Positions 1-64,000 of a stretch of 64,000 nt of DNA are shown here, piece after piece. The DNA comes from Eggerthella sp. YY7918 (lineage in GTDB: Bacteria; Actinomycetota; Coriobacteriia; Coriobacteriales; Eggerthellaceae). A program made the position numbers and the translations under genes. The DNA is taken from NCBI RefSeq assembly GCF_000270285.1, contig NC_015738.1, positions 2,852,001 to 2,916,000 of the forward strand, given 5' to 3'. A model generated the notes under the pieces. The model made no database searches. It saw only the letters and a program-made list of their open reading frames with translations, and was not told where the DNA came from. The first letter of the stretch is position 1, and every line of letters begins with the position of its first letter.

Positions 1-1
1 C

Positions 2-97
2 GGCAACGAAGATGCCATGGCGCCGCATCTTCCCGGCGACAACTGGGATATTCCGCCCATCGATTCACTGGAAGATCGACTGGGCGCAAAAAGCTAG
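2..97 (+). CDS. C-terminal end of an unidentified protein (partial at window edge)
   Basis: An open frame enters from the left edge and stops at 95-97 (TAG). Its last 31 residues include WDIPPIDSLEDRLGAKS, which reads like a normal hydrophilic tail rather than random translation, but I do not recognise the family. The stop is followed by a short repeat and a 17-bp hairpin (167-209) that could end its transcript. It converges with the kinase-like gene at 408-917. Nothing can be said about function from this fragment. Confidence 0.45.
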   Translation, partial: GNEDAMAPHLPGDNWDIPPIDSLEDRLGAKS

Positions 98-103
98 TGC
101 TCA

Positions 104-174
104 TAAGCGTGTCATGGAAGTGGCACGCTTACTTAGCCCTCCCCGCGCGTCAAGCGCGCAACAGCAAGAATACG
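104..174. repeat. 62-bp short repeat, copy 1 (113-174) with inverted-repeat lead-in
   Basis: Positions 113-174 match 981-1041 almost base for base (a few substitutions and one indel). This copy also starts with an 8-bp inverted repeat, TAAGCGTG at 104-111 and CACGCTTA at 124-131. It contains the small GCGCG-rich hairpin around 146-160. The two copies bracket the kinase-like gene. Function is unknown. Confidence 0.7.
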
Positions 175-209
175 CCTCTCGACATCATCAACGTCGAGAG
201 GCGTATTCT
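167..209. terminator. Perfect 17-bp hairpin, probable bidirectional terminator without U-tract
   Basis: Positions 167-183 pair perfectly with 193-209 around a 9-base loop. It sits between the convergent partial gene (ends 97) and the kinase-like gene (ends 408). There is no T-run on either side, so intrinsic termination is inferred from position and stem strength only. Confidence 0.5.
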
Positions 210-215
210 GTCGCA

Positions 216-367
216 TGGCCCCAAAACGGGGGCTATGGCAATTTTAGAAAGGTTTGGATAAACGAAACGTTTCCGGGAATTTAAAATGCCCTGATCGTAG
301 AGCCTCCCCTTTGCTGAGAGACATACCTGAACGCAAGAAAATTGCCACAGCCCCCGTTTTGAGGCCA
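216..367. mobile_element. 152-bp terminal-inverted-repeat element (MITE/REP-like), copy 1
   Basis: The left end 216-245 (starts TGGCCCCAAAACGGGG) is the near-perfect reverse complement of the right end 338-367. Related copies are at 37023-37175, 38520-38672 and 47116-47268. No open frame of substance lies inside. The internal segment matches copies 2 and 3 only when reverse-complemented (a GATCAGG...TTTTA core), so this copy is inserted in the opposite orientation. Confidence 0.8.
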
Positions 368-407
368 CCTCAGCACAGAGCGGAGACTAAGTGGAGGACA
401 AAGTCGT

Positions 408-917
408 TTACTTTAGCGCGTCGGCTACCTTGCGGGCGGCTGCGGTGATGGAGAGGTCGTTCACGTCGACGGTGATTTCGGCATACTGCTCGTAGAGCGG
501 CTTGCGCTCGTCATAGAGTTCGCGCAGGCTCATGCCAATGCCGCCTTTGAGCACCACGCCACGCTCCTGCAGATCGCTCAGGCGGTTGACCAGCTGATCA
601 AAGGATATTTTTAGGTAGACTATGCGTCCGATTTCCGCGAGATGCTGCATGGCATCGTCGGAATACACAGCCGAACCACCGGTAGCGATGACCGTTTTTG
701 AAGCTACGAGGTCGCTCAGTATTTCATTCTCTACCTGAATGAAGCCCTCGGGACCGCACGCATCGATAATCTTTTGCAACGTCTTGTCGCACTGGTTCTG
801 AATGACCAAGTCGGCGTCGACAAAATCGTAGTTCAAAATTTTTGCCAGAACAATGCCGAGCGTAGACTTTCCCGCCCCCGGCATACCAATGAGCACAATG
901 TTGTCTTTTTCCGCCAT
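408..917 (-). CDS. Shikimate kinase-like P-loop kinase
   Basis: This 169-residue protein has the size and fold signature of shikimate kinase: Walker A GMPGAGKST near residue 10, a DADLVI segment in the DxD position, ATGG near residue 76 and ERKPLYEQYA near the C-terminus. The start at 917 follows GGAGG; longer frames run into an unrelated repeat. Several residues expected for shikimate binding are altered: the FRxxE arginine reads FIQVE, the GGG loop reads GGS, and the lid lacks the usual RPL motif. It could therefore phosphorylate another small molecule or have lost activity. It is monocistronic with no aro gene nearby, so I give no aroK symbol. Confidence 0.75.
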   Translation of the reverse strand: MAEKDNIVLIGMPGAGKSTLGIVLAKILNYDFVDADLVIQNQCDKTLQKIIDACGPEGFIQVENEILSDLVASKTVIATGGSAVYSDDAMQHLAEIGRIVYLKISFDQLVNRLSDLQERGVVLKGGIGMSLRELYDERKPLYEQYAEITVDVNDLSITAAARKVADALK

Positions 918-980
918 GATTCCTCCTAAACCTGCAAAAGCCAACTCGCATTCATTATCAGTGGCTGATTGTGCGTACGC

Positions 981-1041
981 CATGGAAGTGGCGCGCTTAA
1001 CAGCCCTCCCCGCGCGTCAGGCGCGCAACAGCAAGAATGCG
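981..1041. repeat. 62-bp short repeat, copy 2
   Basis: Near-identical to 113-174 in the same orientation, 868 bp away. It lies just upstream of the kinase-like gene and downstream of the toxin gene, so it may overlap the kinase promoter region. Similarity to copy 1 ends abruptly at about 1041. Confidence 0.7.
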
Positions 1042-1070
1042 TCATGTTAGTCACATTGGTTTACCACGCC

Positions 1071-1331
1071 TCACGCTGATGGCGCAAACCCGCCACAATA
1101 TACCACGTCAGCTTCTTCATCGTAGCGGTATATGACATCAAATGAACCCACGACAAGCTTCCTTACAGCATCGCCATGTCGGTGACGTATCGAAACTGGA
1201 ACGTTGCGCGATCCGGCAGTGGGGATAGTTTCAAGGAGATCGAGTGCACCAAGAACAGCCTCAAACATTCGATCCGTCTCAATTTTGAGAAGGTCGCATT
1301 TGAATCCTTCTGAGATCAGGATCTTAGGCAT
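1071..1331 (-). CDS. ParE/RelE-family toxin of a type II toxin-antitoxin pair
   Basis: The 86-residue basic protein has the ParE/RelE layout: an N-terminal helix, then NVPVSIRHRHGDAVRKLVVGSFDVIYRYDEEADVVYCGG, whose tail matches the conserved beta-strands (R-KLVVG-F-VIYRYDEE) of this toxin family. Such proteins act as ribosome-dependent mRNA nucleases or gyrase poisons; the sequence does not say which. The start overlaps the antitoxin 3' end by 8 bp (1324-1331), so the two are translationally coupled with antitoxin first, as usual for such pairs. Confidence 0.75.
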   Translation of the reverse strand: MPKILISEGFKCDLLKIETDRMFEAVLGALDLLETIPTAGSRNVPVSIRHRHGDAVRKLVVGSFDVIYRYDEEADVVYCGGFAPSA

Positions 1332-1614
1332 GCTGGTCCCGCTCCTGTCGAACGATCTCTTTGAAAGCGGCTAGATCGTGATAATAACGACCCTCCGCGA
1401 AGTCCTGGTCAGCACGATCAAGCAGCGCTTCGATGCGTGCCTCGTACGCAGCTTCCTCGCGCGCCCGTTCTATGGTCTCCGCAAATACGCTTTCGGAACA
1501 GAAGATGAAAGCTCCATTGCCGTTTTCCGTAATGTGTACAATACCATTGCGTGCGGCGTCCTTTACTTCACGTTGTTTGGTAGTAAGGGCCGTTGTCGAG
1601 TAAATAGGCTCCAT
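1324..1614 (-). CDS. Phd/YefM-like antitoxin of the toxin-antitoxin pair
   Basis: This 96-residue acidic protein precedes and overlaps the toxin gene. Its N-terminus (STTALTTKQREVKDAARNGIVHITENGNGAFIFCSE) resembles the Phd/YefM DNA-binding fold, in which such proteins autorepress the operon. The C-terminal half is charged and helical (ERAREEAAYEARIEALLDRADQDF), as expected for a toxin-wrapping segment. A GGAAAGGA ribosome site lies just upstream of the ATG at 1614. The AT-rich 60 bp beyond it should hold promoter and operator; I do not see a clean palindrome. Confidence 0.7.
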   Translation of the reverse strand: MEPIYSTTALTTKQREVKDAARNGIVHITENGNGAFIFCSESVFAETIERAREEAAYEARIEALLDRADQDFAEGRYYHDLAAFKEIVRQERDQHA

Positions 1615-1765
1615 GGTAGTACATCCTTTCCGGTTTTACACAGTTTATCACATATGATATTCCATGGTTAATTACCTATCTAAACCATAAAGCCTCTGCG
1701 GCAAAAGAAACAAGAGGGTTGTTAAGAAAGAGACTGGCGGCGAAATGCGCACGTATCTTTTGGCG

Positions 1766-1797
1766 CACGGACGTGGCTTTTCGGCCGCTCGTCCGTG
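1766..1797. other. 8-bp hairpin in the intergenic region
   Basis: CACGGACG at 1766-1773 pairs with CGTCCGTG at 1790-1797. Together with the hairpin at 1852-1884 it fills most of the 298-bp gap (1615-1912) between the toxin-antitoxin promoter and the end of the CoA-transferase gene. It may be a second termination hairpin for the leftward transcript. Confidence 0.35.
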
Positions 1798-1822
1798 TGT
1801 TTTGGATCTCCTGTTGTGTAAG

Positions 1823-1850
1823 GTCGTTTACTTCAGGCGCGTCGGCTACC
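1823..1850. repeat. 28-bp echo of the kinase gene 3' end
   Basis: Positions 1823-1850 match 403-429 (last codons and stop of the kinase-like gene) with one substitution and one inserted base. It is noncoding here. It directly abuts a strong hairpin (1852-1884), so a duplicated gene-end plus terminator module is one explanation. Confidence 0.6.
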
Positions 1851-1851
1851 C

Positions 1852-1884
1852 AACAGACGGCGACCAGATAAGTCGCCGTCTGTT
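1852..1884. terminator. Perfect 13-bp hairpin downstream of the CaiB-like gene
   Basis: AACAGACGGCGAC at 1852-1864 pairs with 1872-1884 across a 7-base loop, 28 bp past the stop of the leftward CoA-transferase gene. No U-tract follows on the minus strand, so terminator function is inferred from position. Confidence 0.55.
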
Positions 1885-1912
1885 TGAGGTGCTGTCAAGG
1901 TGTTATAAAAGA

Positions 1913-3127
1913 CTATTCTTCTTTTGCGAGCTGACCCTCGGCGTACAACTGGTCGATTTCCTCCTGCGTCAAGCCAACTTCGAACAGGATGTCTTCGTTA
2001 TCCATGCCGATGGATGGACCACCACGCCATACTTGACCGGGATTGTTTTTAAGGCGCGGGAATACGTTATAGGTCGTAAACTCATCGCCTTTTGGCGTCT
2101 GGTAGGTGAGCAGCGACTCGCGCGCCTGTACATGGGGATGATCGACAAGCATGGTGTAGTCGTTGATTTGGCTACACGGGATGCCAACCCTATTGAACGT
2201 ATCTTCCACTTCTTGGGCGGTATGAGAAGCGCAATACTCAACCATTGCCTGCTCCATGGCATCGCCTGCTTCGGTACCCAAGAAGAACTTGGGACTCTTC
2301 GCGGGGAAAAGATCGCTGCCGTAATCGAGACCGAACAGCTCGCAGGCATGCTTCACCACACCAACACCAAACACAAGCGTATATATTTCCACGCCATCTT
2401 TACACCGGTAGCTTCCGTATGCCGCAGCCCCATTGCTCATATCCCGGTTGTGTTCGCGGTCAAACACGATGCCGTTGTTCCAGGAAATATTGTTGGCCGT
2501 GCCACCTGAACGCATGATGGCCTCATACTGAGCAACATCAATGCTGTCTCCCTGCCCCGTCTCGCGCGCACGAAGGTGGGCGGCCAACGCGGAAAAGGCA
2601 GCAAGGTAGCCGCTGTAATAGTCAGCAACCAGGAAATTAGCTGGTGTGGCTTTACCCTCAGGAGAGCTGTTGCAGAACATCATACCGCCGAACGCCTGCG
2701 CAATGGGATCAAACGAAGGTCGAGACACATAGCGGGGGTCCCCCGTTTGCCCAAATCCCGATATGTGCACAATGACAAGAGCAGGATTGGCTTCCCACAT
2801 CACTTCATCAGTCAGACCCCACTTCTCATACTGGCCCGGTTTGGATGCCTCGACGAAGATATCGATGTTTTCAAGCATGCGCAAAAACGCTTCCTGACCT
2901 TTGCCTTTTGAAATGTCCAGTGAAACATTGCGTTGATTGCGACGATCACCTTGGATGGTATAACCATAACCTGCACGCACCACATCGGGGCCATACGGAT
3001 TTTCGATCCAGATGACATCCGCTCCCAAATCAGCCATCAAGGCAGCACAGAATGGCCCCGCAACAGAACTGGAAGAGTGGGCAACCCTTACGTTTTGCAA
3101 AGGCCCAAAAGCCGGTCGATCGCTCAT
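1913..3127 (-). CDS. CaiB-like family III CoA-transferase (copy 1)
   Basis: This 404-residue protein belongs to the CaiB/BaiF family, which moves CoA between acyl-CoA and a free acid through an aspartyl-CoA thioester. It closely resembles E. coli CaiB along its length: N-terminal FGPLQNVRV with GADVIWIENPYG, central HISGFGQTGDP and VADYYSGYLAA (the expected catalytic Asp region), ARETGQGDSIDVAQYE, and C-terminal NNPGQVWRGGPSIGMDNEDIL. The ATG at 3127 is preceded by AAAGGAGA. It faces away from fixA across a 315-bp spacer. Substrate specificity cannot be read from sequence; carnitine-like or other carboxylates are possible. Confidence 0.88.
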   Translation of the reverse strand: MSDRPAFGPLQNVRVAHSSSSVAGPFCAALMADLGADVIWIENPYGPDVVRAGYGYTIQGDRRNQRNVSLDISKGKGQEAFLRMLENIDIFVEASKPGQYEKWGLTDEVMWEANPALVIVHISGFGQTGDPRYVSRPSFDPIAQAFGGMMFCNSSPEGKATPANFLVADYYSGYLAAFSALAAHLRARETGQGDSIDVAQYEAIMRSGGTANNISWNNGIVFDREHNRDMSNGAAAYGSYRCKDGVEIYTLVFGVGVVKHACELFGLDYGSDLFPAKSPKFFLGTEAGDAMEQAMVEYCASHTAQEVEDTFNRVGIPCSQINDYTMLVDHPHVQARESLLTYQTPKGDEFTTYNVFPRLKNNPGQVWRGGPSIGMDNEDILFEVGLTQEEIDQLYAEGQLAKEE

Positions 3128-3442
3128 CTTTTCTCCTTTCCAAACCCCTCATTTTGCTCTGAGGTCATTGTATTTCGTTCATAAGAGTAGGGGGATGAAT
3201 TGAGAGGCAAAAGGGTGTCATTTATACGGATTTGAGATACAACTTGCTCGTACGGCACGTATTTTATGCAAATATCTCGCTGTTCCTTTTTGGTATTTCT
3301 TTCGAGCAACTGTTACATTTTTACCAGTTTGTCTAGAAAATGATAAATCCTTACTCGTAAACACGCTCTCCGTCCTGCTATATTGGCCCAACATGCCATA
3401 CAAGAAGCACTATGCAGAGACTACGAGGAAGGGAAGCCACCT
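3128..3442. promoter_or_regulatory. Divergent control region between CaiB-like gene and fixA
   Basis: This 315-bp AT-rich spacer separates two divergent transcripts of the acyl-CoA locus. A TATATT at 3379-3384 is a plausible -10 for fixA; no good -35 is evident 17 bp upstream. No gene or convincing operator palindrome was seen. Confidence 0.4.
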
Positions 3443-4201
3443 ATGAACATTGTAGTGTGTTGTAAAGTTGTTCCTGATGACCAGGACATTATCGCCGCAA
3501 GCGACGGTTCGTTAGATTATTCAAAAGCCAAGCCAACCGTTTCAACCTACGACCTAAACGCCATCGAAGCCGCCGTGCAGCTTGCTGCAACTGTCGACAA
3601 TTCTCGGGTTATAGCGATTTCCGTAGGTCCCGCATCGATAGACGATTCCAAGCTCAAAAAGAATATTCTTGCCCGCGGGGTTGATGAGCTTTTGATGATT
3701 GCCGACGGCGCGCTTGTTAATCTGGATGCCTTTGCGACTTCTATGGCGCTCAAGACGCTTGTTGAACAGACAGATGACTGGGACCTTATTCTGTGCGGCG
3801 ACGGATCGGCCGATCTCTATGCACAGCAGACCGACGTACAGCTTGCTTCTCTGCTTGATGCGCCTTACGTTTCTGGCACAATCAAGATCGCCATCAAGAA
3901 CGATGTCGTCGTTGCTGAACGACTGCTTGAAAACGAAGTCGAAACTGTTGAAGTACCCTTGCCCGCCGTGGTGTCAGTCTCTCCCGATATAGCCCTGCCG
4001 CGTATCTGCGGCATGAAAGATATTCTTGCCGCAGGCAAAAAGCCTTCAAGTGTCGCCAGCGCCACAGGTGTAGCCGAACCCACCGTTGAGATCGTTTCAG
4101 AAAAGGCCCCTGAGCAGGCAGACCGCAAACTTCATATATACGAAGCCACCGATGAGGGCGCACTCGAACAATTCGCCGCCGCCATTAAAGCGGCTCTCTA
4201 G
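3443..4201 (+). CDS. fixA: Electron transfer flavoprotein beta subunit, FixA type
   Basis: The 252-residue product matches the FixA/EtfB family: MNIVVCCKVVPDDQDI at the start, YDLNAIEAAVQLA near residue 38, and ILCGDGSADLYAQQTDVQLA near residue 115, all close to E. coli FixA. With FixB it forms a soluble heterodimer binding FAD and AMP that carries electrons to or from acyl-CoA dehydrogenases. ATG 3443 was chosen because it aligns with FixA and follows a GAGGAAGGGAAG ribosome site. fixB follows after 15 bp. No fixC or fixX gene is in the window. Confidence 0.92.
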   Translation: MNIVVCCKVVPDDQDIIAASDGSLDYSKAKPTVSTYDLNAIEAAVQLAATVDNSRVIAISVGPASIDDSKLKKNILARGVDELLMIADGALVNLDAFATSMALKTLVEQTDDWDLILCGDGSADLYAQQTDVQLASLLDAPYVSGTIKIAIKNDVVVAERLLENEVETVEVPLPAVVSVSPDIALPRICGMKDILAAGKKPSSVASATGVAEPTVEIVSEKAPEQADRKLHIYEATDEGALEQFAAAIKAAL

Positions 4202-4216
4202 GAGAGGATGGACCTG

Positions 4217-5104
4217 ATGAAAGCATTCATTCTTGCTGAAACTGAAGATGCCACGCGCGAACTCGCAGCTGGCGCGCGCACTATGGCCGATGAAGTCACG
4301 CTTATAAGCGTCGGGGTTGAGCCAGTGTTAAACGTCGCTGACAAAATTGTGCATGTCAGCGTTCCCGAAGGGGCAATCGCAGAAGACGCCTACCGCACGG
4401 TTAACGCCCTGTTCGACGCAGAAGCACCCGAGGTCATTCTTGTCGAACCCACCCGCCGCATGAAGGCGCTTGCGGGACGATTGGCTGCACACATTGGAAC
4501 CTCAACTATTACCGATGCTCTTTCGATCGACGACAAGATTGCCACCTGCCTCTACTTTGGCGGTGTTGGAGAACGCACCTATCGAGCAAAGGGCAAAACC
4601 GCAATCTACACTGTTGGAACGGGAGTTTTCGATGGCTCTCAGGCAAGCGGAACTGATATGGTTGAAGAGGCTGCTTTTGAAGCTCCTACACGCTCGATAC
4701 AAAAGGTGAGCACCGAAACTTTACCGCCGGCAAATGTTGACCTCTTCAAGTGCGATGTTGTTGTCGGTGTAGGCCGAGGTTTCGCCGAAGAGTCCGAGCT
4801 TGATCTTGCACGCACGCTCTCTCATAAACTCGGAGCAGGGCTGGCTTGTTCGCGTCCTCTTACCGAAGGTGTAGACTGGATGCCAAAAGGTTCTTACATT
4901 GGCGTTTCCGGCCTTATGCTTTCACCAAAGATGTACCTTGCCTGCGGTATATCAGGCCAAATGCAGCACATGGTAGGGGTAAGTCGTGCTCAAACCATTG
5001 TCGCGATCAACAAAGACAAGAACGCACCAATCTTTAAGCAGTGCGACTACGGATTGGTCGGAGACATCAAAACAGTGCTTCCGGCACTTTCGGCCGCGCT
5101 GTAA
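4217..5104 (+). CDS. fixB: Electron transfer flavoprotein alpha subunit, FixB type
   Basis: This 295-residue partner of FixA has the EtfA layout: an N-terminal alpha/beta domain (ILVEPTRRMKALAGRLAAH) and the C-terminal FAD-binding domain (VVVGVGRGFAEESELDLA, ACSRPLTEGVDWMPK, YIGVSGLMLSPKMYLACGISGQMQHMVG, TIVAINKDKNAPIF). Two in-frame ATGs exist; 4217 has the GGAGAGG site at 4201-4207 correctly spaced, whereas the ATG at 4208 directly abuts it. It is cotranscribed with fixA and followed 20 bp later by the MBL-fold gene. Confidence 0.92.
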   Translation: MKAFILAETEDATRELAAGARTMADEVTLISVGVEPVLNVADKIVHVSVPEGAIAEDAYRTVNALFDAEAPEVILVEPTRRMKALAGRLAAHIGTSTITDALSIDDKIATCLYFGGVGERTYRAKGKTAIYTVGTGVFDGSQASGTDMVEEAAFEAPTRSIQKVSTETLPPANVDLFKCDVVVGVGRGFAEESELDLARTLSHKLGAGLACSRPLTEGVDWMPKGSYIGVSGLMLSPKMYLACGISGQMQHMVGVSRAQTIVAINKDKNAPIFKQCDYGLVGDIKTVLPALSAAL

Positions 5105-5124
5105 CAAGGCTACACTTTTGCATT

Positions 5125-6126
5125 ATGCCAATTCGCCATCTACAATCCGAGCCCGATGTGTATTTGATCGAAGTTCCCATCGACCATGCCATCGTCCCCG
5201 CAACCAATTGCTATGTGGTTAAAGATGACGGGGACTGCGCGGTCATAGACACGGGTTCGCCTTGCGAGAGGGGTTACCAGCACCTCGACGCCCAGTTGAA
5301 CGAACTGGGCGTCGAGCGATCACGGGCCTCGTTCATACTGACGCACGTTCATTTCGACCATGCCGGCCTGATCGACCGAATTGCTCCCCCACAAGCAAGA
5401 CTCTATGTTGGGCGATCGGAGTATAACCGCACTCTTCGAAGTAACGTTGATCGCGTGCTCAACGAAATGCTCTTACGACTTCCCCAAGAAGGAGTCTCGG
5501 CCAGCGAGGTCGACACCTTCGTCACAATGTACGAACGCAGTACCGAATTCAGCACACCCGCACACAACCCTTTACTTGTTGGCGAAGGCGACAAAATCAC
5601 CGTGGGCCGCTATTCTCTTTCGGTACTCGATCTTCCCGGTCACACCTCGGGTCATATCGGCCTTTATGAACCGAGGTCGCAGACCCTCTTTTGCGGCGAC
5701 CATGTCCTCGGCCTTATCTCACCGTGCATAGAAACCCCGTCTGGCAGCAACGACAATCTCGGCGATCACCTTAGTAGCCTTGAGCGCGTTGCGAACCTTC
5801 CCGTACGTCTTCTTGCTTGGGGACACGGAGATCCTCAACCTACTTGTCAGCAACGCGTACGCTGGTTGATCGACCATCATGAAAAGCGCTGCGCAGAAGC
5901 AACCAGGATAATCGAAGAAAACCCTGGTCGTACAGGTTTGGAAATCATTACGTCGCTTCGCTGGAGCGTACCGTTTGATTCGTGGGATCTTATTCCTCCC
6001 ATCCAGCGAAGCGTTATTATTGCAGAAGGCTTGGCTGTGCTTGACCACCTTGTTGCGCGAGGAACTATTGAGCGTTTTGTAGATGGCAATACAGCCCTCT
6101 ACTGCGAAAATCGCACAAACAAATAA
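5125..6126 (+). CDS. MBL-fold metallo-hydrolase with C-terminal winged-helix domain
   Basis: The 333-residue protein has the metallo-beta-lactamase motifs THVHFDHAG (HxHxDH) near residue 73, GHTSGHIG near 172, CGDHVLG near 190 and WGHGD near 232, so it should bind two metals. The region after residue 245 (RTGLEIITSLRW...SVIIAEGLAVLDHLVARGTIE) resembles the winged-helix tail of LACTB2-type hydrolases. It lies between fixB and an acyl-CoA dehydrogenase gene, where a thioester hydrolase would fit, but that is inference. The ATG lacks a clear ribosome site; TACACT eight bases upstream could make it leaderless, or it may be coupled to fixB. Confidence 0.8.
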   Translation: MPIRHLQSEPDVYLIEVPIDHAIVPATNCYVVKDDGDCAVIDTGSPCERGYQHLDAQLNELGVERSRASFILTHVHFDHAGLIDRIAPPQARLYVGRSEYNRTLRSNVDRVLNEMLLRLPQEGVSASEVDTFVTMYERSTEFSTPAHNPLLVGEGDKITVGRYSLSVLDLPGHTSGHIGLYEPRSQTLFCGDHVLGLISPCIETPSGSNDNLGDHLSSLERVANLPVRLLAWGHGDPQPTCQQRVRWLIDHHEKRCAEATRIIEENPGRTGLEIITSLRWSVPFDSWDLIPPIQRSVIIAEGLAVLDHLVARGTIERFVDGNTALYCENRTNK

Positions 6127-6254
6127 ACTCGGCTCCTATGCCGCTTCGAAAAGGTTCCTTGGATTAAAATGAACTGCAATGGGAGAATCAGCCAAGCAAA
6201 ACGGGCGGCAAAAAGAGTCGTTCGCATTGAAATTTGAGCGAGAAATGGAAGCTT

Positions 6255-7418
6255 ATGTTCAGCGATTATCTTACCGAAAGCGAACGCCAACTGGTGGAAA
6301 AGGCTCGTGTCTTTGGCGAGGAGCATTTCACCGAAGAGAATGTATCGCGCTGGTATAAAGAAGGGGGTATCCCCGGAGACGTTGCGGAAGCGTATCGCTG
6401 TTCCGATTTGGGGTATCTGGGTTTTTCTCCCGAGCGTGGAGGTCCCGATGTTTCCTATACGGCTCAGATTGCCATTCTTGCCGAGCTTACAAAATCAGCA
6501 GGCGCTATTATGCCTTTTCAATCGCAGCTTCTTGATTTTCAAGTTATATCGCGCTTCGCTAACGAAGAGCAGATGAACATGATTTTGAAGCGATACGAGG
6601 AAACTTCCCGACCGTGTTTTTGTACTGCTATCTCAGATGCAGGATCGGGTTCTGATGCCTTGGGATATCGCACGACCGTGCGCAAAAAGGATGGCAAGCT
6701 TGTCTTGTCGGGCGAAAAAGTATTCGTCGCAAATGGTCAGCATACGCCCTATATCATGGTTTCTGCAAAAGACTTGACCGAAGAGAGCGACTTCATCAGC
6801 GCGATGCCCTCGTTCTGGCTTATTCCCTCATCATGCGAGGGAGTTTCAGCTCTTCCTATTAACAAAATCGGTCAGAAAATAATTCCTTTTGCAGCGCTGC
6901 GTTTCGACAATGTCGAACTTAAGCCCGAGTGGCGATTGGGTACACCCTATCAAGCTCTTTCGCAATTTCAATCGATTCTCGACATCGGACGATGCATCAT
7001 ATGCGCGGGAAGCGTAGGACTTGCACAGGCCGCTTTCGACGATGCGGTTCATCACGCCAATGCCCGAAAGATTCGCGATCGGCGCATCGGCGATTTTCAG
7101 CAGATTGGTCTTATGCTTACCGAAATGAACAGCATGCTCATTAACATGAAAGCCCATATCAATCATGCCTGCCGCAGCATCGAACAGGGTTCGGGGGCAA
7201 AACTTGCTGTGGCCCTTATGAAAAAGTACGTCCCCGCAACTGCGGGTGAAGTAGCAAATCGCGCCATGCAAATATTTGGGGGTGCCGGCTATACGGACTC
7301 AAGCCGTGTCGGGCGTATTTGGATTGATTGTCGCGGAAGCCAGTATGCAGTTGGAACCGATCAGATTATGGTCAACATTGCGTCGCGCGCCATCTTGGAT
7401 AAATACGCCGAACAGTAG
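6255..7418 (+). CDS. Acyl-CoA dehydrogenase family protein, CaiA-like (copy 1)
   Basis: This 387-residue flavoenzyme has acyl-CoA dehydrogenase hallmarks: FCTAISDAGSGSDALGYRTT (FAD contact), SGEKVFVANGQHTPYIMV, and MQIFGGAGYTDSSRVGRIWIDCRGSQYAVGTDQI near the C-terminus. The family interconverts acyl-CoA and enoyl-CoA, passing electrons through ETF; CaiA works in the reductive direction. ATG 6255 fits the family N-terminus; a TTG seven codons earlier is possible. It is probably the last gene of the fixAB operon, ending before a hairpin shared with the convergent ligase gene. The catalytic base cannot be placed with confidence. Confidence 0.87.
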   Translation: MFSDYLTESERQLVEKARVFGEEHFTEENVSRWYKEGGIPGDVAEAYRCSDLGYLGFSPERGGPDVSYTAQIAILAELTKSAGAIMPFQSQLLDFQVISRFANEEQMNMILKRYEETSRPCFCTAISDAGSGSDALGYRTTVRKKDGKLVLSGEKVFVANGQHTPYIMVSAKDLTEESDFISAMPSFWLIPSSCEGVSALPINKIGQKIIPFAALRFDNVELKPEWRLGTPYQALSQFQSILDIGRCIICAGSVGLAQAAFDDAVHHANARKIRDRRIGDFQQIGLMLTEMNSMLINMKAHINHACRSIEQGSGAKLAVALMKKYVPATAGEVANRAMQIFGGAGYTDSSRVGRIWIDCRGSQYAVGTDQIMVNIASRAILDKYAEQ

Positions 7419-7424
7419 TCTTGT

Positions 7425-7468
7425 ATGCAGCACACCCCAACTTCAGGCGAAGAACGGGTGTGCTGCAT
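7425..7468. terminator. Bidirectional hairpin between convergent dehydrogenase and ligase genes
   Basis: ATGCAGCACACCC at 7425-7437 pairs perfectly with 7456-7468. It lies in the 70-bp gap where the plus-strand dehydrogenase transcript meets the minus-strand ligase transcript. There is no long U-tract. Confidence 0.65.
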
Positions 7469-7488
7469 GTTGCTAATTGCCGGACAGT

Positions 7489-9048
7489 CTAGAAAATAGC
7501 TCGGAAGAATGAAGCGGGCTGGTCACGTAAAGCGCGTTTCTGAAGTTTGCCGCTGCTGTTGCGCGGAAGCGCATCAAGGTAGGCCAGATACCGAGGCTTT
7601 TTGTAACTTGCCATCCGTTCTTTACAATAGCGACTGAGATCGTCCGGATCTACTTCCTGACCATCAGCCGTTACAAGAACGGCCGCGACCGCCTCACCGA
7701 ACTTCTCATCGGGCACTCCGATGACGGCACACTCGACCACGCCCGGGTAATCGACAAGGACCTTCTCCACTTCGTGCGTGTATACGTTTTCGCCACCGGA
7801 CTTTATCATGTCGTTCTTTCGATCAACCAGATAATAAAATCCCTCATCGTCCTTTCGCAGCAAATCGGCCGTGTGGAACCATCCGTCACTATCGATTGCG
7901 CGCTTCGAAAGCTCTTCGTCGTTTAAATAGCCTTTGAAGACCATGGGTGAACGCACTATGGCTTCTCCAACTTCTCCCGGTGCCACCTCGCGACCCTCAT
8001 CATCGATGAGCTTCATTTCCACGAGCACGTTCAAATGTCCGATAGTGCGATACAGCTCCGGCTTGCTCTGCAGCTCATCAAACGAGAGAACGGCACTTGT
8101 CGGAGCACACGTTTCCGTAGCACCCCATGAAAAGCGGAACTTTGCGTCTGGGAACAAACCGTGCATGGCGGCAATATCGTCACCAGAAACGCCCCCGCCC
8201 GAGCACTGAGCTTCTTTCACAGTCGAAAGGTCATACGACCCATCGTTCGCCGCAACCAAACGCAGGTACAAGTGTGGCGGTATAAGAAGGATCTGAGTTG
8301 CTCGATAAGCGGCAATCGCCTCAAGCGTCTTTTTCGCATCGAAACCGTCAAAAAGGACAAACGTACCACCCAGAACGGCCATTTTCATGAGAAGCGACAT
8401 GCCGGCGGTATGAAACAGCGGACAGGTCGTGACGAGCGTCTCGACCGACGAAACACTCTCATTCTCAATGGCCATCATCAGCGCATAGTCCCGTACCACT
8501 TGCTGACTACGAATAACACCTTTTGGTGCGCCCGTCGTGCCGCTCGTAAAAAGCAAAAGAGATCCGTCGCGCCCATACACATCTTCAGCAGGCTGGTCGC
8601 CGCTATCTACCTGCAGCAGATCGTCGAACCACGTATGGTTCTCGCACGGAAGCGTGCAGGCAACGACCTTATGCAAATTCGGACATTGCTGCTCAATATC
8701 AGAAATACGCTCGGAAAACGGCTCGGCATTCTCATAAAAGAGCATCGTGCAACCTGAAGCATTAAGGCAGGTCGCCACCTCATGTGGCAGCATATGCACG
8801 TTCACTGGCTGAGCAATTGCCCCCATCTTCTGCGTCGCCCACCAGATAAGAACCACTTCAACGCAATTGCGCATATAGTACGCAACCACATCACCTTTGC
8901 GAATCCCGACCTCACGCATACCACACACTAGCTTATCGACCGTTTCGTCGAGCGCTTTCCAGGTGATTTCTTTATCTTTAAAAACCAGCGCCAACCTATC
9001 GGGAAATCGTGTCGCATTCATTTCGAGGAAATAGCTTGTCTGATACAT
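7489..9048 (-). CDS. CaiC-like acyl-CoA synthetase (AMP-forming)
   Basis: This 519-residue enzyme belongs to the ANL adenylate-forming superfamily. Visible motifs are LLLFTSGTTGAPKGVIRSQ (phosphate loop), WGATETCAPTS, DSDGWFHTADLLRKDDEGFYYLVDRKNDMIKSGGENVYTHEVE, and the acyl-adenylate lysine region PRNSSGKLQKRAL. It should activate a carboxylic acid to its CoA thioester at ATP cost, starting the pathway that the CoA-transferases then maintain. The ATG has GGAGGTGGG upstream. It is the last gene of a leftward five-gene series (dehydrogenase, DASS carrier, CoA-transferase, SSS carrier, ligase). Confidence 0.9.
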   Translation of the reverse strand: MYQTSYFLEMNATRFPDRLALVFKDKEITWKALDETVDKLVCGMREVGIRKGDVVAYYMRNCVEVVLIWWATQKMGAIAQPVNVHMLPHEVATCLNASGCTMLFYENAEPFSERISDIEQQCPNLHKVVACTLPCENHTWFDDLLQVDSGDQPAEDVYGRDGSLLLFTSGTTGAPKGVIRSQQVVRDYALMMAIENESVSSVETLVTTCPLFHTAGMSLLMKMAVLGGTFVLFDGFDAKKTLEAIAAYRATQILLIPPHLYLRLVAANDGSYDLSTVKEAQCSGGGVSGDDIAAMHGLFPDAKFRFSWGATETCAPTSAVLSFDELQSKPELYRTIGHLNVLVEMKLIDDEGREVAPGEVGEAIVRSPMVFKGYLNDEELSKRAIDSDGWFHTADLLRKDDEGFYYLVDRKNDMIKSGGENVYTHEVEKVLVDYPGVVECAVIGVPDEKFGEAVAAVLVTADGQEVDPDDLSRYCKERMASYKKPRYLAYLDALPRNSSGKLQKRALRDQPASFFRAIF

Positions 9049-9090
9049 CGCCCACCTCCTGACGCCCCCTTCATAGAGGGTCGTCTTGTT

Positions 9091-10566
9091 TTACTCCCCC
9101 AGGAGCTTTTGAATTCTTGTTTCGTTTATTGTGATGTCGGTACTGTCCATAGCTGCATATTCCTGTTGGCAGACTAGGTATCGACGATATCCTGCCGAAA
9201 CTTTGTCGCAGCTGAGAGCTGTCGCAACCACCAAAACAACGCTACCTACTATCAATGAGGGTATAAGCGGCTGAATGCCAAAGGGATTCGCCAAGAACCA
9301 CCAGATCACAGCTACGCCCACTCCCAGCGTTACCGACCAAAAAGCAGCACGTTCGCTCACACGCGGCCACACGAGCGCGACGATAAGCACCACCGACGCG
9401 ATCGATCGAACTTGAAAGATGTTCATAAGCTGCGCAAAGAGCGAGCTGGTCTCAGCCGCAGCAATAAGCGATACCACACCCACCACAATCATGGAGAGCC
9501 GCGCCACACGCATGGTATTCGCATCGCTCGCGTTGGTACGTATGGTTCCGCGGTAAAGGTCCTGCGCAATGGTTGTTCCCACAATCAGCAGCAGCGAAGG
9601 GGCCGTCGAAAAAATAGCCGCGATAATCGCCACGCTGCATAACGCCCCGATCCAGGGGTTCAATCCGCTCGATACCGCATAAATTGCCGAAGCGGGAGCA
9701 ACATCGGGAGAAAGAACAAGACCGCATACCCCGATGATGGCAGGAAACAACGCAAACACCAGCAGCAACACTCCCGCTATAAGGGTGCCCTTTTTCATGG
9801 AACGATAGGTGTCTGTCGACAGGGTGACCGTTGCCATAATGGCACTGCTCATCTGCGAAAGCACAGCACCAACGCACCAGGTGCCTACCGTGATCAGGCC
9901 AGGATAGAAGGGGTTCAGATACCCCTCGGGAACAGATCCGGCAAGAACGGTCGGTCCACCGCAAGCGGAAACAGCCAACAATGCCACCACCAGCAGGCCC
10001 ACCCACATCACGAACGCATGCACCACGTTCATTTTTGCGAGGCCCTTCAAACCGCCAAGACAGGCAACCACTATAAACAACCCGCCTACGGCAAAATACA
10101 CGAGGTCCTGGTTCAGTCCGAACATGGGGGCCAGCAAAGCGGCGGCGGCCACTGGCTGCAAGGCGAATAAGCACGCATACACAAACGCCACCACGATAAG
10201 CATAAGGGTCTTCATCTTCGGGCCGAACAGTATGTTGTAGGCACCGGCAACCGAAGCCACGCCTCGCGTTGCGCCGAGCACCTTATAGAACTTTCCAAAC
10301 ACAAGCACGAACAGGATGCACCCCAGCGCCATACCCCATGTCGACCAGACGGCACCCATGCCAATGGAAGCCATAGCATCAGCGCTTTGGCCCACCGTGC
10401 CTGTGCCGCCGATCGTTTCTGAGAAAATCATGCTCACGACAAAGGCCACGCCGAGGCCGGCTGAACCCACAAAGAACTCCCGCGATGTCTTATTCGCCCG
10501 AGCTGTTGACATCGCTATCAGGCACGTCACTGCGATGTAGCCCACTAATAGAAGTATCGATTCCAC
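9091..10566 (-). CDS. Sodium:solute symporter (SSS family)
   Basis: The 491-residue protein is almost entirely hydrophobic with about 13 predicted membrane segments and SSS features: an N-terminal REFFVGSAGLG segment followed by SETIGGTGTVGQSADA, and the central YFAVGGLFIVVACLGGLKGLAKMNVVHAFVMW. It starts with GTG at 10566, preceded by GAGGGGG. SSS carriers import organic solutes with Na+. Its place between CoA-transferase and ligase suggests it brings in the carboxylate, or counter-substrate, that the locus processes. E. coli uses an unrelated BCCT antiporter (CaiT) in this role. Confidence 0.88.
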   Translation of the reverse strand: MESILLLVGYIAVTCLIAMSTARANKTSREFFVGSAGLGVAFVVSMIFSETIGGTGTVGQSADAMASIGMGAVWSTWGMALGCILFVLVFGKFYKVLGATRGVASVAGAYNILFGPKMKTLMLIVVAFVYACLFALQPVAAAALLAPMFGLNQDLVYFAVGGLFIVVACLGGLKGLAKMNVVHAFVMWVGLLVVALLAVSACGGPTVLAGSVPEGYLNPFYPGLITVGTWCVGAVLSQMSSAIMATVTLSTDTYRSMKKGTLIAGVLLLVFALFPAIIGVCGLVLSPDVAPASAIYAVSSGLNPWIGALCSVAIIAAIFSTAPSLLLIVGTTIAQDLYRGTIRTNASDANTMRVARLSMIVVGVVSLIAAAETSSLFAQLMNIFQVRSIASVVLIVALVWPRVSERAAFWSVTLGVGVAVIWWFLANPFGIQPLIPSLIVGSVVLVVATALSCDKVSAGYRRYLVCQQEYAAMDSTDITINETRIQKLLGE

Positions 10567-10682
10567 ACAAGCCCCCTCAGGTCAGTAAGTCGTTCACCTC
10601 ACGATGTCGCGATCTTCCGGCCCGCCCCAATGTCCACCTGTTGACGGCATTTTCCTGCTCGCGCACACGGCGCGGGCGGAGT

Positions 10683-10707
10683 GGCCCTCCCAAGAAAAGG
10701 GAGGGCC
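10683..10707. terminator. Hairpin between CoA-transferase 2 and the symporter gene
   Basis: GGCCCTCCC (10683-10691) pairs with GGGAGGGCC (10699-10707). A second smaller hairpin, CCAGG...CCTGG, lies at about 10724-10742. Both fall in the 190-bp gap between genes of the same strand, so they may attenuate or punctuate the long leftward transcript. Confidence 0.5.
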
Positions 10708-10756
10708 CTACCTATCCCCCTAACCAGGCAAATCAAACCTGGCTCATCTTCTGCCA

Positions 10757-11965
10757 CTAGTTCCGCAGGATTCCCTGTTCGTGCAAAGCCTTGATTTCTT
10801 CAGCATCAAAGCCATGGTCAAGCAGAATGTCGTCGGTATCCATGCCAGGAGTAGGACATCCACGCCATATTTGCTGAGGATGATTGGTTACCTTGGGCAT
10901 GGTATTTACGCCCTTGAGCTTGCGACCATCCACCGCTTCCCATTCGGTGAACGTCTCGCGAGCGATATAGTGCGGATGCTCGGCAGCCATCTCGTAGTCC
11001 ATAATGCGGCTGCAAGGAACACCAAGCGCGCACAGCTCTTCTTCCACTTCTACCGCCGCATGTTCGGCGCAGTACTTCGTTACCGCTTCCTCAAGCATCT
11101 TGCCGCCTTCAGTGGCAAGCGGAGCAAAGTTCTGCGTCTTGGGGAACAGCTCGGAGCCGAACTCCCAGCCGAACAGACGCAGGCCCTTTTCCATAACGCT
11201 GGGCCCTAAGAACATCAGATACACCGCGTTGCCATCTTTGCACGTGTAGGCGCCCCACCCCGCGGTCACATCGTTGTGATTGCCCACACGAGGCGAGGGA
11301 ACGCCGCGTACGAGCCAGTCCATGGGACGCTGATTCTGGTAACGAATGGCCAGCTCGTACTGAGCCAAATCGAAGCTTTCGCCAATACCCGTTTCACGCG
11401 CCTTCATAACGCCGGCCAAGCACATGCCAAACCCGGTCAAACCCGACAGGTAGTCGGATGGGATTTCACGCGCCGGAAGTGCTTCGCGATCGGCAAACCC
11501 GTTGAGATGCATAAGGCAGCTGAACGCCTGGCACACCGGGTCATAGCAGCCGCGGCTCACGTATTCAGGATCGCCCGACTGACCGTAACCGGAGAAGTGC
11601 GCGATGACCAGCTTGGGATTCCAGCTCCACAGCACCTCGTCGGTCAGACCCCAACGCTTATACTGGCCGCCTTTCGAAGACTCGATGAAAATGTCTGCAT
11701 CTTCCAACAACGAGCGAAGGATCTTCTTGCCTTCTTCCGTCGGAATATCGAACGAGATATTGCGCATGTTGCGCCGCTCGCTCTCCGCGCCCATGCCGCC
11801 CTTGCCGCGGTTGGTGTCAAGAGCGCGCTTGCTCTCAATCCAGATAACATCCGCACCGTTCTCGGCCATAAGCTCGGCAGCGATAGGGCCGGCCACCACG
11901 CTTGACGAATGCACGACCTTCAATCCGTCAAGCAATCCGAACGAGGGTTTTTCACTTTTACGCAT
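10757..11965 (-). CDS. CaiB-like family III CoA-transferase (copy 2)
   Basis: This 402-residue paralogue of the enzyme at 1913-3127 keeps the same motifs: FGLLDGLKVVHSS, GADVIWIES, FSGYGQSGDPEYVS, IPSDYLSGLTGFG (aspartate in the catalytic position), ARETGIGESFDLAQYE and HPQQIWRGCPTPGMDTDDIL. The two share architecture but are clearly diverged, so they may serve different acyl pairs or opposite ends of a CoA cycle. The ATG at 11965 has AAGGAGGAGCG upstream. It sits between the SSS and DASS carrier genes, 30 bp downstream of the latter. Confidence 0.88.
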   Translation of the reverse strand: MRKSEKPSFGLLDGLKVVHSSSVVAGPIAAELMAENGADVIWIESKRALDTNRGKGGMGAESERRNMRNISFDIPTEEGKKILRSLLEDADIFIESSKGGQYKRWGLTDEVLWSWNPKLVIAHFSGYGQSGDPEYVSRGCYDPVCQAFSCLMHLNGFADREALPAREIPSDYLSGLTGFGMCLAGVMKARETGIGESFDLAQYELAIRYQNQRPMDWLVRGVPSPRVGNHNDVTAGWGAYTCKDGNAVYLMFLGPSVMEKGLRLFGWEFGSELFPKTQNFAPLATEGGKMLEEAVTKYCAEHAAVEVEEELCALGVPCSRIMDYEMAAEHPHYIARETFTEWEAVDGRKLKGVNTMPKVTNHPQQIWRGCPTPGMDTDDILLDHGFDAEEIKALHEQGILRN

Positions 11966-11995
11966 AACGCTCCTCCTTGCCTTTCGCTTAGGTTT

Positions 11996-13411
11996 TTAGA
12001 GCATGCCCATCATTTGCCACACAGGTACGCTGGCCACACAGGCAATGAGGTTGATAACCATGTAGGCAATGTTCATCGGTTGAGTATCTTTGTGCTCGCA
12101 CAGCTCGCCGTTCGTCGAGCCGAGCGCCGCCACATAGGTGGTGTTGCTGAAGGAGAAGTGCCAAACCAAGGTGGACATGTAGCACGTGAACAGCATGACC
12201 CAAGGATCAATACCGGCAGCGGTGCAGATGCCGCCCAGCGAAGCGAAGAAGATTGCGGTGGTCGCGGTCTGCGAGATAACAACCAACCTCATGATGTACG
12301 TTGCAATGCAGATGACGGCAACAAACAGATACGGATTCGAAGCAAGCGGCGACACGATAGGACCAAGGATGCCCGCGAGCCACTGATCGATGCCGAGTGT
12401 TGTAATCATAGCGGCCAGCGAGAAAACGCCACCGATAAAGACGACGGTTGACCAGGAAATACGGGTCATGAAGTCCTTCTTGGTCATGAGGCCCGAGATG
12501 GCCATCAAACACATGATGATAAGCGCCCAAATACCGGAGTCAACGCCAATTTGCTTGCCGAAAATCCAGCCCAGCAGCGCCAGGGCCAGCAGCACCCCTG
12601 CCTTCTTCTCGTCACGCGTCATGGGGCCAAGTTCGGCGAGCTGCTTCTTCGCGAAGCCCTTCTCGATGGTTACCTCTTCGCCTTTGCCTTCTTTTTTCGG
12701 GCTATAGATAACGAGGATGGCGATGTAGGACAGAACTGCGATCACAACAAGCCACACGGCTGCAGCGAGGAACCAGTTAATCCAAGTCCAGTGCGCCTGC
12801 GCCTCAGGCGACAGGAAGCCAAGGATGGTGAATACGGGAACGGCACCGGAAAGGAAGGCACATCCAAGAATGCCCGCCGCAATCCACGTTGCACTGAACA
12901 TACCGGTAGCCGCCTTGCTGCTCTTCGCGTAACCAAGCGCCTTGGAAGCGGTAGCGGCAAACGGTGAGAGAATGGCAGCCTTGGCGGTCAGACTGGGAAT
13001 CATGGGAGCCATAACGATGCCAGTCGCAAACAGCGCGGTTACCTGGCCACGGAAGTTTTCCGGGAAGAGCTTCAAAATGGCAAAGGCAATGCGCTTGAGC
13101 AGACCGACCTTCGCAACGACGGCGGATATGCCGAATGCGCCGATGACCAGCCATACCGAGCTTTGCGCAAAGGGCGCAAATGCCGTCTTGAAGTCCGCCA
13201 CATGGAAGACAACAAACAGCGCCATCGCCAACACAACAACCACGTAGTCGTTGATGACATCCAAAACAAGCCACAGAATAGCGCATACAAAAATACCCAT
13301 GTAAATCATTGCAGCCGCTTCAAGACCCGTAAAGGGAGGTGTGACGGCAATGGCAATACCAATGATAAGCGGTATACCAATTTGCAATGCCTTTTTGACT
13401 ATCGCGTTCAT
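11996..13411 (-). CDS. DASS (SLC13) family anion/sodium symporter
   Basis: The 471-residue membrane protein has the divalent anion:sodium symporter pattern with two repeated halves. Signatures include SLTAKAAILSPFAATASKALGY in the first half and VISQTATTAIFFASLGGICTAAGIDPWVM in the second, matching the paired SNT-type substrate and sodium sites approximately. Members carry di- and tricarboxylates, sulfate or related anions. Its position directly after an acyl-CoA dehydrogenase gene (15 bp) and before a CoA-transferase suggests a carboxylate substrate with more than one charge, which is inference. Ribosome site GAGGGGAACCT precedes ATG 13411. Confidence 0.88.
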   Translation of the reverse strand: MNAIVKKALQIGIPLIIGIAIAVTPPFTGLEAAAMIYMGIFVCAILWLVLDVINDYVVVVLAMALFVVFHVADFKTAFAPFAQSSVWLVIGAFGISAVVAKVGLLKRIAFAILKLFPENFRGQVTALFATGIVMAPMIPSLTAKAAILSPFAATASKALGYAKSSKAATGMFSATWIAAGILGCAFLSGAVPVFTILGFLSPEAQAHWTWINWFLAAAVWLVVIAVLSYIAILVIYSPKKEGKGEEVTIEKGFAKKQLAELGPMTRDEKKAGVLLALALLGWIFGKQIGVDSGIWALIIMCLMAISGLMTKKDFMTRISWSTVVFIGGVFSLAAMITTLGIDQWLAGILGPIVSPLASNPYLFVAVICIATYIMRLVVISQTATTAIFFASLGGICTAAGIDPWVMLFTCYMSTLVWHFSFSNTTYVAALGSTNGELCEHKDTQPMNIAYMVINLIACVASVPVWQMMGML

Positions 13412-13426
13412 AGGTTCCCCTCTCTG

Positions 13427-14581
13427 TTAACGAACGCTCTTGAGCAGCTGGCGACCAAGAATGTGAATCATGACCTGGTCCGTTCCACCGCCGATGCGAT
13501 GCATACGCGCATCCCTCCACAGGCGCGACACGCGCGACTCTTCGGTGTAACCCAAACCGCCAATAATCTGCATAGCGTCGTCGCACACCTCAAACGCCGC
13601 CTGCGCGCAGTAGTACTTGGTCAGCGGGGAGGCAACGCGCAGCGATTCTCCGTTGTCCTTTTCCCACGCCGTCCGATAGATGGAGTTGCGCATGTTGTCG
13701 ATCTTGATACGCATGTGTACGAGCATTTCCTGAATGAGCTGGAACTGCCCAATGGGCTTGCCGAACTGCTCACGCTGCGCAGCATGAAGCAGCGCATCGT
13801 TGTAGGCACACACCGCCATACCCAGAGAGTCGGCGGCGATCACGAGACGTTCGACGTCAAAGTTCTTCATGACGACCATGAACCCCTCGTGTTCGTTGCC
13901 CACCATGTCGGACTCGTCCACAACCACATTGTCGAGGTATACCTCGCACAGGCTGCGGGTGCGATGACCCACCTTATGCAGATTCTCAAGCGTGATGCCC
14001 TCGGAATCCATCGGCACAAGCCAGCACGTCATTGACTTTTGGGGCGGCAGTCCGCACTCGAAATCACGGGTCATACACAGCATGTACTTCGCACGGTCGC
14101 CATCAGTGGTGAACGTCTTGTGTCCGTTGATGACCACTTTGCCGTCTTCGCGGCGTACATACGATGAGGCAATAGCATTTGAGTCGGAACCTGCCTGCGG
14201 CTCGCTAAGACCCAGGCAAAAACCCATGTTGCTGCCACCCAGCAGGCATTCCATGATCTCTTTCTGCTGAGCCTCCGTGCCAAACGCAAGCACGTCATCA
14301 ACCTGCAGCATGGAGCCTAGTCCCGAAGGGAATCCGTGCTCGCCGATCTTTTCCGCAACCATGACAAGCGTCTGAGTATCAACAGGAACGCCGCCGTACT
14401 CCTCCGGAATACCTAAAAGACCCAAGCCGGCATCGATGAACGCATTGCGGAACTCCGACAAAGGTACCTGCTTTTCTTCGCAATCCCGAATGTAACGCTC
14501 GTCGAACTCGGGATGCTGCTCGAAAAACTGATCGATGCTGTCGAGCAACAGCTGTTGTTCGTCTGTCTTGCTGAAGTCCAT
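13427..14581 (-). CDS. Acyl-CoA dehydrogenase family protein, CaiA-like (copy 2)
   Basis: The 384-residue enzyme resembles E. coli CaiA across its length: MDFSKTDEQQLLLDSI, LGIPEEYGG, LGLSEPQAGSDSNAIASSY, DNVVVDESDMVGNEHEGFMVV, QFGKPIGQFQLIQEMLVHM, and MQIIGGLGYTEESRVSRLWRDARMHRIGGGTDQV. CaiA reduces crotonobetainyl-CoA using FixAB electrons; this paralogue probably acts on a related enoyl-CoA. ATG 14581 follows GGAGGGTGT. It heads the leftward operon and is transcribed divergently from the TetR gene, making that regulator the obvious controller. Confidence 0.9.
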   Translation of the reverse strand: MDFSKTDEQQLLLDSIDQFFEQHPEFDERYIRDCEEKQVPLSEFRNAFIDAGLGLLGIPEEYGGVPVDTQTLVMVAEKIGEHGFPSGLGSMLQVDDVLAFGTEAQQKEIMECLLGGSNMGFCLGLSEPQAGSDSNAIASSYVRREDGKVVINGHKTFTTDGDRAKYMLCMTRDFECGLPPQKSMTCWLVPMDSEGITLENLHKVGHRTRSLCEVYLDNVVVDESDMVGNEHEGFMVVMKNFDVERLVIAADSLGMAVCAYNDALLHAAQREQFGKPIGQFQLIQEMLVHMRIKIDNMRNSIYRTAWEKDNGESLRVASPLTKYYCAQAAFEVCDDAMQIIGGLGYTEESRVSRLWRDARMHRIGGGTDQVMIHILGRQLLKSVR

Positions 14582-14715
14582 ACACCCTCCTTTTCCCTTT
14601 TTACCTATTGGTAACCTTGTAGCGTCATTATGGGGAGGGTGACAACAAACTGTAAACATGTATTGCTTTTTTATAGTTACACTATTAGAATTTTGAGAAG
14701 ACAAAGGGGGGAATA
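14582..14715. promoter_or_regulatory. Divergent promoter region with TetR operator candidates
   Basis: Between the dehydrogenase and TetR genes lies a perfect inverted repeat TTACC-TATT-GGTAA at 14601-14614, just upstream of the dehydrogenase start. A looser TAGT...ACTA palindrome lies near 14676-14686 on the TetR side. TetR regulators usually bind such sites to repress both directions. Exact promoters were not assigned. Confidence 0.45.
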
Positions 14716-15393
14716 ATGGGTGATATCGGTTCAACTAAAAAAATAATTGCAGGTGCGTTCAAGGAACTTGTCCTAGCGCAAAGGACATCAGCCGTTCCCG
14801 TGCATGAGATAGCCGAACGCAGCGAGGTAAGTCGCAAGACGTTCTATTACCACTTCCCCGATAAAATTCGACTTGTCCAGTGGATATTCCGATCGGAAAT
14901 AGCCGCCGCACTAGAATCTGCATACGACGAAAAAAACCTGGTAAGACCCTTTATTTCACGAAATGATCTGTATCCGGACATGCCGTTTTATGCACGAATT
15001 CCCGTAGGAGTGCGCTTCCTTGACGAGTCCTCGTTTTTCAAGCTGTTCGGCCAGTATTTACAGACAAACCGTTGCTTCTATCGGATTATTCTGCAGGAAA
15101 GCATGGGCCCCATCATCAAGAGAGGCTTCTTTGAACTGTATCATCAAGCCCTGTATGGTGACGTTTTATTCATTTTGGGAGGACGAGAGCTCCCCAATGG
15201 CGCGATCGAAAAGTTAGCCGCTTATTATACCCATGCGGCGTTTTCGCAATATTTCGATCACCTTGTCTATTCAGGCGAGGGCCTTGAAAGCCTTCTTCCG
15301 TCGCGGTTTAAAAACATCACACACGAGTCTCTCAGCGGCGTCATCGAAAGCTACTTTACGCGAAACGAGCAGGAGTATCGATTCTTCGCATAG
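14716..15393 (+). CDS. TetR-family transcriptional regulator
   Basis: The 225-residue protein starts with a TetR DNA-binding domain: KKIIAGAFKELVLAQ, then VHEIAERSEVSRKTFYYHFPDK (helix-turn-helix with the YYHF signature) within the first 55 residues. The rest is a helical ligand domain of the DhaS/TetR_C_8 kind by general look (GFFELYHQALYGDVLF...LAAYYTHAAFSQYFDHLVYSGE). GGGGGG precedes the ATG. Divergence from the dehydrogenase-led operon suggests it senses an intermediate of that pathway. Whether it represses or activates is not visible. Confidence 0.85.
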   Translation: MGDIGSTKKIIAGAFKELVLAQRTSAVPVHEIAERSEVSRKTFYYHFPDKIRLVQWIFRSEIAAALESAYDEKNLVRPFISRNDLYPDMPFYARIPVGVRFLDESSFFKLFGQYLQTNRCFYRIILQESMGPIIKRGFFELYHQALYGDVLFILGGRELPNGAIEKLAAYYTHAAFSQYFDHLVYSGEGLESLLPSRFKNITHESLSGVIESYFTRNEQEYRFFA

Positions 15394-15458
15394 CAAACGT
15401 CGCACAACGAGCTTCCCTGAGCGACCCTACAGGGGCCACCGAACGCCGTCGTTTCTGG

Positions 15459-16418
15459 TTATTCGACGCGCGCGGGTGCTGGCTCCATCTGAGCAACGGC
15501 GTTTTTGCGCTTAAGGGGAAAGGTTTCGCTCACCACAATGGCGGCGAAGATGAGGGCAAAGCCGACGAGCAGACGCACGCCCACTTCCTCGTTATACAGA
15601 AGCACGCTGAACAACACGCCAAACACCGATTCCAAACTGAGGAAGAGCGAGGCCTGCGCGGGAGGCACATGGGCTAGGGCAACGTTTTGGATAACAAGGG
15701 CGATGGCCGAGGCAAACACCACCAAGTAGAACATATTCCAGAGGAAATCGAGCGTGATAGCCGATGCAGGAGGAAGCGTCTCAAAGCACGCGCCATAGGC
15801 AATGCCGCAGATACCGCCGACGATGAACTGGATCGTGGTGAGCACAAGCACATCGTTGGTTTCCGAGAACTTGGAGATATACACAATATGGATGGCAAAC
15901 AGCAGCGCTGAAACAAGGGTCATGAAATCGCCGTAGCCCATCGAGAGCTCGCTGAGCGAACCTTGCAGCGACACAAAGCCGATACCCGCAACCGCCATGA
16001 CGGCAGCCAAAATGTTGAAGATGGTTGGACGCTTGCGCGCAATTACCCACCACGCAAATGGAACGATAACGCAATACGTTGCCGTCAAAAACGCGTTCTT
16101 CCCTGGCGTTGTGTGATCAAGCCCGATCGTCTGCACCCAAAACGCCAGAAAGCACAGAACGCCAAGGATGGCTCCTTTGGCTAAGAAATCCTTTACGGTC
16201 TCCTTCGCAAACGCGCGGACTATGCGCTTCCAGAAAATGACCACCAGAATAACGCCCGTAGCCAAGAAGCGAAAACCGATGAGATAAGCGGGTTCAAGAA
16301 CGTCAACCGCGTCTTTCATTACGACGAAGCTAAGGCCCCAGATAACGGTTGCCACCACCAGCAGGAGCTTGTAAACGCCTCCCGGAATGCGATCTTGTAT
16401 GTTTGCTTGAGTGCTCAT
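15459..16418 (-). CDS. EamA/DMT-family transporter
   Basis: The 319-residue protein has about ten hydrophobic segments and the duplicated EamA fold: VIWGLSFVVMKDAVDVLEPAYLIGFRFLATGVIL in the first half and ALVIQNVALAHVPPAQASLFLSLESVFGVLFSVLLYNEEVG in the second. Such carriers export metabolites, often amino acids or cofactors. A consensus TATAAT on the minus strand (16427-16432) ends eight bases before the ATG and no ribosome site is present, so the mRNA may be leaderless. It is not obviously linked to the acyl-CoA locus. Confidence 0.85.
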   Translation of the reverse strand: MSTQANIQDRIPGGVYKLLLVVATVIWGLSFVVMKDAVDVLEPAYLIGFRFLATGVILVVIFWKRIVRAFAKETVKDFLAKGAILGVLCFLAFWVQTIGLDHTTPGKNAFLTATYCVIVPFAWWVIARKRPTIFNILAAVMAVAGIGFVSLQGSLSELSMGYGDFMTLVSALLFAIHIVYISKFSETNDVLVLTTIQFIVGGICGIAYGACFETLPPASAITLDFLWNMFYLVVFASAIALVIQNVALAHVPPAQASLFLSLESVFGVLFSVLLYNEEVGVRLLVGFALIFAAIVVSETFPLKRKNAVAQMEPAPARVE

Positions 16419-16426
16419 GGCGGCTC

Positions 16427-16432
16427 ATTATA
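16427..16432 (-). promoter_or_regulatory. -10 box of a probable leaderless promoter for the EamA gene
   Basis: Consensus TATAAT on the minus strand with eight bases to the ATG at 16418 would place the transcription start at or next to the start codon. No strong -35 is visible. Confidence 0.45.
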
Positions 16433-16503
16433 GCAACGGGCACACGGCGATCATCGTTAATTTGTAACTATTCGTCCCCGATGGGCTGAATTTCTTCGAC
16501 GTT

Positions 16504-18513
16504 CTACCGTGCGCCGCCGCCTCCACCGCCGAAGCCGCCACCGCCGCCACCGGAAAATCCGCCGCCGAAGCCACCGCCGCTAGAGAAGTTGCCGCTCGCG
16601 CCGGACAGCGCTGCTTGCGCCGTCGTCATGGTGTTCGAGAGCGATGTTTGCAGTATCGAACCCATCGACGGCATGACCGCACCTGTAGGCGAATACCCGT
16701 TTGAGTACCAAACCCACCACGGCATATAGGTGGCGCCCATCGAACCGTCGTATTCAAACAGCTGAGGCATGGTGGTCTGCAGCTGCTTGATGGCTTGCTC
16801 GGCCACGCCGAACAAATACGCATACACCATGAACTCGCCCCATACCTTCACATCGGTGGGCGGGCGTTCGTCAAGCGAAGAAAAATCGCGCAACCAGTTG
16901 CGCAGCGCCTTGCACTTTGCCACCAGATTATTGCCATACACGCTGCGCCGCGGCATGTAATTCGCGATAACCCCCAGGGCGATGGCGGTGGGAATGGTGA
17001 AGATGATGGGAATGAAATTCTCCAGAAGCACTCCCGACACAAACCCCGCGACTGCCACCACAACTGCCGCAGCAATGAGGTAACCCTGGTAACGCTTGCC
17101 TTTAGCTTCGAAGAAATCCTGTGCATTCGTCTGAGCCGAAACAATACCCTGCCACTGCTCCATGGCGTTGATGAATTCCTGCGGGTGGTCTTCGCCATAC
17201 TTTTTGATGGTGCCAAACCACAGCGCATCGCGCCCCTCGGCTATGTCGTTGAACAAAATCGAAAGCGTCATTTGATCGATCGGATCAGAGAGCTCATTGG
17301 CGGCCGGAAGCCGCGTGATGTAGTAGTCGGCCACTTCCTTGGGACCGAACAGGCCCGGCTCAGGATACGTCCCCGAATCAATGCGCACCGCACCCACGTG
17401 CGCCAGGTGCATGAGCGTAGCCGAAAAATCGTCCTGGCTTTCACGATCCCACCGCCACAAGCGACCAATAACCGCAGGATGAACTGATCGGTCGGGCACA
17501 TCGCGCCAATACTCGTCGGTGAAGTCGGGCTGGTGTTCTTTGCCGTACTTGAAGTACGCTCGCAACGCCCACAAAATCAGCAGCACGCAGAGAGCACCGA
17601 ACGCAATAACGAAGGCAAGGGAGAAAACACGATCTCGATTCGCCTGGTCAGCCCATGCATTTTCCTCTGCCAACACCTTTTCAAGACGCATCTGATCGCG
17701 ATAGGCCAGCGCGGCATCCCCTGAAAGATTCGTCAGCCACTCCACGGGAAATACCGCGCGTGCTTCGGCATACTGTCCCGAGGCAACCCTTGGAACCGAA
17801 TACGTGATAATGCCGTCCGCGCTGATAGACAACGAACCATCAAGCGGCCCATGGCCCCAGGCGCGCACGTTCTCGCCCGGCACTACCTCGGTTCCCTGGG
17901 GAACAGGAAGCGCGACCGTCATCGTAACGTTCGAGGAGTCCTCTGCCCATTCCGACCCGATGTAGCGCCAGTACATCTCGCCGACGTCCTTGTAGGCTTG
18001 CACGCCATTGGTCACGGTGTAGTCAAGCTCGACGATACGCCGCTCATCGGTGGCGTTAAAAAACACATACAGCGTATTCTTAGGGGCATCGAACGAGTAG
18101 GCATCCACCCCCGGGCCGCCCTCGTCGCGCCAGCTGAGCACAAATGGCTCGCTCGGAAGCACCGTCCACTCGCCCGTCACGGCACCGTCGGCATCGGCGC
18201 TGGCCATACGGACACTGTTGAATTCGAGGGAAGCCCCCTCGGGAAGATTCTCGAACGTCCACCACACCGCGGTAAAGTCGCCATCGAAATCAAAAATACG
18301 CTGCTCGGTAAAATGCAGGGAGCCATCCGTTTCCACCTGAGACTGTATGTCGACTTTTGGCATGGTGTAGGATTTGGCTTCGGCGTACGCAGGAAAACAT
18401 GCTGCCATAAGACAGGCCCCGAGCACCAGGACAAAGCCAAGCACAACGCGCATGTGAGCCTTCACACGAGCATCGGCCTCGTGACAAAGTTGCGAACTGC
18501 TTATAGTTTGCAC
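16504..18513 (-). CDS. DUF2207 membrane protein with glycine-rich tail
   Basis: The 669-residue protein starts with a signal sequence (VVLGFVLVLGACLMAACFPAYAEA). A long extracytoplasmic DUF2207 domain follows (KVDIQSQVETDGSLHFTEQRIFDFDGDFTAVWW), then one membrane helix near residue 300 (SLAFVIAFGALCVLLILWAL), a cytoplasmic or membrane-proximal region with two more helices near 480-530, and an extreme Gly-Ser tail. DUF2207 proteins commonly pair with LemA; here the LemA gene lies about 600 bp upstream on the same strand. GTG at 18513 follows AAGGAG. The biochemical function of the family is unknown; cell-envelope involvement is inferred. Confidence 0.85.
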   Translation of the reverse strand: MQTISSSQLCHEADARVKAHMRVVLGFVLVLGACLMAACFPAYAEAKSYTMPKVDIQSQVETDGSLHFTEQRIFDFDGDFTAVWWTFENLPEGASLEFNSVRMASADADGAVTGEWTVLPSEPFVLSWRDEGGPGVDAYSFDAPKNTLYVFFNATDERRIVELDYTVTNGVQAYKDVGEMYWRYIGSEWAEDSSNVTMTVALPVPQGTEVVPGENVRAWGHGPLDGSLSISADGIITYSVPRVASGQYAEARAVFPVEWLTNLSGDAALAYRDQMRLEKVLAEENAWADQANRDRVFSLAFVIAFGALCVLLILWALRAYFKYGKEHQPDFTDEYWRDVPDRSVHPAVIGRLWRWDRESQDDFSATLMHLAHVGAVRIDSGTYPEPGLFGPKEVADYYITRLPAANELSDPIDQMTLSILFNDIAEGRDALWFGTIKKYGEDHPQEFINAMEQWQGIVSAQTNAQDFFEAKGKRYQGYLIAAAVVVAVAGFVSGVLLENFIPIIFTIPTAIALGVIANYMPRRSVYGNNLVAKCKALRNWLRDFSSLDERPPTDVKVWGEFMVYAYLFGVAEQAIKQLQTTMPQLFEYDGSMGATYMPWWVWYSNGYSPTGAVMPSMGSILQTSLSNTMTTAQAALSGASGNFSSGGGFGGGFSGGGGGGFGGGGGGAR

Positions 18514-18575
18514 GATCGCGCTCCTTGCAACTTGAAGATGGTCACGGTATCATAGCAAATCGCACTTATCATATT

Positions 18576-18666
18576 GGAGAGCTGACCGAGAGGCCGAAGG
18601 TGCTCGCCTGCTAAGCGAGTATACGCCACAAGCGTATCTGGGGTTCGAATCCCCAGCTCTCCGCCA
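18576..18666 (+). tRNA. tRNA-Ser (anticodon GCT)
   Basis: Acceptor stem GGAGAGC (18576-18582) pairs with GCTCTCC (18656-18662), followed by G and an encoded CCA. The anticodon arm reads CGCCTGCTAAGCG, giving GCT. A long variable arm (TACGCCACAAGCGTA) and the GGTTCGAATCC T-loop confirm a class II serine tRNA. It is encoded opposite to its neighbours, inside the LemA/DUF2207 gene series. Confidence 0.97.
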
Positions 18667-18676
18667 CTGAATCGCA

Positions 18677-18703
18677 AATCCCCTCTTTGGAGGGGATTTT
18701 TTC
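18677..18703 (+). terminator. Rho-independent terminator of tRNA-Ser(GCT)
   Basis: AATCCCCTC (18677-18685) pairs with GAGGGGATT (18690-18698) around TTTG and runs into a T-tract, ten bases after the tRNA end. Confidence 0.9.
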
Positions 18704-19069
18704 TTATTTCTGCCATGGCCAGCGACCTTTGCTGCCAATCCGTTTCGTTTTCATCGGCTTTTTGCGATACTCAGGATGGTTGCGCAGGAATACCGCGCGA
18801 CAGATAAGCGTCACGACCAGCCCCACCAGTCCTGTTGCCATAAAGCTAAAGGCAAGGTCGAAAACGGGTTCGTTATGTTCAAGCCATGCGTACAGGCACA
18901 CGAGCAGGAAGAACCCGGCCAGCACCGATGTCAGGATCGTAAACAGCTTGATGAGCACCTCTTTGCCGCGATTGGGCGAATGACGCCACGCAATCACGAG
19001 ATACACAACAAGCGCCACTACAGCAAGGACAGCGAGCAGCGGTATGATGCGTGACAATCGCGCGATCAT
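18704..19069 (-). CDS. Small three-helix membrane protein of unknown function
   Basis: The 121-residue protein has three hydrophobic segments (residues 9-27, about 44-62, and about 72-93) and a basic C-terminal tail ending KTKRIGSKGRWPWQK. I do not recognise a named family. It begins with ATG behind GGAGAGGGG, 42 bp downstream of the LemA gene, so it is likely cotranscribed with it. Its 3' end touches the T-tract of the oppositely oriented tRNA terminator. A role with LemA/DUF2207 in the envelope is guilt by association only. Confidence 0.7.
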   Translation of the reverse strand: MIARLSRIIPLLAVLAVVALVVYLVIAWRHSPNRGKEVLIKLFTILTSVLAGFFLLVCLYAWLEHNEPVFDLAFSFMATGLVGLVVTLICRAVFLRNHPEYRKKPMKTKRIGSKGRWPWQK

Positions 19070-19111
19070 CGACCCCTCTCCTTTCCTTGCACCGTGGTGA
19101 GCAAATGGTTG

Positions 19112-19666
19112 TTAAAACTGTACCGTGGGAGCGTTTTCCGCACCGGCTGCCGCATCGAAGCTCTCACGCTCTTTGAAGCCCAGCAGGCCGGCAACCAGCA
19201 CCGCCGGGAACGTCTGAATAGCCGTGTTGTACTTCATAACGGTATCGTTGAAGCTCTGACGCATATAGCTGATTTTATCTTCGGTGTTGGATAGCTCGGT
19301 TTGCAGCTGCTGGAAGTTCACGTTTGCCTTGAGGTCGGGGTACGCCTCTGCCACGGCAAACAGGTTTTTGAGTGCGCCCGTCAGCATGTTGTCTGCTTCC
19401 ATCTTGCCCGCAGGCGTCGGCGCGTTCATAACGGCCGTACGCGCCTGGGTAACTTCGTCGAGCGTGCCGCGCTCGTGAGACGCGTAGCCCTTGACGGTTT
19501 CGACAAGATTGGGAATAAGGTCGAGACGTCGCTGCAGTTGTACGTCAATCTGCGCCCATGCGTTGTCCACCATGTTGCGCAGTTTAACCAGGTTGTTGTA
19601 CAGCCCAATGACAGCAACAACCAAAATGATGACGACAACCAGAATGATAATACCGATCATTTCCAT
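19112..19666 (-). CDS. lemA: LemA family protein
   Basis: The 184-residue protein has an N-terminal membrane helix (IIILVVVIILVVAVIGLYN) followed by the LemA helical domain, with family motifs NAWAQIDVQLQRRLDLIPNLVETVKGYASHE, LKANVNFQQLQTELSNTEDKISYMRQSFND and YNTAIQTFPAVLVAGLLGFKERESF. Length and order match the family. LemA proteins are membrane-anchored with the bundle on one face; their precise task is unclear. AAGGAG precedes the ATG. It probably heads the series with the three-helix protein and DUF2207. Confidence 0.93.
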   Translation of the reverse strand: MEMIGIIILVVVIILVVAVIGLYNNLVKLRNMVDNAWAQIDVQLQRRLDLIPNLVETVKGYASHERGTLDEVTQARTAVMNAPTPAGKMEADNMLTGALKNLFAVAEAYPDLKANVNFQQLQTELSNTEDKISYMRQSFNDTVMKYNTAIQTFPAVLVAGLLGFKERESFDAAAGAENAPTVQF

Positions 19667-19749
19667 AACTCTCCTTTATCAGGCGTTGTGCTTCATTCTA
19701 CCATCGCGATACCGAACCGATACCGTCCGTTATCCGTCTGACACAGTCT

Positions 19750-20799
19750 TCACGAACGAGGAACAATCGCCGCGCGAACAGGACCGAAGGTGGTAGCCCG
19801 CGCCCACCAGCCGCACGCTTGCGCCGCAGCAGCAATGCGGTGTGTGGTCTCAAGGGTGCTGCATCGGGCAAAGATCGCCGATCCGCTTCCCGACATGAGA
19901 ACATCCTCTACGCCTTCATGCGCGGAAAGCCACGTTCTTATATCGGCCAATTCGGGCATGAGCAACTCAGAAGCACCTTCCAGGTTGTTGCGCAACGGAA
20001 CCTCCTGCGCACAGCGTGCGGCAAGCGCGGTTTCGCGATCTGCGGCATCGATGTATTCGGGATGCGCGTCGAACGTACGATAGGCTTCCGCCGTCGACAC
20101 GCCGCCTTCGGGTTTGACCACGACGACCGGCAAGCCCATCGGACGCAGCTCGTGAAGGAAGTCCTCGCCCACGCCGGTAAAGCACGCGCAACCGCCGTGC
20201 AGGAAAAACGCCACGTCAGCCCCGAGTGTACGGGCCACATCCTCGATGCGCGCATCGTCGGGCGCAAGCCCCCAAAGATGCGCAGCGCCCACGAGCGCCG
20301 CTGCCGCGTTCGACGAACCCCCGCCAAGGCCCGCTTGGGAAGGAATGTGCTTTTCCAGGCGCACGACCAGCGTTTCGTCACAGATACGCCCCATGCGCTT
20401 GGCAAGCGCACGAATTGCCTTGCTGACAATGTTATGCTCGGGTTCAACGTCAAGCGGTGCGGTTCCTTCAAAGGCGGCGCAGGTCAGGTCGATGCTCAAC
20501 CCTTTCCCCTGTTCCGGAATCCGTTTCATATACAGCACATCATGCAGGGTAAGCGCGTGCATGATGGTAGTGGCATTGTGGTATCCGTCGGGTCGCACAT
20601 CGCCGATGTCGAGGTATAGGTTGACCTTGGCCGGTGCGATAAGTTTTATCGCGCCGCTCCTGAAAACGCGGGTGTCATCACCTTGCGCGGCATGCGCGGT
20701 CGCCAACATATCCACGTTCGAAGAGGTTTGTTTCGCCGCGTGCACCGAAGATGAGTTTTTCGATTGTGGTGTTTGTGGTGCTTCATGGGATTGCGTCAT
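19750..20799 (-). CDS. ispE: 4-diphosphocytidyl-2-C-methyl-D-erythritol kinase
   Basis: This GHMP kinase phosphorylates CDP-methylerythritol in the MEP route to isoprenoids. Motifs are APAKVNLYLDIGDVRPDGYH, the ATP loop IPSQAGLGGGSSNAAAALVGA, VVVKPEGGVSTAEAYR and SGSGSAIFA. The 349-residue model begins at ATG 20799 with a weak GGAA upstream. That leaves about 50 residues of low-conservation N-terminus before IKLIAPAKVN, so a shorter protein is possible; longer starts would overlap tadA. It lies 85 bp downstream of tadA on the same strand. Confidence 0.92.
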   Translation of the reverse strand: MTQSHEAPQTPQSKNSSSVHAAKQTSSNVDMLATAHAAQGDDTRVFRSGAIKLIAPAKVNLYLDIGDVRPDGYHNATTIMHALTLHDVLYMKRIPEQGKGLSIDLTCAAFEGTAPLDVEPEHNIVSKAIRALAKRMGRICDETLVVRLEKHIPSQAGLGGGSSNAAAALVGAAHLWGLAPDDARIEDVARTLGADVAFFLHGGCACFTGVGEDFLHELRPMGLPVVVVKPEGGVSTAEAYRTFDAHPEYIDAADRETALAARCAQEVPLRNNLEGASELLMPELADIRTWLSAHEGVEDVLMSGSGSAIFARCSTLETTHRIAAAAQACGWWARATTFGPVRAAIVPRS

Positions 20800-20884
20800 G
20801 TTGATTCCATTTCTGCCACCGCGAGTGGTCTGCGATGCTGGTACCTGCAGGGTCGCGCTTTGTACGGTCGCCGCACGTTTGCTC

Positions 20885-21376
20885 TCATCGGCGTTTCCGT
20901 TTGCTTGCAAAAAACGAACGTAAAAGATCGGCGCATTCGTCGGCAAGCACCCCACCGATGGTAGGAAACGTGTGATTGAGCCGTTCATCTGCGTTGATGG
21001 TGTACAGGGTGCCAAGCGCTCCCGCCTTCGGGTCGGGTGCCCCATATACGCAGCGATCAACGCGCGCCTGATGCATAAGTCCCGCGCACATAATGCACGG
21101 CTCGAGCGTGACATAGACCGTACAACCGCTGAGCCGCCACACACCCAAGTGAGCTGCCGCCTGTTTAAGCGCGAGAAATTCCGCGTGCCCTGCGGGATCT
21201 TGATCCGTTTCGCGTCGATTGTATGCGCGAGCTATCACCTGCGGCGGGGCAAGCGGTCTGCGCGTAGCCGGGTCGATGGGCTCGTACACCACAACTGCGC
21301 CAATGGGCACCTCGTCCAGTTCCTGAGCGCGATACGCCTCGGCAAGCGCCATTCTCATGTAGTCTTCATCTGTCAT
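20885..21376 (-). CDS. tadA: tRNA-specific adenosine deaminase
   Basis: TadA converts A34 to inosine in tRNA-Arg(ACG). The 163-residue product has the zinc/catalytic motifs DPAGHAEFLALKQAA (HAE) and TLEPCIMCAGLMHQARVDRCVYG (PCxxC), with VPIGAVVV upstream, at normal family length. The start at 21376 fits the family N-terminus (MTDEDYMRMALAEAYRAQE). It lacks a ribosome site, but a TATAAT sits seven bases upstream, so the transcript may be leaderless. Its neighbour is a tRNA gene on the other strand. Confidence 0.93.
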   Translation of the reverse strand: MTDEDYMRMALAEAYRAQELDEVPIGAVVVYEPIDPATRRPLAPPQVIARAYNRRETDQDPAGHAEFLALKQAAAHLGVWRLSGCTVYVTLEPCIMCAGLMHQARVDRCVYGAPDPKAGALGTLYTINADERLNHTFPTIGGVLADECADLLRSFFASKRKRR

Positions 21377-21383
21377 GATCGGT

Positions 21384-21389
21384 ATTATA
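21384..21389 (-). promoter_or_regulatory. -10 box of a probable leaderless promoter for tadA
   Basis: Consensus TATAAT on the minus strand ends seven bases before the tadA ATG. No good -35 is visible. Confidence 0.45.
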
Positions 21390-21546
21390 TGGTATCCTAC
21401 CAACCGATCAGGCATGCACCGTCATTTTCGCATACGATTGCGAAGACGCGAACGAGCCGCCAACGATTTGAAATGTTTCACGTGAAACATTCCGCGCGCG
21501 TTCTGTTCGTGAACCGACGGCACAGCAACCTGATCGTTGCTCAAGC

Positions 21547-21634
21547 GGAGGCGTGGCCGAGTGGTTGAAGGCGGCAGTCTTGAAAACTGTTGTACCGCAA
21601 GGTACCGTGGGTTCAAATCCTACCGCCTCCGCCA
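21547..21634 (+). tRNA. tRNA-Ser (anticodon TGA)
   Basis: Acceptor GGAGGCG (21547-21553) pairs with CGCCTCC (21624-21630), then G and an encoded CCA. The anticodon arm GCAGTCTTGAAAACTGT gives TGA. The long variable arm (TACCGCAAGGTA) and GGTTCAAATCC T-loop are typical of serine tRNAs. Confidence 0.97.
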
Positions 21635-21644
21635 GAACGAACAC

Positions 21645-21673
21645 AGCGCCCGGAAAACTCCGGGCGCTTTTTC
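21645..21673 (+). terminator. Rho-independent terminator of tRNA-Ser(TGA)
   Basis: AGCGCCCGG (21645-21653) pairs with CCGGGCGCT (21660-21668), followed by a run of T, eleven bases after the tRNA. Confidence 0.9.
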
Positions 21674-21700
21674 TGAAACTAGGTAGGCACAACACGACGA

Positions 21701-23407
21701 CTAGTGGAATACGCCACCGAGCGCAGAGCCTGCTCCGTATTTCTCGCGATAGTCCTCCCACGTAACCGGCTTGCTTGGCTCGAGCGAACCCTTCACGGCA
21801 TGAAGTGCTGCGCACCGCCCCGAATTCATGCACGAGCCGTTTGACATGCCCGTAACGTAGGTGCTCCAATCGATTGCTCCGCACAAATCACCGGCACCAA
21901 ATCCAACGGCATACAAGCCCGGAATGGGAGCGCCCGTTTCATCAACCACCTGGTAATTCCCATCAACAGCAATGCCGCCACAAATAGCCGTGATGCGGAT
22001 ATGTTTATGGATTCCGTAGAATGGCGGCGTCGTTATAGGTTGCAGATATTTTGCCTCTTTGCCAAAGTCCACGTCGGATCCTTGTGCGCATAATTCATTG
22101 TAGCGTTCGACGCTTTTCTTTAGCTCGTCGGCCGGGATCCCCAGTTCATCGGCGAGCTCATCAAGGGTGTCACAGCGATGTGTGTCGATGAGAGTCGGTA
22201 TGACGTTCTTTGGATTTTCCACGGCGCCTGGAATGAAGTTCTCAATGTCTTCCTTGCTCGTAGGCTTACCACCCCAAGCAGTAACCTGCTCGACATAGTT
22301 GCTGTCAAATATCTGGCAGAAGTTACCGGGCGAATCGCTCCATCGAATCTCGCAATTCCAGTGATCCATGCCTATCTGCTCATTCATGAATCGTTTCCCG
22401 TCTTCACCCACCGCCAAGAACGGCTCGTCGGTCATCGGGCCCGAATCGATATCGTGCATTTGACGAGAATGATTCACGGGCACCATATGTCCGCCCACAA
22501 GCATTGACATAAGGATGCCATCACCCGTTTTATTTGTTTGCTTTCGGTTAAATCCTGCCAGATCAGGGGAATATTTCTTCACCAGGCTTTCATTGTTTTG
22601 ATAGTCGCCCGTCGCCAGAATGACCGCCTTGTTGGCGTTGAACTTTATGAACGTACCGTCCGACGCTTTACCCACGACGCCCACAACCGCACCCGACTCG
22701 TCCGACAACAATTGCACGCCCGGCGTAGAGTAGAACATCTCTACACCCTGCTGCTCTGCATAGGCGGCCAGTTTTACGATCATCGTTCCGTTGTTTTCGG
22801 GTTTGGGTCCAAAGCGATTGGTGATCTTAAGTATCACGCTCTCATCGTTTTCATACTTCACCTCTTGAGAAGCCGTCAGATACGGCGGATACCCGGCAGC
22901 AGTGGTCTTCTCGCACATCCAAAGAATCGTTTCCCCTGAATGGTTTACCCATGTGTCCAACAAGTCGTGATTAAGGCGCCACGAGCATTCTTGACGATAC
23001 TTTTGCTTGAACTGCTGCAGCCCAAGTTCGGTACTCGACTCAAGCACGATGCCCGTAGATGAACCGCCTTGCGAAATGGCTTTATCTTCCTTTTGCAAGC
23101 ATGCTACCGTTGCGCCTTCTTCCAGAGCGGTCAGCGCGGCGGGCATACCCGACGTGCCTGCACCCACCACAACAATGTCGTAGGTCTTTTCATCATCAAA
23201 TGAAGTAATGGGTTCAAACATCACGGCGGAATTTTCAAAGTCTTCGGCTGTGGTTATCTCTGGATACTCAAGACCCTCTGCAGCGGTTGAACTCGCAGAC
23301 TTTGCATTCGGCGAACAAGCAAACAACGATGCAGCGGCGACTCCAAGACCTGCACCAACGGAACCCTTTACGAACGCCCGCCTGTCGATAGCTGTCTTTT
23401 CGGTCAT
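21701..23407 (-). CDS. Tat-exported FAD-dependent fumarate reductase-family flavoprotein (copy 1)
   Basis: The 568-residue protein opens with a Tat signal (DRRAFVKGSVGAGLGVAAASLFACS). The FAD-binding domain follows (TYDIVVVGAGTSGMPAALTALEEGATVACLQKE), with the fumarate reductase/succinate dehydrogenase-type core, including VILATGDYQNNE, GEDGKRFMNEQIGMDHW and the C-terminal FAD motif GLYAVGFGAGDLCG. It should reduce a C=C or similar bond of an extracellular acceptor, with electrons from a membrane quinol/cytochrome partner not encoded beside it. ATG 23407 follows GGAGGAGGG. The divergent membrane LuxR gene is its likely regulator. The true substrate is unknown. Confidence 0.87.
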   Translation of the reverse strand: MTEKTAIDRRAFVKGSVGAGLGVAAASLFACSPNAKSASSTAAEGLEYPEITTAEDFENSAVMFEPITSFDDEKTYDIVVVGAGTSGMPAALTALEEGATVACLQKEDKAISQGGSSTGIVLESSTELGLQQFKQKYRQECSWRLNHDLLDTWVNHSGETILWMCEKTTAAGYPPYLTASQEVKYENDESVILKITNRFGPKPENNGTMIVKLAAYAEQQGVEMFYSTPGVQLLSDESGAVVGVVGKASDGTFIKFNANKAVILATGDYQNNESLVKKYSPDLAGFNRKQTNKTGDGILMSMLVGGHMVPVNHSRQMHDIDSGPMTDEPFLAVGEDGKRFMNEQIGMDHWNCEIRWSDSPGNFCQIFDSNYVEQVTAWGGKPTSKEDIENFIPGAVENPKNVIPTLIDTHRCDTLDELADELGIPADELKKSVERYNELCAQGSDVDFGKEAKYLQPITTPPFYGIHKHIRITAICGGIAVDGNYQVVDETGAPIPGLYAVGFGAGDLCGAIDWSTYVTGMSNGSCMNSGRCAALHAVKGSLEPSKPVTWEDYREKYGAGSALGGVFH

Positions 23408-23436
23408 AATTCCCTCCTCCTTACGATAAAACCGAT

Positions 23437-23454
23437 GTGTCGCATACACGACAC
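23437..23454. promoter_or_regulatory. Inverted repeat in the flavoprotein leader
   Basis: GTGTCG-CATACA-CGACAC is a perfect 6-6-6 palindrome, 30 bp upstream of the flavoprotein start and within the 175-bp divergent region. It is an operator or leader hairpin candidate. Confidence 0.4.
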
Positions 23455-23582
23455 GGGCAATGATCTCTAACGTAAAGAGGGAACGCATCCTCCATCATGC
23501 AGGGCTTTAAAGAAGCTCCCATAAAATATGGTATGTTTAAAAGCGGCCATTTCACCGTACAATGCAAAGGTGAGGGGGGATT

Positions 23583-25034
23583 TTGCAGAAGGCAAGAGCA
23601 TACAAAAGGCTGAGCGGTGCAACTCCATGGGGTTCTTTGGTGCTGTTCTCGCTCGGCTTTTCTCTGCTTTGGCCATTCTTGCGTCGTTCGTTTTTCGGAG
23701 TGGCGTTTTCGGGATTTCCGGACCCTCAGACCTGCTACCTGATATTCGTCGCTTCAGCTGGATGCTTCGGCGTTATTGCTTTTATCCTCCGAAAATTTCT
23801 AACTCGCCTGCTCAATGATCGACCTGGAGCGCTTCTTGCAACCTGCCTAACAGCGTCTGCGTGCATGCTTCTTACAAGTGCTCTTGAAGGGGTTGTTTCC
23901 GCCGCGGCGCGGGGTGCGGTTGTTGCTGTTGTCATGGGCATCTCGTTTGCGTTGCTTGTTGCTATGTGGGGGTCTTCCTCGCTTGTATATGCGGCAAAGC
24001 ATAGAATCCCGGCACTCTGCGCGATGGTACTTGCTTTTATTTTGGGATTCATCGTGTCCACTGCGCTGGTTCCCCTTGAACGCAATGCGGCCCTGCTCCT
24101 CATGTGCTTTCCCGCTCTATCGGGGGCATGTTGGCTCGGCTCGCATCGTCGGCAACAACTGCCTGGCTGCAAACTGACCAAAACGAGTCAACTTCCCCTC
24201 GCCCGCATTCTTGTATTAGGCGTGTTTTTGCTGCTCATCAGCCTGTTGCGCGGACCGTTCTATACCGGCTCAATCGATTACATTCCCGGGTGGGATGTCA
24301 TCGCTCCCAATGCCTTGAGCATTCTCATGGCGGTTCTTACACTGGCATTTCTGCTGCTCAATCGCAGCACGACACAGGCATTTCGCAATGCGCTTATTGC
24401 GGCAGCACTTTTATTGCTCGCCGGACTTCTTCTTGCTATCTATGGCGATGTGGCATCGGCAAGCCTCCATCTGATTATTGTTGGAAAAAGCTGCTTTGAA
24501 CTGTTTCTCTGGCTCTTGCTTTCCGACAGCGGGCGCACCGAGCGGATATCTGCCGTAACAACTTTTATACCCTTCTTTCTCGGATTCGAACTGCTTGCAT
24601 CATCCATCAGCTATCTGGCAATACCAAGCCTTGCCGCCCTGCTTAATGCGACGTTTTCAAGCGTTATACCTTTGATGGCATTAGCAACTGCCCTTGTGTT
24701 TGTGGCGGGATGTTTCATTTACTTAGGCTTTGAGCATGCACCGAACGCAACACCGGAAACGAACCTGAACCAAGACGACCGGAACGACGACGATTACACG
24801 GCGGCGATTGAAGCAAAGCTGCAAACACTCAATGGCTACAATGATCTCACGCCGCGCGAAAAGGAAATTGCCACCTTACTTGCTCAGGGCAACAGCTACA
24901 AACGTATCGCCGACCTTTTGTATGTATCACCAAGCACCGTGCAAACTCATGCAAAATCGCTTTATCGGAAACTCGCAATTCACACCAAGCAGGAGCTTGT
25001 CGATCACATGCAGCATGAAAGCGCCGAACGCTAG
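23583..25034 (+). CDS. Membrane-bound LuxR-family regulator with about 12 transmembrane helices
   Basis: This 483-residue protein has about a dozen hydrophobic segments over residues 15-395, then an acidic linker and a LuxR/GerE helix-turn-helix (LTPREKEIATLLAQGNSYKRIADLLYVSPSTVQTHAKSLYRKL) at the C-terminus. Such one-component, membrane-embedded regulators are abundant in Eggerthellaceae and sit beside respiratory reductases, as here. It starts with TTG at 23583 preceded by GAGGGGGG; no ATG fits. A TACAAT at 23558-23563 is a plausible -10. It likely senses the flavoprotein's substrate and controls the divergent gene. Confidence 0.88.
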   Translation: MQKARAYKRLSGATPWGSLVLFSLGFSLLWPFLRRSFFGVAFSGFPDPQTCYLIFVASAGCFGVIAFILRKFLTRLLNDRPGALLATCLTASACMLLTSALEGVVSAAARGAVVAVVMGISFALLVAMWGSSSLVYAAKHRIPALCAMVLAFILGFIVSTALVPLERNAALLLMCFPALSGACWLGSHRRQQLPGCKLTKTSQLPLARILVLGVFLLLISLLRGPFYTGSIDYIPGWDVIAPNALSILMAVLTLAFLLLNRSTTQAFRNALIAAALLLLAGLLLAIYGDVASASLHLIIVGKSCFELFLWLLLSDSGRTERISAVTTFIPFFLGFELLASSISYLAIPSLAALLNATFSSVIPLMALATALVFVAGCFIYLGFEHAPNATPETNLNQDDRNDDDYTAAIEAKLQTLNGYNDLTPREKEIATLLAQGNSYKRIADLLYVSPSTVQTHAKSLYRKLAIHTKQELVDHMQHESAER

Positions 25035-25055
25035 CACGCAAGTGCCGCTCCCCCG

Positions 25056-26498
25056 CTACTCTTTCTTGGAGCGTTTTTGTAAGGTGCGGGCGTAGAAGAA
25101 CGCGAGCACGGCGGCAGCGGCGGCGATGACGAGCGTGATAAACAGAGTGTGGGCGAACCCGGCCGCATAGGCTTCGGACTTTGCAACACCTGCGGCGGTG
25201 GCATGCAGTACGTCTGAGGACAGCACGCCCACGAACAGCGCCGAGCCCACCGCTTCACCGATCTGCACGAACGTAGAATTGAGAGCGGAACCGGACCGCA
25301 GCATGCTTGGAGGCAGTTCGGCGAGGCCGGCGGTCTTGGACGGGGCAGTCACAAAACCAACGCCGGCATAGGCAATCACCGACACCAACACCACCACCCA
25401 CACAATGCGCTGGCCCGATGCTGCGATCACGCCCACCAGCCCGACAAGAGCCAGCACGAACCCGCCCGGAACAAGCGGCCAAATACCGCGACGGTCATAC
25501 ACTTTGCCGCCCACAAACAAAAATGCGGCATTCACCAGCACAGGACCAAGCAGCAATACCCCGGCAAGAAACGCTGTCATTCCTTCTGCCCCCTCGTAAT
25601 ACAGCGGCAGCAATACGCTCAGCGAAAACGACACCATCGCTCCCAGCATATTGAGTCCGATGCCAATGGTGAATAAAGGGTGCCCGAGCGAATGCAAGTT
25701 GAGCAAGGGATTGGGCACCTTCAACTGGCGCCGTGCAAACAACGCAAGCACCACCAATCCTGCAACCAGCGCAAGAGCCGAAGGAACAAAGTCGTGCGCA
25801 ATCTCGCCGAGGCCATACACGAGCGCGCCCAAACCAACCAAGCTAAGAAACACGCTGGGGATATCCGCTTTGCTGTTGTGGGGGTGACGCACATTGTGCA
25901 TGCGCGACCAGCCCACCACCATAAGAACAAGGGCGAATGCGCACGGCACAATAAACATCGTTCGCCATCCGAAGTACGTAAGCAACAGACCTGACACCAC
26001 CGGACTCACCGCCAGGCCCACGGCAATGGCCCCGCTGTTAAGCGCGAGGCGCACGCCCACAAGGTTCTGCGGAGAAATCTGTGAGATGACACTGGTGGCA
26101 GTGGGATAGAACAAACCCGTGCCCACCGCCTGCACCAGACGACATACAACAAGCGTGGGAAAGTCAGGGGCAATCAGTGCTAAACCGCTTCCGAGCGCGA
26201 TGGCCCCCGCTCCCACGAAAAACAACCGACGCAGCCCTAGTTTGCCCAGCAAAAACGCCTCAAGCGTAATAGAGGTGGCCGCAACCACCGTGTATCCCAC
26301 GATCAGCCAGTTGGCCATGGAAAGCGTGATGCCGAATTTATCCGCGACCTCAGGCAGCGCGATGTTCATCATGGTCTGCGCAAACGATGCCAGAAACGAG
26401 CAGGCAAGTACCATGACGAGCAAGGTCTTTCCCTCATCGGCGTTTGAAGGCGCTCCTTTTGCCTGCGTGCCCGCACGGGTATCTGATTTTTGCTGCAT
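25056..26498 (-). CDS. MFS drug:H+ antiporter-2 (14-helix) family transporter
   Basis: The 480-residue protein has about 14 hydrophobic segments and DHA2-type motifs: TMMNIALPEVADKFGITLSMANWLIVGYTV near residue 42, RLVQAVGTGLFYPTATSVI near 117 and LNSGAIAVGLAVSPVVSGLLLTYFGWRTMFIV near 152. It probably exports hydrophobic or organic compounds by proton exchange. ATG 26498 follows AAGGTGG. It lies downstream of the molybdoenzyme operon on the same strand but beyond a hairpin, so it may be an independent unit. Confidence 0.87.
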   Translation of the reverse strand: MQQKSDTRAGTQAKGAPSNADEGKTLLVMVLACSFLASFAQTMMNIALPEVADKFGITLSMANWLIVGYTVVAATSITLEAFLLGKLGLRRLFFVGAGAIALGSGLALIAPDFPTLVVCRLVQAVGTGLFYPTATSVISQISPQNLVGVRLALNSGAIAVGLAVSPVVSGLLLTYFGWRTMFIVPCAFALVLMVVGWSRMHNVRHPHNSKADIPSVFLSLVGLGALVYGLGEIAHDFVPSALALVAGLVVLALFARRQLKVPNPLLNLHSLGHPLFTIGIGLNMLGAMVSFSLSVLLPLYYEGAEGMTAFLAGVLLLGPVLVNAAFLFVGGKVYDRRGIWPLVPGGFVLALVGLVGVIAASGQRIVWVVVLVSVIAYAGVGFVTAPSKTAGLAELPPSMLRSGSALNSTFVQIGEAVGSALFVGVLSSDVLHATAAGVAKSEAYAAGFAHTLFITLVIAAAAAVLAFFYARTLQKRSKKE

Positions 26499-26713
26499 CT
26501 CGACCACCTTCCACCACGCTCGCCCGCACACGCCTTGCGCGGCACACGTCAGTCTAGCGATCCTGAACGGTTCCCCACCTCTTCGTCACCGACGCGCTAT
26601 ACGTCGGTCATGCAGCTGATGCTCTGCGGTGGTGTGCGATCCCCTTCGCCCACGAGTTTCTTCCGCAAATCCCTCGCACTCACGTCACCCGCAAAGCCGC
26701 CGGACACAAGTAA

Positions 26714-26746
26714 TCCGACCCGCCGCACGGGCTGCGACGGGTCGGA
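26714..26746 (-). terminator. Terminator of the molybdoenzyme operon
   Basis: A 12-bp stem (26714-26725 with 26735-26746, one mismatch) lies 29 bp past the stop of the ferredoxin gene. The U-tract is weak. Confidence 0.6.
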
Positions 26747-26774
26747 CCAAGAGGGGGTATGTCAGATTTAACGC

Positions 26775-27386
26775 TTAGCGAGCGATGTAGTACACCTTGG
26801 GCTTCGTGCCGTACTCCTCGCCGAGTACCTGCACCTGCTCGGTGGCAACAAGCTTCGCCACCTCGCTTTCGGGATCATCCAGATCGCCGAAGATGCGCGC
26901 GTCGCCAGGGCACGCCCGGGCACACGACGGACCTTCGGTGTCGGTGTAACCCTTGCTGCGGCAGAAGTCGCACTTGTACACCTTGCCCACCTCGAAGCCG
27001 GCGTACATCTTCTGCTCTTGCTCGGTCAAACCATGCTCGGGGAAATATCCCTCGATGCGGTCAGCCAAGTACGAACGCACCTCGTAGGGGCACGCGGCGA
27101 TGCAATACTTGCAGCCGATGCACTTGTCGTGATCAACAAGCACCACACCGTCCTCATCGCGATACGACGCACCCGTCGGGCACACCGACACGCACGCGGC
27201 CTCTTCGCAGTGCGCGCACAGCATAGGCGTGTACACCGCGGTCGCGTTCGGGTACGTGCCGCGCTCCTCCAGCGACACATGCGAGTAAAACACATCGGGA
27301 GGCGTGCCGTTGGACTGCTTGCACGCGATCGTGCAGGCGTTGCACCCCACGCACCGCCTCAGATCGATAACCATTCCGTAGCGCAT
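26775..27386 (-). CDS. DmsB/PsrB-type 4Fe-4S electron-transfer subunit
   Basis: The 203-residue protein carries four cysteine groups for four [4Fe-4S] clusters: CVGCNACTIACK, CAHCEEAACVSVCPTG, CIGCKYCIAACP, and CDFCRSKG followed by CARACP. It passes electrons between the membrane NrfD-like subunit and the molybdopterin catalytic subunit on the outer face of the membrane. It has no signal of its own and probably travels with the Tat-exported catalytic subunit. It is the third gene of the operon, 18 bp after the catalytic subunit, with GGGAGGAGA before ATG. Confidence 0.93.
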   Translation of the reverse strand: MRYGMVIDLRRCVGCNACTIACKQSNGTPPDVFYSHVSLEERGTYPNATAVYTPMLCAHCEEAACVSVCPTGASYRDEDGVVLVDHDKCIGCKYCIAACPYEVRSYLADRIEGYFPEHGLTEQEQKMYAGFEVGKVYKCDFCRSKGYTDTEGPSCARACPGDARIFGDLDDPESEVAKLVATEQVQVLGEEYGTKPKVYYIAR

Positions 27387-27404
27387 ACTATCTCCTCCCT
27401 TCCT

Positions 27405-30155
27405 TTACGCCTTGTAAACCTTGACGGCCACTGAGTTGTTCAAATTGCCCATCATGAAACCAATATCGCGCTCATCGTCGTTCAACAACGTGTTGTAGTG
27501 CGGTCCTTCATGGGCAAAGTCGATGAGTCCCGTGCCCTTTGCGCCCCACTTACCGGAAATAGCCAACGTCGTGGGATGAATCATCTCGGACAGATGCAGC
27601 ACGCCCGAGGTCTTACCGCCGTACATGGACTCGATAATCACCTCGTCGCCCTCGGCCAAACCCAGCTCGGCTGCGCGGGCAGGCGCCAACAGCACCTTCT
27701 TGAGGTTGGGATCGAAGTGCTTCTCCACGTCATGCAGCCAGTGATTGTACGACAGACCCGAAGAGTCGTTCACCTGGAAGTGCGTCTTGAACTGCAGCAC
27801 CTTGAAGGGGTACTCCTCGGTGGGATGCATGCCTTCGAACTCGAAGAACAACGGTGCGGCCGAGTACTGGCGCAGCACCTCGTCGATGTCGGCGTGCGGG
27901 AACTCGATGTTGTTTTCGGTCACCATCTCGCGCAGCATACGCGCAGAGCGGGCATTGTAGCTGAAGTACACGGGAATGCGGTACGCGTTCTCCGGATGCC
28001 AATGCCAAATGTAGCTTGACTTTACGTCGGGCAGCTCGAAGCCCACAACAGCACATTCGGATACCGCATCCCAACCTTTGCCATCGAACTGCATCTTCAG
28101 CTTACGCTCGCACACGTCGGCGTAGGTATAGGGTTCCTTCGGGTTGAGCGCGTAATCGGGAGCCAGGCCGGCGGGCTTATTCGCCATGAATTTGCCCTGG
28201 AAGCCTCCGTTGGCGATGCCTGTCATCTTCGGCAAAATGCCCAGAACCCGCGCGTACTCGATAAGCAAATCCTCCTGCTGACGGGTGTCGAACACCGGCT
28301 CGACGACCGGCTTGCGCGCCTCGAGAATACGCAGACGACGGCTGTAATCCGACGTGCCCTTGTTCGAAATCCACGTGGCGTTCCACAGCGCATAACGCTC
28401 AAGCGCATGATGTTCGGGCAGTACCACGTCGGCGAACTGCGTCAGCTCATCCATCCACAACGAAATGGTAAACGTGAACGGAATCTGCTTGAGGGCTTCC
28501 ACCACCGGCTCGGGATTGGAGTTCGAACGCAGCGGATTGCCGCCACCCAGTACGAAGAACACTTCGGGCTTGTAGTCCAAGTAGTAGCTTTCCGGATCCA
28601 CGGCCGCGCGCCACACCAGCTGCATAACGTGCAGTTCGTGCGGATAGAAGCACTCCAGCTTGTAGCTGGTCGGCGGGAACACCAATTTTTCTTGACCGAT
28701 AACCTGGTTCTTAAAGCTGTCGCCCTCGGGCGGAAGAAGCAGGCCGTCGGCATCGGTCTTCATGACATGCAGGTCACCGTGCTCAAGACCCAAGCTGCCG
28801 CCGGGAACGTCGATGTTGCCCAGAAGCTCGTTCACGACCTCGATGGCCTTGAACAGCTCCACGTTGAGCGGGTTCGAGTTTGCACCGCGACCGGGAGCAA
28901 GCGCCATAGCCGGACGGAACGGGAATGTTTCGCCGTCGATTTCTATGGTCGAACCAATGCGTGCATACTCCACCAATTCCTGCGCAATGCGCCGCGTTGT
29001 GGCGGCAGGCACCGTGGTAACCTCTTCGGCCCATTCGGGTGTCATGTCAACCACATAGTCTTTGATCAGCTGCAAGCATGTCTTCACCTGCTTGCCTTGC
29101 ACGTCGAACTCACCGAACAGCGCGTAGGTGTCGCCCACCGAGCTATCGAAGGGCACAGCGGCACCGGCGGCCTCGTCCCACACGAGCGGCTTACCCGTGG
29201 CTCCGTCGCGCACGTAATCTTGGAAGCACACCTTCGTGCCCTTGAGCGTTTCGGATACATCTTCAATGAGGTACGGAGCATTGGTGCGCACCTTGAGGAA
29301 GTGCTCGTCGCAGCGACCGATCTCATGCAGCATGACGTTCACGATAGCCCAGCACATGGCAACGTCGGTACCGGGAGCGATAGGCACCCACTCCCCCGTT
29401 TGGGCGGAATTCGTCTTACGCGGGTTCACGCAGACGACCTTCATGCCGCGCGCGACCGCATCCACGTACTCCTTCGTGTTCTGATGCGCAAGGCCCCACT
29501 CGTCGCCGATGGAGCGACCCATGAGCAGCAGGTAATCGCAGCGCTCCATGTCGCACTTGTCGACCTTCGTACCCTTCGTAGCCATGGGGCCAAAGTGGTC
29601 GGCGCACAGCGGACCAGAGGTGGTCAAACTGTTAGGCGTGCCGAAAGCAGCTTCGAATATCAGGCGCTTGAACGAGTCCTCGTTGCCAAAGCCCGTCATC
29701 GTGAACAGCGTGCGCGGATCTTTCTCCATGCACTCCTTGAGTTTTTGCGTGGTGATTTCCATAGCCTCGTCCCAGGTGATTTCCACCCAGCCGGGATCCA
29801 CATCGAGGCCCTTTTCGGGATTCGTGCGCTTAAGCGGCTTCTTCACGCGGTAGGGATGATACAGACCGCCCACCACCGACAGACCGCGCGGGCACAAGCG
29901 ACCCTGGTTCGTAGGCGAATTGGGATCGCCCTTGATCTCGACCGCTACGCCGTCGACCACCTTCACCTGCGTACCGCAAATGGGATTGTGGCAGCCCGGA
30001 CACGTGGCCGGCTTCCATTCTTCAACTGGCGCAGCGTCAGCCTTAACTGCGGCGCCGGGCGCAAAGTATCCCTGAGCAGCTGCTCCGCTCAGTGCGACGG
30101 CGGCGCCGGCGGCGGCCGCTCCCTTCAGAAACGTGCGACGCGAAACTGCGGACAT
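27405..30155 (-). CDS. Tat-exported molybdopterin oxidoreductase catalytic subunit (DMSO reductase family)
   Basis: This 916-residue protein has a Tat signal (SRRTFLKGAAAAGAAVALSGAAAQG). An N-terminal [4Fe-4S] motif CX2CX4CX27C (CPGCHNPIC...LCPRG) follows, then the MGD-binding domains (SIGDEWGLAHQNTKEY, FVLGGGNPLRSNSNPEP, WISNKGTSDYSRRLR). TSGPLCADHFGP places a cysteine where the Mo ligand lies in Psr/Phs-type enzymes, an assignment I hold loosely. It could reduce a sulfur, sulfoxide, N-oxide, oxyanion or phenolic substrate. Its ATG overlaps the NrfD stop by one base (TAATG), so the subunits are coupled. Confidence 0.92.
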   Translation of the reverse strand: MSAVSRRTFLKGAAAAGAAVALSGAAAQGYFAPGAAVKADAAPVEEWKPATCPGCHNPICGTQVKVVDGVAVEIKGDPNSPTNQGRLCPRGLSVVGGLYHPYRVKKPLKRTNPEKGLDVDPGWVEITWDEAMEITTQKLKECMEKDPRTLFTMTGFGNEDSFKRLIFEAAFGTPNSLTTSGPLCADHFGPMATKGTKVDKCDMERCDYLLLMGRSIGDEWGLAHQNTKEYVDAVARGMKVVCVNPRKTNSAQTGEWVPIAPGTDVAMCWAIVNVMLHEIGRCDEHFLKVRTNAPYLIEDVSETLKGTKVCFQDYVRDGATGKPLVWDEAAGAAVPFDSSVGDTYALFGEFDVQGKQVKTCLQLIKDYVVDMTPEWAEEVTTVPAATTRRIAQELVEYARIGSTIEIDGETFPFRPAMALAPGRGANSNPLNVELFKAIEVVNELLGNIDVPGGSLGLEHGDLHVMKTDADGLLLPPEGDSFKNQVIGQEKLVFPPTSYKLECFYPHELHVMQLVWRAAVDPESYYLDYKPEVFFVLGGGNPLRSNSNPEPVVEALKQIPFTFTISLWMDELTQFADVVLPEHHALERYALWNATWISNKGTSDYSRRLRILEARKPVVEPVFDTRQQEDLLIEYARVLGILPKMTGIANGGFQGKFMANKPAGLAPDYALNPKEPYTYADVCERKLKMQFDGKGWDAVSECAVVGFELPDVKSSYIWHWHPENAYRIPVYFSYNARSARMLREMVTENNIEFPHADIDEVLRQYSAAPLFFEFEGMHPTEEYPFKVLQFKTHFQVNDSSGLSYNHWLHDVEKHFDPNLKKVLLAPARAAELGLAEGDEVIIESMYGGKTSGVLHLSEMIHPTTLAISGKWGAKGTGLIDFAHEGPHYNTLLNDDERDIGFMMGNLNNSVAVKVYKA

Positions 30156-31234
30156 TATGCCTGCACCTCCTTGATGGACAGAGAGCGCTTTGTGAGGATG
30201 AGCGTCGCCACGTTGTACACGAGCACGCCAATTCCCAAAGCTCCTGCGAATACGATGACTTCCATAACGTCGAACGGGAAAGCTCCGGCCGCTTCAAGTT
30301 GCGCAATGGCAACGATAGACTGGGTTCCCCAGAAAATTGCAAGCTTGAACAGAGGCACCGCAACGATGGCGCAGATTGCAGCCACGCGTGCGAGCAGATC
30401 GGTTTTAGCCACAAGCGCAAGCACGCACGCGACAACAGCCACAACAACCGCAATCCAGAACAGCGGCTGCGCACCAATGGCCGAGAACTGCTGTCCGAGC
30501 ACGGTGTCGGAGCCGCCATTGAGTACTACGTCAAACGCAAGCGCGGCCACCATGACGATGGAAGCACCCGCCAGAAGCATCTTCCAACCGCGGCTTGCGG
30601 GCGCGAAGCACACCACAACGGCCGCAGCCAGCGTCACCGCTTGGATAAGCGCCGGGCCGGCACCCAACAGCACGCCCCATGCATCCTTGCCGCTGCACGT
30701 AGTAAGCAGCCATGCCTCCACGCCCATAAGCACCAGACCTGCGACAATGCCGATTGCAGCCACGACTTTTGTCGCCGCATCTCCGCGCGCAACCACAAGC
30801 GCCGCGACGATGGTGAACACGATACACAGCGGCAAGACGATAGCATCGAAGAATACCGGCGATGCCACGTTGGCCGAGGTATAGGTCAAGAAAATACCGG
30901 CCGGATTACCTAGGTCAACCACAATGAGAATGGACGCAACCACAAACAGGGCGCATGCCACCGCGTAGAGCTTGCTGACCTGACGGGCCTCAATAATGCC
31001 TGCCCACGCACCAATGCCGCCGACGACGAGCACGCCCGCCCCCGCCGATGCCGCCGCGTAGAACATCGCGATGTAGAAACCCCACGGATACTGCGACGCA
31101 CCTGCCATGGTCTGGTTCGCCATTTGCACGGCAAATGCCACAATGCCTGCAACCGCAAGCACTCCCCCGACAATCCATGCCGCTTTTGGTACGGCAGCGG
31201 CGCCGGATGCAAGCGTCGTTTCCTTGTTTTCCAC
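30155..31234 (-). CDS. NrfD/PsrC-family membrane subunit of the molybdoenzyme
   Basis: The 359-residue protein has about ten hydrophobic segments, starting WIVGGVLAVAGIVAFAVQMANQTMAG, with the NrfD-like region QYPWGFYIAMFYAAASAGAGVLVVGGIGAW. It anchors the complex and exchanges electrons with the quinone pool. GTG at 31234 was chosen because it follows AAGGGGG and leaves the membrane domain intact; upstream in-frame starts lie in the operator region. It is first in the operon, an unusual order since the catalytic subunit more often leads. Transcription starts from a promoter overlapped by MarR-type palindromes. Confidence 0.88.
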   Translation of the reverse strand: MENKETTLASGAAAVPKAAWIVGGVLAVAGIVAFAVQMANQTMAGASQYPWGFYIAMFYAAASAGAGVLVVGGIGAWAGIIEARQVSKLYAVACALFVVASILIVVDLGNPAGIFLTYTSANVASPVFFDAIVLPLCIVFTIVAALVVARGDAATKVVAAIGIVAGLVLMGVEAWLLTTCSGKDAWGVLLGAGPALIQAVTLAAAVVVCFAPASRGWKMLLAGASIVMVAALAFDVVLNGGSDTVLGQQFSAIGAQPLFWIAVVVAVVACVLALVAKTDLLARVAAICAIVAVPLFKLAIFWGTQSIVAIAQLEAAGAFPFDVMEVIVFAGALGIGVLVYNVATLILTKRSLSIKEVQA

Positions 31235-31299
31235 GTTTCCCCCTTCACCTTTGATCGTTGGCTTGGCTCTGTCTCGAGCAAGCCTCCTCTTATTACTAC

Positions 31300-31373
31300 T
31301 TGACATATCAATTGACATGTCATTGCTATCCTACGGTCTTATTGTTGACATGTCAAGACTTTACCCGTATATT
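31300..31373. promoter_or_regulatory. Back-to-back promoters and MarR-type operators between NrfD and TorD genes
   Basis: Three copies of a TTGACATGTCAA-like palindrome occur: 31300-31311 (TTGACATATCAA), 31312-31322 (one base short) and 31345-31356 (perfect). The perfect copy supplies TTGACA on both strands. Plus strand: TTGACA 31345-31350, 17 bp, TATATT 31368-31373. Minus strand: TTGACA (31351-31356), 17 bp, TAGGAT (31328-31333). A protein bound there would block both promoters. A fourth site lies before the marR gene. Confidence 0.75.
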
Positions 31374-31401
31374 TATGACATCAATCGAAGGGGGAACCGA
31401 A

Positions 31402-32211
31402 ATGCTGGTACAGAATGACTTTTGCAAAGATGACGCTTTGACACCCGTTGCGGAGCATGGGGACGTGGAGCCTGCAGCGCAAAGTGGCATAAATAGCGCA
31501 GAGGCGACAACAGAATGCGAAGCCGCCACATCGGACGGACAACGCAACGAGGCGATGATGGCTGCAGCGTTTTATCAGTTTTGCGCCGACGTATTCCTAG
31601 AGCCCATCCCCCAACCCGGGACTGCCTATGTCGTAGCGCTCCAAAAGCGCACCGCGGAGCTGTTCGACCTTGCTACGGATGAACCTGGCATGAATGACCT
31701 CAGTGCCTGGGTCGGCGAGGTGGCCGCTGCAGCCCAAGCAACCGCAAACGGCGACAGCACTGAACCCTCTCTCGCTGCGCTTCAGGAAGAACTTGCGGTT
31801 GACCGCACGCGCCTCTGCCGCGGCACCAACCCGAACGGCCCGCTGCCTCCCTACGAGAGCTATCACCTTCCTGCAATGGATAAAACCGCTCGCCAGACGC
31901 ATGGCGCCACAGAAGCAACATCGGTCGCAAAGACCTACGCGCAATACGACGTTCATCTGCGCAGTGAGCAGGGAGAGCGTGACGACTATGTGGGAGTGGA
32001 GTGCGCCTTCCTTGCCCATCTGGCCTCGCGCGAGGTGGCAGCTTTGGATGAAGGCGACCTGCCGGAAGCGTGTCGACTTGCCGAAGCCCGAGCGGACTTT
32101 GAACAACAGCATCTTTTTGCTTGGTTCCCCCACTTTAAGGAAAGCGCCGCGCCAAGCGCGCAGTCGAAGTTCTTCCGGGGATTGTTGGAAGCACTCGCGT
32201 CCTGCGCGTAA
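31402..32211 (+). CDS. TorD/DmsD-like molybdoenzyme maturation chaperone
   Basis: The 269-residue cytoplasmic protein has the TorD-family core near residues 130-215: RLCRGTNPNGPLPPYESYH followed by YAQYDVHLRSEQGERDDYVGVECAFLAHL, with the usual Y/F-ES-Y and D-EL-FL pattern. Such chaperones bind the Tat signal of their partner and help insert the molybdenum cofactor. The first 55 residues are a low-complexity acidic extension without match. The ATG at 31402 follows AAGGGGG. It is divergent from the NrfD-led operon and shares its operator region, so coordinated expression is expected. Confidence 0.82.
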   Translation: MLVQNDFCKDDALTPVAEHGDVEPAAQSGINSAEATTECEAATSDGQRNEAMMAAAFYQFCADVFLEPIPQPGTAYVVALQKRTAELFDLATDEPGMNDLSAWVGEVAAAAQATANGDSTEPSLAALQEELAVDRTRLCRGTNPNGPLPPYESYHLPAMDKTARQTHGATEATSVAKTYAQYDVHLRSEQGERDDYVGVECAFLAHLASREVAALDEGDLPEACRLAEARADFEQQHLFAWFPHFKESAAPSAQSKFFRGLLEALASCA

Positions 32212-32244
32212 ACGCAGGTTTAATGCTTGGAGAAACCTTGCGCG

Positions 32245-32685
32245 CTAGTCGGAAACGACGAGGCGCGCGAGGAGACGCTTGAGTTGGCGACGCTCTTCCT
32301 CGGTCATATCCGAGAAGGCGTGCTCTTCCCATGCCACCACAAGGTCGTCCACTTGCTTGGCAACGGTGCGGCCCTCGGCGGTCAGCGTCAAAACGTGGCG
32401 GGCACGATTATCCGGATCATTCTCTACGTTGATAAGGCCCTTTTTGGCGAGACTTTTGGCGGCCCGCGTGACAATAGCCGGATCGCGGAACTGGCGCTGC
32501 GCGATGTCGCTCTGGCTCACCTTCACATCGGGCGCATCGCGATGAAAAAGGTAAATGAGGATGGGATACTCAGAAAGACCCAGGTCAAAAGCCTTAAGGC
32601 GCTTCGACAGGTATTGCTGATAGCGATTCATCGTAATAATGAGTCGCTGGGCAAGATTGATATGTGGACGATCTCTTTCGGTCAT
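32245..32685 (-). CDS. MarR-family regulator, probable repressor of the molybdoenzyme genes
   Basis: The 146-residue protein has the MarR winged helix-turn-helix: VKVSQSDIAQRQFRDPAIVTRAAKSLAKKGLINVENDPDNRARHVLTLTAEGR, with flanking dimerisation helices. A TTGACGTGTCAA palindrome at 32718-32729, 33 bp upstream of the chosen ATG, matches the sites in the NrfD/TorD promoter region. This supports autoregulation and control of that operon. The start at 32685 fits family length. It lacks a ribosome site but has TACACT seven bases upstream, so it may be leaderless. It converges with the TorD gene. Confidence 0.85.
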   Translation of the reverse strand: MTERDRPHINLAQRLIITMNRYQQYLSKRLKAFDLGLSEYPILIYLFHRDAPDVKVSQSDIAQRQFRDPAIVTRAAKSLAKKGLINVENDPDNRARHVLTLTAEGRTVAKQVDDLVVAWEEHAFSDMTEEERRQLKRLLARLVVSD

Positions 32686-32717
32686 GAATACCAGTGTAAC
32701 AGGTTTTGCAAAAACTC

Positions 32718-32729
32718 TTGACGTGTCAA
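32718..32729. promoter_or_regulatory. MarR-type operator upstream of marR
   Basis: TTGACGTGTCAA differs from the perfect palindrome TTGACATGTCAA (31345-31356) at one position. It lies in the expected -35 region for a promoter with -10 TACACT ending seven bases before the marR ATG. Confidence 0.65.
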
Positions 32730-32829
32730 CGAATATCTCCATAGAGCCACGTCAAAACGGACCTTAGCAGCCAGAACTACAGTGATGGAGACTTCCGCGA
32801 GGTTACCGCCGAAGCTTCGTGAAGATCTA

Positions 32830-34176
32830 TCAACGCTCCTCAATAGGCACGTAGGTTCGCTTGCCGCTGCGGGTGGATTTGTAGGCGGGACGAATGATGC
32901 GCCTGCCCGACACAATCTCTTCAAAGCGATGAGCCGCCCACCCCGACATACGGGCGCACGCAAACAGCGGCGTATACAAATCTTCGGGGACACCCAGCAT
33001 GGAATAGACAAAGCCCGAATACATATCGACGTTTGCGCACATATCCTTGCTCGTTCCCTTTTCGCGCAAAATGACTTCGGGCGCTAAACGCTCGATGGTT
33101 TTAAGCAGATTAAACTCGGCTTCACATTCCGTACCTACCGCCAACTTCTCGGCGTAACGCTTGCAAATAACCGCACGCGGATCGGACTTCGTGTACACGG
33201 CGTGACCCATGCCGTACACCAACCCCGACCTATCAAACGCCTCTTTGTTGACAATCTTCGCCAAGTAGTCGGCAACCTGGCCTTCATCGGACCAGTCAGC
33301 CACGTGTTCCTTAATCTCTTGCTGCATGGCAAGCACCTGATGGTTAGCGCCGCCATGACGCCATCCTTTAAGAGAGCCGATAGCTCCTGCATAGGCGGAA
33401 TACGGATCGGTATCGGCCGAACTCAGCACACGCGCTGTAAACGTTGAATTATTGCCGCCGCCGTGTTCGGCATGCAAGCACAGCATGATATCGAGCATGC
33501 GCGCTTCCTCCGGCGTAAACTGCCGATCGGGACGCAGCATGGAAAGAATCGTTTCGGCCGTAGACTGGCCGGGAATAAAGCGATGCATGATCATCGACTC
33601 ATTGCTGTAACGTGCTCGTTTCGCAAAGTACGTGAGCACCATAACGCGCGGCAGGCGCGAAATGAGCGAAATAGCCGTATGGATTTCATGGTGCGCCGAA
33701 CGCTCTTCGGCCTGCGCATCATAGGCGTACAACAGCAAGATGGAGCGCGCGAGCACGTTCATGATATCGGGAGGCGTGTCGCGCATGATCATGGATGCCG
33801 TAAAGCCATCAGGCAGTTCGCGTTCGGAATCAAGCACGGAAATGAACCGGTCGAGCTGATCCTGCGTCGGAAGCTCGCCCATAAGCAGCAGATAGGATAC
33901 CTCTTCATAATTGAAGCGATGCGTAAAATCTTCAGACCCCAAAAGGTCGTATATATCGTAGCCGCGATAGCGCAAGCTGCCTTCGTCGGCGATCTTCTCG
34001 TTGTCCGACACCACATAGCCGTGCACGTTCGAAATATTCGTCAGACCTGCGACAACGCCCGTACCATCCGCGTTGCGCAACCCGCGTTTCACGTCGTAGC
34101 GATCATAACGTTCCGAGTCGATCGTGTTGATCGTTTTAAAGTTCTCGAACAGTGCGATCTTTTTCTCATCGACCAT
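32830..34176 (-). CDS. gltA: Citrate synthase
   Basis: The 448-residue protein matches type II-like citrate synthases: GYVVSDNEKIADEGSLRYRGYDIYDLL near the N-terminus, the active-site His region LCLHAEHGGGNNSTFTARV, the second His in YGMGHAVYTKSDPRAVI, and the Asp/Tyr region NVDMYSGFVYSMLG. It condenses oxaloacetate and acetyl-CoA, here perhaps for glutamate synthesis in an incomplete TCA cycle. 2-methylcitrate synthase activity cannot be excluded. ATG 34176 has AAGGAAGGA upstream. It lies 144 bp upstream of marR on the same strand. Confidence 0.9.
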   Translation of the reverse strand: MVDEKKIALFENFKTINTIDSERYDRYDVKRGLRNADGTGVVAGLTNISNVHGYVVSDNEKIADEGSLRYRGYDIYDLLGSEDFTHRFNYEEVSYLLLMGELPTQDQLDRFISVLDSERELPDGFTASMIMRDTPPDIMNVLARSILLLYAYDAQAEERSAHHEIHTAISLISRLPRVMVLTYFAKRARYSNESMIMHRFIPGQSTAETILSMLRPDRQFTPEEARMLDIMLCLHAEHGGGNNSTFTARVLSSADTDPYSAYAGAIGSLKGWRHGGANHQVLAMQQEIKEHVADWSDEGQVADYLAKIVNKEAFDRSGLVYGMGHAVYTKSDPRAVICKRYAEKLAVGTECEAEFNLLKTIERLAPEVILREKGTSKDMCANVDMYSGFVYSMLGVPEDLYTPLFACARMSGWAAHRFEEIVSGRRIIRPAYKSTRSGKRTYVPIEER

Positions 34177-34392
34177 GGTGGGGTCCTTCCTTGATGCACT
34201 CAACGTACGGAGCTTCTGGCGAAGTGTATAAACCGCCCCGGAGATTGCGGCTCCCGGCTTATGGTTTGGGAATGATGACGTTTTCGCAACGGTAACAATC
34301 ATAGGCGAGATTGAACGCCAACGCGATACCGAGGGCCAAGAACTCGGTGAAAACCATGGAGAATCAAAGGCCTTCTAACGATTTGAAAACCA

Positions 34393-34439
34393 CATGAGCG
34401 TACTCATGCTTGCTATTGTCTCCCCACCTAGAATACTAT
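34393..34439 (+). promoter_or_regulatory. Promoter and palindrome upstream of the betaine-type ABC importer
   Basis: A perfect 16-bp palindrome CATGAGCGTACTCATG occupies 34393-34408. It is immediately followed by a plausible -35 TTGCTA (34410-34415), an 18-bp spacer and -10 TACTAT (34434-34439), 29 bp before the GTG start. The palindrome is well placed for an activator or repressor, but its cognate protein is unknown. The rest of the 291-bp gap (34177-34467) shows nothing recognisable. Confidence 0.55.
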
Positions 34440-34467
34440 GGGCAAATCTTAAACGAGAGGATCTTTT

Positions 34468-36030
34468 GTGATTGAATCCATGATCTCTCTGCTGGTTGAT
34501 CGGCGCGAATGGTTTCTCGACCTGTTGATGCAGCACGTCGCTATCTCGCTTATCTCCATTGCGCTTGCAGCCATTATCGGACTGACGCTCGGCATTGCCA
34601 TCGCCCAGTGGCGGCGCGGCGCAAAACCGGTACTTGCGCTGGTGAACTTCGTGTACACCATTCCCTCCATCGCGTTGTTCGGTTTTCTCATCCCCGTAAC
34701 GGGCATTGGCGACGTTACCGCCGTGGTGGCGTTGACGGTGTATGCCCTGTTGCCTTTGGTGCGTAACACCTACACCGGACTTACCACCATCGACCCGGCC
34801 GTCATCGAAGCGGCGCGCGGCATGGGCTCAACCGACCGACAGCTTCTCTATCGCATCGAACTGCCGCTTGCGGCACCCGTCATCATGAGCGGTATTCGCA
34901 ATATGACCACCATGACCATCGCCCTTGCCGGTATCGCCAGTTTCATTGGTGCCGGCGGCTTGGGCGTGGCCATCTACCGCGGCATCACGACGAACAATTT
35001 GGCGCTCACGCTGGCTGGCAGCGTGCTTATCGCGGTGCTTGCTATTGTGGTCGACCTGGTGCTGGGCGTAGCTGAGAAAACGACCCGGCGGCATCTGGAG
35101 CCCACACGTCACCGCAGCACACGCCGTGGAGCGCGGATAGCCGTCGTCATCGTGACATCGGTGGCCCTGCTAGCAGGTGCAACGTACGCGGTTTCGTCGT
35201 TTGAAAAAGGCCAGGGAGCAGGCACTATCAACATCGCAACAAAGCCCATGACCGAGCAGTACATCCTCGGCGAGATGCTCAATACCCTGATCGAGCACGA
35301 TACCGATTTGAACGTCGAGCTAACTCAAGGCGTAGGCGGCGGTACGGCAAACATTCAACCCGGCATCGAAAAGGGCGACTTCGACCTATACCCCGAATAT
35401 ACCGGCACCGGCTGGAATGCCGTGCTCAAGCACGACGACACGTATAACGAATCGATGTTCAACGACATGCAAGACGAATACGAAACGAAGATGAGCCTTA
35501 CGTGGTTGGGTATGTACGGTTTCAACAACACGTTCGGCTTGGCGGTGAACAAGGATACCGCCGATCGCTATGGCCTTCACACCTATTCCGACCTTGCGAA
35601 GGTAGCCGGCGAGCTCTCGTTTGGCGCGGAACCGGACTTCTATGACCGCCAAGACGGCTATCCGGGTCTTCAGCAGGCATATAACATGAACTTCGGCACC
35701 GTCCTTGATATGGACATCGGGCTGAAGTATCAGGCACTGTTCGAAGGACAGGTGGACGTTATCACTGTGTTCACCACCGACGGCCAGGTTGCGGATGATC
35801 GCTTGGTCGTTCTTGAGGACGACCGGCAGTTTTACCCGTCGTATTTGTGCGGCAACGTTGTGCGCATGGATACGATTAACGCACATCCGGAATTGAGCGA
35901 CGTGCTGCTGAAGCTGCAGGGACTCATCAGCGACACCGACATGGCACGCATGAACAACGAGGTGGAAACGAAGGGTCGCGAGCCGAAAGATGTGGCCGAC
36001 GAATTCCTGAGCGAAAGGGGGCTGATCTGA
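34468..36030 (+). CDS. OpuF/BusAB-type ABC permease fused to substrate-binding domain
   Basis: The 520-residue protein joins two functions. Residues 1-210 form a five- to six-helix permease with the EAARGMGSTDRQLLYRIELPLAAPVIMSGI coupling loop. After a further helix (IAVVIVTSVALLAGATYAV), residues 250-520 form an OpuAC-like binding domain (INIATKPMTEQYILGEMLNTLIEH, GDFDLYPEYTGTGWNAVL). Such fusions import glycine betaine, choline or related osmolytes. GTG at 34468 follows GAGAGGA. The ATPase gene begins directly after its stop codon. Confidence 0.9.
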   Translation: MIESMISLLVDRREWFLDLLMQHVAISLISIALAAIIGLTLGIAIAQWRRGAKPVLALVNFVYTIPSIALFGFLIPVTGIGDVTAVVALTVYALLPLVRNTYTGLTTIDPAVIEAARGMGSTDRQLLYRIELPLAAPVIMSGIRNMTTMTIALAGIASFIGAGGLGVAIYRGITTNNLALTLAGSVLIAVLAIVVDLVLGVAEKTTRRHLEPTRHRSTRRGARIAVVIVTSVALLAGATYAVSSFEKGQGAGTINIATKPMTEQYILGEMLNTLIEHDTDLNVELTQGVGGGTANIQPGIEKGDFDLYPEYTGTGWNAVLKHDDTYNESMFNDMQDEYETKMSLTWLGMYGFNNTFGLAVNKDTADRYGLHTYSDLAKVAGELSFGAEPDFYDRQDGYPGLQQAYNMNFGTVLDMDIGLKYQALFEGQVDVITVFTTDGQVADDRLVVLEDDRQFYPSYLCGNVVRMDTINAHPELSDVLLKLQGLISDTDMARMNNEVETKGREPKDVADEFLSERGLI

Positions 36031-36813
36031 GTGGAAACCGAAAACGAGCTGCTCAAAAAGATGCCCGCCGTACCCGCCGTGTCTTTCGAACACGTTTCGA
36101 AGCGTTTTGGCAACGCGCTGGCTGTCGACGACGTACAGGTGGCCGTGGAGCAGGGGGAATTTATCACGATTATCGGCAGTTCAGGCTGCGGCAAAACAAC
36201 TCTTCTTAAGATGGTAAACGCATTGGTTATGCCTGACGAAGGGCGCGTTTTAGTACACGGCCAGCCGACGGCCGACAGCGACCCCATCGCGTTGCGCAGA
36301 AATATCGGCTATGTCATTCAAGGCAGCGTGCTGTTTCCCCATCTTACTGTGGAGCAGAATATCGCCTATGTGCCAAGTTTGCTCAACAAGCGCGATCATC
36401 GCCGCACCGAAGCGGCCGTGGAAAAGTGGATGGACCTGATCGGGTTGCCACAGGATATTTCTCACCGTTATCCGGCTGAGCTCTCCGGCGGGCAAGCGCA
36501 GCGCGTCGGTCTTGCCCGTGCACTGGCCGCGGGCCCCGATATCTTGCTGGCCGACGAGCCATTCAGTGCCGTAGACGCCATCACGCGTGCAAGCCTGCAG
36601 GACGAAATCAAGCGCATTCACGCGCAGACGGGCATTACCGTACTGTTTGTGACCCACGATATCGATGAAGCGCTTGATCTGGGGAAAAGGGTACTCGTAA
36701 TGGAAGGCGGGCGCGCCGTGCAATATGCATCTCCCCGCGAGGTGCTTGATGCCCCCGCCACCGACTTCGTGCGCCAACTCGTCACCCGCAAGCAAAGCGT
36801 CTACGCCCGCTAA
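36031..36813 (+). CDS. ABC transporter ATPase of the betaine/choline-type importer
   Basis: The 260-residue ATPase has Walker A GSSGCGKTT, Q-loop VIQGSVLFPHLT, signature LSGGQAQRVGLARAL, Walker B ILLADEPFSAVD and H-loop VTHDIDEALDLG. It resembles the ProV/OpuCA group but lacks the C-terminal CBS domains, so ionic-strength sensing by CBS is absent. It starts with GTG immediately after the permease-binding fusion's stop, with AAAGGGGG about ten bases upstream, so the two genes form one transcript. Confidence 0.92.
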   Translation: METENELLKKMPAVPAVSFEHVSKRFGNALAVDDVQVAVEQGEFITIIGSSGCGKTTLLKMVNALVMPDEGRVLVHGQPTADSDPIALRRNIGYVIQGSVLFPHLTVEQNIAYVPSLLNKRDHRRTEAAVEKWMDLIGLPQDISHRYPAELSGGQAQRVGLARALAAGPDILLADEPFSAVDAITRASLQDEIKRIHAQTGITVLFVTHDIDEALDLGKRVLVMEGGRAVQYASPREVLDAPATDFVRQLVTRKQSVYAR

Positions 36814-37022
36814 CCACAGCTCAGCGCCAAAGCAATGAGCGAGATGCACCGACGGCAAACCGCACAGTAGGTGCAAAAGACGCACAAAGCGTACGAAAGG
36901 TGCGGAGCAACATCGCTTGGGACTTAACTGCGTCCATTGAGGCCAGCCCCATGCCTTCACGCAACCAACCTTCGCCCTACTACCCCTAGCGTCCAGCCAT
37001 TGTCCATCTTTACTCGGACAGA
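36814..37022. other. Gene-free stretch before the islet
   Basis: No convincing gene, tRNA or palindrome was found here. It runs from the ABC ATPase stop to the left edge of repeat element copy 2. Confidence 0.4.
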
Positions 37023-37175
37023 TGGCCCCAAATCGGGGGCTGTGGCAATTTTTCCCCGCAAGATTAGGTTATGTTCTAGGTGTGAAAAATCGCGATCAGG
37101 AGTTTTAGTAGCATCGACGGCCCTCCTTTGTCCAAAATCTTTTCAAGCATTGCCACAGCCCCTGATTTGGGGCCA
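37023..37175. mobile_element. 153-bp terminal-inverted-repeat element, copy 2
   Basis: The left end begins TGGCCCCAAATCGGGGGCTG at 37023; the right end (through 37175) is its near-perfect reverse complement for about 28 bp. Complementarity continues outward (CAGA before, TCTG after). The interior shares GATCAGGAGTTTTAGTA with copy 3 in the same orientation. There is no coding capacity. Confidence 0.85.
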
Positions 37176-37219
37176 TCTGACTGGAATGCGATGTGTTTGA
37201 GATGCGCGCGACCTTTCTC

Positions 37220-37285
37220 AAATCTAGCAAATTTCTAGCAAGAATCTAGCCGAATTCAAGCAGAAATCTAGCGAAAATCAAGCTC
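37220..37285. repeat. Six degenerate 11-bp iterons upstream of the AbiEi/DUF559-like gene
   Basis: Six contiguous 11-bp units (37220-37230, 37231-37241, 37242-37252, 37253-37263, 37264-37274, 37275-37285) share the core AATCTAGC or AATCAAGC. The period is close to one helical turn, placing each core on the same face. A TATAAT follows at 37298-37303. This is the layout of a cooperative protein-binding array over a promoter. Confidence 0.75.
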
Positions 37286-37297
37286 TATAAAAAACTA

Positions 37298-37303
37298 TAT
37301 AAT
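37298..37303 (+). promoter_or_regulatory. -10 box downstream of the iterons
   Basis: A consensus TATAAT lies 12 bp after the last iteron and 61 bp before the ATG at 37365. The -35 position falls inside the last iterons and lacks consensus, suggesting activator dependence or repression by the iteron-binding protein. Confidence 0.5.
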
Positions 37304-37364
37304 ACCTGTTCATAAGCATAAAATAGTGCTTCTTTTTTAGGCTTTTTCATGATAGTCTCTCAGC

Positions 37365-38357
37365 ATGGAAATCATTCTTGACCACAGATCTTCTCTTGAA
37401 TTCTGGCGTATCATTCGCCCCTATGAGGCCACACGGAAATTGCTGGCCCATCGCTGCGAACCACCCCGTCTTCGCGATTCAACCCAAAACAGAAAGCCGA
37501 CTATTGCAGATATCGAAAAAGTTGAGCATTTAGGACTCAGTCTTTGCTCTCGCCCTCTCCACCTTATGGTTTCCAGCGATTCTGCTCGAGCGCGACGACG
37601 CGATTTTACCTGCAGCGTATTTAGCAAAAACATCCCTCGCTCTTCTTTCGTAAAAGCAGAAAAGGGCTTATATGTTATGTCACCAGAATTATGTTTCGTA
37701 CTTGAAGCACAAAAGCGACCGCTGGCTAATCTTATCGAGCTAGGATTTGAATTATGCGGAACCTACCGGATGCCGCTTAGCTCTAAAGAGTGCTCAGCTT
37801 CTAGCCAACCGTCGCTCACTAGTATTTTGAAATTGCAAAATTTCGTTGAACGCTCTCGGGGACTCAATGGAGTTGAAAAAGCGCGAAGAGCCCTTCCGCA
37901 CATAATTCCCGCATCTGATTCGCCCAAAGAGACTCATCTTGCCATGTTCTCTTGCATGCCAGGTAGACTTGGTGGTTATGGTTTTCCACAGGCAAAACTT
38001 AACAGTACTGTTTTCATATCTGAAAAGGCTCGTGGACGAGGCGTTGGACACACGTGTAGATGCGACCTCTACTGGCCCGAAGTGAAACTTGACGTTGAAT
38101 ATGACAGCACTCTTCATCATGCTGATGGAGAGAAACAGGCAAAAGACTCCGCCCGGAGAACCGCCCTAGCTTATGAGGGCATTCTTGTTATCTCTGTCAC
38201 CAGCACACAGCTACATACACGACAAGAAATGGATAAAGTGGCACAAGCTATGGCGAAACGCATGGGAAGACGACTTCGCCCCAAAGCGGCCGATTGGAGA
38301 ACAAAACAAATCCAATTGCGAACGCAACTTCTAGCGAACAATAATCTGTGTTGGTAA
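37365..38357 (+). CDS. AbiEi/DUF559-like protein with Vsr-type endonuclease fold
   Basis: The 330-residue protein is not a clear member of a named family to me. The C-terminal third has the pattern of DUF559/Vsr-like nucleases: RCDLYWPEVKLDVEYDSTLHH (D...ExD), then KDSARRTALAYEGILVISVT. The middle (YVMSPELCFVLEAQKRPLANLIELGFELCGTY) resembles the segment found in AbiEi-type DNA-binding proteins that precede such domains in actinobacteria. The gene is AT-richer than its neighbours, has no clear ribosome site, sits alone between two copies of the 153-bp repeat, and is preceded by an 11-bp iteron array. Transfer and a defence or addiction role are possible but unproven. Confidence 0.6.
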   Translation: MEIILDHRSSLEFWRIIRPYEATRKLLAHRCEPPRLRDSTQNRKPTIADIEKVEHLGLSLCSRPLHLMVSSDSARARRRDFTCSVFSKNIPRSSFVKAEKGLYVMSPELCFVLEAQKRPLANLIELGFELCGTYRMPLSSKECSASSQPSLTSILKLQNFVERSRGLNGVEKARRALPHIIPASDSPKETHLAMFSCMPGRLGGYGFPQAKLNSTVFISEKARGRGVGHTCRCDLYWPEVKLDVEYDSTLHHADGEKQAKDSARRTALAYEGILVISVTSTQLHTRQEMDKVAQAMAKRMGRRLRPKAADWRTKQIQLRTQLLANNNLCW

Positions 38358-38481
38358 TTCACTTTTAAGCTATTTCTCCCTAGAGCGTAGAACGCGTTGC
38401 ACCTTCAGATCTCACTTATTGACTTGACCATGATCAGTATGCTCCTTTCAACGGATTTGATCCGATAAGAGTTCTGCATCT

Positions 38482-38510
38482 GGGTAGACACCCAGCCAAG
38501 GTGCCTACCC
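38482..38510. terminator. Hairpin downstream of the AbiEi/DUF559-like gene
   Basis: GGGTAG-A-CACC (38482-38492) pairs with GGTG-C-CTACCC (38500-38510), interrupted by one mismatch. It lies about 125 bp past the stop and just before repeat element copy 3. No U-tract. Confidence 0.4.
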
Positions 38511-38519
38511 CCAACAAGG

Positions 38520-38672
38520 TGGCCCCAAATTGGGAGCTGTGGCAATTTTCTCCCACAAGATCAAAGTTTATTGCGGTTCTGAAAAGGCGTGAACAGGAGT
38601 TTTAGTAACGTCGGCATCCTTTTGTCTTCTCAAATTTTCCCAAACATTGCCACAGCCCCTGATTTGGGGCCA
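38520..38672. mobile_element. 153-bp terminal-inverted-repeat element, copy 3
   Basis: It begins TGGCCCCAAATTGGGAGCTG at 38520 and ends with the complementary right repeat at 38672. Internal sequence (GAACAGGAGTTTTAGTAACG) aligns with copy 2 in the same orientation. Copies 2 and 3 are direct repeats flanking one gene, 1650 bp end to end. Confidence 0.85.
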
Positions 38673-38817
38673 ACTGATCGCACCCAGGACGCGCAGCGAC
38701 TGCGAACGCATGGACGTCGAGACAAAACGCACCCGCGAAGGCGCGAACAAACGTGTAGTAGATATGTACGGATGAGTGGTGCAAAGCGAAGTTTTCTGCG
38801 GCTTTCTTTTTTCCTCT

Positions 38818-38843
38818 GAAACAATCGGGCTTCCTTGATCGTA
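38818..38843 (+). promoter_or_regulatory. Candidate ECF sigma autoregulatory promoter
   Basis: GAAAC at 38818-38822 and CGTA at 38840-38843, 17 bp apart, resemble the GAAC/CGTA-type promoters recognised by many ECF sigma factors. It lies 24 bp before the sigma factor ATG. Confidence 0.35.
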
Positions 38844-38866
38844 TGCTTGGTCGAGGAGGTGAAACG

Positions 38867-39619
38867 ATGGCAGATATATTCAGCAATGGTGAAGGCGTTG
38901 ACGACGCAGAACACACGATCGATCAGAGCTGCGCCGAAACAGCTGGCTCAGAACTCGCCGAAACAAGCAGCCCGAGACGCGCCGAATCAGCAAGTTCAAC
39001 CCGGTCGGAAGCGTTTCTCACCCGCGCAATGAGCGACTGGGGCGATGCCGTATACCGGTTGGCTTTGAGCCAAACTCGCTCGAAAGTCGACGCCGAAGAC
39101 GTGTATCAGGACGTTTTCTTGCGCCTGTACAACGACACCACGCACTTCCAAAGCAACGAACACCTGAAGGCGTGGCTTTTGCGCGTGACGGTGAACCGGT
39201 GTCATGATCTGGCGAGATCAGCCTGGAATCGTCGAACTGTCGCCCTCGACCTCGAACGGGACAACATCGCAGCACCCGGCCACGACAGCGAAGACACCGC
39301 CGTATGGGAAGCAGTCGGTCAGCTGCCCGAACAGCAGCGCATAGCCGTGCATCTGCACTACGTGGAAGGCTACTCCACCGACGAAATTGCGCGCATTATG
39401 CAATGCCAGCCATCAACCGCACGCACCTGGTTGTTTCGCGCGCGCTCGACCGTGAAGGACCTCTTGACAGGCGATCAGGCGAAACCGGAAACCCTCAGAA
39501 GCGCAACGCAAACCACCCCAATTTCGCCCCCATCGGAAACGGGACCGCCGCCCCTACGTGAACCACTCCGGTCGATCCCCAGCATATCCGAACCCCTCCC
39601 GAAAGGAGGCCTCGTATGA
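38867..39619 (+). CDS. ECF-family RNA polymerase sigma factor
   Basis: The 250-residue protein contains sigma region 2 (DWGDAVYRLALSQTRSKVDAEDVYQDVFLRLYND...HLKAWLLRVTVNRCHDLAR, residues 48-113) and region 4 (LPEQQRIAVHLHYVEGYSTDEIARIMQCQPSTARTWLFRARSTVKDLL, residues 144-191). An unusual low-complexity tail of about 55 residues rich in Pro/Ser follows, as does a 45-residue acidic N-terminal leader; neither matches the compact ECF core. ATG 38867 follows GAGGAGGTG. It overlaps the next gene by 4 bp (ATGA), implying coupling with its anti-sigma factor. Confidence 0.9.
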   Translation: MADIFSNGEGVDDAEHTIDQSCAETAGSELAETSSPRRAESASSTRSEAFLTRAMSDWGDAVYRLALSQTRSKVDAEDVYQDVFLRLYNDTTHFQSNEHLKAWLLRVTVNRCHDLARSAWNRRTVALDLERDNIAAPGHDSEDTAVWEAVGQLPEQQRIAVHLHYVEGYSTDEIARIMQCQPSTARTWLFRARSTVKDLLTGDQAKPETLRSATQTTPISPPSETGPPPLREPLRSIPSISEPLPKGGLV

Positions 39620-40701
39620 CCACCGATCCTCTCAACCGTTACGCATCGATGATGCATGAGGTAACCGCGCCCGATGCGCTTTCTGAAAAGGTGCTTACCC
39701 AGGTGCGCGCTCAAGAAACAGGCGACCGCGCCGACCGCTCGCCAAAGAACACGCCACAGCCCGCCGCCACCCGAACAGCGCCAATCAGCCGAACTGGCCG
39801 CACCGACCGTATTGCCGCGGCGTCCGCTCGCCCCTCCAAGCGTTTCCGCGTACGCACCTTAGCCATTGCAGCCTGCAGCGTACTGGCTCTTGGTCTTGGC
39901 GTGCTAACCGTAGCGCCACTCGTTCCCGCACTTGATGGCGCAGACAGCGCCTCATCGCCGGCATTTGCAAATGTATTCGGGCTTGCTGTCGCAGAAGCCG
40001 CCGAGTCAGGGCAAAGTGTCGCCCTCGCAACCGACGAGTCAGGCATCACCCTCGCAGGCACAGGCGGCTTCGACATTCGTTTTGGCATGAACCTTACCTG
40101 CACCGGCGAAGGCATTCGGCATCTGTCCTACCACATTGAAGGTGACGATGTGCGATTCATGAGCCTTGATATGTCAGGCGATCATCCTGATATGGACCTG
40201 CCCGAAAGCTTCGAAGTGGACTACAGCGATCAGAATCCCCCGAACCTTCATCGTGAGCTGCTCGTCAACATGGGCGACCCCGCCATCGACGAGATCAAAG
40301 GCCAAATTCAAGAGCTCAGCACACAGATCGATGCCACCGAAAACGCCGACGAGCGCGCAGCATTGGAAGCCAAACGGGACGATTTGCACAAGCAGGAAGC
40401 CGAGCTGCACAACGCCTACTATGCCGATGTCATTTCCGGCAACGTCGACAACAACACGTGGCTTGCTTCCAAGATAACCGGCGCAGCGCAAAAACTCGGG
40501 AATGCGACGCTGTCCGTTACCGCAACGTTTGCCGATGGCACCACCGCCACCAAGCAGTACCACATTTCCCCTGTTGAAAACTTTGAAAGCACGTGCAAGG
40601 CCCACCTTGACGCCTCTATGGGCACCGCGCTTTCATCCGGCGACGAAACGGCCGACCCGCGCCTGACCGCCCCCCTCTTCACCATCGCCGAGATCGCGTA
40701 G
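39616..40701 (+). CDS. Probable membrane-anchored anti-sigma factor
   Basis: The 361-residue protein is coupled to the sigma gene by a 4-bp overlap. A cytoplasmic N-terminal region of about 75 residues precedes one membrane helix (TLAIAACSVLALGLGVLTVAPLVPAL). An extracytoplasmic domain with a charged coiled-coil segment follows (EIKGQIQELSTQIDATENADERAALEAKRDDLHKQEAELH, about residues 225-264). Topology and position fit an anti-sigma factor that traps the ECF sigma until an envelope signal arrives. I see no zinc-binding HxxxCxxC motif. Transcription ends at the strong terminator at 40732. Confidence 0.7.
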   Translation: MTTDPLNRYASMMHEVTAPDALSEKVLTQVRAQETGDRADRSPKNTPQPAATRTAPISRTGRTDRIAAASARPSKRFRVRTLAIAACSVLALGLGVLTVAPLVPALDGADSASSPAFANVFGLAVAEAAESGQSVALATDESGITLAGTGGFDIRFGMNLTCTGEGIRHLSYHIEGDDVRFMSLDMSGDHPDMDLPESFEVDYSDQNPPNLHRELLVNMGDPAIDEIKGQIQELSTQIDATENADERAALEAKRDDLHKQEAELHNAYYADVISGNVDNNTWLASKITGAAQKLGNATLSVTATFADGTTATKQYHISPVENFESTCKAHLDASMGTALSSGDETADPRLTAPLFTIAEIA

Positions 40702-40731
40702 GCAGGAGCTCGCACACGCTGCATGCGCAGG

Positions 40732-40769
40732 AAAATAGGATCTCCCCTCTACTCGGGAGATCCTATTTT
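40732..40769 (+). terminator. Rho-independent terminator of the sigma/anti-sigma operon
   Basis: A 15-bp perfect stem (40732-40746 with 40755-40769) with an 8-base loop ends in TTTT, 30 bp after the anti-sigma stop. The symmetry makes it functional on both strands. Confidence 0.9.
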
Positions 40770-40842
40770 GTCCTCCAAGGTGAAGCCGATGGGGAGGGAG
40801 GGTTCGACTTCACCCGGAAGCGATACGATTGCTCGCCAGAAC

Positions 40843-40870
40843 GCCTTGTCTTTCGCTAACCTGACAAGGC
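40843..40870. terminator. Hairpin at the 3' end of the cytochrome gene
   Basis: GCCTTGTC (40843-40850) pairs with GACAAGGC (40863-40870), ten bases past the leftward cytochrome stop. On the plus strand it is followed by CCTTTT. Confidence 0.6.
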
Positions 40871-40880
40871 CCTTTTGACT

Positions 40881-41507
40881 TTAGGTGTGGCAGGTGTGGC
40901 ATTCGTATACTTCGTTATGGTGGCACGAAAGACACGTAGCTTTCGATGCCTTATAGACGGCATCCACCTCGGCAGTGCCCGCACCGTGCATCTTATGGCA
41001 CGAAGCGCAGGTAACACCTTTCACGTGGTCGTCATGCACGGGAAGGTCGTGCGGATTCACCACCTTTCCTTTAGTGTCGGTAAGCGCTGTTTCACTCGCC
41101 GTCGCCGCAGCAATTTCGGCTTGATCATGGCAGCCCGAGGTCAAGCAGGTTTCGCTTGCAACCTTCGTTTTCTTGAGCTTGACGGCAGGGTCCTTCTCGG
41201 CGTAATCCTTATGCGCGGAAGCGAGCGTCTGCTCATCGTCGTGGCACGATATGCATGCGTCTTCTGCATGCTGGGCATGCAGAGTCGTCTCGTCTGTGCG
41301 CGCCCCGGCCTCCGTCGTATGACAGCTTTCACAGTCTGACTCGGCACTCCATGTGACTTGAATGAGGTCGCCCTTGTCCGACGTATCCGCTTTTTCGGAA
41401 GAAGCCTCTTTCGGGGCACAGCCCACCGCCAACGCAAGCACGAGAGCCAGCGTCGCAACAAACACGCCAGGTAATACGTTGGTATGTCCCGTCATCAAGC
41501 CCTTCAT
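40881..41507 (-). CDS. Multihaem c-type cytochrome, electron donor to the adjacent flavoprotein
   Basis: The 208-residue protein has an N-terminal hydrophobic signal or anchor (GVFVATLALVLALAVGC, possibly a lipoprotein site). It then carries five CXXCH haem motifs (CESCH, CISCH, CASCH, CLSCH, CHTCH) plus one CX4CH (CLTSGCH). The first four motifs resemble the tetrahaem domain of flavocytochrome c3; the last two are extra. It should shuttle electrons from the membrane to the Tat-exported flavoprotein encoded just upstream. The start at 41507 is a best guess (AAAGGA twelve bases away). Confidence 0.82.
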   Translation of the reverse strand: MKGLMTGHTNVLPGVFVATLALVLALAVGCAPKEASSEKADTSDKGDLIQVTWSAESDCESCHTTEAGARTDETTLHAQHAEDACISCHDDEQTLASAHKDYAEKDPAVKLKKTKVASETCLTSGCHDQAEIAAATASETALTDTKGKVVNPHDLPVHDDHVKGVTCASCHKMHGAGTAEVDAVYKASKATCLSCHHNEVYECHTCHT

Positions 41508-41540
41508 TGCAGGGGCACATCCTTTCACTGACTCTTTTAC

Positions 41541-41571
41541 AGGCCGGTCTTCCCGCGGGAAACACCGGCCT
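41541..41571 (-). other. Intra-operon hairpin between flavoprotein and cytochrome genes
   Basis: AGGCCGGT (41541-41548) pairs with ACCGGCCT (41564-41571), with an inner TCCCGCGGGA palindrome. It fills much of the 81-bp gap and has no U-tract. It may be an mRNA processing or stability element that sets the subunit ratio. Confidence 0.5.
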
Positions 41572-41588
41572 TGCCACTGCGTCATGCG

Positions 41589-43283
41589 CTATGCCTCAAG
41601 CGGCGTCTCGGCCGCTGCATTGCGTCCGGCAATCCTGCCAAAGTTGAAGCATTCGGCCAGATTCGCACCGAAGATGCAGTACACCTGCGCGGCGGTATGG
41701 CCCAACGTTCCCGCTTCATACAAACGAGGAATAACCTCGCCATGGATATCAAGAATCTGCGCCTTCGCGTTCTTCACTGGGCCGCCCTTCGTGGTATTCA
41801 TGCAGGGCATGAGACGAAGCGCGTAGTACGGCGGCGTATCGAGCGGAACCAAATTGGGAACATCGTTGACCACCGCGGGGCGTGCGAACTGAGAATCTAC
41901 GCCAGCCGCACAGTCGGCGTTGTAGGTGTCAATGGTGGCCTGAAGTTCGGCCGGATCCATGTGGAAGCCTTCGTCCTTGCTGTTCTCATTCATCTTTTTG
42001 ACGATTTTTTCGATGGTATCGCCCTTAAGAATCCAGCCTTTTTCGAGTTCCGCTTTGTTGTCGTCGCTCCACGGCTCGACACCGCCCAACTCTTTATCGA
42101 TGAGCCCGCATCCAGCATTCTGGTTGTTGTCATAAAGCGGTGCTGCGTCGAACTGTTTTTGATCGATGAGCAGATAGAAGGGCACATCGCGATACGACGA
42201 ATCATATCCCTGCGGTAACGAGCCGGGAATATCGTCGAAACGTGCAAACATATTTACGCTGCGATGCGCGAGAGGCGTACCGATATTGGACGGATTCTCG
42301 CACATGAAGCGCTTGCCGTTACGATTGATCCACATAAAGCTGCCCGTGGTGCAGGTAGACCCATTCAGGCCGAAACGACCCGTTATATCCCCTGGTGCAG
42401 TAAACGTGACACCGTATGCATCGAGCATGTTCATGTGCCACAGATCTGCGCAAACTTCTTGAGCCATCTTGATGCCGTCGCCGGTATTGAACATCCAACC
42501 TTCACGCGCAAGCGGCGAGGGGACCAGATAGTTGCCGATCATCTGGTCATTGCACTCAAAACCACCCGTGCACATGATGACGGCTTTCTTGGCATGTACG
42601 GCAATTTCCGACCCATCGGAATGACGCGCACGCACGCCGATAATCTCTTTCGTCTCGGAGTTTTGAACAAGCTGATAGGCCTGAGCGTCGAAAACGATCT
42701 CGATGCCGTTGTCCTCCATATACTTCGTCGCCCAATCAAACACGGCCGTACCGCTGTTCACGCCATTAGCATCGGTGAATCCGACAGCGCCGAATGCGTC
42801 CGAGCCGGGCCAATTCTTGTAGTCTGAACCGAGCACGCTCGACACGTCGGTATAGGTGAGACCGTGGTCGTCAAACCACTCCATCAACGTGGCGCCCTCT
42901 TGCGCATAGGCTTCGAACACCTCATCGGGAGTAAGTCCCTTCACCTGATGGTGCAAGTATTCAACAGCGCCTTTGGGGTCAAGCACGATTGAAGAATAGC
43001 CTGTCGAAATGCGCGTCGTACCGCCGCCTTCCTTGGGGGCCTTTTCAAGAATGAGAACCTCAGCCCCTTCCTCGTGAGCAGCCACAGCGGATACCGCACC
43101 CGCACCGCCAAAGCCGAGAACAAGTACTTCGGTTTCGCGATCCCAACTTATCTGGTCAGCCTTTTTTACCGCCTCACCAGAGCCCGCACATCCCGCAAGA
43201 CCTACCGCCGCGACCGCCGTCGCCGCAACGCCAGCTCCTTTGAGGAAATCCCTGCGTGAGAATCCATCGTTTACGTGCGTCAT
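41589..43283 (-). CDS. Tat-exported FAD-dependent fumarate reductase-family flavoprotein (copy 2)
   Basis: The 564-residue protein has a Tat signal (SRRDFLKGAGVAATAVAAVGLAGC), an FAD-binding region (TEVLVLGFGGAGAVSAVAAHEEGAEVLILEKAPKEGGGTTRIS), the reductase core with RNGKRFMCENPSN, and the C-terminal FAD loop RLYEAGTLGHTAAQVYCIFGANLAECFNFGRIAG. With the multihaem cytochrome downstream it resembles a split flavocytochrome c or a Cgr-like (cardiac glycoside reductase) respiratory pair, reducing an unsaturated organic acceptor outside the membrane. ATG 43283 follows GGAGG. The substrate is unknown; the capping domain differs clearly from the copy at 21701. Confidence 0.88.
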   Translation of the reverse strand: MTHVNDGFSRRDFLKGAGVAATAVAAVGLAGCAGSGEAVKKADQISWDRETEVLVLGFGGAGAVSAVAAHEEGAEVLILEKAPKEGGGTTRISTGYSSIVLDPKGAVEYLHHQVKGLTPDEVFEAYAQEGATLMEWFDDHGLTYTDVSSVLGSDYKNWPGSDAFGAVGFTDANGVNSGTAVFDWATKYMEDNGIEIVFDAQAYQLVQNSETKEIIGVRARHSDGSEIAVHAKKAVIMCTGGFECNDQMIGNYLVPSPLAREGWMFNTGDGIKMAQEVCADLWHMNMLDAYGVTFTAPGDITGRFGLNGSTCTTGSFMWINRNGKRFMCENPSNIGTPLAHRSVNMFARFDDIPGSLPQGYDSSYRDVPFYLLIDQKQFDAAPLYDNNQNAGCGLIDKELGGVEPWSDDNKAELEKGWILKGDTIEKIVKKMNENSKDEGFHMDPAELQATIDTYNADCAAGVDSQFARPAVVNDVPNLVPLDTPPYYALRLMPCMNTTKGGPVKNAKAQILDIHGEVIPRLYEAGTLGHTAAQVYCIFGANLAECFNFGRIAGRNAAAETPLEA

Positions 43284-43345
43284 CCTTGTCCTCCGTTCGT
43301 CAGGGGCGAATCGTGGCACCTTTGGTGCGAATCGCCTTCCCCTCT

Positions 43346-43370
43346 TCGTGGAAACACAGCGTTCCCACGA
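43346..43370 (-). other. Leader hairpin of the flavoprotein mRNA
   Basis: TCGTGG-A-AAC pairs with GTT-C-CCACGA around ACAGC, one mismatch in the stem. It would form at the very start of a transcript from the promoter at 43374-43403. Confidence 0.35.
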
Positions 43371-43373
43371 AAG

Positions 43374-43403
43374 ATTCTAGGAAACACGACGAGGCGACGA
43401 CAA
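43374..43403 (-). promoter_or_regulatory. Promoter of the flavoprotein/cytochrome operon
   Basis: On the minus strand, TTGTCG (43398-43403), an 18-bp spacer and TAGAAT (43374-43379) form a sigma-70-like promoter about 90 bp upstream of the flavoprotein ATG. Confidence 0.5.
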
Positions 43404-43412
43404 ACGAAATCG

Positions 43413-43431
43413 GATGATGGGAAACATCATC
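43413..43431. promoter_or_regulatory. Operator candidate for the tandem-MarR regulator
   Basis: GATGATG-GGAAA-CATCATC is a perfect 7-bp inverted repeat ten bases upstream of the -35 of the flavoprotein promoter, and just downstream of the regulator gene's stop. Binding here could activate or modulate the promoter. Confidence 0.45.
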
Positions 43432-43496
43432 TAACGCGATAAGACTTGGGATTTTTCGCCCTTATGAGCAGGAGTTTCGTTGCGTCCGTGCAGCGG

Positions 43497-44372
43497 TTAT
43501 GAACAGTAGGTGGTGTACATGCGCATATGAAGCTCGTTGGCTTTAGCTTTCAGCTCAGGGTTCAACGCTGCATGCGCCTCGGCGGTAGCGTCTCCCAGAC
43601 GCGCCGTGACAAGAGCTGCTGCCACCTTGCCGCGATCCGTAAGAGCAATCAACCTGCTGCGACGATCCGTTCCCTGCCGAGTCGAAACAAGCCCCGCGCG
43701 CGATAGCCGAGAAACAAGTGACGACACCGTACTCCTGTCGAGCCGAAGCCCATCGGCGATATCGGCACACGATAAAGACGTGCTTCGGTGCTCCAAAAAC
43801 GCAAGGCAGCGATACTCGGCCAACGAAAGTCCCGAAAACGTGCGGACTACGTCTTCCCATCGTCTGAGCAGCGCCATAATACCCATAAGGCTTGCAGGCG
43901 TAACAACGGCATGAAGACGCGTGTTGTCCTCGATCGAATCGATGCCCAGACCGATCGCTGCGGCGGCCGACACACAGGCAATAGCCTCAATATCGCTTGC
44001 CGTACAACGACGCCACGCCGTAGCTTTGAAGTGGTGATAGATAGTGTCGAATCCTTCTTTTAATATAGCTTCGCCGGCAGAAGTTTCCAACAATTCAACC
44101 GCGCGCTGATCATCGTCACGGCGAACCTTTGACAAGTAGCCGCGCCGTACGGACGCATTTGCGGCCACCGCCACCGAATTCGGCTGCGCAAGAACATTGT
44201 GGGGAAGATTAGACAGCGGCATGCGTCCTCCATGTGAATGGACCGAAGCCGTTAAACAGAACGCCAGGTAACTTAAACCGTATGAAGTACGAACGATGCT
44301 TGCAACCTCCTGATGAAGTGCGCTGACAACCGTTGCCATCTGAAGGGTGAACAGCACTTCTTCGTGGATCAC
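43497..44372 (-). CDS. Tandem-MarR regulator (two winged-helix domains in one chain)
   Basis: The 291-residue protein is about twice the length of a MarR monomer. The first half (about residues 35-115: YLAFCLTASVHSHGG...LPHNVLAQPNSVAVAANASVRRGYLSKVRRDDDQRAVELLETSAGEAIL) and the second half (about 170-265: AEYRCLAFLEHRSTSLSCADIADGLRLDRSTVSSLVSRLSRAGLVSTRQGTDRRSRLIALTDRGK) each look like a MarR wHTH with wing. It could act as a single-chain pseudo-dimer. GTG at 44372 follows GGAGGCGG. It lies immediately upstream of the flavoprotein operon on the same strand. Confidence 0.78.
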   Translation of the reverse strand: MIHEEVLFTLQMATVVSALHQEVASIVRTSYGLSYLAFCLTASVHSHGGRMPLSNLPHNVLAQPNSVAVAANASVRRGYLSKVRRDDDQRAVELLETSAGEAILKEGFDTIYHHFKATAWRRCTASDIEAIACVSAAAAIGLGIDSIEDNTRLHAVVTPASLMGIMALLRRWEDVVRTFSGLSLAEYRCLAFLEHRSTSLSCADIADGLRLDRSTVSSLVSRLSRAGLVSTRQGTDRRSRLIALTDRGKVAAALVTARLGDATAEAHAALNPELKAKANELHMRMYTTYCS

Positions 44373-44493
44373 CGCCGCCTCCTGGTACTTTTTTGCCGCA
44401 ACTCTCGTACGGCCCTCTGTTGTTTTGCATCTGTTCGCTTGAATGTGCCTTATAGGTCACAAATTGTAACGCATTTTTTCATACTCTGTGATC

Positions 44494-44709
44494 ATGACAG
44501 CGAAAACAAGAACAGAGCTGGGCCGAAGAATTCGCGTAGCTCGCATAAAGAGAAAACTGTCCCAAGAGCAACTTGCACTCATGATTGGTGTCGGGCGTTC
44601 CTACCTTGCCAAAATTGAAACGGGAAAGCGCAACCCCACCATCGATTTCCTTGAGAAAGTGGCCATAGGACTTGATGTGACGCTTGAGGAATTATTCAAG
44701 GAATTGTAG
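44494..44709 (+). CDS. Small XRE-family helix-turn-helix regulator
   Basis: The 71-residue protein is essentially one Cro/CI-type HTH domain: ELGRRIRVARIKRKLSQEQLALMIGVGRSYLAKIETGKRNPTIDFLEKVAIGLDVTLEELF. No effector domain is present. It is divergent from the tandem-MarR gene. The ATG at 44494 has no ribosome site but TACTCT six bases upstream, another candidate for leaderless translation; a GTG two codons earlier is an alternative. Its targets are unknown. Confidence 0.85.
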   Translation: MTAKTRTELGRRIRVARIKRKLSQEQLALMIGVGRSYLAKIETGKRNPTIDFLEKVAIGLDVTLEELFKEL

Positions 44710-44825
44710 CAAGCACAAGAGGGTGCTTCGCGACTGCGCATGAGCGCCAGAATATCCCGCGCGTCCTTTTCATCAGGGCATTCCGCAGCGCCCGAGCGGA
44801 GATGGCCGCTTTCCTCAGCACTCGC
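44710..44825. other. Short intergenic stretch
   Basis: 116 bp between the convergent XRE and phoR genes. I see no strong hairpin or gene. Confidence 0.4.
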
Positions 44826-46217
44826 CTACGCCGCGGGGAACCTCAACACGAACGTGGTTCCTTCGCCGAGCGTGCTTTCCACATCAATGCTGCCGTGATG
44901 ATACATGACGGCGTGCTTCACGATGGCCAGGCCCAACCCTGTGCCTCCCGTTTCTTTCGAGCGACTTTTATCCACGCGGAAGAAGCGTTCGAACACCTTG
45001 TCGCGCATATCCTCGGGAATGCCTGGGCCCGTATCGCTCACGCGCACGACTGCTTCATCGCCGCTATCCGACGATTCCGTGCCCACCGTCATGGTCACGC
45101 TGCCGCCCTCGTGGTTGTAACGGATGCCGTTTTCAATAAGGTTGTACAGCATCTCCTCGGCCAGCGTTTCGCTGCCCGCTATACACGTGCGCGACCCTTC
45201 CACCTGCACAACAACCCCCTGATCGGCGGCAAAGCTTGTCAGACGCCCTGCCACGCGCTGGGCAACCGCGTACAGGTCGACTTCGGCCGCTTCGTCGTTT
45301 CCAAAGGCAGACTCGTCCAACTTCGACAGCGTCAGCACGTCGTTGATGAGCGAGCGCATGGCCTGCGCCTCGTCGTAAATGAGACCGGCAAACTTTTGAC
45401 GGTCGGCTGGTTGCACCATGTCGTTTTTCATGAGCTCGGCGTAACCGCTGATCACCTGCAGGGGCGTCTTCATCTCATGACTGACATTGCTCGAGAAGTC
45501 GCGACGCATGTTTTCGGCCTCAGCCAGTTCGCTGTTCTGCTGCAAAAGGCGGCGCTGCTGCTCGTCGATGCGGATGAGCAGCGGCTCCATTTCCTCGTAA
45601 ATTTCGTTGTCGAGCGGGTTGGCGAAATCAAGCGCATCGATGGGCTTCATAATACGGCGCGTCAGTATCCGCGACAGCAAAAACACCAGCACGACAGCCA
45701 CGCCAAGAGCAACAAGCACCGGCAGAGCCATACTGCCTAAAAACGACAGGAGCGAGTGGCGCGTCTCGGACAGACGCACGATGCTGCCATCGTCCAGCTT
45801 AACGGCAGCGTATACCGTATCGGTGCCGAGCGTTTCGGAATAGCGCACAACCGCCGCTTCGCCTGCTTGCAAAGCCTGCTGCACCTCGGGGCGATCGGCG
45901 TGGTTGTCCATCTGCTCCGGATCCGCAGCACTGTCGTAGGCAACCGTGCCATCGGGTGCAATAAGCGTGTAACGCGTCAGACCGCTGAACTGCTCTTCAA
46001 GCGCCGATTCGTTATCGGAGGAAGGCGTCGCGTTCAGATAGCTGGCCGCATCCTGCGCGTTCGCCGCCAACGCAGCTTCGGCTTCGTGCTCGTAGGAAAA
46101 GTAGTAAATAGTGGTCATGACCATAGCCAGCACCACAATGATGCCCAGCGTGAACGCAAGAACGCTTGAGAATAATTTGCCGGAGAGGCTCTTTACGGTA
46201 GCGTGCGCGGCGCTCAT
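44826..46217 (-). CDS. phoR: Phosphate-type sensor histidine kinase (PhoR-like)
   Basis: The 463-residue protein has an N-terminal membrane helix (VLAFTLGIIVVLAMVMTTIYYF), an extracytoplasmic domain of about 125 residues, and a second helix (MALPVLVALGVAVVLVFLLSRIL). A HAMP-like linker follows, then HisKA with the phosphorylated His in SSNVSHEMKTPLQVISGYAELM, and the ATPase domain (NLIENGIRYNH, VSDTGPGIPEDM, GGTGLGLAIVKHAV). No PAS domain is evident. It overlaps phoB by one base (TGATG). Linkage to pst genes supports phosphate sensing. Confidence 0.9.
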   Translation of the reverse strand: MSAAHATVKSLSGKLFSSVLAFTLGIIVVLAMVMTTIYYFSYEHEAEAALAANAQDAASYLNATPSSDNESALEEQFSGLTRYTLIAPDGTVAYDSAADPEQMDNHADRPEVQQALQAGEAAVVRYSETLGTDTVYAAVKLDDGSIVRLSETRHSLLSFLGSMALPVLVALGVAVVLVFLLSRILTRRIMKPIDALDFANPLDNEIYEEMEPLLIRIDEQQRRLLQQNSELAEAENMRRDFSSNVSHEMKTPLQVISGYAELMKNDMVQPADRQKFAGLIYDEAQAMRSLINDVLTLSKLDESAFGNDEAAEVDLYAVAQRVAGRLTSFAADQGVVVQVEGSRTCIAGSETLAEEMLYNLIENGIRYNHEGGSVTMTVGTESSDSGDEAVVRVSDTGPGIPEDMRDKVFERFFRVDKSRSKETGGTGLGLAIVKHAVMYHHGSIDVESTLGEGTTFVLRFPAA

Positions 46218-46921
46218 CAGGCACCCATGTCGCGGGGCGGCTTCATGCAGTAGCCTACGCCTCGTATTGTTTGGATGAGCGCGTCGGTGCCCTCACCCAC
46301 CGCCGACAGCTTCTGACGTAGCGTTTGAACATGCACATCGACCGTGCGCGTTTCGCCGACATAGGTCACGCCCCACACCTCTTCAAGCAGCTGTGCGCGA
46401 GAAAGCACCTGGCCGGCGTTGCTCATGAGCGTATGAAGCAAGTCGAATTCCTTGAGTGTAAGCGCGACCGGCTGCCCATCCACCGTAACCGTATGCGCCG
46501 ACACACACACTTCAATGGGACCACAACTTATGGTGTCGCCAGGCGTAACGGCTGGCGTTGAGGCACGACGAAGAAGGGCGTTAACGCGCGAGACAAGCTC
46601 CATCATGCCGAAGGGTTTAGCCAGATAATCATCAGCACCCGCGTCGAGGCCGCTTACCGTATCGAACTCGGTGCCCTTCGCGGTCAGCATCATGACGGGC
46701 ACATGTTTCATGGCCGCATCCTCGCGCAACATGTGCAGAATTTCCAGTCCGTCAATTTCGGGCAACATGATATCAAGCAGCACGAGGTCCGGCAGCTGTT
46801 GCTTGCACGCGGCGAAGAACTCTCCCGCCGCAGGAAACCCCTGCGCTTCGAATCCGGCCTGCTTGAGCGCATACACCGTCAGGTCACGGATATTGGTATC
46901 ATCTTCAACGTAGTAGATCAT
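46217..46921 (-). CDS. phoB: OmpR/PhoB-family response regulator
   Basis: The 234-residue regulator has a receiver domain (IYYVEDDTNIRDLTVYALKQAGF with the acidic pocket, LVLLDIMLPEIDGLEIL with the phosphorylated Asp, LTAKGTE, and KPFGMMELVSRVNALLRR). Its winged-helix output domain shows LTLKEFDLLHTLMSNAGQVLSRAQLLEEVWG and RTVDVHVQTLRQKL. It should bind Pho boxes upstream of pstS. ATG 46921 follows GGTGGAACAG. A copy of the 153-bp repeat element separates it from pstB. Confidence 0.92.
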   Translation of the reverse strand: MIYYVEDDTNIRDLTVYALKQAGFEAQGFPAAGEFFAACKQQLPDLVLLDIMLPEIDGLEILHMLREDAAMKHVPVMMLTAKGTEFDTVSGLDAGADDYLAKPFGMMELVSRVNALLRRASTPAVTPGDTISCGPIEVCVSAHTVTVDGQPVALTLKEFDLLHTLMSNAGQVLSRAQLLEEVWGVTYVGETRTVDVHVQTLRQKLSAVGEGTDALIQTIRGVGYCMKPPRDMGA

Positions 46922-47115
46922 TGCTGTTCCACCATTCTGCAAACGGCTCAGCCCACGTCGCAAGGGCCAGGCATCTCCGCCGTTCATGTTCAGGACGTGC
47001 CTACATTGCCCGTGCTCAGGGCAATACCTACATCGCCCATTGTAAAACAGCGCACCCGCAGCCGCACTTTCAGCTCAGTCAAATTTGCGTAAAGTCCCTG
47101 TGTCGGGGAACCGGG

Positions 47116-47268
47116 TGGTCCCAAATCGGGGGCTGTGGCAATTTTCCGGGATCTTTAGCATCTCCGTTTCGCATATGACTTTTCTCCACCTGGGGTTTTG
47201 CATAGATGGTACAACTACAGCCCCCATTTCTTCTTGCTCAAATTGTCACAGCCCCCGATTTGAGGCCA
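47116..47268. mobile_element. 153-bp terminal-inverted-repeat element, copy 4
   Basis: Starts TGGTCCCAAATCGGGGGCTG at 47116 and ends with the complementary repeat at 47268 (one extra mismatch in each arm). The interior is diverged from copies 1-3. It occupies most of the gap between pstB and phoB, where any read-through pst-pho transcript would carry a long stem. Confidence 0.82.
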
Positions 47269-47324
47269 ATTGACCATCCCTTAGATGAATGGCAGTTAGC
47301 CAGTCGCGGAAGCACGTTTGGACG

Positions 47325-48257
47325 TCACCCGAAACGGCCGGCTACATAGTCGGCAGTGCGGGGGTCGAGCGGGTTCGTAAAGATGTCGTTGGTATCGCCC
47401 GTTTCCACCATCTCGCCCAGCAGGAAAAACGCCGTTTTGTCGGACACTCGCAGAGCTTGCATCATGTTGTGCGTAACCATGATGACGGTGTACTTCGCCT
47501 TCAGCTCGGCTACAAGATCCTCGATCTTCGCGGTGGAAATGGGATCGAGCGCACTGGTGGATTCGTCCATGAGCAGCACCTCAGGTCGCACGGCCAGCGC
47601 GCGAGCAATGCAGAGGCGCTGCTGCTGACCGCCGGAGAGGCCCAGCGCGTTCTTCTTAAGGCGATCCTTCAACTCATCCCAGATGGCAGCGTCGCGCAGG
47701 CTCTGTTCTACGATGGCATCCAAGTCCTCTCGGCGCTTCACGCCGTGCGTGCGCGGGCCGAACGCCACGTTGTCGTACACGCTCATGGGAAACGGATTGG
47801 GCTGCTGAAACACCATGCCCACACGCCGACGCAGATTATTCACGTCCACCTCGCGGTAGGCATCGTGGCCGTCGAGTGTGATAGAACCCTCAATCCGACA
47901 ACCCTCCACAAGGTCGTTCATGCGATTGAGCGCCTTGAGCAGCGTGGATTTACCGCAACCCGAAGGCCCAATGAGGGCCGTCACCTGGTTTTTCGGGAAT
48001 TCAAGATCGATGTTCTTGAGTGCGTGGAAATCGCGATAGTACAGGTTGAGGTCATGCACGGCCATCTTGGCAGGCAGGTTTTGCGGCGACTGCGATGCGG
48101 CCGCCTGACTGGTCACGCTCCGTTGAGCATGCGGCAGATAGGTTGCGGGTGTGGCAGAATCGGAAAGCGTGACAGACGTCGCCGCCCTTTCTGCGCTTCG
48201 CATGCGCACTGCTTTTGAGCGCGCAGCGCGGTTTTTCTCCAATGTTACATTAGTCAT
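47325..48257 (-). CDS. pstB: Phosphate ABC transporter ATPase
   Basis: This PstB has Walker [20 protein letters not shown], the family signature [56 protein letters not shown] and [13 protein letters not shown]. The 310 residues include about 65 extra N-terminal ones (Ala/Ser/Arg-rich) before [15 protein letters not shown], where PstB normally begins. The upstream ATG at 48257 has a good AAAGGA site, so the extension is probably translated. The gene overlaps pstA by 8 bp. It is last in the pstSCAB order. Confidence 0.95.
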
Positions 48258-49194
48258 GAGCGATTCCTTTGTTCATCTTTTTAGCGGCAAACGTAGCCAG
48301 CAGGTTCAAAAGCACCACCATGCCCAAAAGCACCACCGCTGTCGCATACGTTTCGTTCACGTGCAAGCCTTCGCTGGCCAGCACGTACATGTGCACGGCA
48401 AGCGTGCGGGCAGAATCGAACACCGCCATGAGGCCCTCGGTTCCGAAGCCGGGAATCTGCGCGATGGAGCCCGCCGTGAAGATAAGCGCCGCCACCTCGC
48501 CCACGCAGCGCCCGAGCGCCAAAATCACGCCGCCCAAAATGCCTGGTACCGCGCTGGGCAGCACGCAGCGAAACACCGTGCGCAAGCGGCCGGCGCCCAA
48601 GCCGAAGCCGCCCTCGCGATACGCATCGGGCACGGCCAGCAGCGCTTCTTCGGTGGTGCGCATGACCACAGGAAGCACCATAATGGCCAGCGTGCATGCA
48701 CCCGACAGAAGCGACAGGTTCCAGCCGAGCGCTGTCACAAAGAACAGCAGGCCAAACAGGCCATAAATGATGGAAGGAATGCCCTGAAGCGTCTCGGCTG
48801 TCGTGCGAACAATGCGCACGAAACGGCTGCCGCGCGGCGCATATTCCACCAGGTAGATGGCCGATCCTACGCCTACCGGCACCGCAAGCACAAGGGCAAA
48901 CGCCGCCATCAGAAGCGTGTTAAACAGCGCGGGCATAAGCGACACATTATCGGAGGTATATTCCCAAGAAAACAGGCTGGGCGTAAGATGAGGAACCCCC
49001 TGCACTAGGATGTATCCCACCAAAAAGGCAAGCACGAGCGCCGTGAGTGCGGCCCCCAGATACACCATTCCCCGCAATGCGCCCGCCCTCACGCGACGTG
49101 TTTTCGCACGCCGTGCTTCGGCAGCAGCGTAGAGCATGTCGAAGCGATCTGCCGTGGGCACGGCATCCAGAATAGGAGATGCACAGGCGGTCAT
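48250..49194 (-). CDS. pstA: Phosphate ABC transporter permease
   Basis: The 314-residue protein has about six membrane segments and PstA motifs: [115 protein letters not shown] (the EAA coupling loop). It forms the channel with PstC. It overlaps pstC by 4 bp (ATGA) and pstB by 8 bp, a tightly coupled set. Confidence 0.95.
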
Positions 49195-50051
49195 TTCGCT
49201 TCACCTCGCTTCTTCATGGCGTTGAACGACAGGGTGATGATGAGGATGAACACGAACAGCACCACACCCGTGGCCACGAGCGCCCCGCGATGCAGGTCGG
49301 CCGCATATCCCATCTCCAGCACGATGTTTGCCGTCATAGTGCGCACGCCATTGAAGATGCTCTCGGGAATGATGGGCTGATTGCCAGCCACCATGATGAC
49401 AGCCATGGTTTCGCCGATGGCGCGACCCACGCCCAGCACGATACCCGCCATGATGCCAGATGTTGCAGCGGGCACAATAACACGAAAGACCGACCGCTCG
49501 TGGTCGGCTCCCAGCGCGAGCGCTCCTTCATAGTACTTTTTCGGCACCGCATCCAGCGCGCTTTGCGCCACCGTGATAATGGTGGGCAGAATCATGATGC
49601 CTAAGAGCACCGCCGCCGCCAAAAGCGAAAGGCCGCGGCCGGGCATAGTGTCGCGAATGAACGGCACCATAACTACCAGGCCAAAAAAGCCGTAGACAAC
49701 CGAGGGGATACCTGCAAGCAGCTCCACACCCGGCTTGAGCACCGCCGCCACGCGCCCACTTGCAAAACGCGAAAGGAAGATGGCGGTGAGCAGGCCCGTT
49801 GGCACGCCCACGACAATGGCACCCGCCGTCACATAGATGCTGCCTACAATCATGGGAAAGATGCCGTATAGGTCGTTAGCCGGTCGCCATGTGGTGCCGA
49901 AGATAAAGTCGGGCAGACCGATTTGGGCAATGGCCGGCACGCCGTTTGCCAGCAAAAACACGCAGATAAGGGCCACGGCGAGGATGGAGATCCCCGCCGA
50001 AGCCGCAAACAAAACCCGCGCGGCATGCTCTTTAATACAAGATGAAGTCAT
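49191..50051 (-). CDS. pstC: Phosphate ABC transporter permease
   Basis: The 286-residue permease has about six membrane segments and PstC motifs: LPDFIFGTTWRPANDLYGIFPMIVGSIYVT, ELLAGIPSVVYGFFGLVVMVP, and ALDAVPKKYYEGALALGADHERSVFRVIVPAATSGIMAGIVLGVGRAIGETMAVIMVAGN. AAGGAG precedes the ATG at 50051. A 173-bp gap holding a structured repeat separates it from pstS upstream. Confidence 0.95.
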   Translation of the reverse strand: MTSSCIKEHAARVLFAASAGISILAVALICVFLLANGVPAIAQIGLPDFIFGTTWRPANDLYGIFPMIVGSIYVTAGAIVVGVPTGLLTAIFLSRFASGRVAAVLKPGVELLAGIPSVVYGFFGLVVMVPFIRDTMPGRGLSLLAAAVLLGIMILPTIITVAQSALDAVPKKYYEGALALGADHERSVFRVIVPAATSGIMAGIVLGVGRAIGETMAVIMVAGNQPIIPESIFNGVRTMTANIVLEMGYAADLHRGALVATGVVLFVFILIITLSFNAMKKRGEAK

Positions 50052-50072
50052 ATAACTCCTTGGTCAGGTAAG

Positions 50073-50221
50073 GTCAGCGAGAGGCGCCTAGGTGCCCGAG
50101 ATCGCCCCGTTTCGCGGCCGAGCGTGCTTCGCACGTGAGGGTAAGCGAAAAAGGGTCGAGATTGGGTGCATAGGCACCTCGCAGCGTCGAGCTGTTCCGC
50201 CGTTCGGCAGAACGGCGGAAC
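50073..50221. repeat. Multi-hairpin structured repeat, copy A (pstS-pstC gap)
   Basis: A long stem pairs 50077-50097 with 50164-50182. Inside it, 50104-50115 pairs with 50145-50155, capped by the hairpin CGTGC-TTC-GCACG (50123-50135). A separate perfect 12-bp hairpin follows (50194-50205 with 50210-50221). Copy B at 63841-63985 keeps every stem with compensatory changes and identical spacing through the first 117 bases. It lies between genes of one operon. Confidence 0.85.
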
Positions 50222-50224
50222 ATA

Positions 50225-51145
50225 CTACCCAAGCACTTCTTCCCAGGTGATGAACTCGCCGGTGTAGATGGCTTTAACCTGATCGGCGGAGAGGCCTTCA
50301 ATGGTAGCGGCGTTGTTCACGATGACCGCGATGCCGTCCTGAGCGATAACCGTGGGCTGAGCGCCAGCAGAAGTCTCGGAGTCTTTGAGCTCACGCGATG
50401 CCATGCCGATGTCGCACGTACCCTCAAGTGCCATGTTCACGCCGGTGGTGGAATCGGACTGCTGGACCTCGATGGTCACGTCGGGGTTGAGCTCCTGATA
50501 TGCTTCCTGCAGCTTCTCCATCACGGGTGTGACCGACGAGGAACCTGCAACCACAATCTTGCCGCTCTTGCCGGAAGGCTCATAGGCAGCGCCCTCTTCA
50601 ACTGCAATGTAGCCCGCTTCTTCGACGATCTTCTGACCGTCGGCACTCATGATGAACGCCATGAAGTCCTGCGCCACTTCCGACACGTCGTCCTTCGTTA
50701 CGATATTGAAGGGGCGTGCAATTTTGTAGTCGCCGCTCTTCACGTTGGCGGCTGTAGGCTCGGTGCCGTCGATGGTGAGCGCTTTCACCGTGTCGTTCAG
50801 AGAACCGAGCGAGATATACCCGATGCCGTTTTGGTCGCCCGCCACCGAGGTCATCATGACCGACGTAGAGTTTGTGATAGCGGCCGATGTCGTGGTCATG
50901 TCAACCTTCTCGCCGCTTTCATCTTTTTGCTCGATGCCGAACAGCTCAACAAACGCGCCACGCGTTCCTGAGCCGTCTTCACGCGAGTAGACCGATATCT
51001 CGCCGGAAGGAGACGAAGCCGCGGTGCTGTCCGCTCCCGAGTTCGCCGCTGAATCCGTGCTTCCGGAACCGGCACATCCCATCAGACCGAATGCGCCCAT
51101 TGCAAGTAGCGCTCCCATGACGATCACCATCAATCGTTTTCTCAT
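50225..51145 (-). CDS. pstS: Phosphate-binding lipoprotein
   Basis: The 306-residue protein has a lipoprotein signal (MGALLAMGAFGLMGCAG), then two PstS-like lobes with phosphate-loop features: SVYSREDGSGTRGAFVELFG, the repeated GKIVVAGSSSVTPVMEKLQEAYQELNPDVTIEVQQSDSTTGVNMALEGTCDIGMASREL, and AVIVNNAATIEGLSADQVKAIYTGEFITWEEV. The order of the lobes looks shifted: the segment normally N-terminal (GSSSVTPVM) is in the second half, a circularly permuted arrangement seen in some PstS-like proteins. AGGAGG precedes ATG 51145. Confidence 0.9.
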   Translation of the reverse strand: MRKRLMVIVMGALLAMGAFGLMGCAGSGSTDSAANSGADSTAASSPSGEISVYSREDGSGTRGAFVELFGIEQKDESGEKVDMTTTSAAITNSTSVMMTSVAGDQNGIGYISLGSLNDTVKALTIDGTEPTAANVKSGDYKIARPFNIVTKDDVSEVAQDFMAFIMSADGQKIVEEAGYIAVEEGAAYEPSGKSGKIVVAGSSSVTPVMEKLQEAYQELNPDVTIEVQQSDSTTGVNMALEGTCDIGMASRELKDSETSAGAQPTVIAQDGIAVIVNNAATIEGLSADQVKAIYTGEFITWEEVLG

Positions 51146-51296
51146 CTTTTTTAATCCTCCTTTGACGCGCCTCCAAGCGCGTCGATCTCTTTTCCAGATC
51201 TTGCAGGATTCATAATGAGCACCCAGCATCAAACCTCTGTCGAGTGGGCGTTAAATCTCAGTAAAGTTTGGGGTTCGTTGGAAGGATGCTGGCAAT
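51146..51296 (-). promoter_or_regulatory. pstS promoter region, possible Pho box
   Basis: On the minus strand, TTTACTGAGATTTAACG (about 51246-51262) contains two TTTAC/TTTAAC half-sites spaced about one helical turn, as in many Pho boxes. A clear -10/-35 pair was not identified, so this is tentative. Confidence 0.3.
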
Positions 51297-51336
51297 AAAA
51301 CGACCTCCCCGGGGTGATGCGAGGAGGTCGTTTTTT
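51297..51336. terminator. Bidirectional terminator between the adhesin operon and pstS
   Basis: A 12-bp perfect stem (51297-51308 with 51323-51334) runs into T-tracts on both strands. It lies 25 bp past the stop of the leftward gene at 51362. Confidence 0.9.
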
Positions 51337-51361
51337 GCAGCGCGTGCTGTGAATCTGTACG

Positions 51362-51988
51362 TTATGCAGCAGCTTGGTCGATGGAAGCGAGGATGGACGC
51401 AAGCTCCTCAGGCGTGTCGAAGGGATGCTCTTCCTTCGTATCAACAACCACAACCTCGCCCTTCCACTTCTTCTGCTCGGACGTTGCGGGTTTGGTCGAA
51501 GCAGCTGCTTCATCAAGCGGGACCGTCGCATCAACAGCATCCGCCGCCTCAGCCTGGTCGGCTGTTTGTGCGCCCTGATCCTGCTCAGCAGTTTCTTCGG
51601 CTTTGTACTCTTTGGTGCGCACAAAGTACTTCACCTGGAACTTTTCCTCCTCGGGGAAATCCTCACGCGTAAAGTCGTACTTGAGGTTCTCCAAGATGGA
51701 GGCAATAACGTCTTGCATGGGCTTTTCGGCCGCAAAGGTCATCAGGCCCTTCTCGCTGTTGAAGGTGGCAGCATCGCCGACGTACACCGTACGAATACGA
51801 CGGCGGCGAATCTGCTCGGTCTTGATGATGACCCCAATGGCCACCACGATGACCGCCCACCAAATGATGGCCAAAACCAGATCCAACGGATCATCGATGC
51901 GGTTGAAGCCGAGGAAATACCACAGCCACAGGAAGAATCCGGCCAGTACGGCGAGCAGAGCAGAGATGATAACGTTACTCTTTTTCAT
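51362..51988 (-). CDS. Membrane protein of unknown function, cotranscribed with the adhesin
   Basis: The 208-residue protein has two adjacent membrane helices (residues 6-26 and about 35-55), a basic RRRRIR stretch, then a cytoplasmic domain containing AEKPMQDVIASILENLKYDFTREDF. After an acidic Ala/Glu/Asp-rich linker (about 125-165) comes a short C-terminal segment KWKGEVVVVDTKEEHPFDTPEEL. I do not recognise the family. AAGGGAG precedes the ATG, 15 bp after the adhesin stop, so it is in the same operon and may help anchor or deliver that surface protein. Confidence 0.75.
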   Translation of the reverse strand: MKKSNVIISALLAVLAGFFLWLWYFLGFNRIDDPLDLVLAIIWWAVIVVAIGVIIKTEQIRRRRIRTVYVGDAATFNSEKGLMTFAAEKPMQDVIASILENLKYDFTREDFPEEEKFQVKYFVRTKEYKAEETAEQDQGAQTADQAEAADAVDATVPLDEAAASTKPATSEQKKWKGEVVVVDTKEEHPFDTPEELASILASIDQAAA

Positions 51989-53210
51989 GTTCGTCTCCCT
52001 TCCCTATTCGCCCAGGCCGACGGCTGCCGTTGCCGGCGCGCCTTTAGGAATGGACACGGTATTGTCAGCACCAGTGGTGGTGCCGGGAGCGGGGTCGCCG
52101 CCCCCGGTCAGATTGTCTTCGTACTTCTTCAGCTTGCGCGAGAACAGGCTACGACGCAGCGCCACGCAAGCTCCGTAGATCACCGACACGATGATGCCGA
52201 GAATCAGGTAGAAGTGTACCCAACAATACGGGTGTTCCTGATTTGCCAACGGCGTACCATTGTCGTCAATCTCGGTCTCGTTCGGGCCGGCCAACGGGGT
52301 AACCGCGTCCTCAAGCACCTCAACAACCGGAGCTATAACAGGCGCTATCGGGCTGTCAGGCGGCACCGTACCCGGCGGGGTCACCGGAGGCGTAACCGGC
52401 GGAGTCGCAGGAGGCGTCACAGGAGGCGTCGGCGGCGTTACCGGCGGAGTTGTTGTCGGCGTAATAGTAAGGGCGCCTGCCACGAACGCCATCGTGTAGT
52501 TAGAAGCCTTAAAGGTTGTACCTGTCGTGCCCCCATTGCCATCGGCAAGTGCTAGTGTGCCCTGGTTGATGGCATAGGTGCCAACACCCTCGCCAGCCTC
52601 ACGCTCAAGAGCACCCGTGAAGTTCGGCGTTTCACCATTAACAGCGTTCGTGAAGGTGTACGTCAGCTCAGGATCGGCCGCACCGACAACCTTCGTAAAG
52701 CTGTTTGCCGTAACCGTAATCGGCGCAGGATTGATAACCACATCAGCAGAAGCGGTTACTGTTTCAAAGTTCGGATTGGTAGCCCTCACCTGTACCGTAT
52801 TCGTGCTCACGTCGGTGTATGTCGGATTGTCAGTTCTCCATGTCTGACCATCAAGCGAGTACTCAATCGTCGAATTAGGCTGAGCAGCAGTCGCCGTTAT
52901 ATAGGCTTCCTCACCATCGTAGTACTTAGTAATACCCGTTGCCACGATATTATTCGTATCAGACGGAGTGATGGTGAGCTTACCTTCAATAACGGTCACT
53001 TCGTAATTGCCATTTGGTGTATAGGCAGCTGTCAGCGTAATGTCGTCGCCAACATTTTCCTTGTTCGCATCTGCTGCCACGCGAGCATAGGTCACTTTAC
53101 CAAGATCGGCATCGTTGACCAAACTTGGAGCAATCGTACCCGTAAAGGTCGGATCAACATCGCCATAAACCTTGGTCGCATTGTTGACCGTGATTGTGAC
53201 CTTAACCGGC

Positions 53211-53755
53211 GTGATGGTGATGGTCTGGGTGCCTTCCACATAGCCCTCGTAGACGCCGGGGACCGATGCGCGGACATAGACCGTCTTGGTGTCAGAGACC
53301 TGGGTGGCCGTGATGTCGGCCGGGTTTTGAGTCCAGGTGTTCTTATCGGTGCTGTACTCGACCACGACCGGGTTGTTGTTGGTATCGACGGCCGTTGCAC
53401 TTGCTGCGGGAAGGGCGGTTCCGTCATAGACCTTGGAGGCGTCCTTCGGGGTGAGCGTCACCTTGCCGGCGATCTCGGAGGCCACGATCTTGAGGGTGCC
53501 TTCGGTTGTGGTCACGGTGTAGTTGGCCGTGACGTCGTCGCCCTCGGATGTGATCTTGAGGGTACCGGAGAAGGCGCCGGTGTAGTCGCCTACGTTGGTG
53601 CCTTCGATCTTGTAGGCAAGGCCCTCTGTGGCCTGGCCGGCGACAAGACCGCGATCAGTGCCTGCCTGCTCGACGCTGAACTCCTCAGAGGTGTAGGGGT
53701 TACCGGTGTAGGGCTGATCGGTGGTCCAGCCGAAGCCGGTGATGCTCAGCGGACG
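53211..53755. repeat. 545-bp perfect tandem repeat inside the adhesin gene, unit 1
   Basis: Positions 53211-53755 appear identical to 53760-54304, with a 549-bp period (183 codons, frame preserved). The lack of any divergence, even at third positions, implies recent duplication or ongoing gene conversion. Confidence 0.92.
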
Positions 53756-53759
53756 AGTG

Positions 53760-54304
53760 GTGATGGTGATGGTCTGGGTGCCTTCCACATAGCCCTCGTA
53801 GACGCCGGGGACCGATGCGCGGACATAGACCGTCTTGGTGTCAGAGACCTGGGTGGCCGTGATGTCGGCCGGGTTTTGAGTCCAGGTGTTCTTATCGGTG
53901 CTGTACTCGACCACGACCGGGTTGTTGTTGGTATCGACGGCCGTTGCACTTGCTGCGGGAAGGGCGGTTCCGTCATAGACCTTGGAGGCGTCCTTCGGGG
54001 TGAGCGTCACCTTGCCGGCGATCTCGGAGGCCACGATCTTGAGGGTGCCTTCGGTTGTGGTCACGGTGTAGTTGGCCGTGACGTCGTCGCCCTCGGATGT
54101 GATCTTGAGGGTACCGGAGAAGGCGCCGGTGTAGTCGCCTACGTTGGTGCCTTCGATCTTGTAGGCAAGGCCCTCTGTGGCCTGGCCGGCGACAAGACCG
54201 CGATCAGTGCCTGCCTGCTCGACGCTGAACTCCTCAGAGGTGTAGGGGTTACCGGTGTAGGGCTGATCGGTGGTCCAGCCGAAGCCGGTGATGCTCAGCG
54301 GACG
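53760..54304. repeat. 545-bp perfect tandem repeat inside the adhesin gene, unit 2
   Basis: Second unit of the pair with 53211-53755. It encodes one YDG-type module followed by a linking segment that starts RPLSITGFGWTT. Confidence 0.92.
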
Positions 54305-54819
54305 CGACTTAATTTCAAGATTGCCATTTGCCGTTTCAATGCTATAGGCAGCACTCACATCGCGGTTGTTCTTGTCTACAACGCGTACATTTTTGATCTC
54401 ATTATTGCCTTCGGCAGTATCGGCCACATTGGTAGCGGAGCCCACTACGTCAGCATACAGTTTATCGCCGTTACTGAACGTATATGCACCATTTGCGCCA
54501 ACCGTAATTGAAGACCCATTATCAATGGTCAGCTTATAGCCATCTGCCTCATGCTTTTGACCGTCGTATATCCATGAGCCGCTATCGGCTGTGATAACCA
54601 GTGATTGAATCTTCTGGTTGGTGATGGTGTATCCATTTTTAGCGGTACCTTCGGTAAGAGTGGCATAACCATCAACCGTAGACTCTTCAACAACCTTATA
54701 CTTATATGATATAGGAGCATCTTCGTCTGCTACATATTTATCCAAATCGTTAAAAGTAAAGGTACCCTCTTCTCCCCAAACGGGTATTTTGTCTGTAAGC
54801 GGAGTCCAATCCGTGCCGT

Positions 54820-57800
54820 TTACAGATTGGTACAACACCAAATTTGGGTTCTCATGTTCAACAGCCGTACCGAAGTCTTCCCATATTTTTTACCTGTAAT
54901 ACTAATTACGTTATACCAATTGTAAAGTTCACCAATACTGTACCGTATACCATTTTCATAATACGGGTCATTAGAATTTGATTCACCTACAACAGTATGC
55001 CAGCCGGTAAATCCATTACCTGACTCTTTGTACATGTCATAGGACTCTTCCAAAGCACCGAGCCTGTACAATTCCCCTTTAAGATTCGTGCGCGGGAAAA
55101 GAGACTCTAGTTTTTCCTGTCCAAGGTAGCCATCGCCGTATTCTTCAGACTGACTTACAAGTTCCCATTCCGTGAATGTACCTGATCCAACCTTATTATC
55201 TTCAGTAGGAGTGTCTGATCCACTCAAAGACATGTGAACAGTGTAGTTCAGCGTAGCAGGCGGTGTGGAGCCATGTTCGGTGGCCCACATCTTTTTGACG
55301 TAGAATCTCTGCGGAATACGAGTATTGGTAAACGCGACAGTGGTATCTTTGTCGGCCGTCACCTTAGCGCTCTTGCCCTCGATGACTCTACCATTATTAA
55401 TAGTGTACGTAGGCTTCCACGTAGCGCTGTTTGCGTCTTCGGAAACGGTGTAGGTCTTACCCTTCTCAACCGCCAGCGTTTTGGTGTCACCGTTACCAAG
55501 CGAGAACGGTCCCATGTCTCCTACCGTCACGTCAAACGTCTGCGCAAGACTTTCTTCCTTGGCAATGGTTTCGTCTACGATAGATTTGCTGATGGTCAGC
55601 AGAACGCTGTTAGTAGTATTAGTAACGACAAAACCCTTCTCGGCATCACCTGAATAAGCGATGCCATACTTGACTTTGCCTTCAACACCGTCAATCTCAG
55701 CCTGAACGCTGTCTGCGCCAGACGAAACTGGGGTATTGCCAACCTGCACCTCAGCATCGCTGTAGGTGTACAACTTTCCGTTGGCATCCTTGCGGGGCAC
55801 GTCCTTGAAGACGTGGTTTACTTCGCCACTGACAAGTGTTGCTACGGCACCCTCGTCCTTATATGGTTGCCCGTTTTGGAGAAGTTGAATTTTTACTTCG
55901 GGCTTGAGTTCAGGCTCGTTTCCGTCGGCACCAACCCATTTCTTCTCTACAGCAATAGAAGTGTTCGCCTTTTCAAATTTCGCTGTAAAGACCGTATTGG
56001 TGTAGCGACCTTCTCCATCCTTAAGGATATATTGAGCAGCTATGTCTGGAGTAAGCTCCTCAGTTGCTTCCAAAACCTTTTCCGCGTTCGGATCGTCCGC
56101 AGACGCGCCGACGTACCAGCCTTCAAAGCGGTAGGTGTCGTTAGCGGTAGCAGTCGATCCGCTTATGCCCTCAGTTCCTGTTACATAAATGTCATTGTCG
56201 GCCTCATTAGAAACTTTGCCGTTTCCATCTGTGGTATAGGTAACGTTATAGGTCGGTATCGGATCATAGTAGAAGATGATCTCGTTGCCGGTAACGTCAA
56301 TCTTGATAGTTTGCTCAGTTGGCTCGACCTTCGTGTAGCCGCGCACATCGATAGCCGACTCGGTTACTTGAGCACCGTATTCCGCCGTATCAATTTTGTC
56401 GTCAGCAACCTGCTCGGTCGTGCCGCTCTTGTAGTAATGTACGGTGTAGTCGAAATCACCCTTCTTGTAATAAAGGTTGATTGTGCCAGACTTGCCTTTC
56501 TCAAAAGTGTAGGTCACTGGATCGGCACTAACAAACCGATAGCCATCGATCTCTTGTTTATATTTACTAGTATTATTAACAACAGTACCGGCGTTGGCGG
56601 TATCCGCCGTTGCAGGATGAACCTCGTTAGTTGTCCCTACTTCATAATGGTTGATCTTAACCTCGCCAAACGAAGTAACGTCCACCTTACCATCAAGGTG
56701 CCAATATCTATCGTTGCTTGTCTCGTCATAGCCGGTTGCTCTTAATGCATTTTTAAGTCCGTAGCCCTCCGCGTTCCATTTGATGTTAGCTATATCAATA
56801 GAAGCGTTGCTGCTAAAACGTTCGATGTTTGAAGGATCGCCGAGAGCATTCATAACCTGATCCCACTCAGAGCCAGACGTGTAATACCGGTTTTCAGGAT
56901 ATGTGTCGGGAGCAACTATGTCTGAAACCCACACACGGCCGACGGTATACCAACCTTGGGAATTTAGAACAAGCCCTTCTGTGTCTCCCGTCGCTTTTGC
57001 ATAGAGGTACACATAGTGGCCATTTGATTCGTCGCGACTGACGGTAATCCGCTTGGATTTAGCAAGACCTCCAGCCTCGGCATGAATGAGAACCGTGCCT
57101 TTTTTCACGCCGGTAACAACACCGTTACTATCAACGGTCGCAATAGTTTTATCACTGGAGGTCCACGTGACGTCTCCCTCTATGTTAGTCGTACGCGCAG
57201 TAAGCGTAATGGTGTCGCCTACCATCACGCTACTCGGACCGGAGATGGAAAGAGACGGTTTTGGAGCCGAGGAGTCGCCAACAATGATGTAGAAATATTT
57301 GTAGTTGCCCGGCTTGCCGTAGCGCACCGTATATTGATCGCCTACTGTTGCATGCTCGTCAATCTCTACCTTAACCTTGCCTCCACGATCATCTTTGTCG
57401 TCAAGCTCAGCCTTGCCTGCTTTTTCGTCTTCCCAGGGAGAATCCTCGTTAATAGGGCCTTTCTTTATTTGCCACTTGCCGTCCTGGATAGGGTTTGCCG
57501 AAAGTTTCTTGTCTTTGTCAACGGGGATGTAGATAGGTGTGATGCCAGCATCTCCCGAAGCATTGCGAGTAGACCCTCCGGAGACAGAAGGAGTCCCTTC
57601 GCCCTTGATTACGGTGTCCTCCTCAATGGGGGTGGTTTCGTTGGCTTGGGGCACGTTGGTTTCGACGGCCTTGGCCTTCACGGTGATAACGAGCGTGCTG
57701 TCCACGTAGTCGCCCGCGATAGTGGAAATGCCATCCTGGGTGGTGATGGGCACCTCGGCCACAGCAGCGTTCTTCGCCTTGACCGATTCAATCTCAAAAC

Positions 57801-58254
57801 CGGTGTCGGGGCTGGCGACAAACTTCAGCTCTTTATGCAGTTTGGTGGTAAGCGTGGTAATTGTGGGTGTAGAGAAAGTCTGATCATTAACCGAAACATA
57901 GGCGTTTTCAGTCTCGAACGTAACGACAGCTTCGTCAACCTCGTTTGATTCGGCAGGAGGAGGCACAACCACTCCACCGCTGTTCGTGCCAGCTTCGGCG
58001 CCATGCTGTACGGTCCCCTGAATCACTTGCTGCTCACCAGGAGTTTCACCATTCGGATCCGGAGCCGGTGGCGTTGATGTCAGATCTTCTGATGCAGGAT
58101 CGGGCTGCTCCGTCGGAGTGCTCGTCGAATCTCCTGCGTCGCCTTCGGCGAAGGCGGCAAAGTTCGACATGCCAAATACCAAAACCACCGACATAAGAAC
58201 GGCGAGGAACTTGCCTTCGAACGTGTTTTTAAGGTCGAGAATCTTCTCTAACAT
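54820..58254 (-). pseudogene. Giant surface adhesin, 5' part (truncated by frameshift)
   Basis: The frame starts at ATG 58254 with a signal peptide (FLAVLMSVVLVFGMSNFAAFAEG) and a Pro/Thr/Glu-rich region. A BIG_2 Ig-like domain follows (LSISGPSSVMVGDTITLTARTTN...KGTVLIHAEAGG), then a MucBP-like repeat (YTVHYYKSGTTEQVADDKIDT...IFYYDP) and Cna_B-type modules (SIAVEKKWVGADGNEPELKPEVKIQLLQNG; FYVKKMWATEHGSTPPATLNYTVHMSL). It ends soon after ISITGKK, where the frame shifts and runs to a stop at 54820. As written the product lacks a membrane anchor and could be secreted. With one extra base in the A-run the protein would be about 2080 residues. Confidence 0.8.
54887..54892. other. Frameshift site in a homopolymer within the adhesin gene
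   Basis: A run of six T on the plus strand (six A in the coding strand) separates the two adhesin frames. Adding one base restores GKKIWEDFGTAVEHENPNL, a typical Cna_B domain start joined to the 3' frame. This is either a phase-variable slippage site, a real mutation or a sequencing error. Confidence 0.85.
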
Positions 58255-58758
58255 ATATATCACCCAGACTTTCCACCCGGGAACCATCCCGGACGACGCG
58301 AATAGCCACAACAAACTGCTGGGGCTATGAGCATCTTGGAAACACCCCCATGGTGTTTCACTTTCATGCGCTCATACGTTGTCGAACATGCCTGGGTACT
58401 TGCTTTACGTGGTAGGTTTGACCACCTGTCAAAGGGTACGACGACAGAGGGTCTGAAAACCCGTATATATCTTATCACGAAAGACCTTAAATGTCTCTTT
58501 TTTACACCCACTTTTACGACCCTCAACTTTTACTGAACCAGCAGCAATCCTACTTTTGTGAGTACATCAAACAAACGGTAGGCTGCTCGGGCGACCCTTC
58601 CCCTGTTTTCGGGGCGTCGAAAAGCTGCTTCGAACCCGCAACCTGACCTGCCCACTTTTCCACTCTTGAAGGTTTTTAACCTTTCCCCTGCGGCACCAAT
58701 AGCACCTCTTCATAAAGGTATAATGCCGGTTGAGCATCCTGACCTGAGGAAGGAACGC
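58255..58758. promoter_or_regulatory. Divergent control region with long structured leader for the adhesin
   Basis: This 504-bp gap separates the leftward adhesin gene and the rightward transglutaminase gene. It contains a perfect hairpin GAAACACC/GGTGTTTC (58339-58346 with 58352-58359) and an inverted repeat TTTGAC-CACCT-GTCAAA (58417-58433). An AT-rich promoter-like stretch (TATATAC on the minus strand) lies near 58470-58480, about 200 bp upstream of the adhesin ATG. A TATAAT near 58718 is a likely -10 for the rightward gene. No gene was found. Confidence 0.45.
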
Positions 58759-59784
58759 ATGCGGAAAGCTGACACGGCACCCGGCGTGCGCCGGCAGCAC
58801 GCGAAGGCTACCAGGCCTGTGCTTCAGCATGCCCGTAGCCGCGTTGCTCGCGCAGGTGCTGCGCTGCTTTCCTTTATTCTTTTTGCAACCCTGGCGTTTG
58901 CGCTTGTCGCTTGTGGCGAAACCGCAAATGGCTCTGGCCCCCTTGGCCCTTCGGAAGGCACTACCTCGGGTCCTGCTTTCCAGCGTCCGGACCTTGTCCT
59001 GTCGCCTTTTGACCCCGAAGCCGCCATCGAACAGAACGGCGCGCTCATTGATATTTCCCACGTGCAGGAAGGCTATGTAGCTGCTTCGGCCACTTCGCCA
59101 AGCCGCCTGAAGTTTCAAGTTGCAAGCGACACCTACGAGTACAACTACGATCTTCCCTCTGACGGCACGCCCATATCGTGTCCCCTTACCGCGGGCGACG
59201 GCACCTATACGTTCACTGTTTGGGAAAACACTTCGGGCAACCGCTACGTCGAACTGGCAAGTGTCGCCGACACCCAAGTGACGCTCGCCGATGAATTCCA
59301 ACCGTTCATACGACCGAGTATCTACTGCGATTACAACGCTGAGAGCGCTTCCACGAAGCTCGCAAACGATCTGTGCGCTGATGCGCAAAATCAGGGCGAT
59401 GTGGTGCGCGCCGTATACGACTGGATTGTGAACAACGTTGCATACGACGAGCCAAAAGCCATCGAGCTGGCCGATGCCACAGGGTACATCCCCTTCCCCG
59501 ACGCCACCATAAGCGATCAAGACGGCATCTGCTTTGACTATGCCTCCTTGGCGGCCGCCATGCTACGGAGCCAGGGTATACCATGTAAAATAGTTACGGG
59601 CACCGTTTCGCCTGATAATATATACCACGCGTGGAACATGGTGTATATTGACGGCACATGGGTCGACACGTACATCGACATAGAATCGAATACGTGGACG
59701 CGCATCGATACGACCTTTGCCGCCGGCGGTGGGTCAACCTACGCGGGCGACGGCACGAACTACACCGACCGTTATACCTATTAG
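58759..59784 (+). CDS. Lipoprotein with transglutaminase-like domain
   Basis: The 341-residue protein has a lipoprotein signal (LLSFILFATLAFALVACGE), a linker, an immunoglobulin-like region, and a C-terminal transglutaminase-like core. The core shows the Cys in DGICFDYASLAAAMLRSQGIPC, the His in YHAWNMVYIDGTWV, and the Asp in DTYIDIESN. Such domains act as cysteine proteases or cross-linking enzymes on surface proteins or peptidoglycan. ATG 58759 follows GAGGAAGGA. It is divergent from the adhesin and 39 bp before the pilus-like genes, so either could be its substrate; that link is inference. Confidence 0.85.
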   Translation: MRKADTAPGVRRQHAKATRPVLQHARSRVARAGAALLSFILFATLAFALVACGETANGSGPLGPSEGTTSGPAFQRPDLVLSPFDPEAAIEQNGALIDISHVQEGYVAASATSPSRLKFQVASDTYEYNYDLPSDGTPISCPLTAGDGTYTFTVWENTSGNRYVELASVADTQVTLADEFQPFIRPSIYCDYNAESASTKLANDLCADAQNQGDVVRAVYDWIVNNVAYDEPKAIELADATGYIPFPDATISDQDGICFDYASLAAAMLRSQGIPCKIVTGTVSPDNIYHAWNMVYIDGTWVDTYIDIESNTWTRIDTTFAAGGGSTYAGDGTNYTDRYTY

Positions 59785-59823
59785 TATGCGGCCGCTGAAC
59801 GCGAGATAGGAAACGAGGAAAAC

Positions 59824-60876
59824 ATGGCCACAAAGATGCTTGAAAGCAGCGCCGTTTCCGCCTTCTGCGAGAGTATCGCCATCATGCACTCTGCCGGCAT
59901 TCAGATGGACGAAGCCGTCTACCTGCTGGGCGAGAACATGGAAGACGCCGCATTCAAGAGTACCTGCGACGAGGTGTATGCGGGTCTTATCGGCGGCAAA
60001 CGCCTTGCCGATGCGCTTCAACGCACCGGCGCGTTTCCCTCTCACGTGGTGGACATGGTGGCGGCGGGCGAACATTCCGGCCGCTTGGAAAACGTGATGT
60101 GGAGTCTGGCGAAGTACTACGACGAGGAAGATCGCCTTTACGCGAAGATCCGAAGCGCCATCGCCTACCCCGCTGCGCTCTTGTGCGTTATGTCGGTCAT
60201 TTTGCTGTTCACGGTGGGCGTCATTCTGCCGGTGTTCGTGGACGTATACACCGGTCTTAGCGGCAGTTTGACCGCAGGGTCGTTCGCGTATGTGAACGCC
60301 TCCATCATCATCGGGTGGATTGCCCTGGGCGTTACGCTTCTGTGCACCGTTGTGGTGCTGGTGGGCATGATTGCCGCACGAACGCCTGGTGGTCGCCAGA
60401 CGCTCGTGCGCCTGTTCGAGCGCATGCCGCTGACGCGCGGGCCGCTGCGTCAAATGGCCGTCGGTCGGTTTACCGCCGCGCTTGCCACATTTGTGGCTGC
60501 GGGCGTGGATACCGACACCGCCATGTCGCGCGCGGTGGATATGGTTGATCACCGCACCTTGAAGGCGCAGCTTGAAATGGTGAAGGCGCAGATGATCGAT
60601 CCTTCTCAGGGCAAAAGTTTGGCGCAAGCCATTTTTGACAACGACGTGTTTGAGCCCATCTACGCACGCATGTTGATTGTGGGAACGCGTTCAGGAAGCC
60701 TTGAGACCGTGCTGGCCAGCCTGTCCGACACGTTCTTCGAAGACTCCATCACCCGCCTTGACGGCCTTATCGACAGCGTCGAGCCAACCTTGGCGGCGTT
60801 CCTTACCGTAAGCGTGGGCGCAACGCTCATTGCTGTTATGTTGCCGCTTATTGGCATCATGGGATCGATTGGCTAG
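59824..60876 (+). CDS. Type IV pilus/type II secretion inner-membrane platform protein (PilC/GspF-like)
   Basis: The 350-residue protein has the two-fold GspF domain: first half SIAIMHSAGIQMDEAVYLLGENMED...VDMVAAGEHSGRLENVMWSLAKYYDEE with helices IAYPAALLCVMSVILLFTVGVILPVFVDVYTGL and IGWIALGVTLLCTVVVLVGMIA; second half FTAALATFVAAGVDTDTAMSRAVDMV...LIVGTRSGSLETVLASLSDTFFE with a last helix. It is somewhat shorter than typical PilC (about 400). It anchors the assembly ATPase and pilin platform. ATG follows GAGGAAAA. It starts the pilus-like cluster. Confidence 0.88.
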   Translation: MATKMLESSAVSAFCESIAIMHSAGIQMDEAVYLLGENMEDAAFKSTCDEVYAGLIGGKRLADALQRTGAFPSHVVDMVAAGEHSGRLENVMWSLAKYYDEEDRLYAKIRSAIAYPAALLCVMSVILLFTVGVILPVFVDVYTGLSGSLTAGSFAYVNASIIIGWIALGVTLLCTVVVLVGMIAARTPGGRQTLVRLFERMPLTRGPLRQMAVGRFTAALATFVAAGVDTDTAMSRAVDMVDHRTLKAQLEMVKAQMIDPSQGKSLAQAIFDNDVFEPIYARMLIVGTRSGSLETVLASLSDTFFEDSITRLDGLIDSVEPTLAAFLTVSVGATLIAVMLPLIGIMGSIG

Positions 60877-60881
60877 CGATC

Positions 60882-61208
60882 ATGTATCACGAACTCACTC
60901 GACAAGAAATCAGACGGCGCACGCGCAAGCGTATGGCTGGCTTTTTCGCCATTGTCCTGGTGATTGTTGTCGCGTTTTTCGCCTATGACGCTGCCCACGC
61001 CGCGCTGCGCGAGCAGGGAGAGCTTTCTGTGCGCAATGCCATTTTGAACAGCGCAAAGCAGTGCTTCGCCATCGAGGGGTCGTATCCCTCCTCGCTTGCT
61101 CATTTGGAAGAGAATTACGGTTTGGTAGTAAATCGGAGTGACTACGCAATCACCTATGAGGTGTTTGCCGATAACGTCATGCCGAATGTCGTGGTGCTGG
61201 CGAAATGA
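60882..61208 (+). CDS. Pilin-like small membrane protein (GspG-type pseudopilin candidate)
   Basis: The 108-residue protein has a basic N-terminus (TRQEIRRRTRKR), one hydrophobic helix (MAGFFAIVLVIVVAFFAYDAA), and a short domain AILNSAKQCFAIEGSYPSSLAHLEENYGL that strongly recalls pseudopilin G (AxxxYxxxxGxYPxsLxxL). It lacks the canonical GFTLIE cleavage site of type IV pilins, so processing by a standard prepilin peptidase is doubtful. It begins 6 bp after the PilC-like gene and overlaps the next by 4 bp. Confidence 0.75.
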   Translation: MYHELTRQEIRRRTRKRMAGFFAIVLVIVVAFFAYDAAHAALREQGELSVRNAILNSAKQCFAIEGSYPSSLAHLEENYGLVVNRSDYAITYEVFADNVMPNVVVLAK

Positions 61209-61729
61209 AGGCCGACATGGTACAGACACTGGTCAGAGCTGCAGAACCCGGGGCCGCTTCACGCGCCCGGGAAAAGCGCGGATCTGGCCGCGCGTTCATT
61301 ACGCTTCTGTTCGCCACCGTTGCGCTGTTTTTGCTGATTGCCCTGCTGGTGGGCATGAATGCCTATCGTGCGGTCAACGATGTACGCGACTTTTCCGACG
61401 AGACGCGGCTGGGGTTGAGCCTTGTAGGAAACTCCATCCGCATGAATGACGCGACGGATGCCGTGGGCGTGGCGGAGGGTCCTGAGGGGCGCGCGCTTGT
61501 GCTGACCGAGCATCTTGAGAACGGCGATTACGAGACGCGCCTGTATGCCTACCAGGGCTCCATCGTGCAGGAATACGCCCGCGCCGATGCGGCGTACACG
61601 CCCGAAAAGGCGCGAGAAATTGTTGCGTCCGAGAAGTTTGACTTCACGTATGAAAACGGCCTGTTGACCGTGTATACCGACCAGGGCTCAACCTCGGTTG
61701 CCCTGCGCAGCGTTCGAGGAGGTTCATGA
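61205..61729 (+). CDS. DUF4860-like pilus-cluster membrane protein
   Basis: The 174-residue protein has one membrane helix (ITLLFATVALFLLIALLVGMNAY, about residues 32-54) preceded by a basic segment. Its extracellular domain includes SLVGNSIRMNDATDAVGVAEGPEGRALVLTEHLENGDYETRLYAYQGSIVQEYARADAAYTPEKAREI. The arrangement fits DUF4860 proteins of actinobacterial pilus loci, an assignment from memory of the pattern. Overlaps of 4 bp upstream and about 1 bp downstream mark tight coupling. Confidence 0.65.
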   Translation: MKADMVQTLVRAAEPGAASRAREKRGSGRAFITLLFATVALFLLIALLVGMNAYRAVNDVRDFSDETRLGLSLVGNSIRMNDATDAVGVAEGPEGRALVLTEHLENGDYETRLYAYQGSIVQEYARADAAYTPEKAREIVASEKFDFTYENGLLTVYTDQGSTSVALRSVRGGS

Positions 61730-62268
61730 TGGCCCTCGATCTTTCACAGCTGCGCAGCGTGAATACGCAAGGGCGACGCTCGTGGCACGGAGCGGCATTC
61801 ATCGTGGAATCGCTGGCGCTGTTGGCGTTTCTGGTGACCGCGCTTGCCGTGGTCATACAGCTCATGGGGGTGGCGCACGAGCGCGGCGTTGAGGCGAGCC
61901 ACCTTTCCAATGCCATTATCTTAGCTTCCAACGATGCCGAAGCGTTTGCGGCGGACCCGACGAGCGGCTCGTCCGAGGCGCAGTTTACGGAAGACAGCGG
62001 CACGCTTGTTTCGCTTGAGGAAGCAGCGGCTGAGGCTGAGGCTGGCGCGGATGCGGGAGCCGACGGCGCAGGCGCGGCCGGTAGCAAGGCTGGCGCGGCC
62101 GGTAGCGCGGATGCCGGGGTGACCGTGTATCGGGTGGAGCGAACGGTGAGCGACCACGCCGAAACGGCGGGTACACTGTATGAGGCTCACATTCAGGTGT
62201 CGAGCGACGGCGAGATTTTGTACGAATTGGATGCCGCTCGCTATGTTTCCGAGGGGGTCGCACGATGA
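61729..62268 (+). CDS. Pilin-like membrane protein with low-complexity insert
   Basis: The 179-residue protein has a prepilin-like N-terminal helix after a basic segment (WHGAAFIVESLALLAFLVTALAVVIQLMG; the FIVESLALLAF run has the Glu-containing look of pilin helices). A domain interrupted by an Ala/Gly/Glu/Asp-rich stretch (about residues 100-130) follows, then VYRVERTVSDHAETAGTLYEAHIQVSSDGEILYELDAARYV. I do not recognise a specific family. It overlaps the preceding stop (ATGATG; a start three bases earlier is also possible) and the next gene by 4 bp. Confidence 0.65.
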   Translation: MALDLSQLRSVNTQGRRSWHGAAFIVESLALLAFLVTALAVVIQLMGVAHERGVEASHLSNAIILASNDAEAFAADPTSGSSEAQFTEDSGTLVSLEEAAAEAEAGADAGADGAGAAGSKAGAAGSADAGVTVYRVERTVSDHAETAGTLYEAHIQVSSDGEILYELDAARYVSEGVAR

Positions 62269-62732
62269 GCGCGCGGACAAAAGGATCGGTGCGCATCGGG
62301 CCTATCAGCCTGTTCACGCTTGTGATTGTGCTGTGTTTGGCAGTGCTAGGCGTGCTGGCGATCACAACCGCACAAGCCACCTTTGCCGCCGCCGAAAAGC
62401 AGGCAGTTTTTACCGATGACACCTATGCGAACGAATCGGCCGCACAACGATTTGTGGCCGAGGTCGATACCGCGCTTGCTCCCGTTCGCGAACGTGGCGG
62501 CACCTTGGATGAGGCACTGGCAGCCGTTGAGCGCGTCTTGCCCGAGAATGCCACGCTGGAGGAAACGACCGTTGCAGCCACCTTCTCGGCCGAAAGCGGA
62601 CGAACCCTTTCCGTGGAACTGGTTATCAATGCGGATGCAACGTATGACATAGCACTTTGGAAAGCACTGACGGAATGGACGGATGTCAGCTCTGGCGAGA
62701 CCCTGTGGTCGGGCGCCTCGCGGACACGATAG
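62265..62732 (+). CDS. Pilus-cluster membrane protein of unknown family
   Basis: The 155-residue protein has one membrane helix (PISLFTLVIVLCLAVLGVLAITTAQATFA, residues 13-41) and an extracytoplasmic helical domain (FVAEVDTALAPVRERGGTLDEALAAVERVLPENATLEE) ending with a small beta-rich part. No named family is evident. It is translationally coupled to the previous gene (4-bp overlap) and 8 bp before pilT, so it belongs to the pilus-like operon. Confidence 0.65.
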   Translation: MSARTKGSVRIGPISLFTLVIVLCLAVLGVLAITTAQATFAAAEKQAVFTDDTYANESAAQRFVAEVDTALAPVRERGGTLDEALAAVERVLPENATLEETTVAATFSAESGRTLSVELVINADATYDIALWKALTEWTDVSSGETLWSGASRTR

Positions 62733-62740
62733 GAGACACG

Positions 62741-63814
62741 ATGAAACTTGAACAGCTTTTGCAAGAGATGGTGGACGCGAAGGCCTCTGATGTCTTCATC
62801 ATCGCAGGTTTGCCTCTGACATACGAGGTAAGCGGTCAGCAGGTGCGCCTGAACACGCCCCCGTTCAAGCCGGAGGATACCGACTCGTTTGTACGCGCCA
62901 TCTACGCGGCATCCGGTCGCAGCATGGATGCTTTTGTGGCCAATGGCAACCACGACGACGACTTCTCGTTTGCGCTGCCGGGCATCGGACGATTCCGCGC
63001 CAACATCTTCCGCCAGCGCGGTTCGTTCGGCGCAGTCATTCGCGTTATTCCGTTTGGGCTTCCCAGTGCCGAAGATTTCAACATTCCTGACGAGGTGCTG
63101 CGCTTGAGCTCGTTCCAAAAAGGCTTGGTGCTGGTCACCGGCCCTGCGGGCGCAGGCAAGTCGACAACGCTTGCGTGCATTATCGATCGGCTGAACCACG
63201 AACGCACCGGCCATATCATTACGATGGAAGACCCCATCGAATACGTGCACAAGCACGGAACCTGCATTGTTACCCAGCGTGAGGTGCCCACCGACGTTGC
63301 CAGCTACGGCGAAGCACTGCGCTCGGCCATGCGCGAAGCGCCCGACGTTATCCTTCTGGGCGAGATGCGCGACTACGACACCATCAGCACCGCGGTGACC
63401 GCCGCTGAGATGGCGCAGCTGCTGTTCAGCACACTGCACACCACGGGCGCGGCCAGCACGGTCGACCGTATTATCGATGCCTTCCCCGCCTCGCAGCAGC
63501 GCCAGATTCGCATCCAGCTGTCCATGGTGTTGCAGGCCATCGTAAGCCAGCAGCTTGTGCCCGCCATCGACGGTGGCGCGGTGCCGGCTTTCGAGATCAT
63601 GTTTGTGAATACCGCCATTCGCAACCTCATCCGCGAGGAGAAGACGCACCAGATTGACAGCGTCATTGCCGCGGGCGGAGTCGAAGGCATGCGCACGATG
63701 GATCAGAGCCTGTTTGATCTGGTGAAAGCAGGAAAAATTACCAAAGAGATGGCCGTGCAGTACGGCATCCACCAGGAAGCCCTGGAGAAACGCTTCGAGA
63801 TAGAGGGGCTGTAG
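62741..63814 (+). CDS. pilT: PilT-like type IV pilus ATPase
   Basis: The 357-residue ATPase matches PilT: LEQLLQEMVDAKASDVFIIAGLPLTYEVSG, FRANIFRQRGSFGAVIRVIP, Walker A GPAGAGKST, the Asp box ITMEDPIEYVHKHGTCIVTQREV, Walker B VILLGEMRDYDTISTAVTAAEMAQLLFSTLHT (GExRD and His box), and IIDAFPASQQRQIRIQLSMVLQAIVSQQL. PilT normally powers pilus retraction. It is the only pilus ATPase visible here, so it may also drive assembly or a PilB may lie elsewhere. ATG 62741 follows AGGAGA. A structured repeat (63841 on) follows its stop. Confidence 0.93.
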   Translation: MKLEQLLQEMVDAKASDVFIIAGLPLTYEVSGQQVRLNTPPFKPEDTDSFVRAIYAASGRSMDAFVANGNHDDDFSFALPGIGRFRANIFRQRGSFGAVIRVIPFGLPSAEDFNIPDEVLRLSSFQKGLVLVTGPAGAGKSTTLACIIDRLNHERTGHIITMEDPIEYVHKHGTCIVTQREVPTDVASYGEALRSAMREAPDVILLGEMRDYDTISTAVTAAEMAQLLFSTLHTTGAASTVDRIIDAFPASQQRQIRIQLSMVLQAIVSQQLVPAIDGGAVPAFEIMFVNTAIRNLIREEKTHQIDSVIAAGGVEGMRTMDQSLFDLVKAGKITKEMAVQYGIHQEALEKRFEIEGL

Positions 63815-63840
63815 TCGCGCGGCACAGGTTGGCGTAGTAA

Positions 63841-64000
63841 GTCAGCGAGAAGGCTTGAGGTGTTCGAGATTGCCCCGTTTCGCGGCCGCGCGTGCTTCGC
63901 ACGTAAGGGCAAGCGAAAAAGGGGCGAGATCGAATGCCTCAAGCCTTCGCAGTGTCGGCGGGTTACGTCGTTCGTTAGAACGACGGAGTTTAAGCAAGGT
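63841..64000. repeat. Multi-hairpin structured repeat, copy B (downstream of pilT, to window end)
   Basis: This aligns without gaps to 50073-50189 over the first 117 bases. The outer stem (63845-63865 with 63932-63950) is better paired than copy A and differs by several compensatory changes. The inner stem and CGTGC-TTC-GCACG hairpin are conserved in sequence. The last hairpin is CGTCGTTC-GTTA-GAACGACG (63966-63985). The element may extend past the window. Confidence 0.85.

Follow-up and report, generated by a model that had tools for sequence, protein, structure and literature searches.

The window, by which we mean the whole stretch of 64,000 nucleotides of Eggerthella sp. YY7918 DNA that was analysed, carries two neighbouring pst genes on its minus strand. 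The upstream cistron is a pstS-like phosphate-binding protein gene (ORF 50225..51232); a Pfam scan of 35 adjacent genes gave PBP_like_2 as one of its matches. The downstream cistron is an ABC permease gene (ORF 49191..50051), which we take to be pstC from homology and gene order. The 80 relatives kept were 63–90% identical to it, and its product is 90% identical to PstC of Gordonibacter sp. Marseille-P2775 and 87% identical to that of Candidatus Rubneribacter avistercoris. Elsewhere in the ORF list, two large adjoining ORFs with repeated internal stretches, probably surface proteins, lie at 52004–58314 on the minus strand, and a run of ORFs at 59824–63814 on the plus strand resembles a type IV pilus or type II secretion cluster with a PilT-like ATPase.

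The gap between pstS and pstC contains a structured repeat (copy A), which is antisense to both genes. A covariance model (R1) built on 14 copies from the genome of the window (G000) matched copy A at 50070..50225 on the plus strand, which is the folded strand (163.2 bits, E 1.6e-34), and copy B at 63838..63993, also on the plus strand (158.3 bits, E 1.9e-33). Hairpin repeats had been placed at both sites by the original prediction. Copy B lies downstream of a plus-strand ORF (62657–63814), and at its tail end an opposite-strand gene begins 38 nt past the model end in the gene-neighbour set of three genomes.

The element is about 156 nt long and contains 54 consensus pairs over two hairpins. 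In order, it has a weak CAGGT-like box, the constant GTCAGCGAG box, a long hairpin that includes non-standard pairs, a linker resembling GCAGCGTCG and a tail hairpin of 12 bp. The CAGGT box is clear in copy A (50065..50069, plus strand), where it lies near the ribosome-binding site of pstC on the other strand; by eye it recurs ahead of the GTCAGCGAG box at variable spacing, with low information. The conserved 5' box GTCAGCGA (50073..50080, plus strand) carries 1.2–1.9 bits per position in 122 of 125 copies, which were anchored on that same box. The main hairpin follows at 50081..50180 on the plus strand. It consists of the helices 50081–50108/50153–50180, 50111–50119/50140–50149 and 50122–50127/50131–50136, and contains internal tandem U.G/G.U and G.A motifs. 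The tail hairpin (50194..50221; 12 bp, loop of 4), strand-neutral in the family, adjoins the stop codon of pstS (50225..50227, minus strand), which lies 3 nt past it; the model ends 4 nt past the tail. Pairwise comparison with copy A placed the main hairpin of copy B at 63849..63948 (plus strand) and its tail hairpin, to which no strand was assigned, at 63962..63989. The other strand of this main hairpin also gave a weak R1 match (28.6 bits). The predicted folding energy was −88.1 kcal/mol for copy A (z −7.14 versus shuffles) and −87.6 kcal/mol for copy B (z −8.69).

The two copies were compared over the 54 pairs. Thirty-six pairs are identical, eight are double-changed and paired in both copies, and six are changed on one side with pairing kept (G-C/G-U type). 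The coordinated changes agree with those described in the original prediction, namely the outer pairs 50083/50178 and 50086–50089/50172–50175, the stem end that reads CCC/GGG in copy A and TTC/GAA in copy B (50095–50096/50165–50166), and the tail pair 50200/50215. Three pairs are unpaired in copy A and paired in copy B (two by one-side changes and one by a both-side change), and one is paired in copy A and broken in copy B. These positions, 50085/50176, 50091/50170 and 50105/50156 in copy A and 63965/63986 in copy B, had not been pointed out before.

A dispersed family within one order

When copy A was used as the blastn query, at least 22 distinct places were found in the 3.12-Mb genome (among the best 24 rows, E up to 2.8e-6). 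A covariance model, which had been proposed as the way to look for further copies, recovered many more, both here and in relatives. It matched 46 places in G000 at E<1e-3 (58 rows at E up to 1), and gave 38 matches in the other genome of the same genus (G001) and 50, 29 and 15 matches in G137, G184 and G006, respectively. Matches were present in 27 of 60 genomes, the window's own counted. A class-wide sample gave matches in 102 of 296 genomes, all 102 being the window's own genome or genomes of the same genus, family or order; a phylum-wide sample with stricter filters gave 15 of 396, and these 15 all belong to two families of the window's order, f1 and f10. The family is so far confined to the order of the window, and its spread among relatives is patchy.

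The Rfam search of the window matched only a tRNA elsewhere and nothing at the element, and that of six loci to E 10 gave three microRNA matches far below the gathering cut-off. With no Rfam match at the gathering cut-off, a named RNA family was rejected, in line with the original prediction, which knew of no named family with such a layout. A plasmid or phage origin was also rejected, since one copy (L003) gave no blastn match in the plasmid and phage sets. A full-text search of openly licensed papers, supplementary files aside, returned no paper that describes the family by its title or the start of its abstract. Within the consulted parts of PMC11109978, PMC8632094, PMC8040213, PMC3733652 and PMC12306157, a term search found no Eggerthella; the sole Collinsella passage there concerns a 51-bp candidate upstream of L7/L12 (PMC8040213). 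It is possible that the family is present as an unnamed published entry, for example among the candidates of PMC8040213.

Some copies differ in length. Copies of about 224 nt were found at L124 (G000 1416889), L187 (G001 C4:98891), G024 C84:104737 and G024 C91:9269, and the extra 70 nt of L124 lie in the apical part of the long hairpin. L010 (G000 1577279) and L190 (G001) have a second tail unit past the first one; L153, the positional orthologue of L190, has one tail.

Pairing is constrained and the long hairpin favours one strand

The idea that pairing rather than sequence is conserved was borne out over about a hundred copies by shuffle and slide controls. In alignment A2, which holds the 14 blastn-found copies aligned without structure, 96.3% of the cells pair and double changes occur in 35 of the 54 pairs. 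The number of double-changed cells was 135 versus 42.3 (sd 5.3) after shuffling, and none of 500 shuffles was as high. Alignment A3 comes, like the E-values, from the 14-copy model and leans toward its structure and strand; in its 106 distinct rows, which include two other-strand readings of counted copies and two short remnants, double changes were observed in all 54 pairs, 94.0% of 5439 cells pair, and the covariation score was 0.615 versus 0.193 for shuffles (reached by 0 of 500). The result from A2, found by blastn and aligned without structure, agrees with that from A3. When the partners were slid by 1–3 columns, pairing fell to 34–46% in both alignments.

The two strands do not fold equally well. 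The main part of the element folds better on the model strand than on the complement by 13.8 kcal/mol on average (in 95 of 101 copies), and the mean strand difference of the tail was −0.2 kcal/mol (p 0.22). The model strand also folds better in all 14 blastn-found copies and in all 23 copies listed from low-copy genomes. Among main-stem wobbles outside the constant wobble columns, G-U versus A-C counts were 30 versus 7 in the 14 copies and 181 versus 87 in the 106 rows; the corresponding tail counts were 6 versus 4 and 28 versus 34. Tandem U.G/G.U and tandem purine pairs are typical of folded single strands. Here the tandem U.G/G.U is exactly TG/TG in 51 of 106 rows, and the tandem purine motif alternates between G.A (43 rows) and A.G (28 rows). 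Single changes between positional orthologues, with each event counted up to twice, gave 123 G-U versus 64 A-C on the model strand of the main stems, and 18 G-U versus 31 A-C in the tail, which leans to the gene-sense strand (p 0.085). DNA parameters gave the same sign for copy A (−46.6 versus −41.8 kcal/mol), so RNA and single-stranded DNA forms are not separated by these energies.

Our results showed that the pairing of the long hairpin favours one strand, opposite to the adjoining gene, and that the tail is strand-neutral. The original prediction had offered a folded RNA or a DNA cruciform. Its constraint on pairing stood. The cruciform is disfavoured for the long hairpin, since it would use both strands and the wobbles, tandem motifs and free energy all point to one. 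The tail, a nearly perfect palindrome without strand preference, would suit a double-stranded feature, that is a cruciform or a protein-binding palindrome, but the strong strand bias of the long hairpin makes such a feature very improbable as the explanation of the element.

Since the favoured strand is antisense to pstS and pstC, pst mRNA does not form the favoured fold of copy A. A fold is still predicted for the reverse complement of copy A (−73.9 kcal/mol), so copy A could possibly affect pstS mRNA, as had been suggested.

Most copies dock behind stop codons

Gene calls were made with a codon-score script written for this analysis. By these calls, 92 of 125 copies have an opposite-strand stop codon between −45 and +8 relative to the model end (76 within −6..+3, 11 at −19, which is inside the tail, and 5 elsewhere inside), and 33 copies, copy B included, are without a docked stop. 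The stop-to-tail distance is about 0–7 nt in most copies, or the stop is inside the tail. The adjacent gene on the tail side is on the opposite strand in 109 of the 125 copies, on the same strand in 10 and uncalled in 6. A set of 110 copies from three genomes, which overlaps the 125, gave a stop in range in 81 and a same-strand gene on the tail side in four. On the non-tail side, the next gene start is often 20–40 nt away, with a ribosome-binding site read by eye. Docking was also found between convergent genes, where the stop adjoins the tail in 20 of 25 gaps, several of them with at least 70 nt free on the other side.

Among the 12 relatives shown for the pstS-pstC gap, the element is present only in a Gordonibacter (L032), a named relative that carries its copy in the same place. 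The gap in L031, L033 and L034 measures 30–33 nt from stop to start. A scan of 10 upstream genes gave, among others, htpG, frr, rpoD, prs and a transporter binding protein, and a scan of 35 gave, among others, the families SHMT, SecA, GAPDH, EF-Ts and Cpn60; one arrangement is binding protein-element-permease-element. No Pfam family was found in more than one of the 35 upstream genes scanned (of 65 listed) or in more than two of the 21 downstream genes scanned (of 35), and a metabolite sensor is unlikely because no family recurs beyond these numbers. The right flank of one copy (G000 1074293; L111/L002) resembles, by a motif, the beginning of an RNase P RNA gene that reads away from the element.

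A host cis-element would account for the docking if the tail and the long hairpin of the transcribed strand protected upstream mRNA, slowed termination or cut read-through, and copies were kept for that. The docked convergent gaps with free space opposite, the kinds of upstream genes, the placements between pstS and pstC and between binding protein and permease, and the gene-sense lean of the orthologue tails all point this way, and the part of PMC12306157 consulted reports ribosome stalling at REPs that lie no more than 15 nt from a stop codon. However, that mRNA does not contain the strand favoured by the wobble asymmetry and by the conserved motifs in the long hairpin, and the main hairpin is collapsed or deleted in place in some copies. 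We consider this explanation unlikely.

The model strand could also be transcribed as an antisense RNA, the fold of which would stop or neutralise antisense transcription entering the gene, or act in trans. Against this, no promoter-like conserved sequence was found upstream in the 122 anchored copies or at copy A, on which ground an own promoter for the model strand was rejected, and there is no consistent T-run past the tail in 23 loci, a few of which have TTT or TTTT. We regard antisense RNA as improbable, even though the RNA-like motifs and the wobble bias lie on the model strand and the site is exactly where an antisense polymerase would enter the gene.

Orientation follows the replication fork

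The orientation of copies relative to replication was determined in three genomes in which dnaA was located. Of 123 copies, 117 have the model strand as their leading-strand template (44 of 46 in G000, 48 of 49 in G137 and 25 of 28 in G184). The rows used were the 46 with E<1e-3 of the 58 listed in G000, 49 of 50 in G137 and 28 of 29 in G184; G137 204789 (the other strand of a counted copy) and G184 1080707 (partial) were left out. The gene background in 20 sampled stretches of G000 was 203 leading and 85 lagging, and the p values versus a 70% expectation were 1.6e-5, 5.7e-7 and 0.016 in the three genomes. Copies between convergent genes, which offer a gene end on either side, have the leading template in 23 of 25 cases, among them 19 of the 20 with an adjoining stop.

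Many of the upstream genes are busy housekeeping genes, and this may explain part of the bias. A pure replication-strand effect was rejected as the sole cause, as the three codirectional exceptions to the fork rule in the set of 110 copies are still antisense to the adjacent gene. Copy G000 C1:147736-147892 (L121; 145.8 bits) is an exception reversed relative to the fork rule, and the matching neighbourhood of G001 (L208) has its copy in the opposite orientation.

Copies persist at their sites and are exchanged in place at one of them

Flank comparison showed a number of copies in the same gap across different genera. Fourteen positional pairs were tested, and in 9 of them the partner was the nearest relative among that genome's examined copies; movement within the window's family is therefore slow. 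Over the 31 of 51 positional pairs used (the others were dropped for length or identity below 0.62), 187 double changes were counted, 164 of them still paired, versus 59.5 expected, a figure that assumes independence although pairs share copies and exchange of types inflates the count. One used pair, G000_907758 with L215, represents neighbouring rather than strictly orthologous sites.

Exchange of hairpin types was observed at one site. The gene there was found in 34 of 39 genomes, and the 16 with at least 92% identity, G184 among them, were examined. Thirteen have a full element, which is of one of three types with 7, 5 and 1 copies, and the other 3 have a remnant, all behind the same stop codon. 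Between types the genes are 92–98% identical and the elements only 64–77% (0.98 and 0.66 for L346/L347), and one type has a similarity of 0.88–0.93 to copies from other G184 loci. Between close relatives, linked changes flip the tail stems, and the arms of L345 are unmatched. The differences between copies are thus a mix of compensated change in place and replacement of whole hairpins. The exchange at the one site examined could be ordinary gene conversion.

Linked flips and unmatched arms would also be expected if pairing were kept by a mutation process, template switching between arms at replication, rather than by selection; the orientation would then reflect the instability of the stabler hairpin on the lagging-strand template. 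The leading-template bias is consistent with this, as is the finding that 109 of 226 main-stem double changes to another Watson-Crick pair are transversions (events counted up to twice). But arm copying would erase the tandem U.G/G.U and the purine pairs, both of which persist, with G.A replacing A.G at one purine pair, and it leaves the docking at stop codons unexplained. We therefore give this process little credence as the cause.

Signs of movement were sought in near-duplicates. In L237/L240, a pair at different loci, similarity stops directly ahead of the 5' box and directly past the tail; in L222/L243 the shared sequence extends upstream, with part of another element, and the boundary is not clean. 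No clear target-site duplication was found in the near-duplicates, and the filled and empty pst sites are too diverged to read one. Collapsed copies that retain the box and the tail exist. No mobilising protein was found with the profiles of Y1 transposase (PF01797) and reverse transcriptase (PF00078). Both are absent from G000 and G001; the former occurs in 5 of 10 copy-rich genomes and 4 of 10 copy-free ones, and the latter in 3 of 10 and 2 of 10. The tail is the 3' end of the model strand and adjoins the gene, which made a retroelement attractive; this reading was rejected since G000 and G001 are without reverse transcriptase.

Discussion

We propose that the family is a dispersed, non-autonomous mobile structured repeat, in which the folded single strand is the working form and gene ends are the slots (probability about 0.45). 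To spread and to replace others, copies would pass through a single-stranded DNA or RNA form of the strand that lies opposite the host gene. This single strand would have to fold, and an enzyme would recognise its tandem G.A and U.G/G.U motifs together with the constant boxes. In mRNA a copy would add no more than a hairpin past the stop codon, like REP and ERIC, and this may be why copies are tolerated, or useful, where busy leading-strand genes end. By analogy, the added hairpin may make the expression step between two cistrons, pstS and pstC for instance, steeper. On the same analogy the hairpins could plausibly serve the host in mRNA, but the strand evidence of the long hairpin does not favour such a role. 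A more specific version of the mobile-repeat proposal is that this is a new kind of mobile element, combining a strand-specific folded single strand with an enzyme that docks it tail first behind the stops of leading-strand genes, residents being replaced in place; we offer this tentatively and think it somewhat doubtful.

If that version is true, the 3' boundary of a gene would be a lasting slot with changing contents. The question raised is what recognises the template-side fold behind stop codons and how copies get swapped in place. Such elements could set the ratio of neighbouring cistrons and serve as a natural marker of ongoing genome change. The family also lets selection on structure be split by strand, gene and replication direction from sequence alone.

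Integron attC sites conserve structure over sequence, fold from one strand, and are antisense to the preceding gene, behind its stop codon. The family resembles attC in all of these features. The difference is that its copies are dispersed among housekeeping genes and not in cassette arrays, and the end boxes of attC were not noticed by eye.

In behaviour the family is like REP, ERIC and CIR, and like MRSC-65-2, but none of the definitions of REP, ERIC and CIR covers it fully. MRSC-65-2 is described, in the consulted part of PMC11109978, as a long covarying stem with dozens of copies per genome, thought to be mobile, its DNA or RNA form being unsettled. The long covarying stem and the dozens of copies per genome are shared; by that description, MRSC-65-2 is set apart as a single stem with repeated UYCCGG in diverse phyla. 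The Caulobacter/Brucella intergenic repeats (CIR), as described in the part of PMC2229807 consulted, have two inverted-repeat arms and a linker, about 110 bp in all, with GANTC at the terminal loop. The main hairpin, linker and tail likewise make two arms and a linker, but by eye no GANTC is present in the terminal loops of 14 copies, and CIR, compared here by description, occur in other bacteria. Bacterial MITEs such as ERIC/IRU, NEMIS and RUP are similar in being intergenic long stem-loops of 100–200 bp, and the action of ERIC on upstream mRNA is said to depend crucially on its orientation (PMC2229807, in part). The table of that paper gives ERIC, NEMIS and RUP terminal inverted repeats, target-site duplications and TA ends; here the 5' box and the tail end are, by eye, not inverted repeats of each other, and single-strand bias and stop docking are absent from the description of ERIC and the other MITEs in the consulted part of PMC2229807.

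REPs are likewise dispersed, palindromic, intergenic and near the 3' ends of upstream genes, going by the part of PMC3733652 consulted, and 92 of 125 copies lie near such an end here. According to the same part, the GTAG- and CGTC-tagged super-families are 20–40 bp long, the CGTC stems being 8–9 bp behind the tag; GTAG REPs often provide the stop codon, and a link to a Y1 tyrosine transposase (RAYT) was proposed for GTAG REPs only. The element differs in its 156 nt, 54 pairs, two hairpins and tail stem of 12 bp, with CGTC several nt before the tail, in the lack of a Y1 transposase in G000 and G001, and in an orientation tied to gene and fork. On size and transposase, an assignment to REP/RAYT was rejected. 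A separate palindrome of the form GTAGTCGTTGGGGACGTTCTT..AAGAACGTCCCCAACGACTAC, resembling a GTAG-tagged REP, was observed 3' of the element at many of the loci L334–L349.
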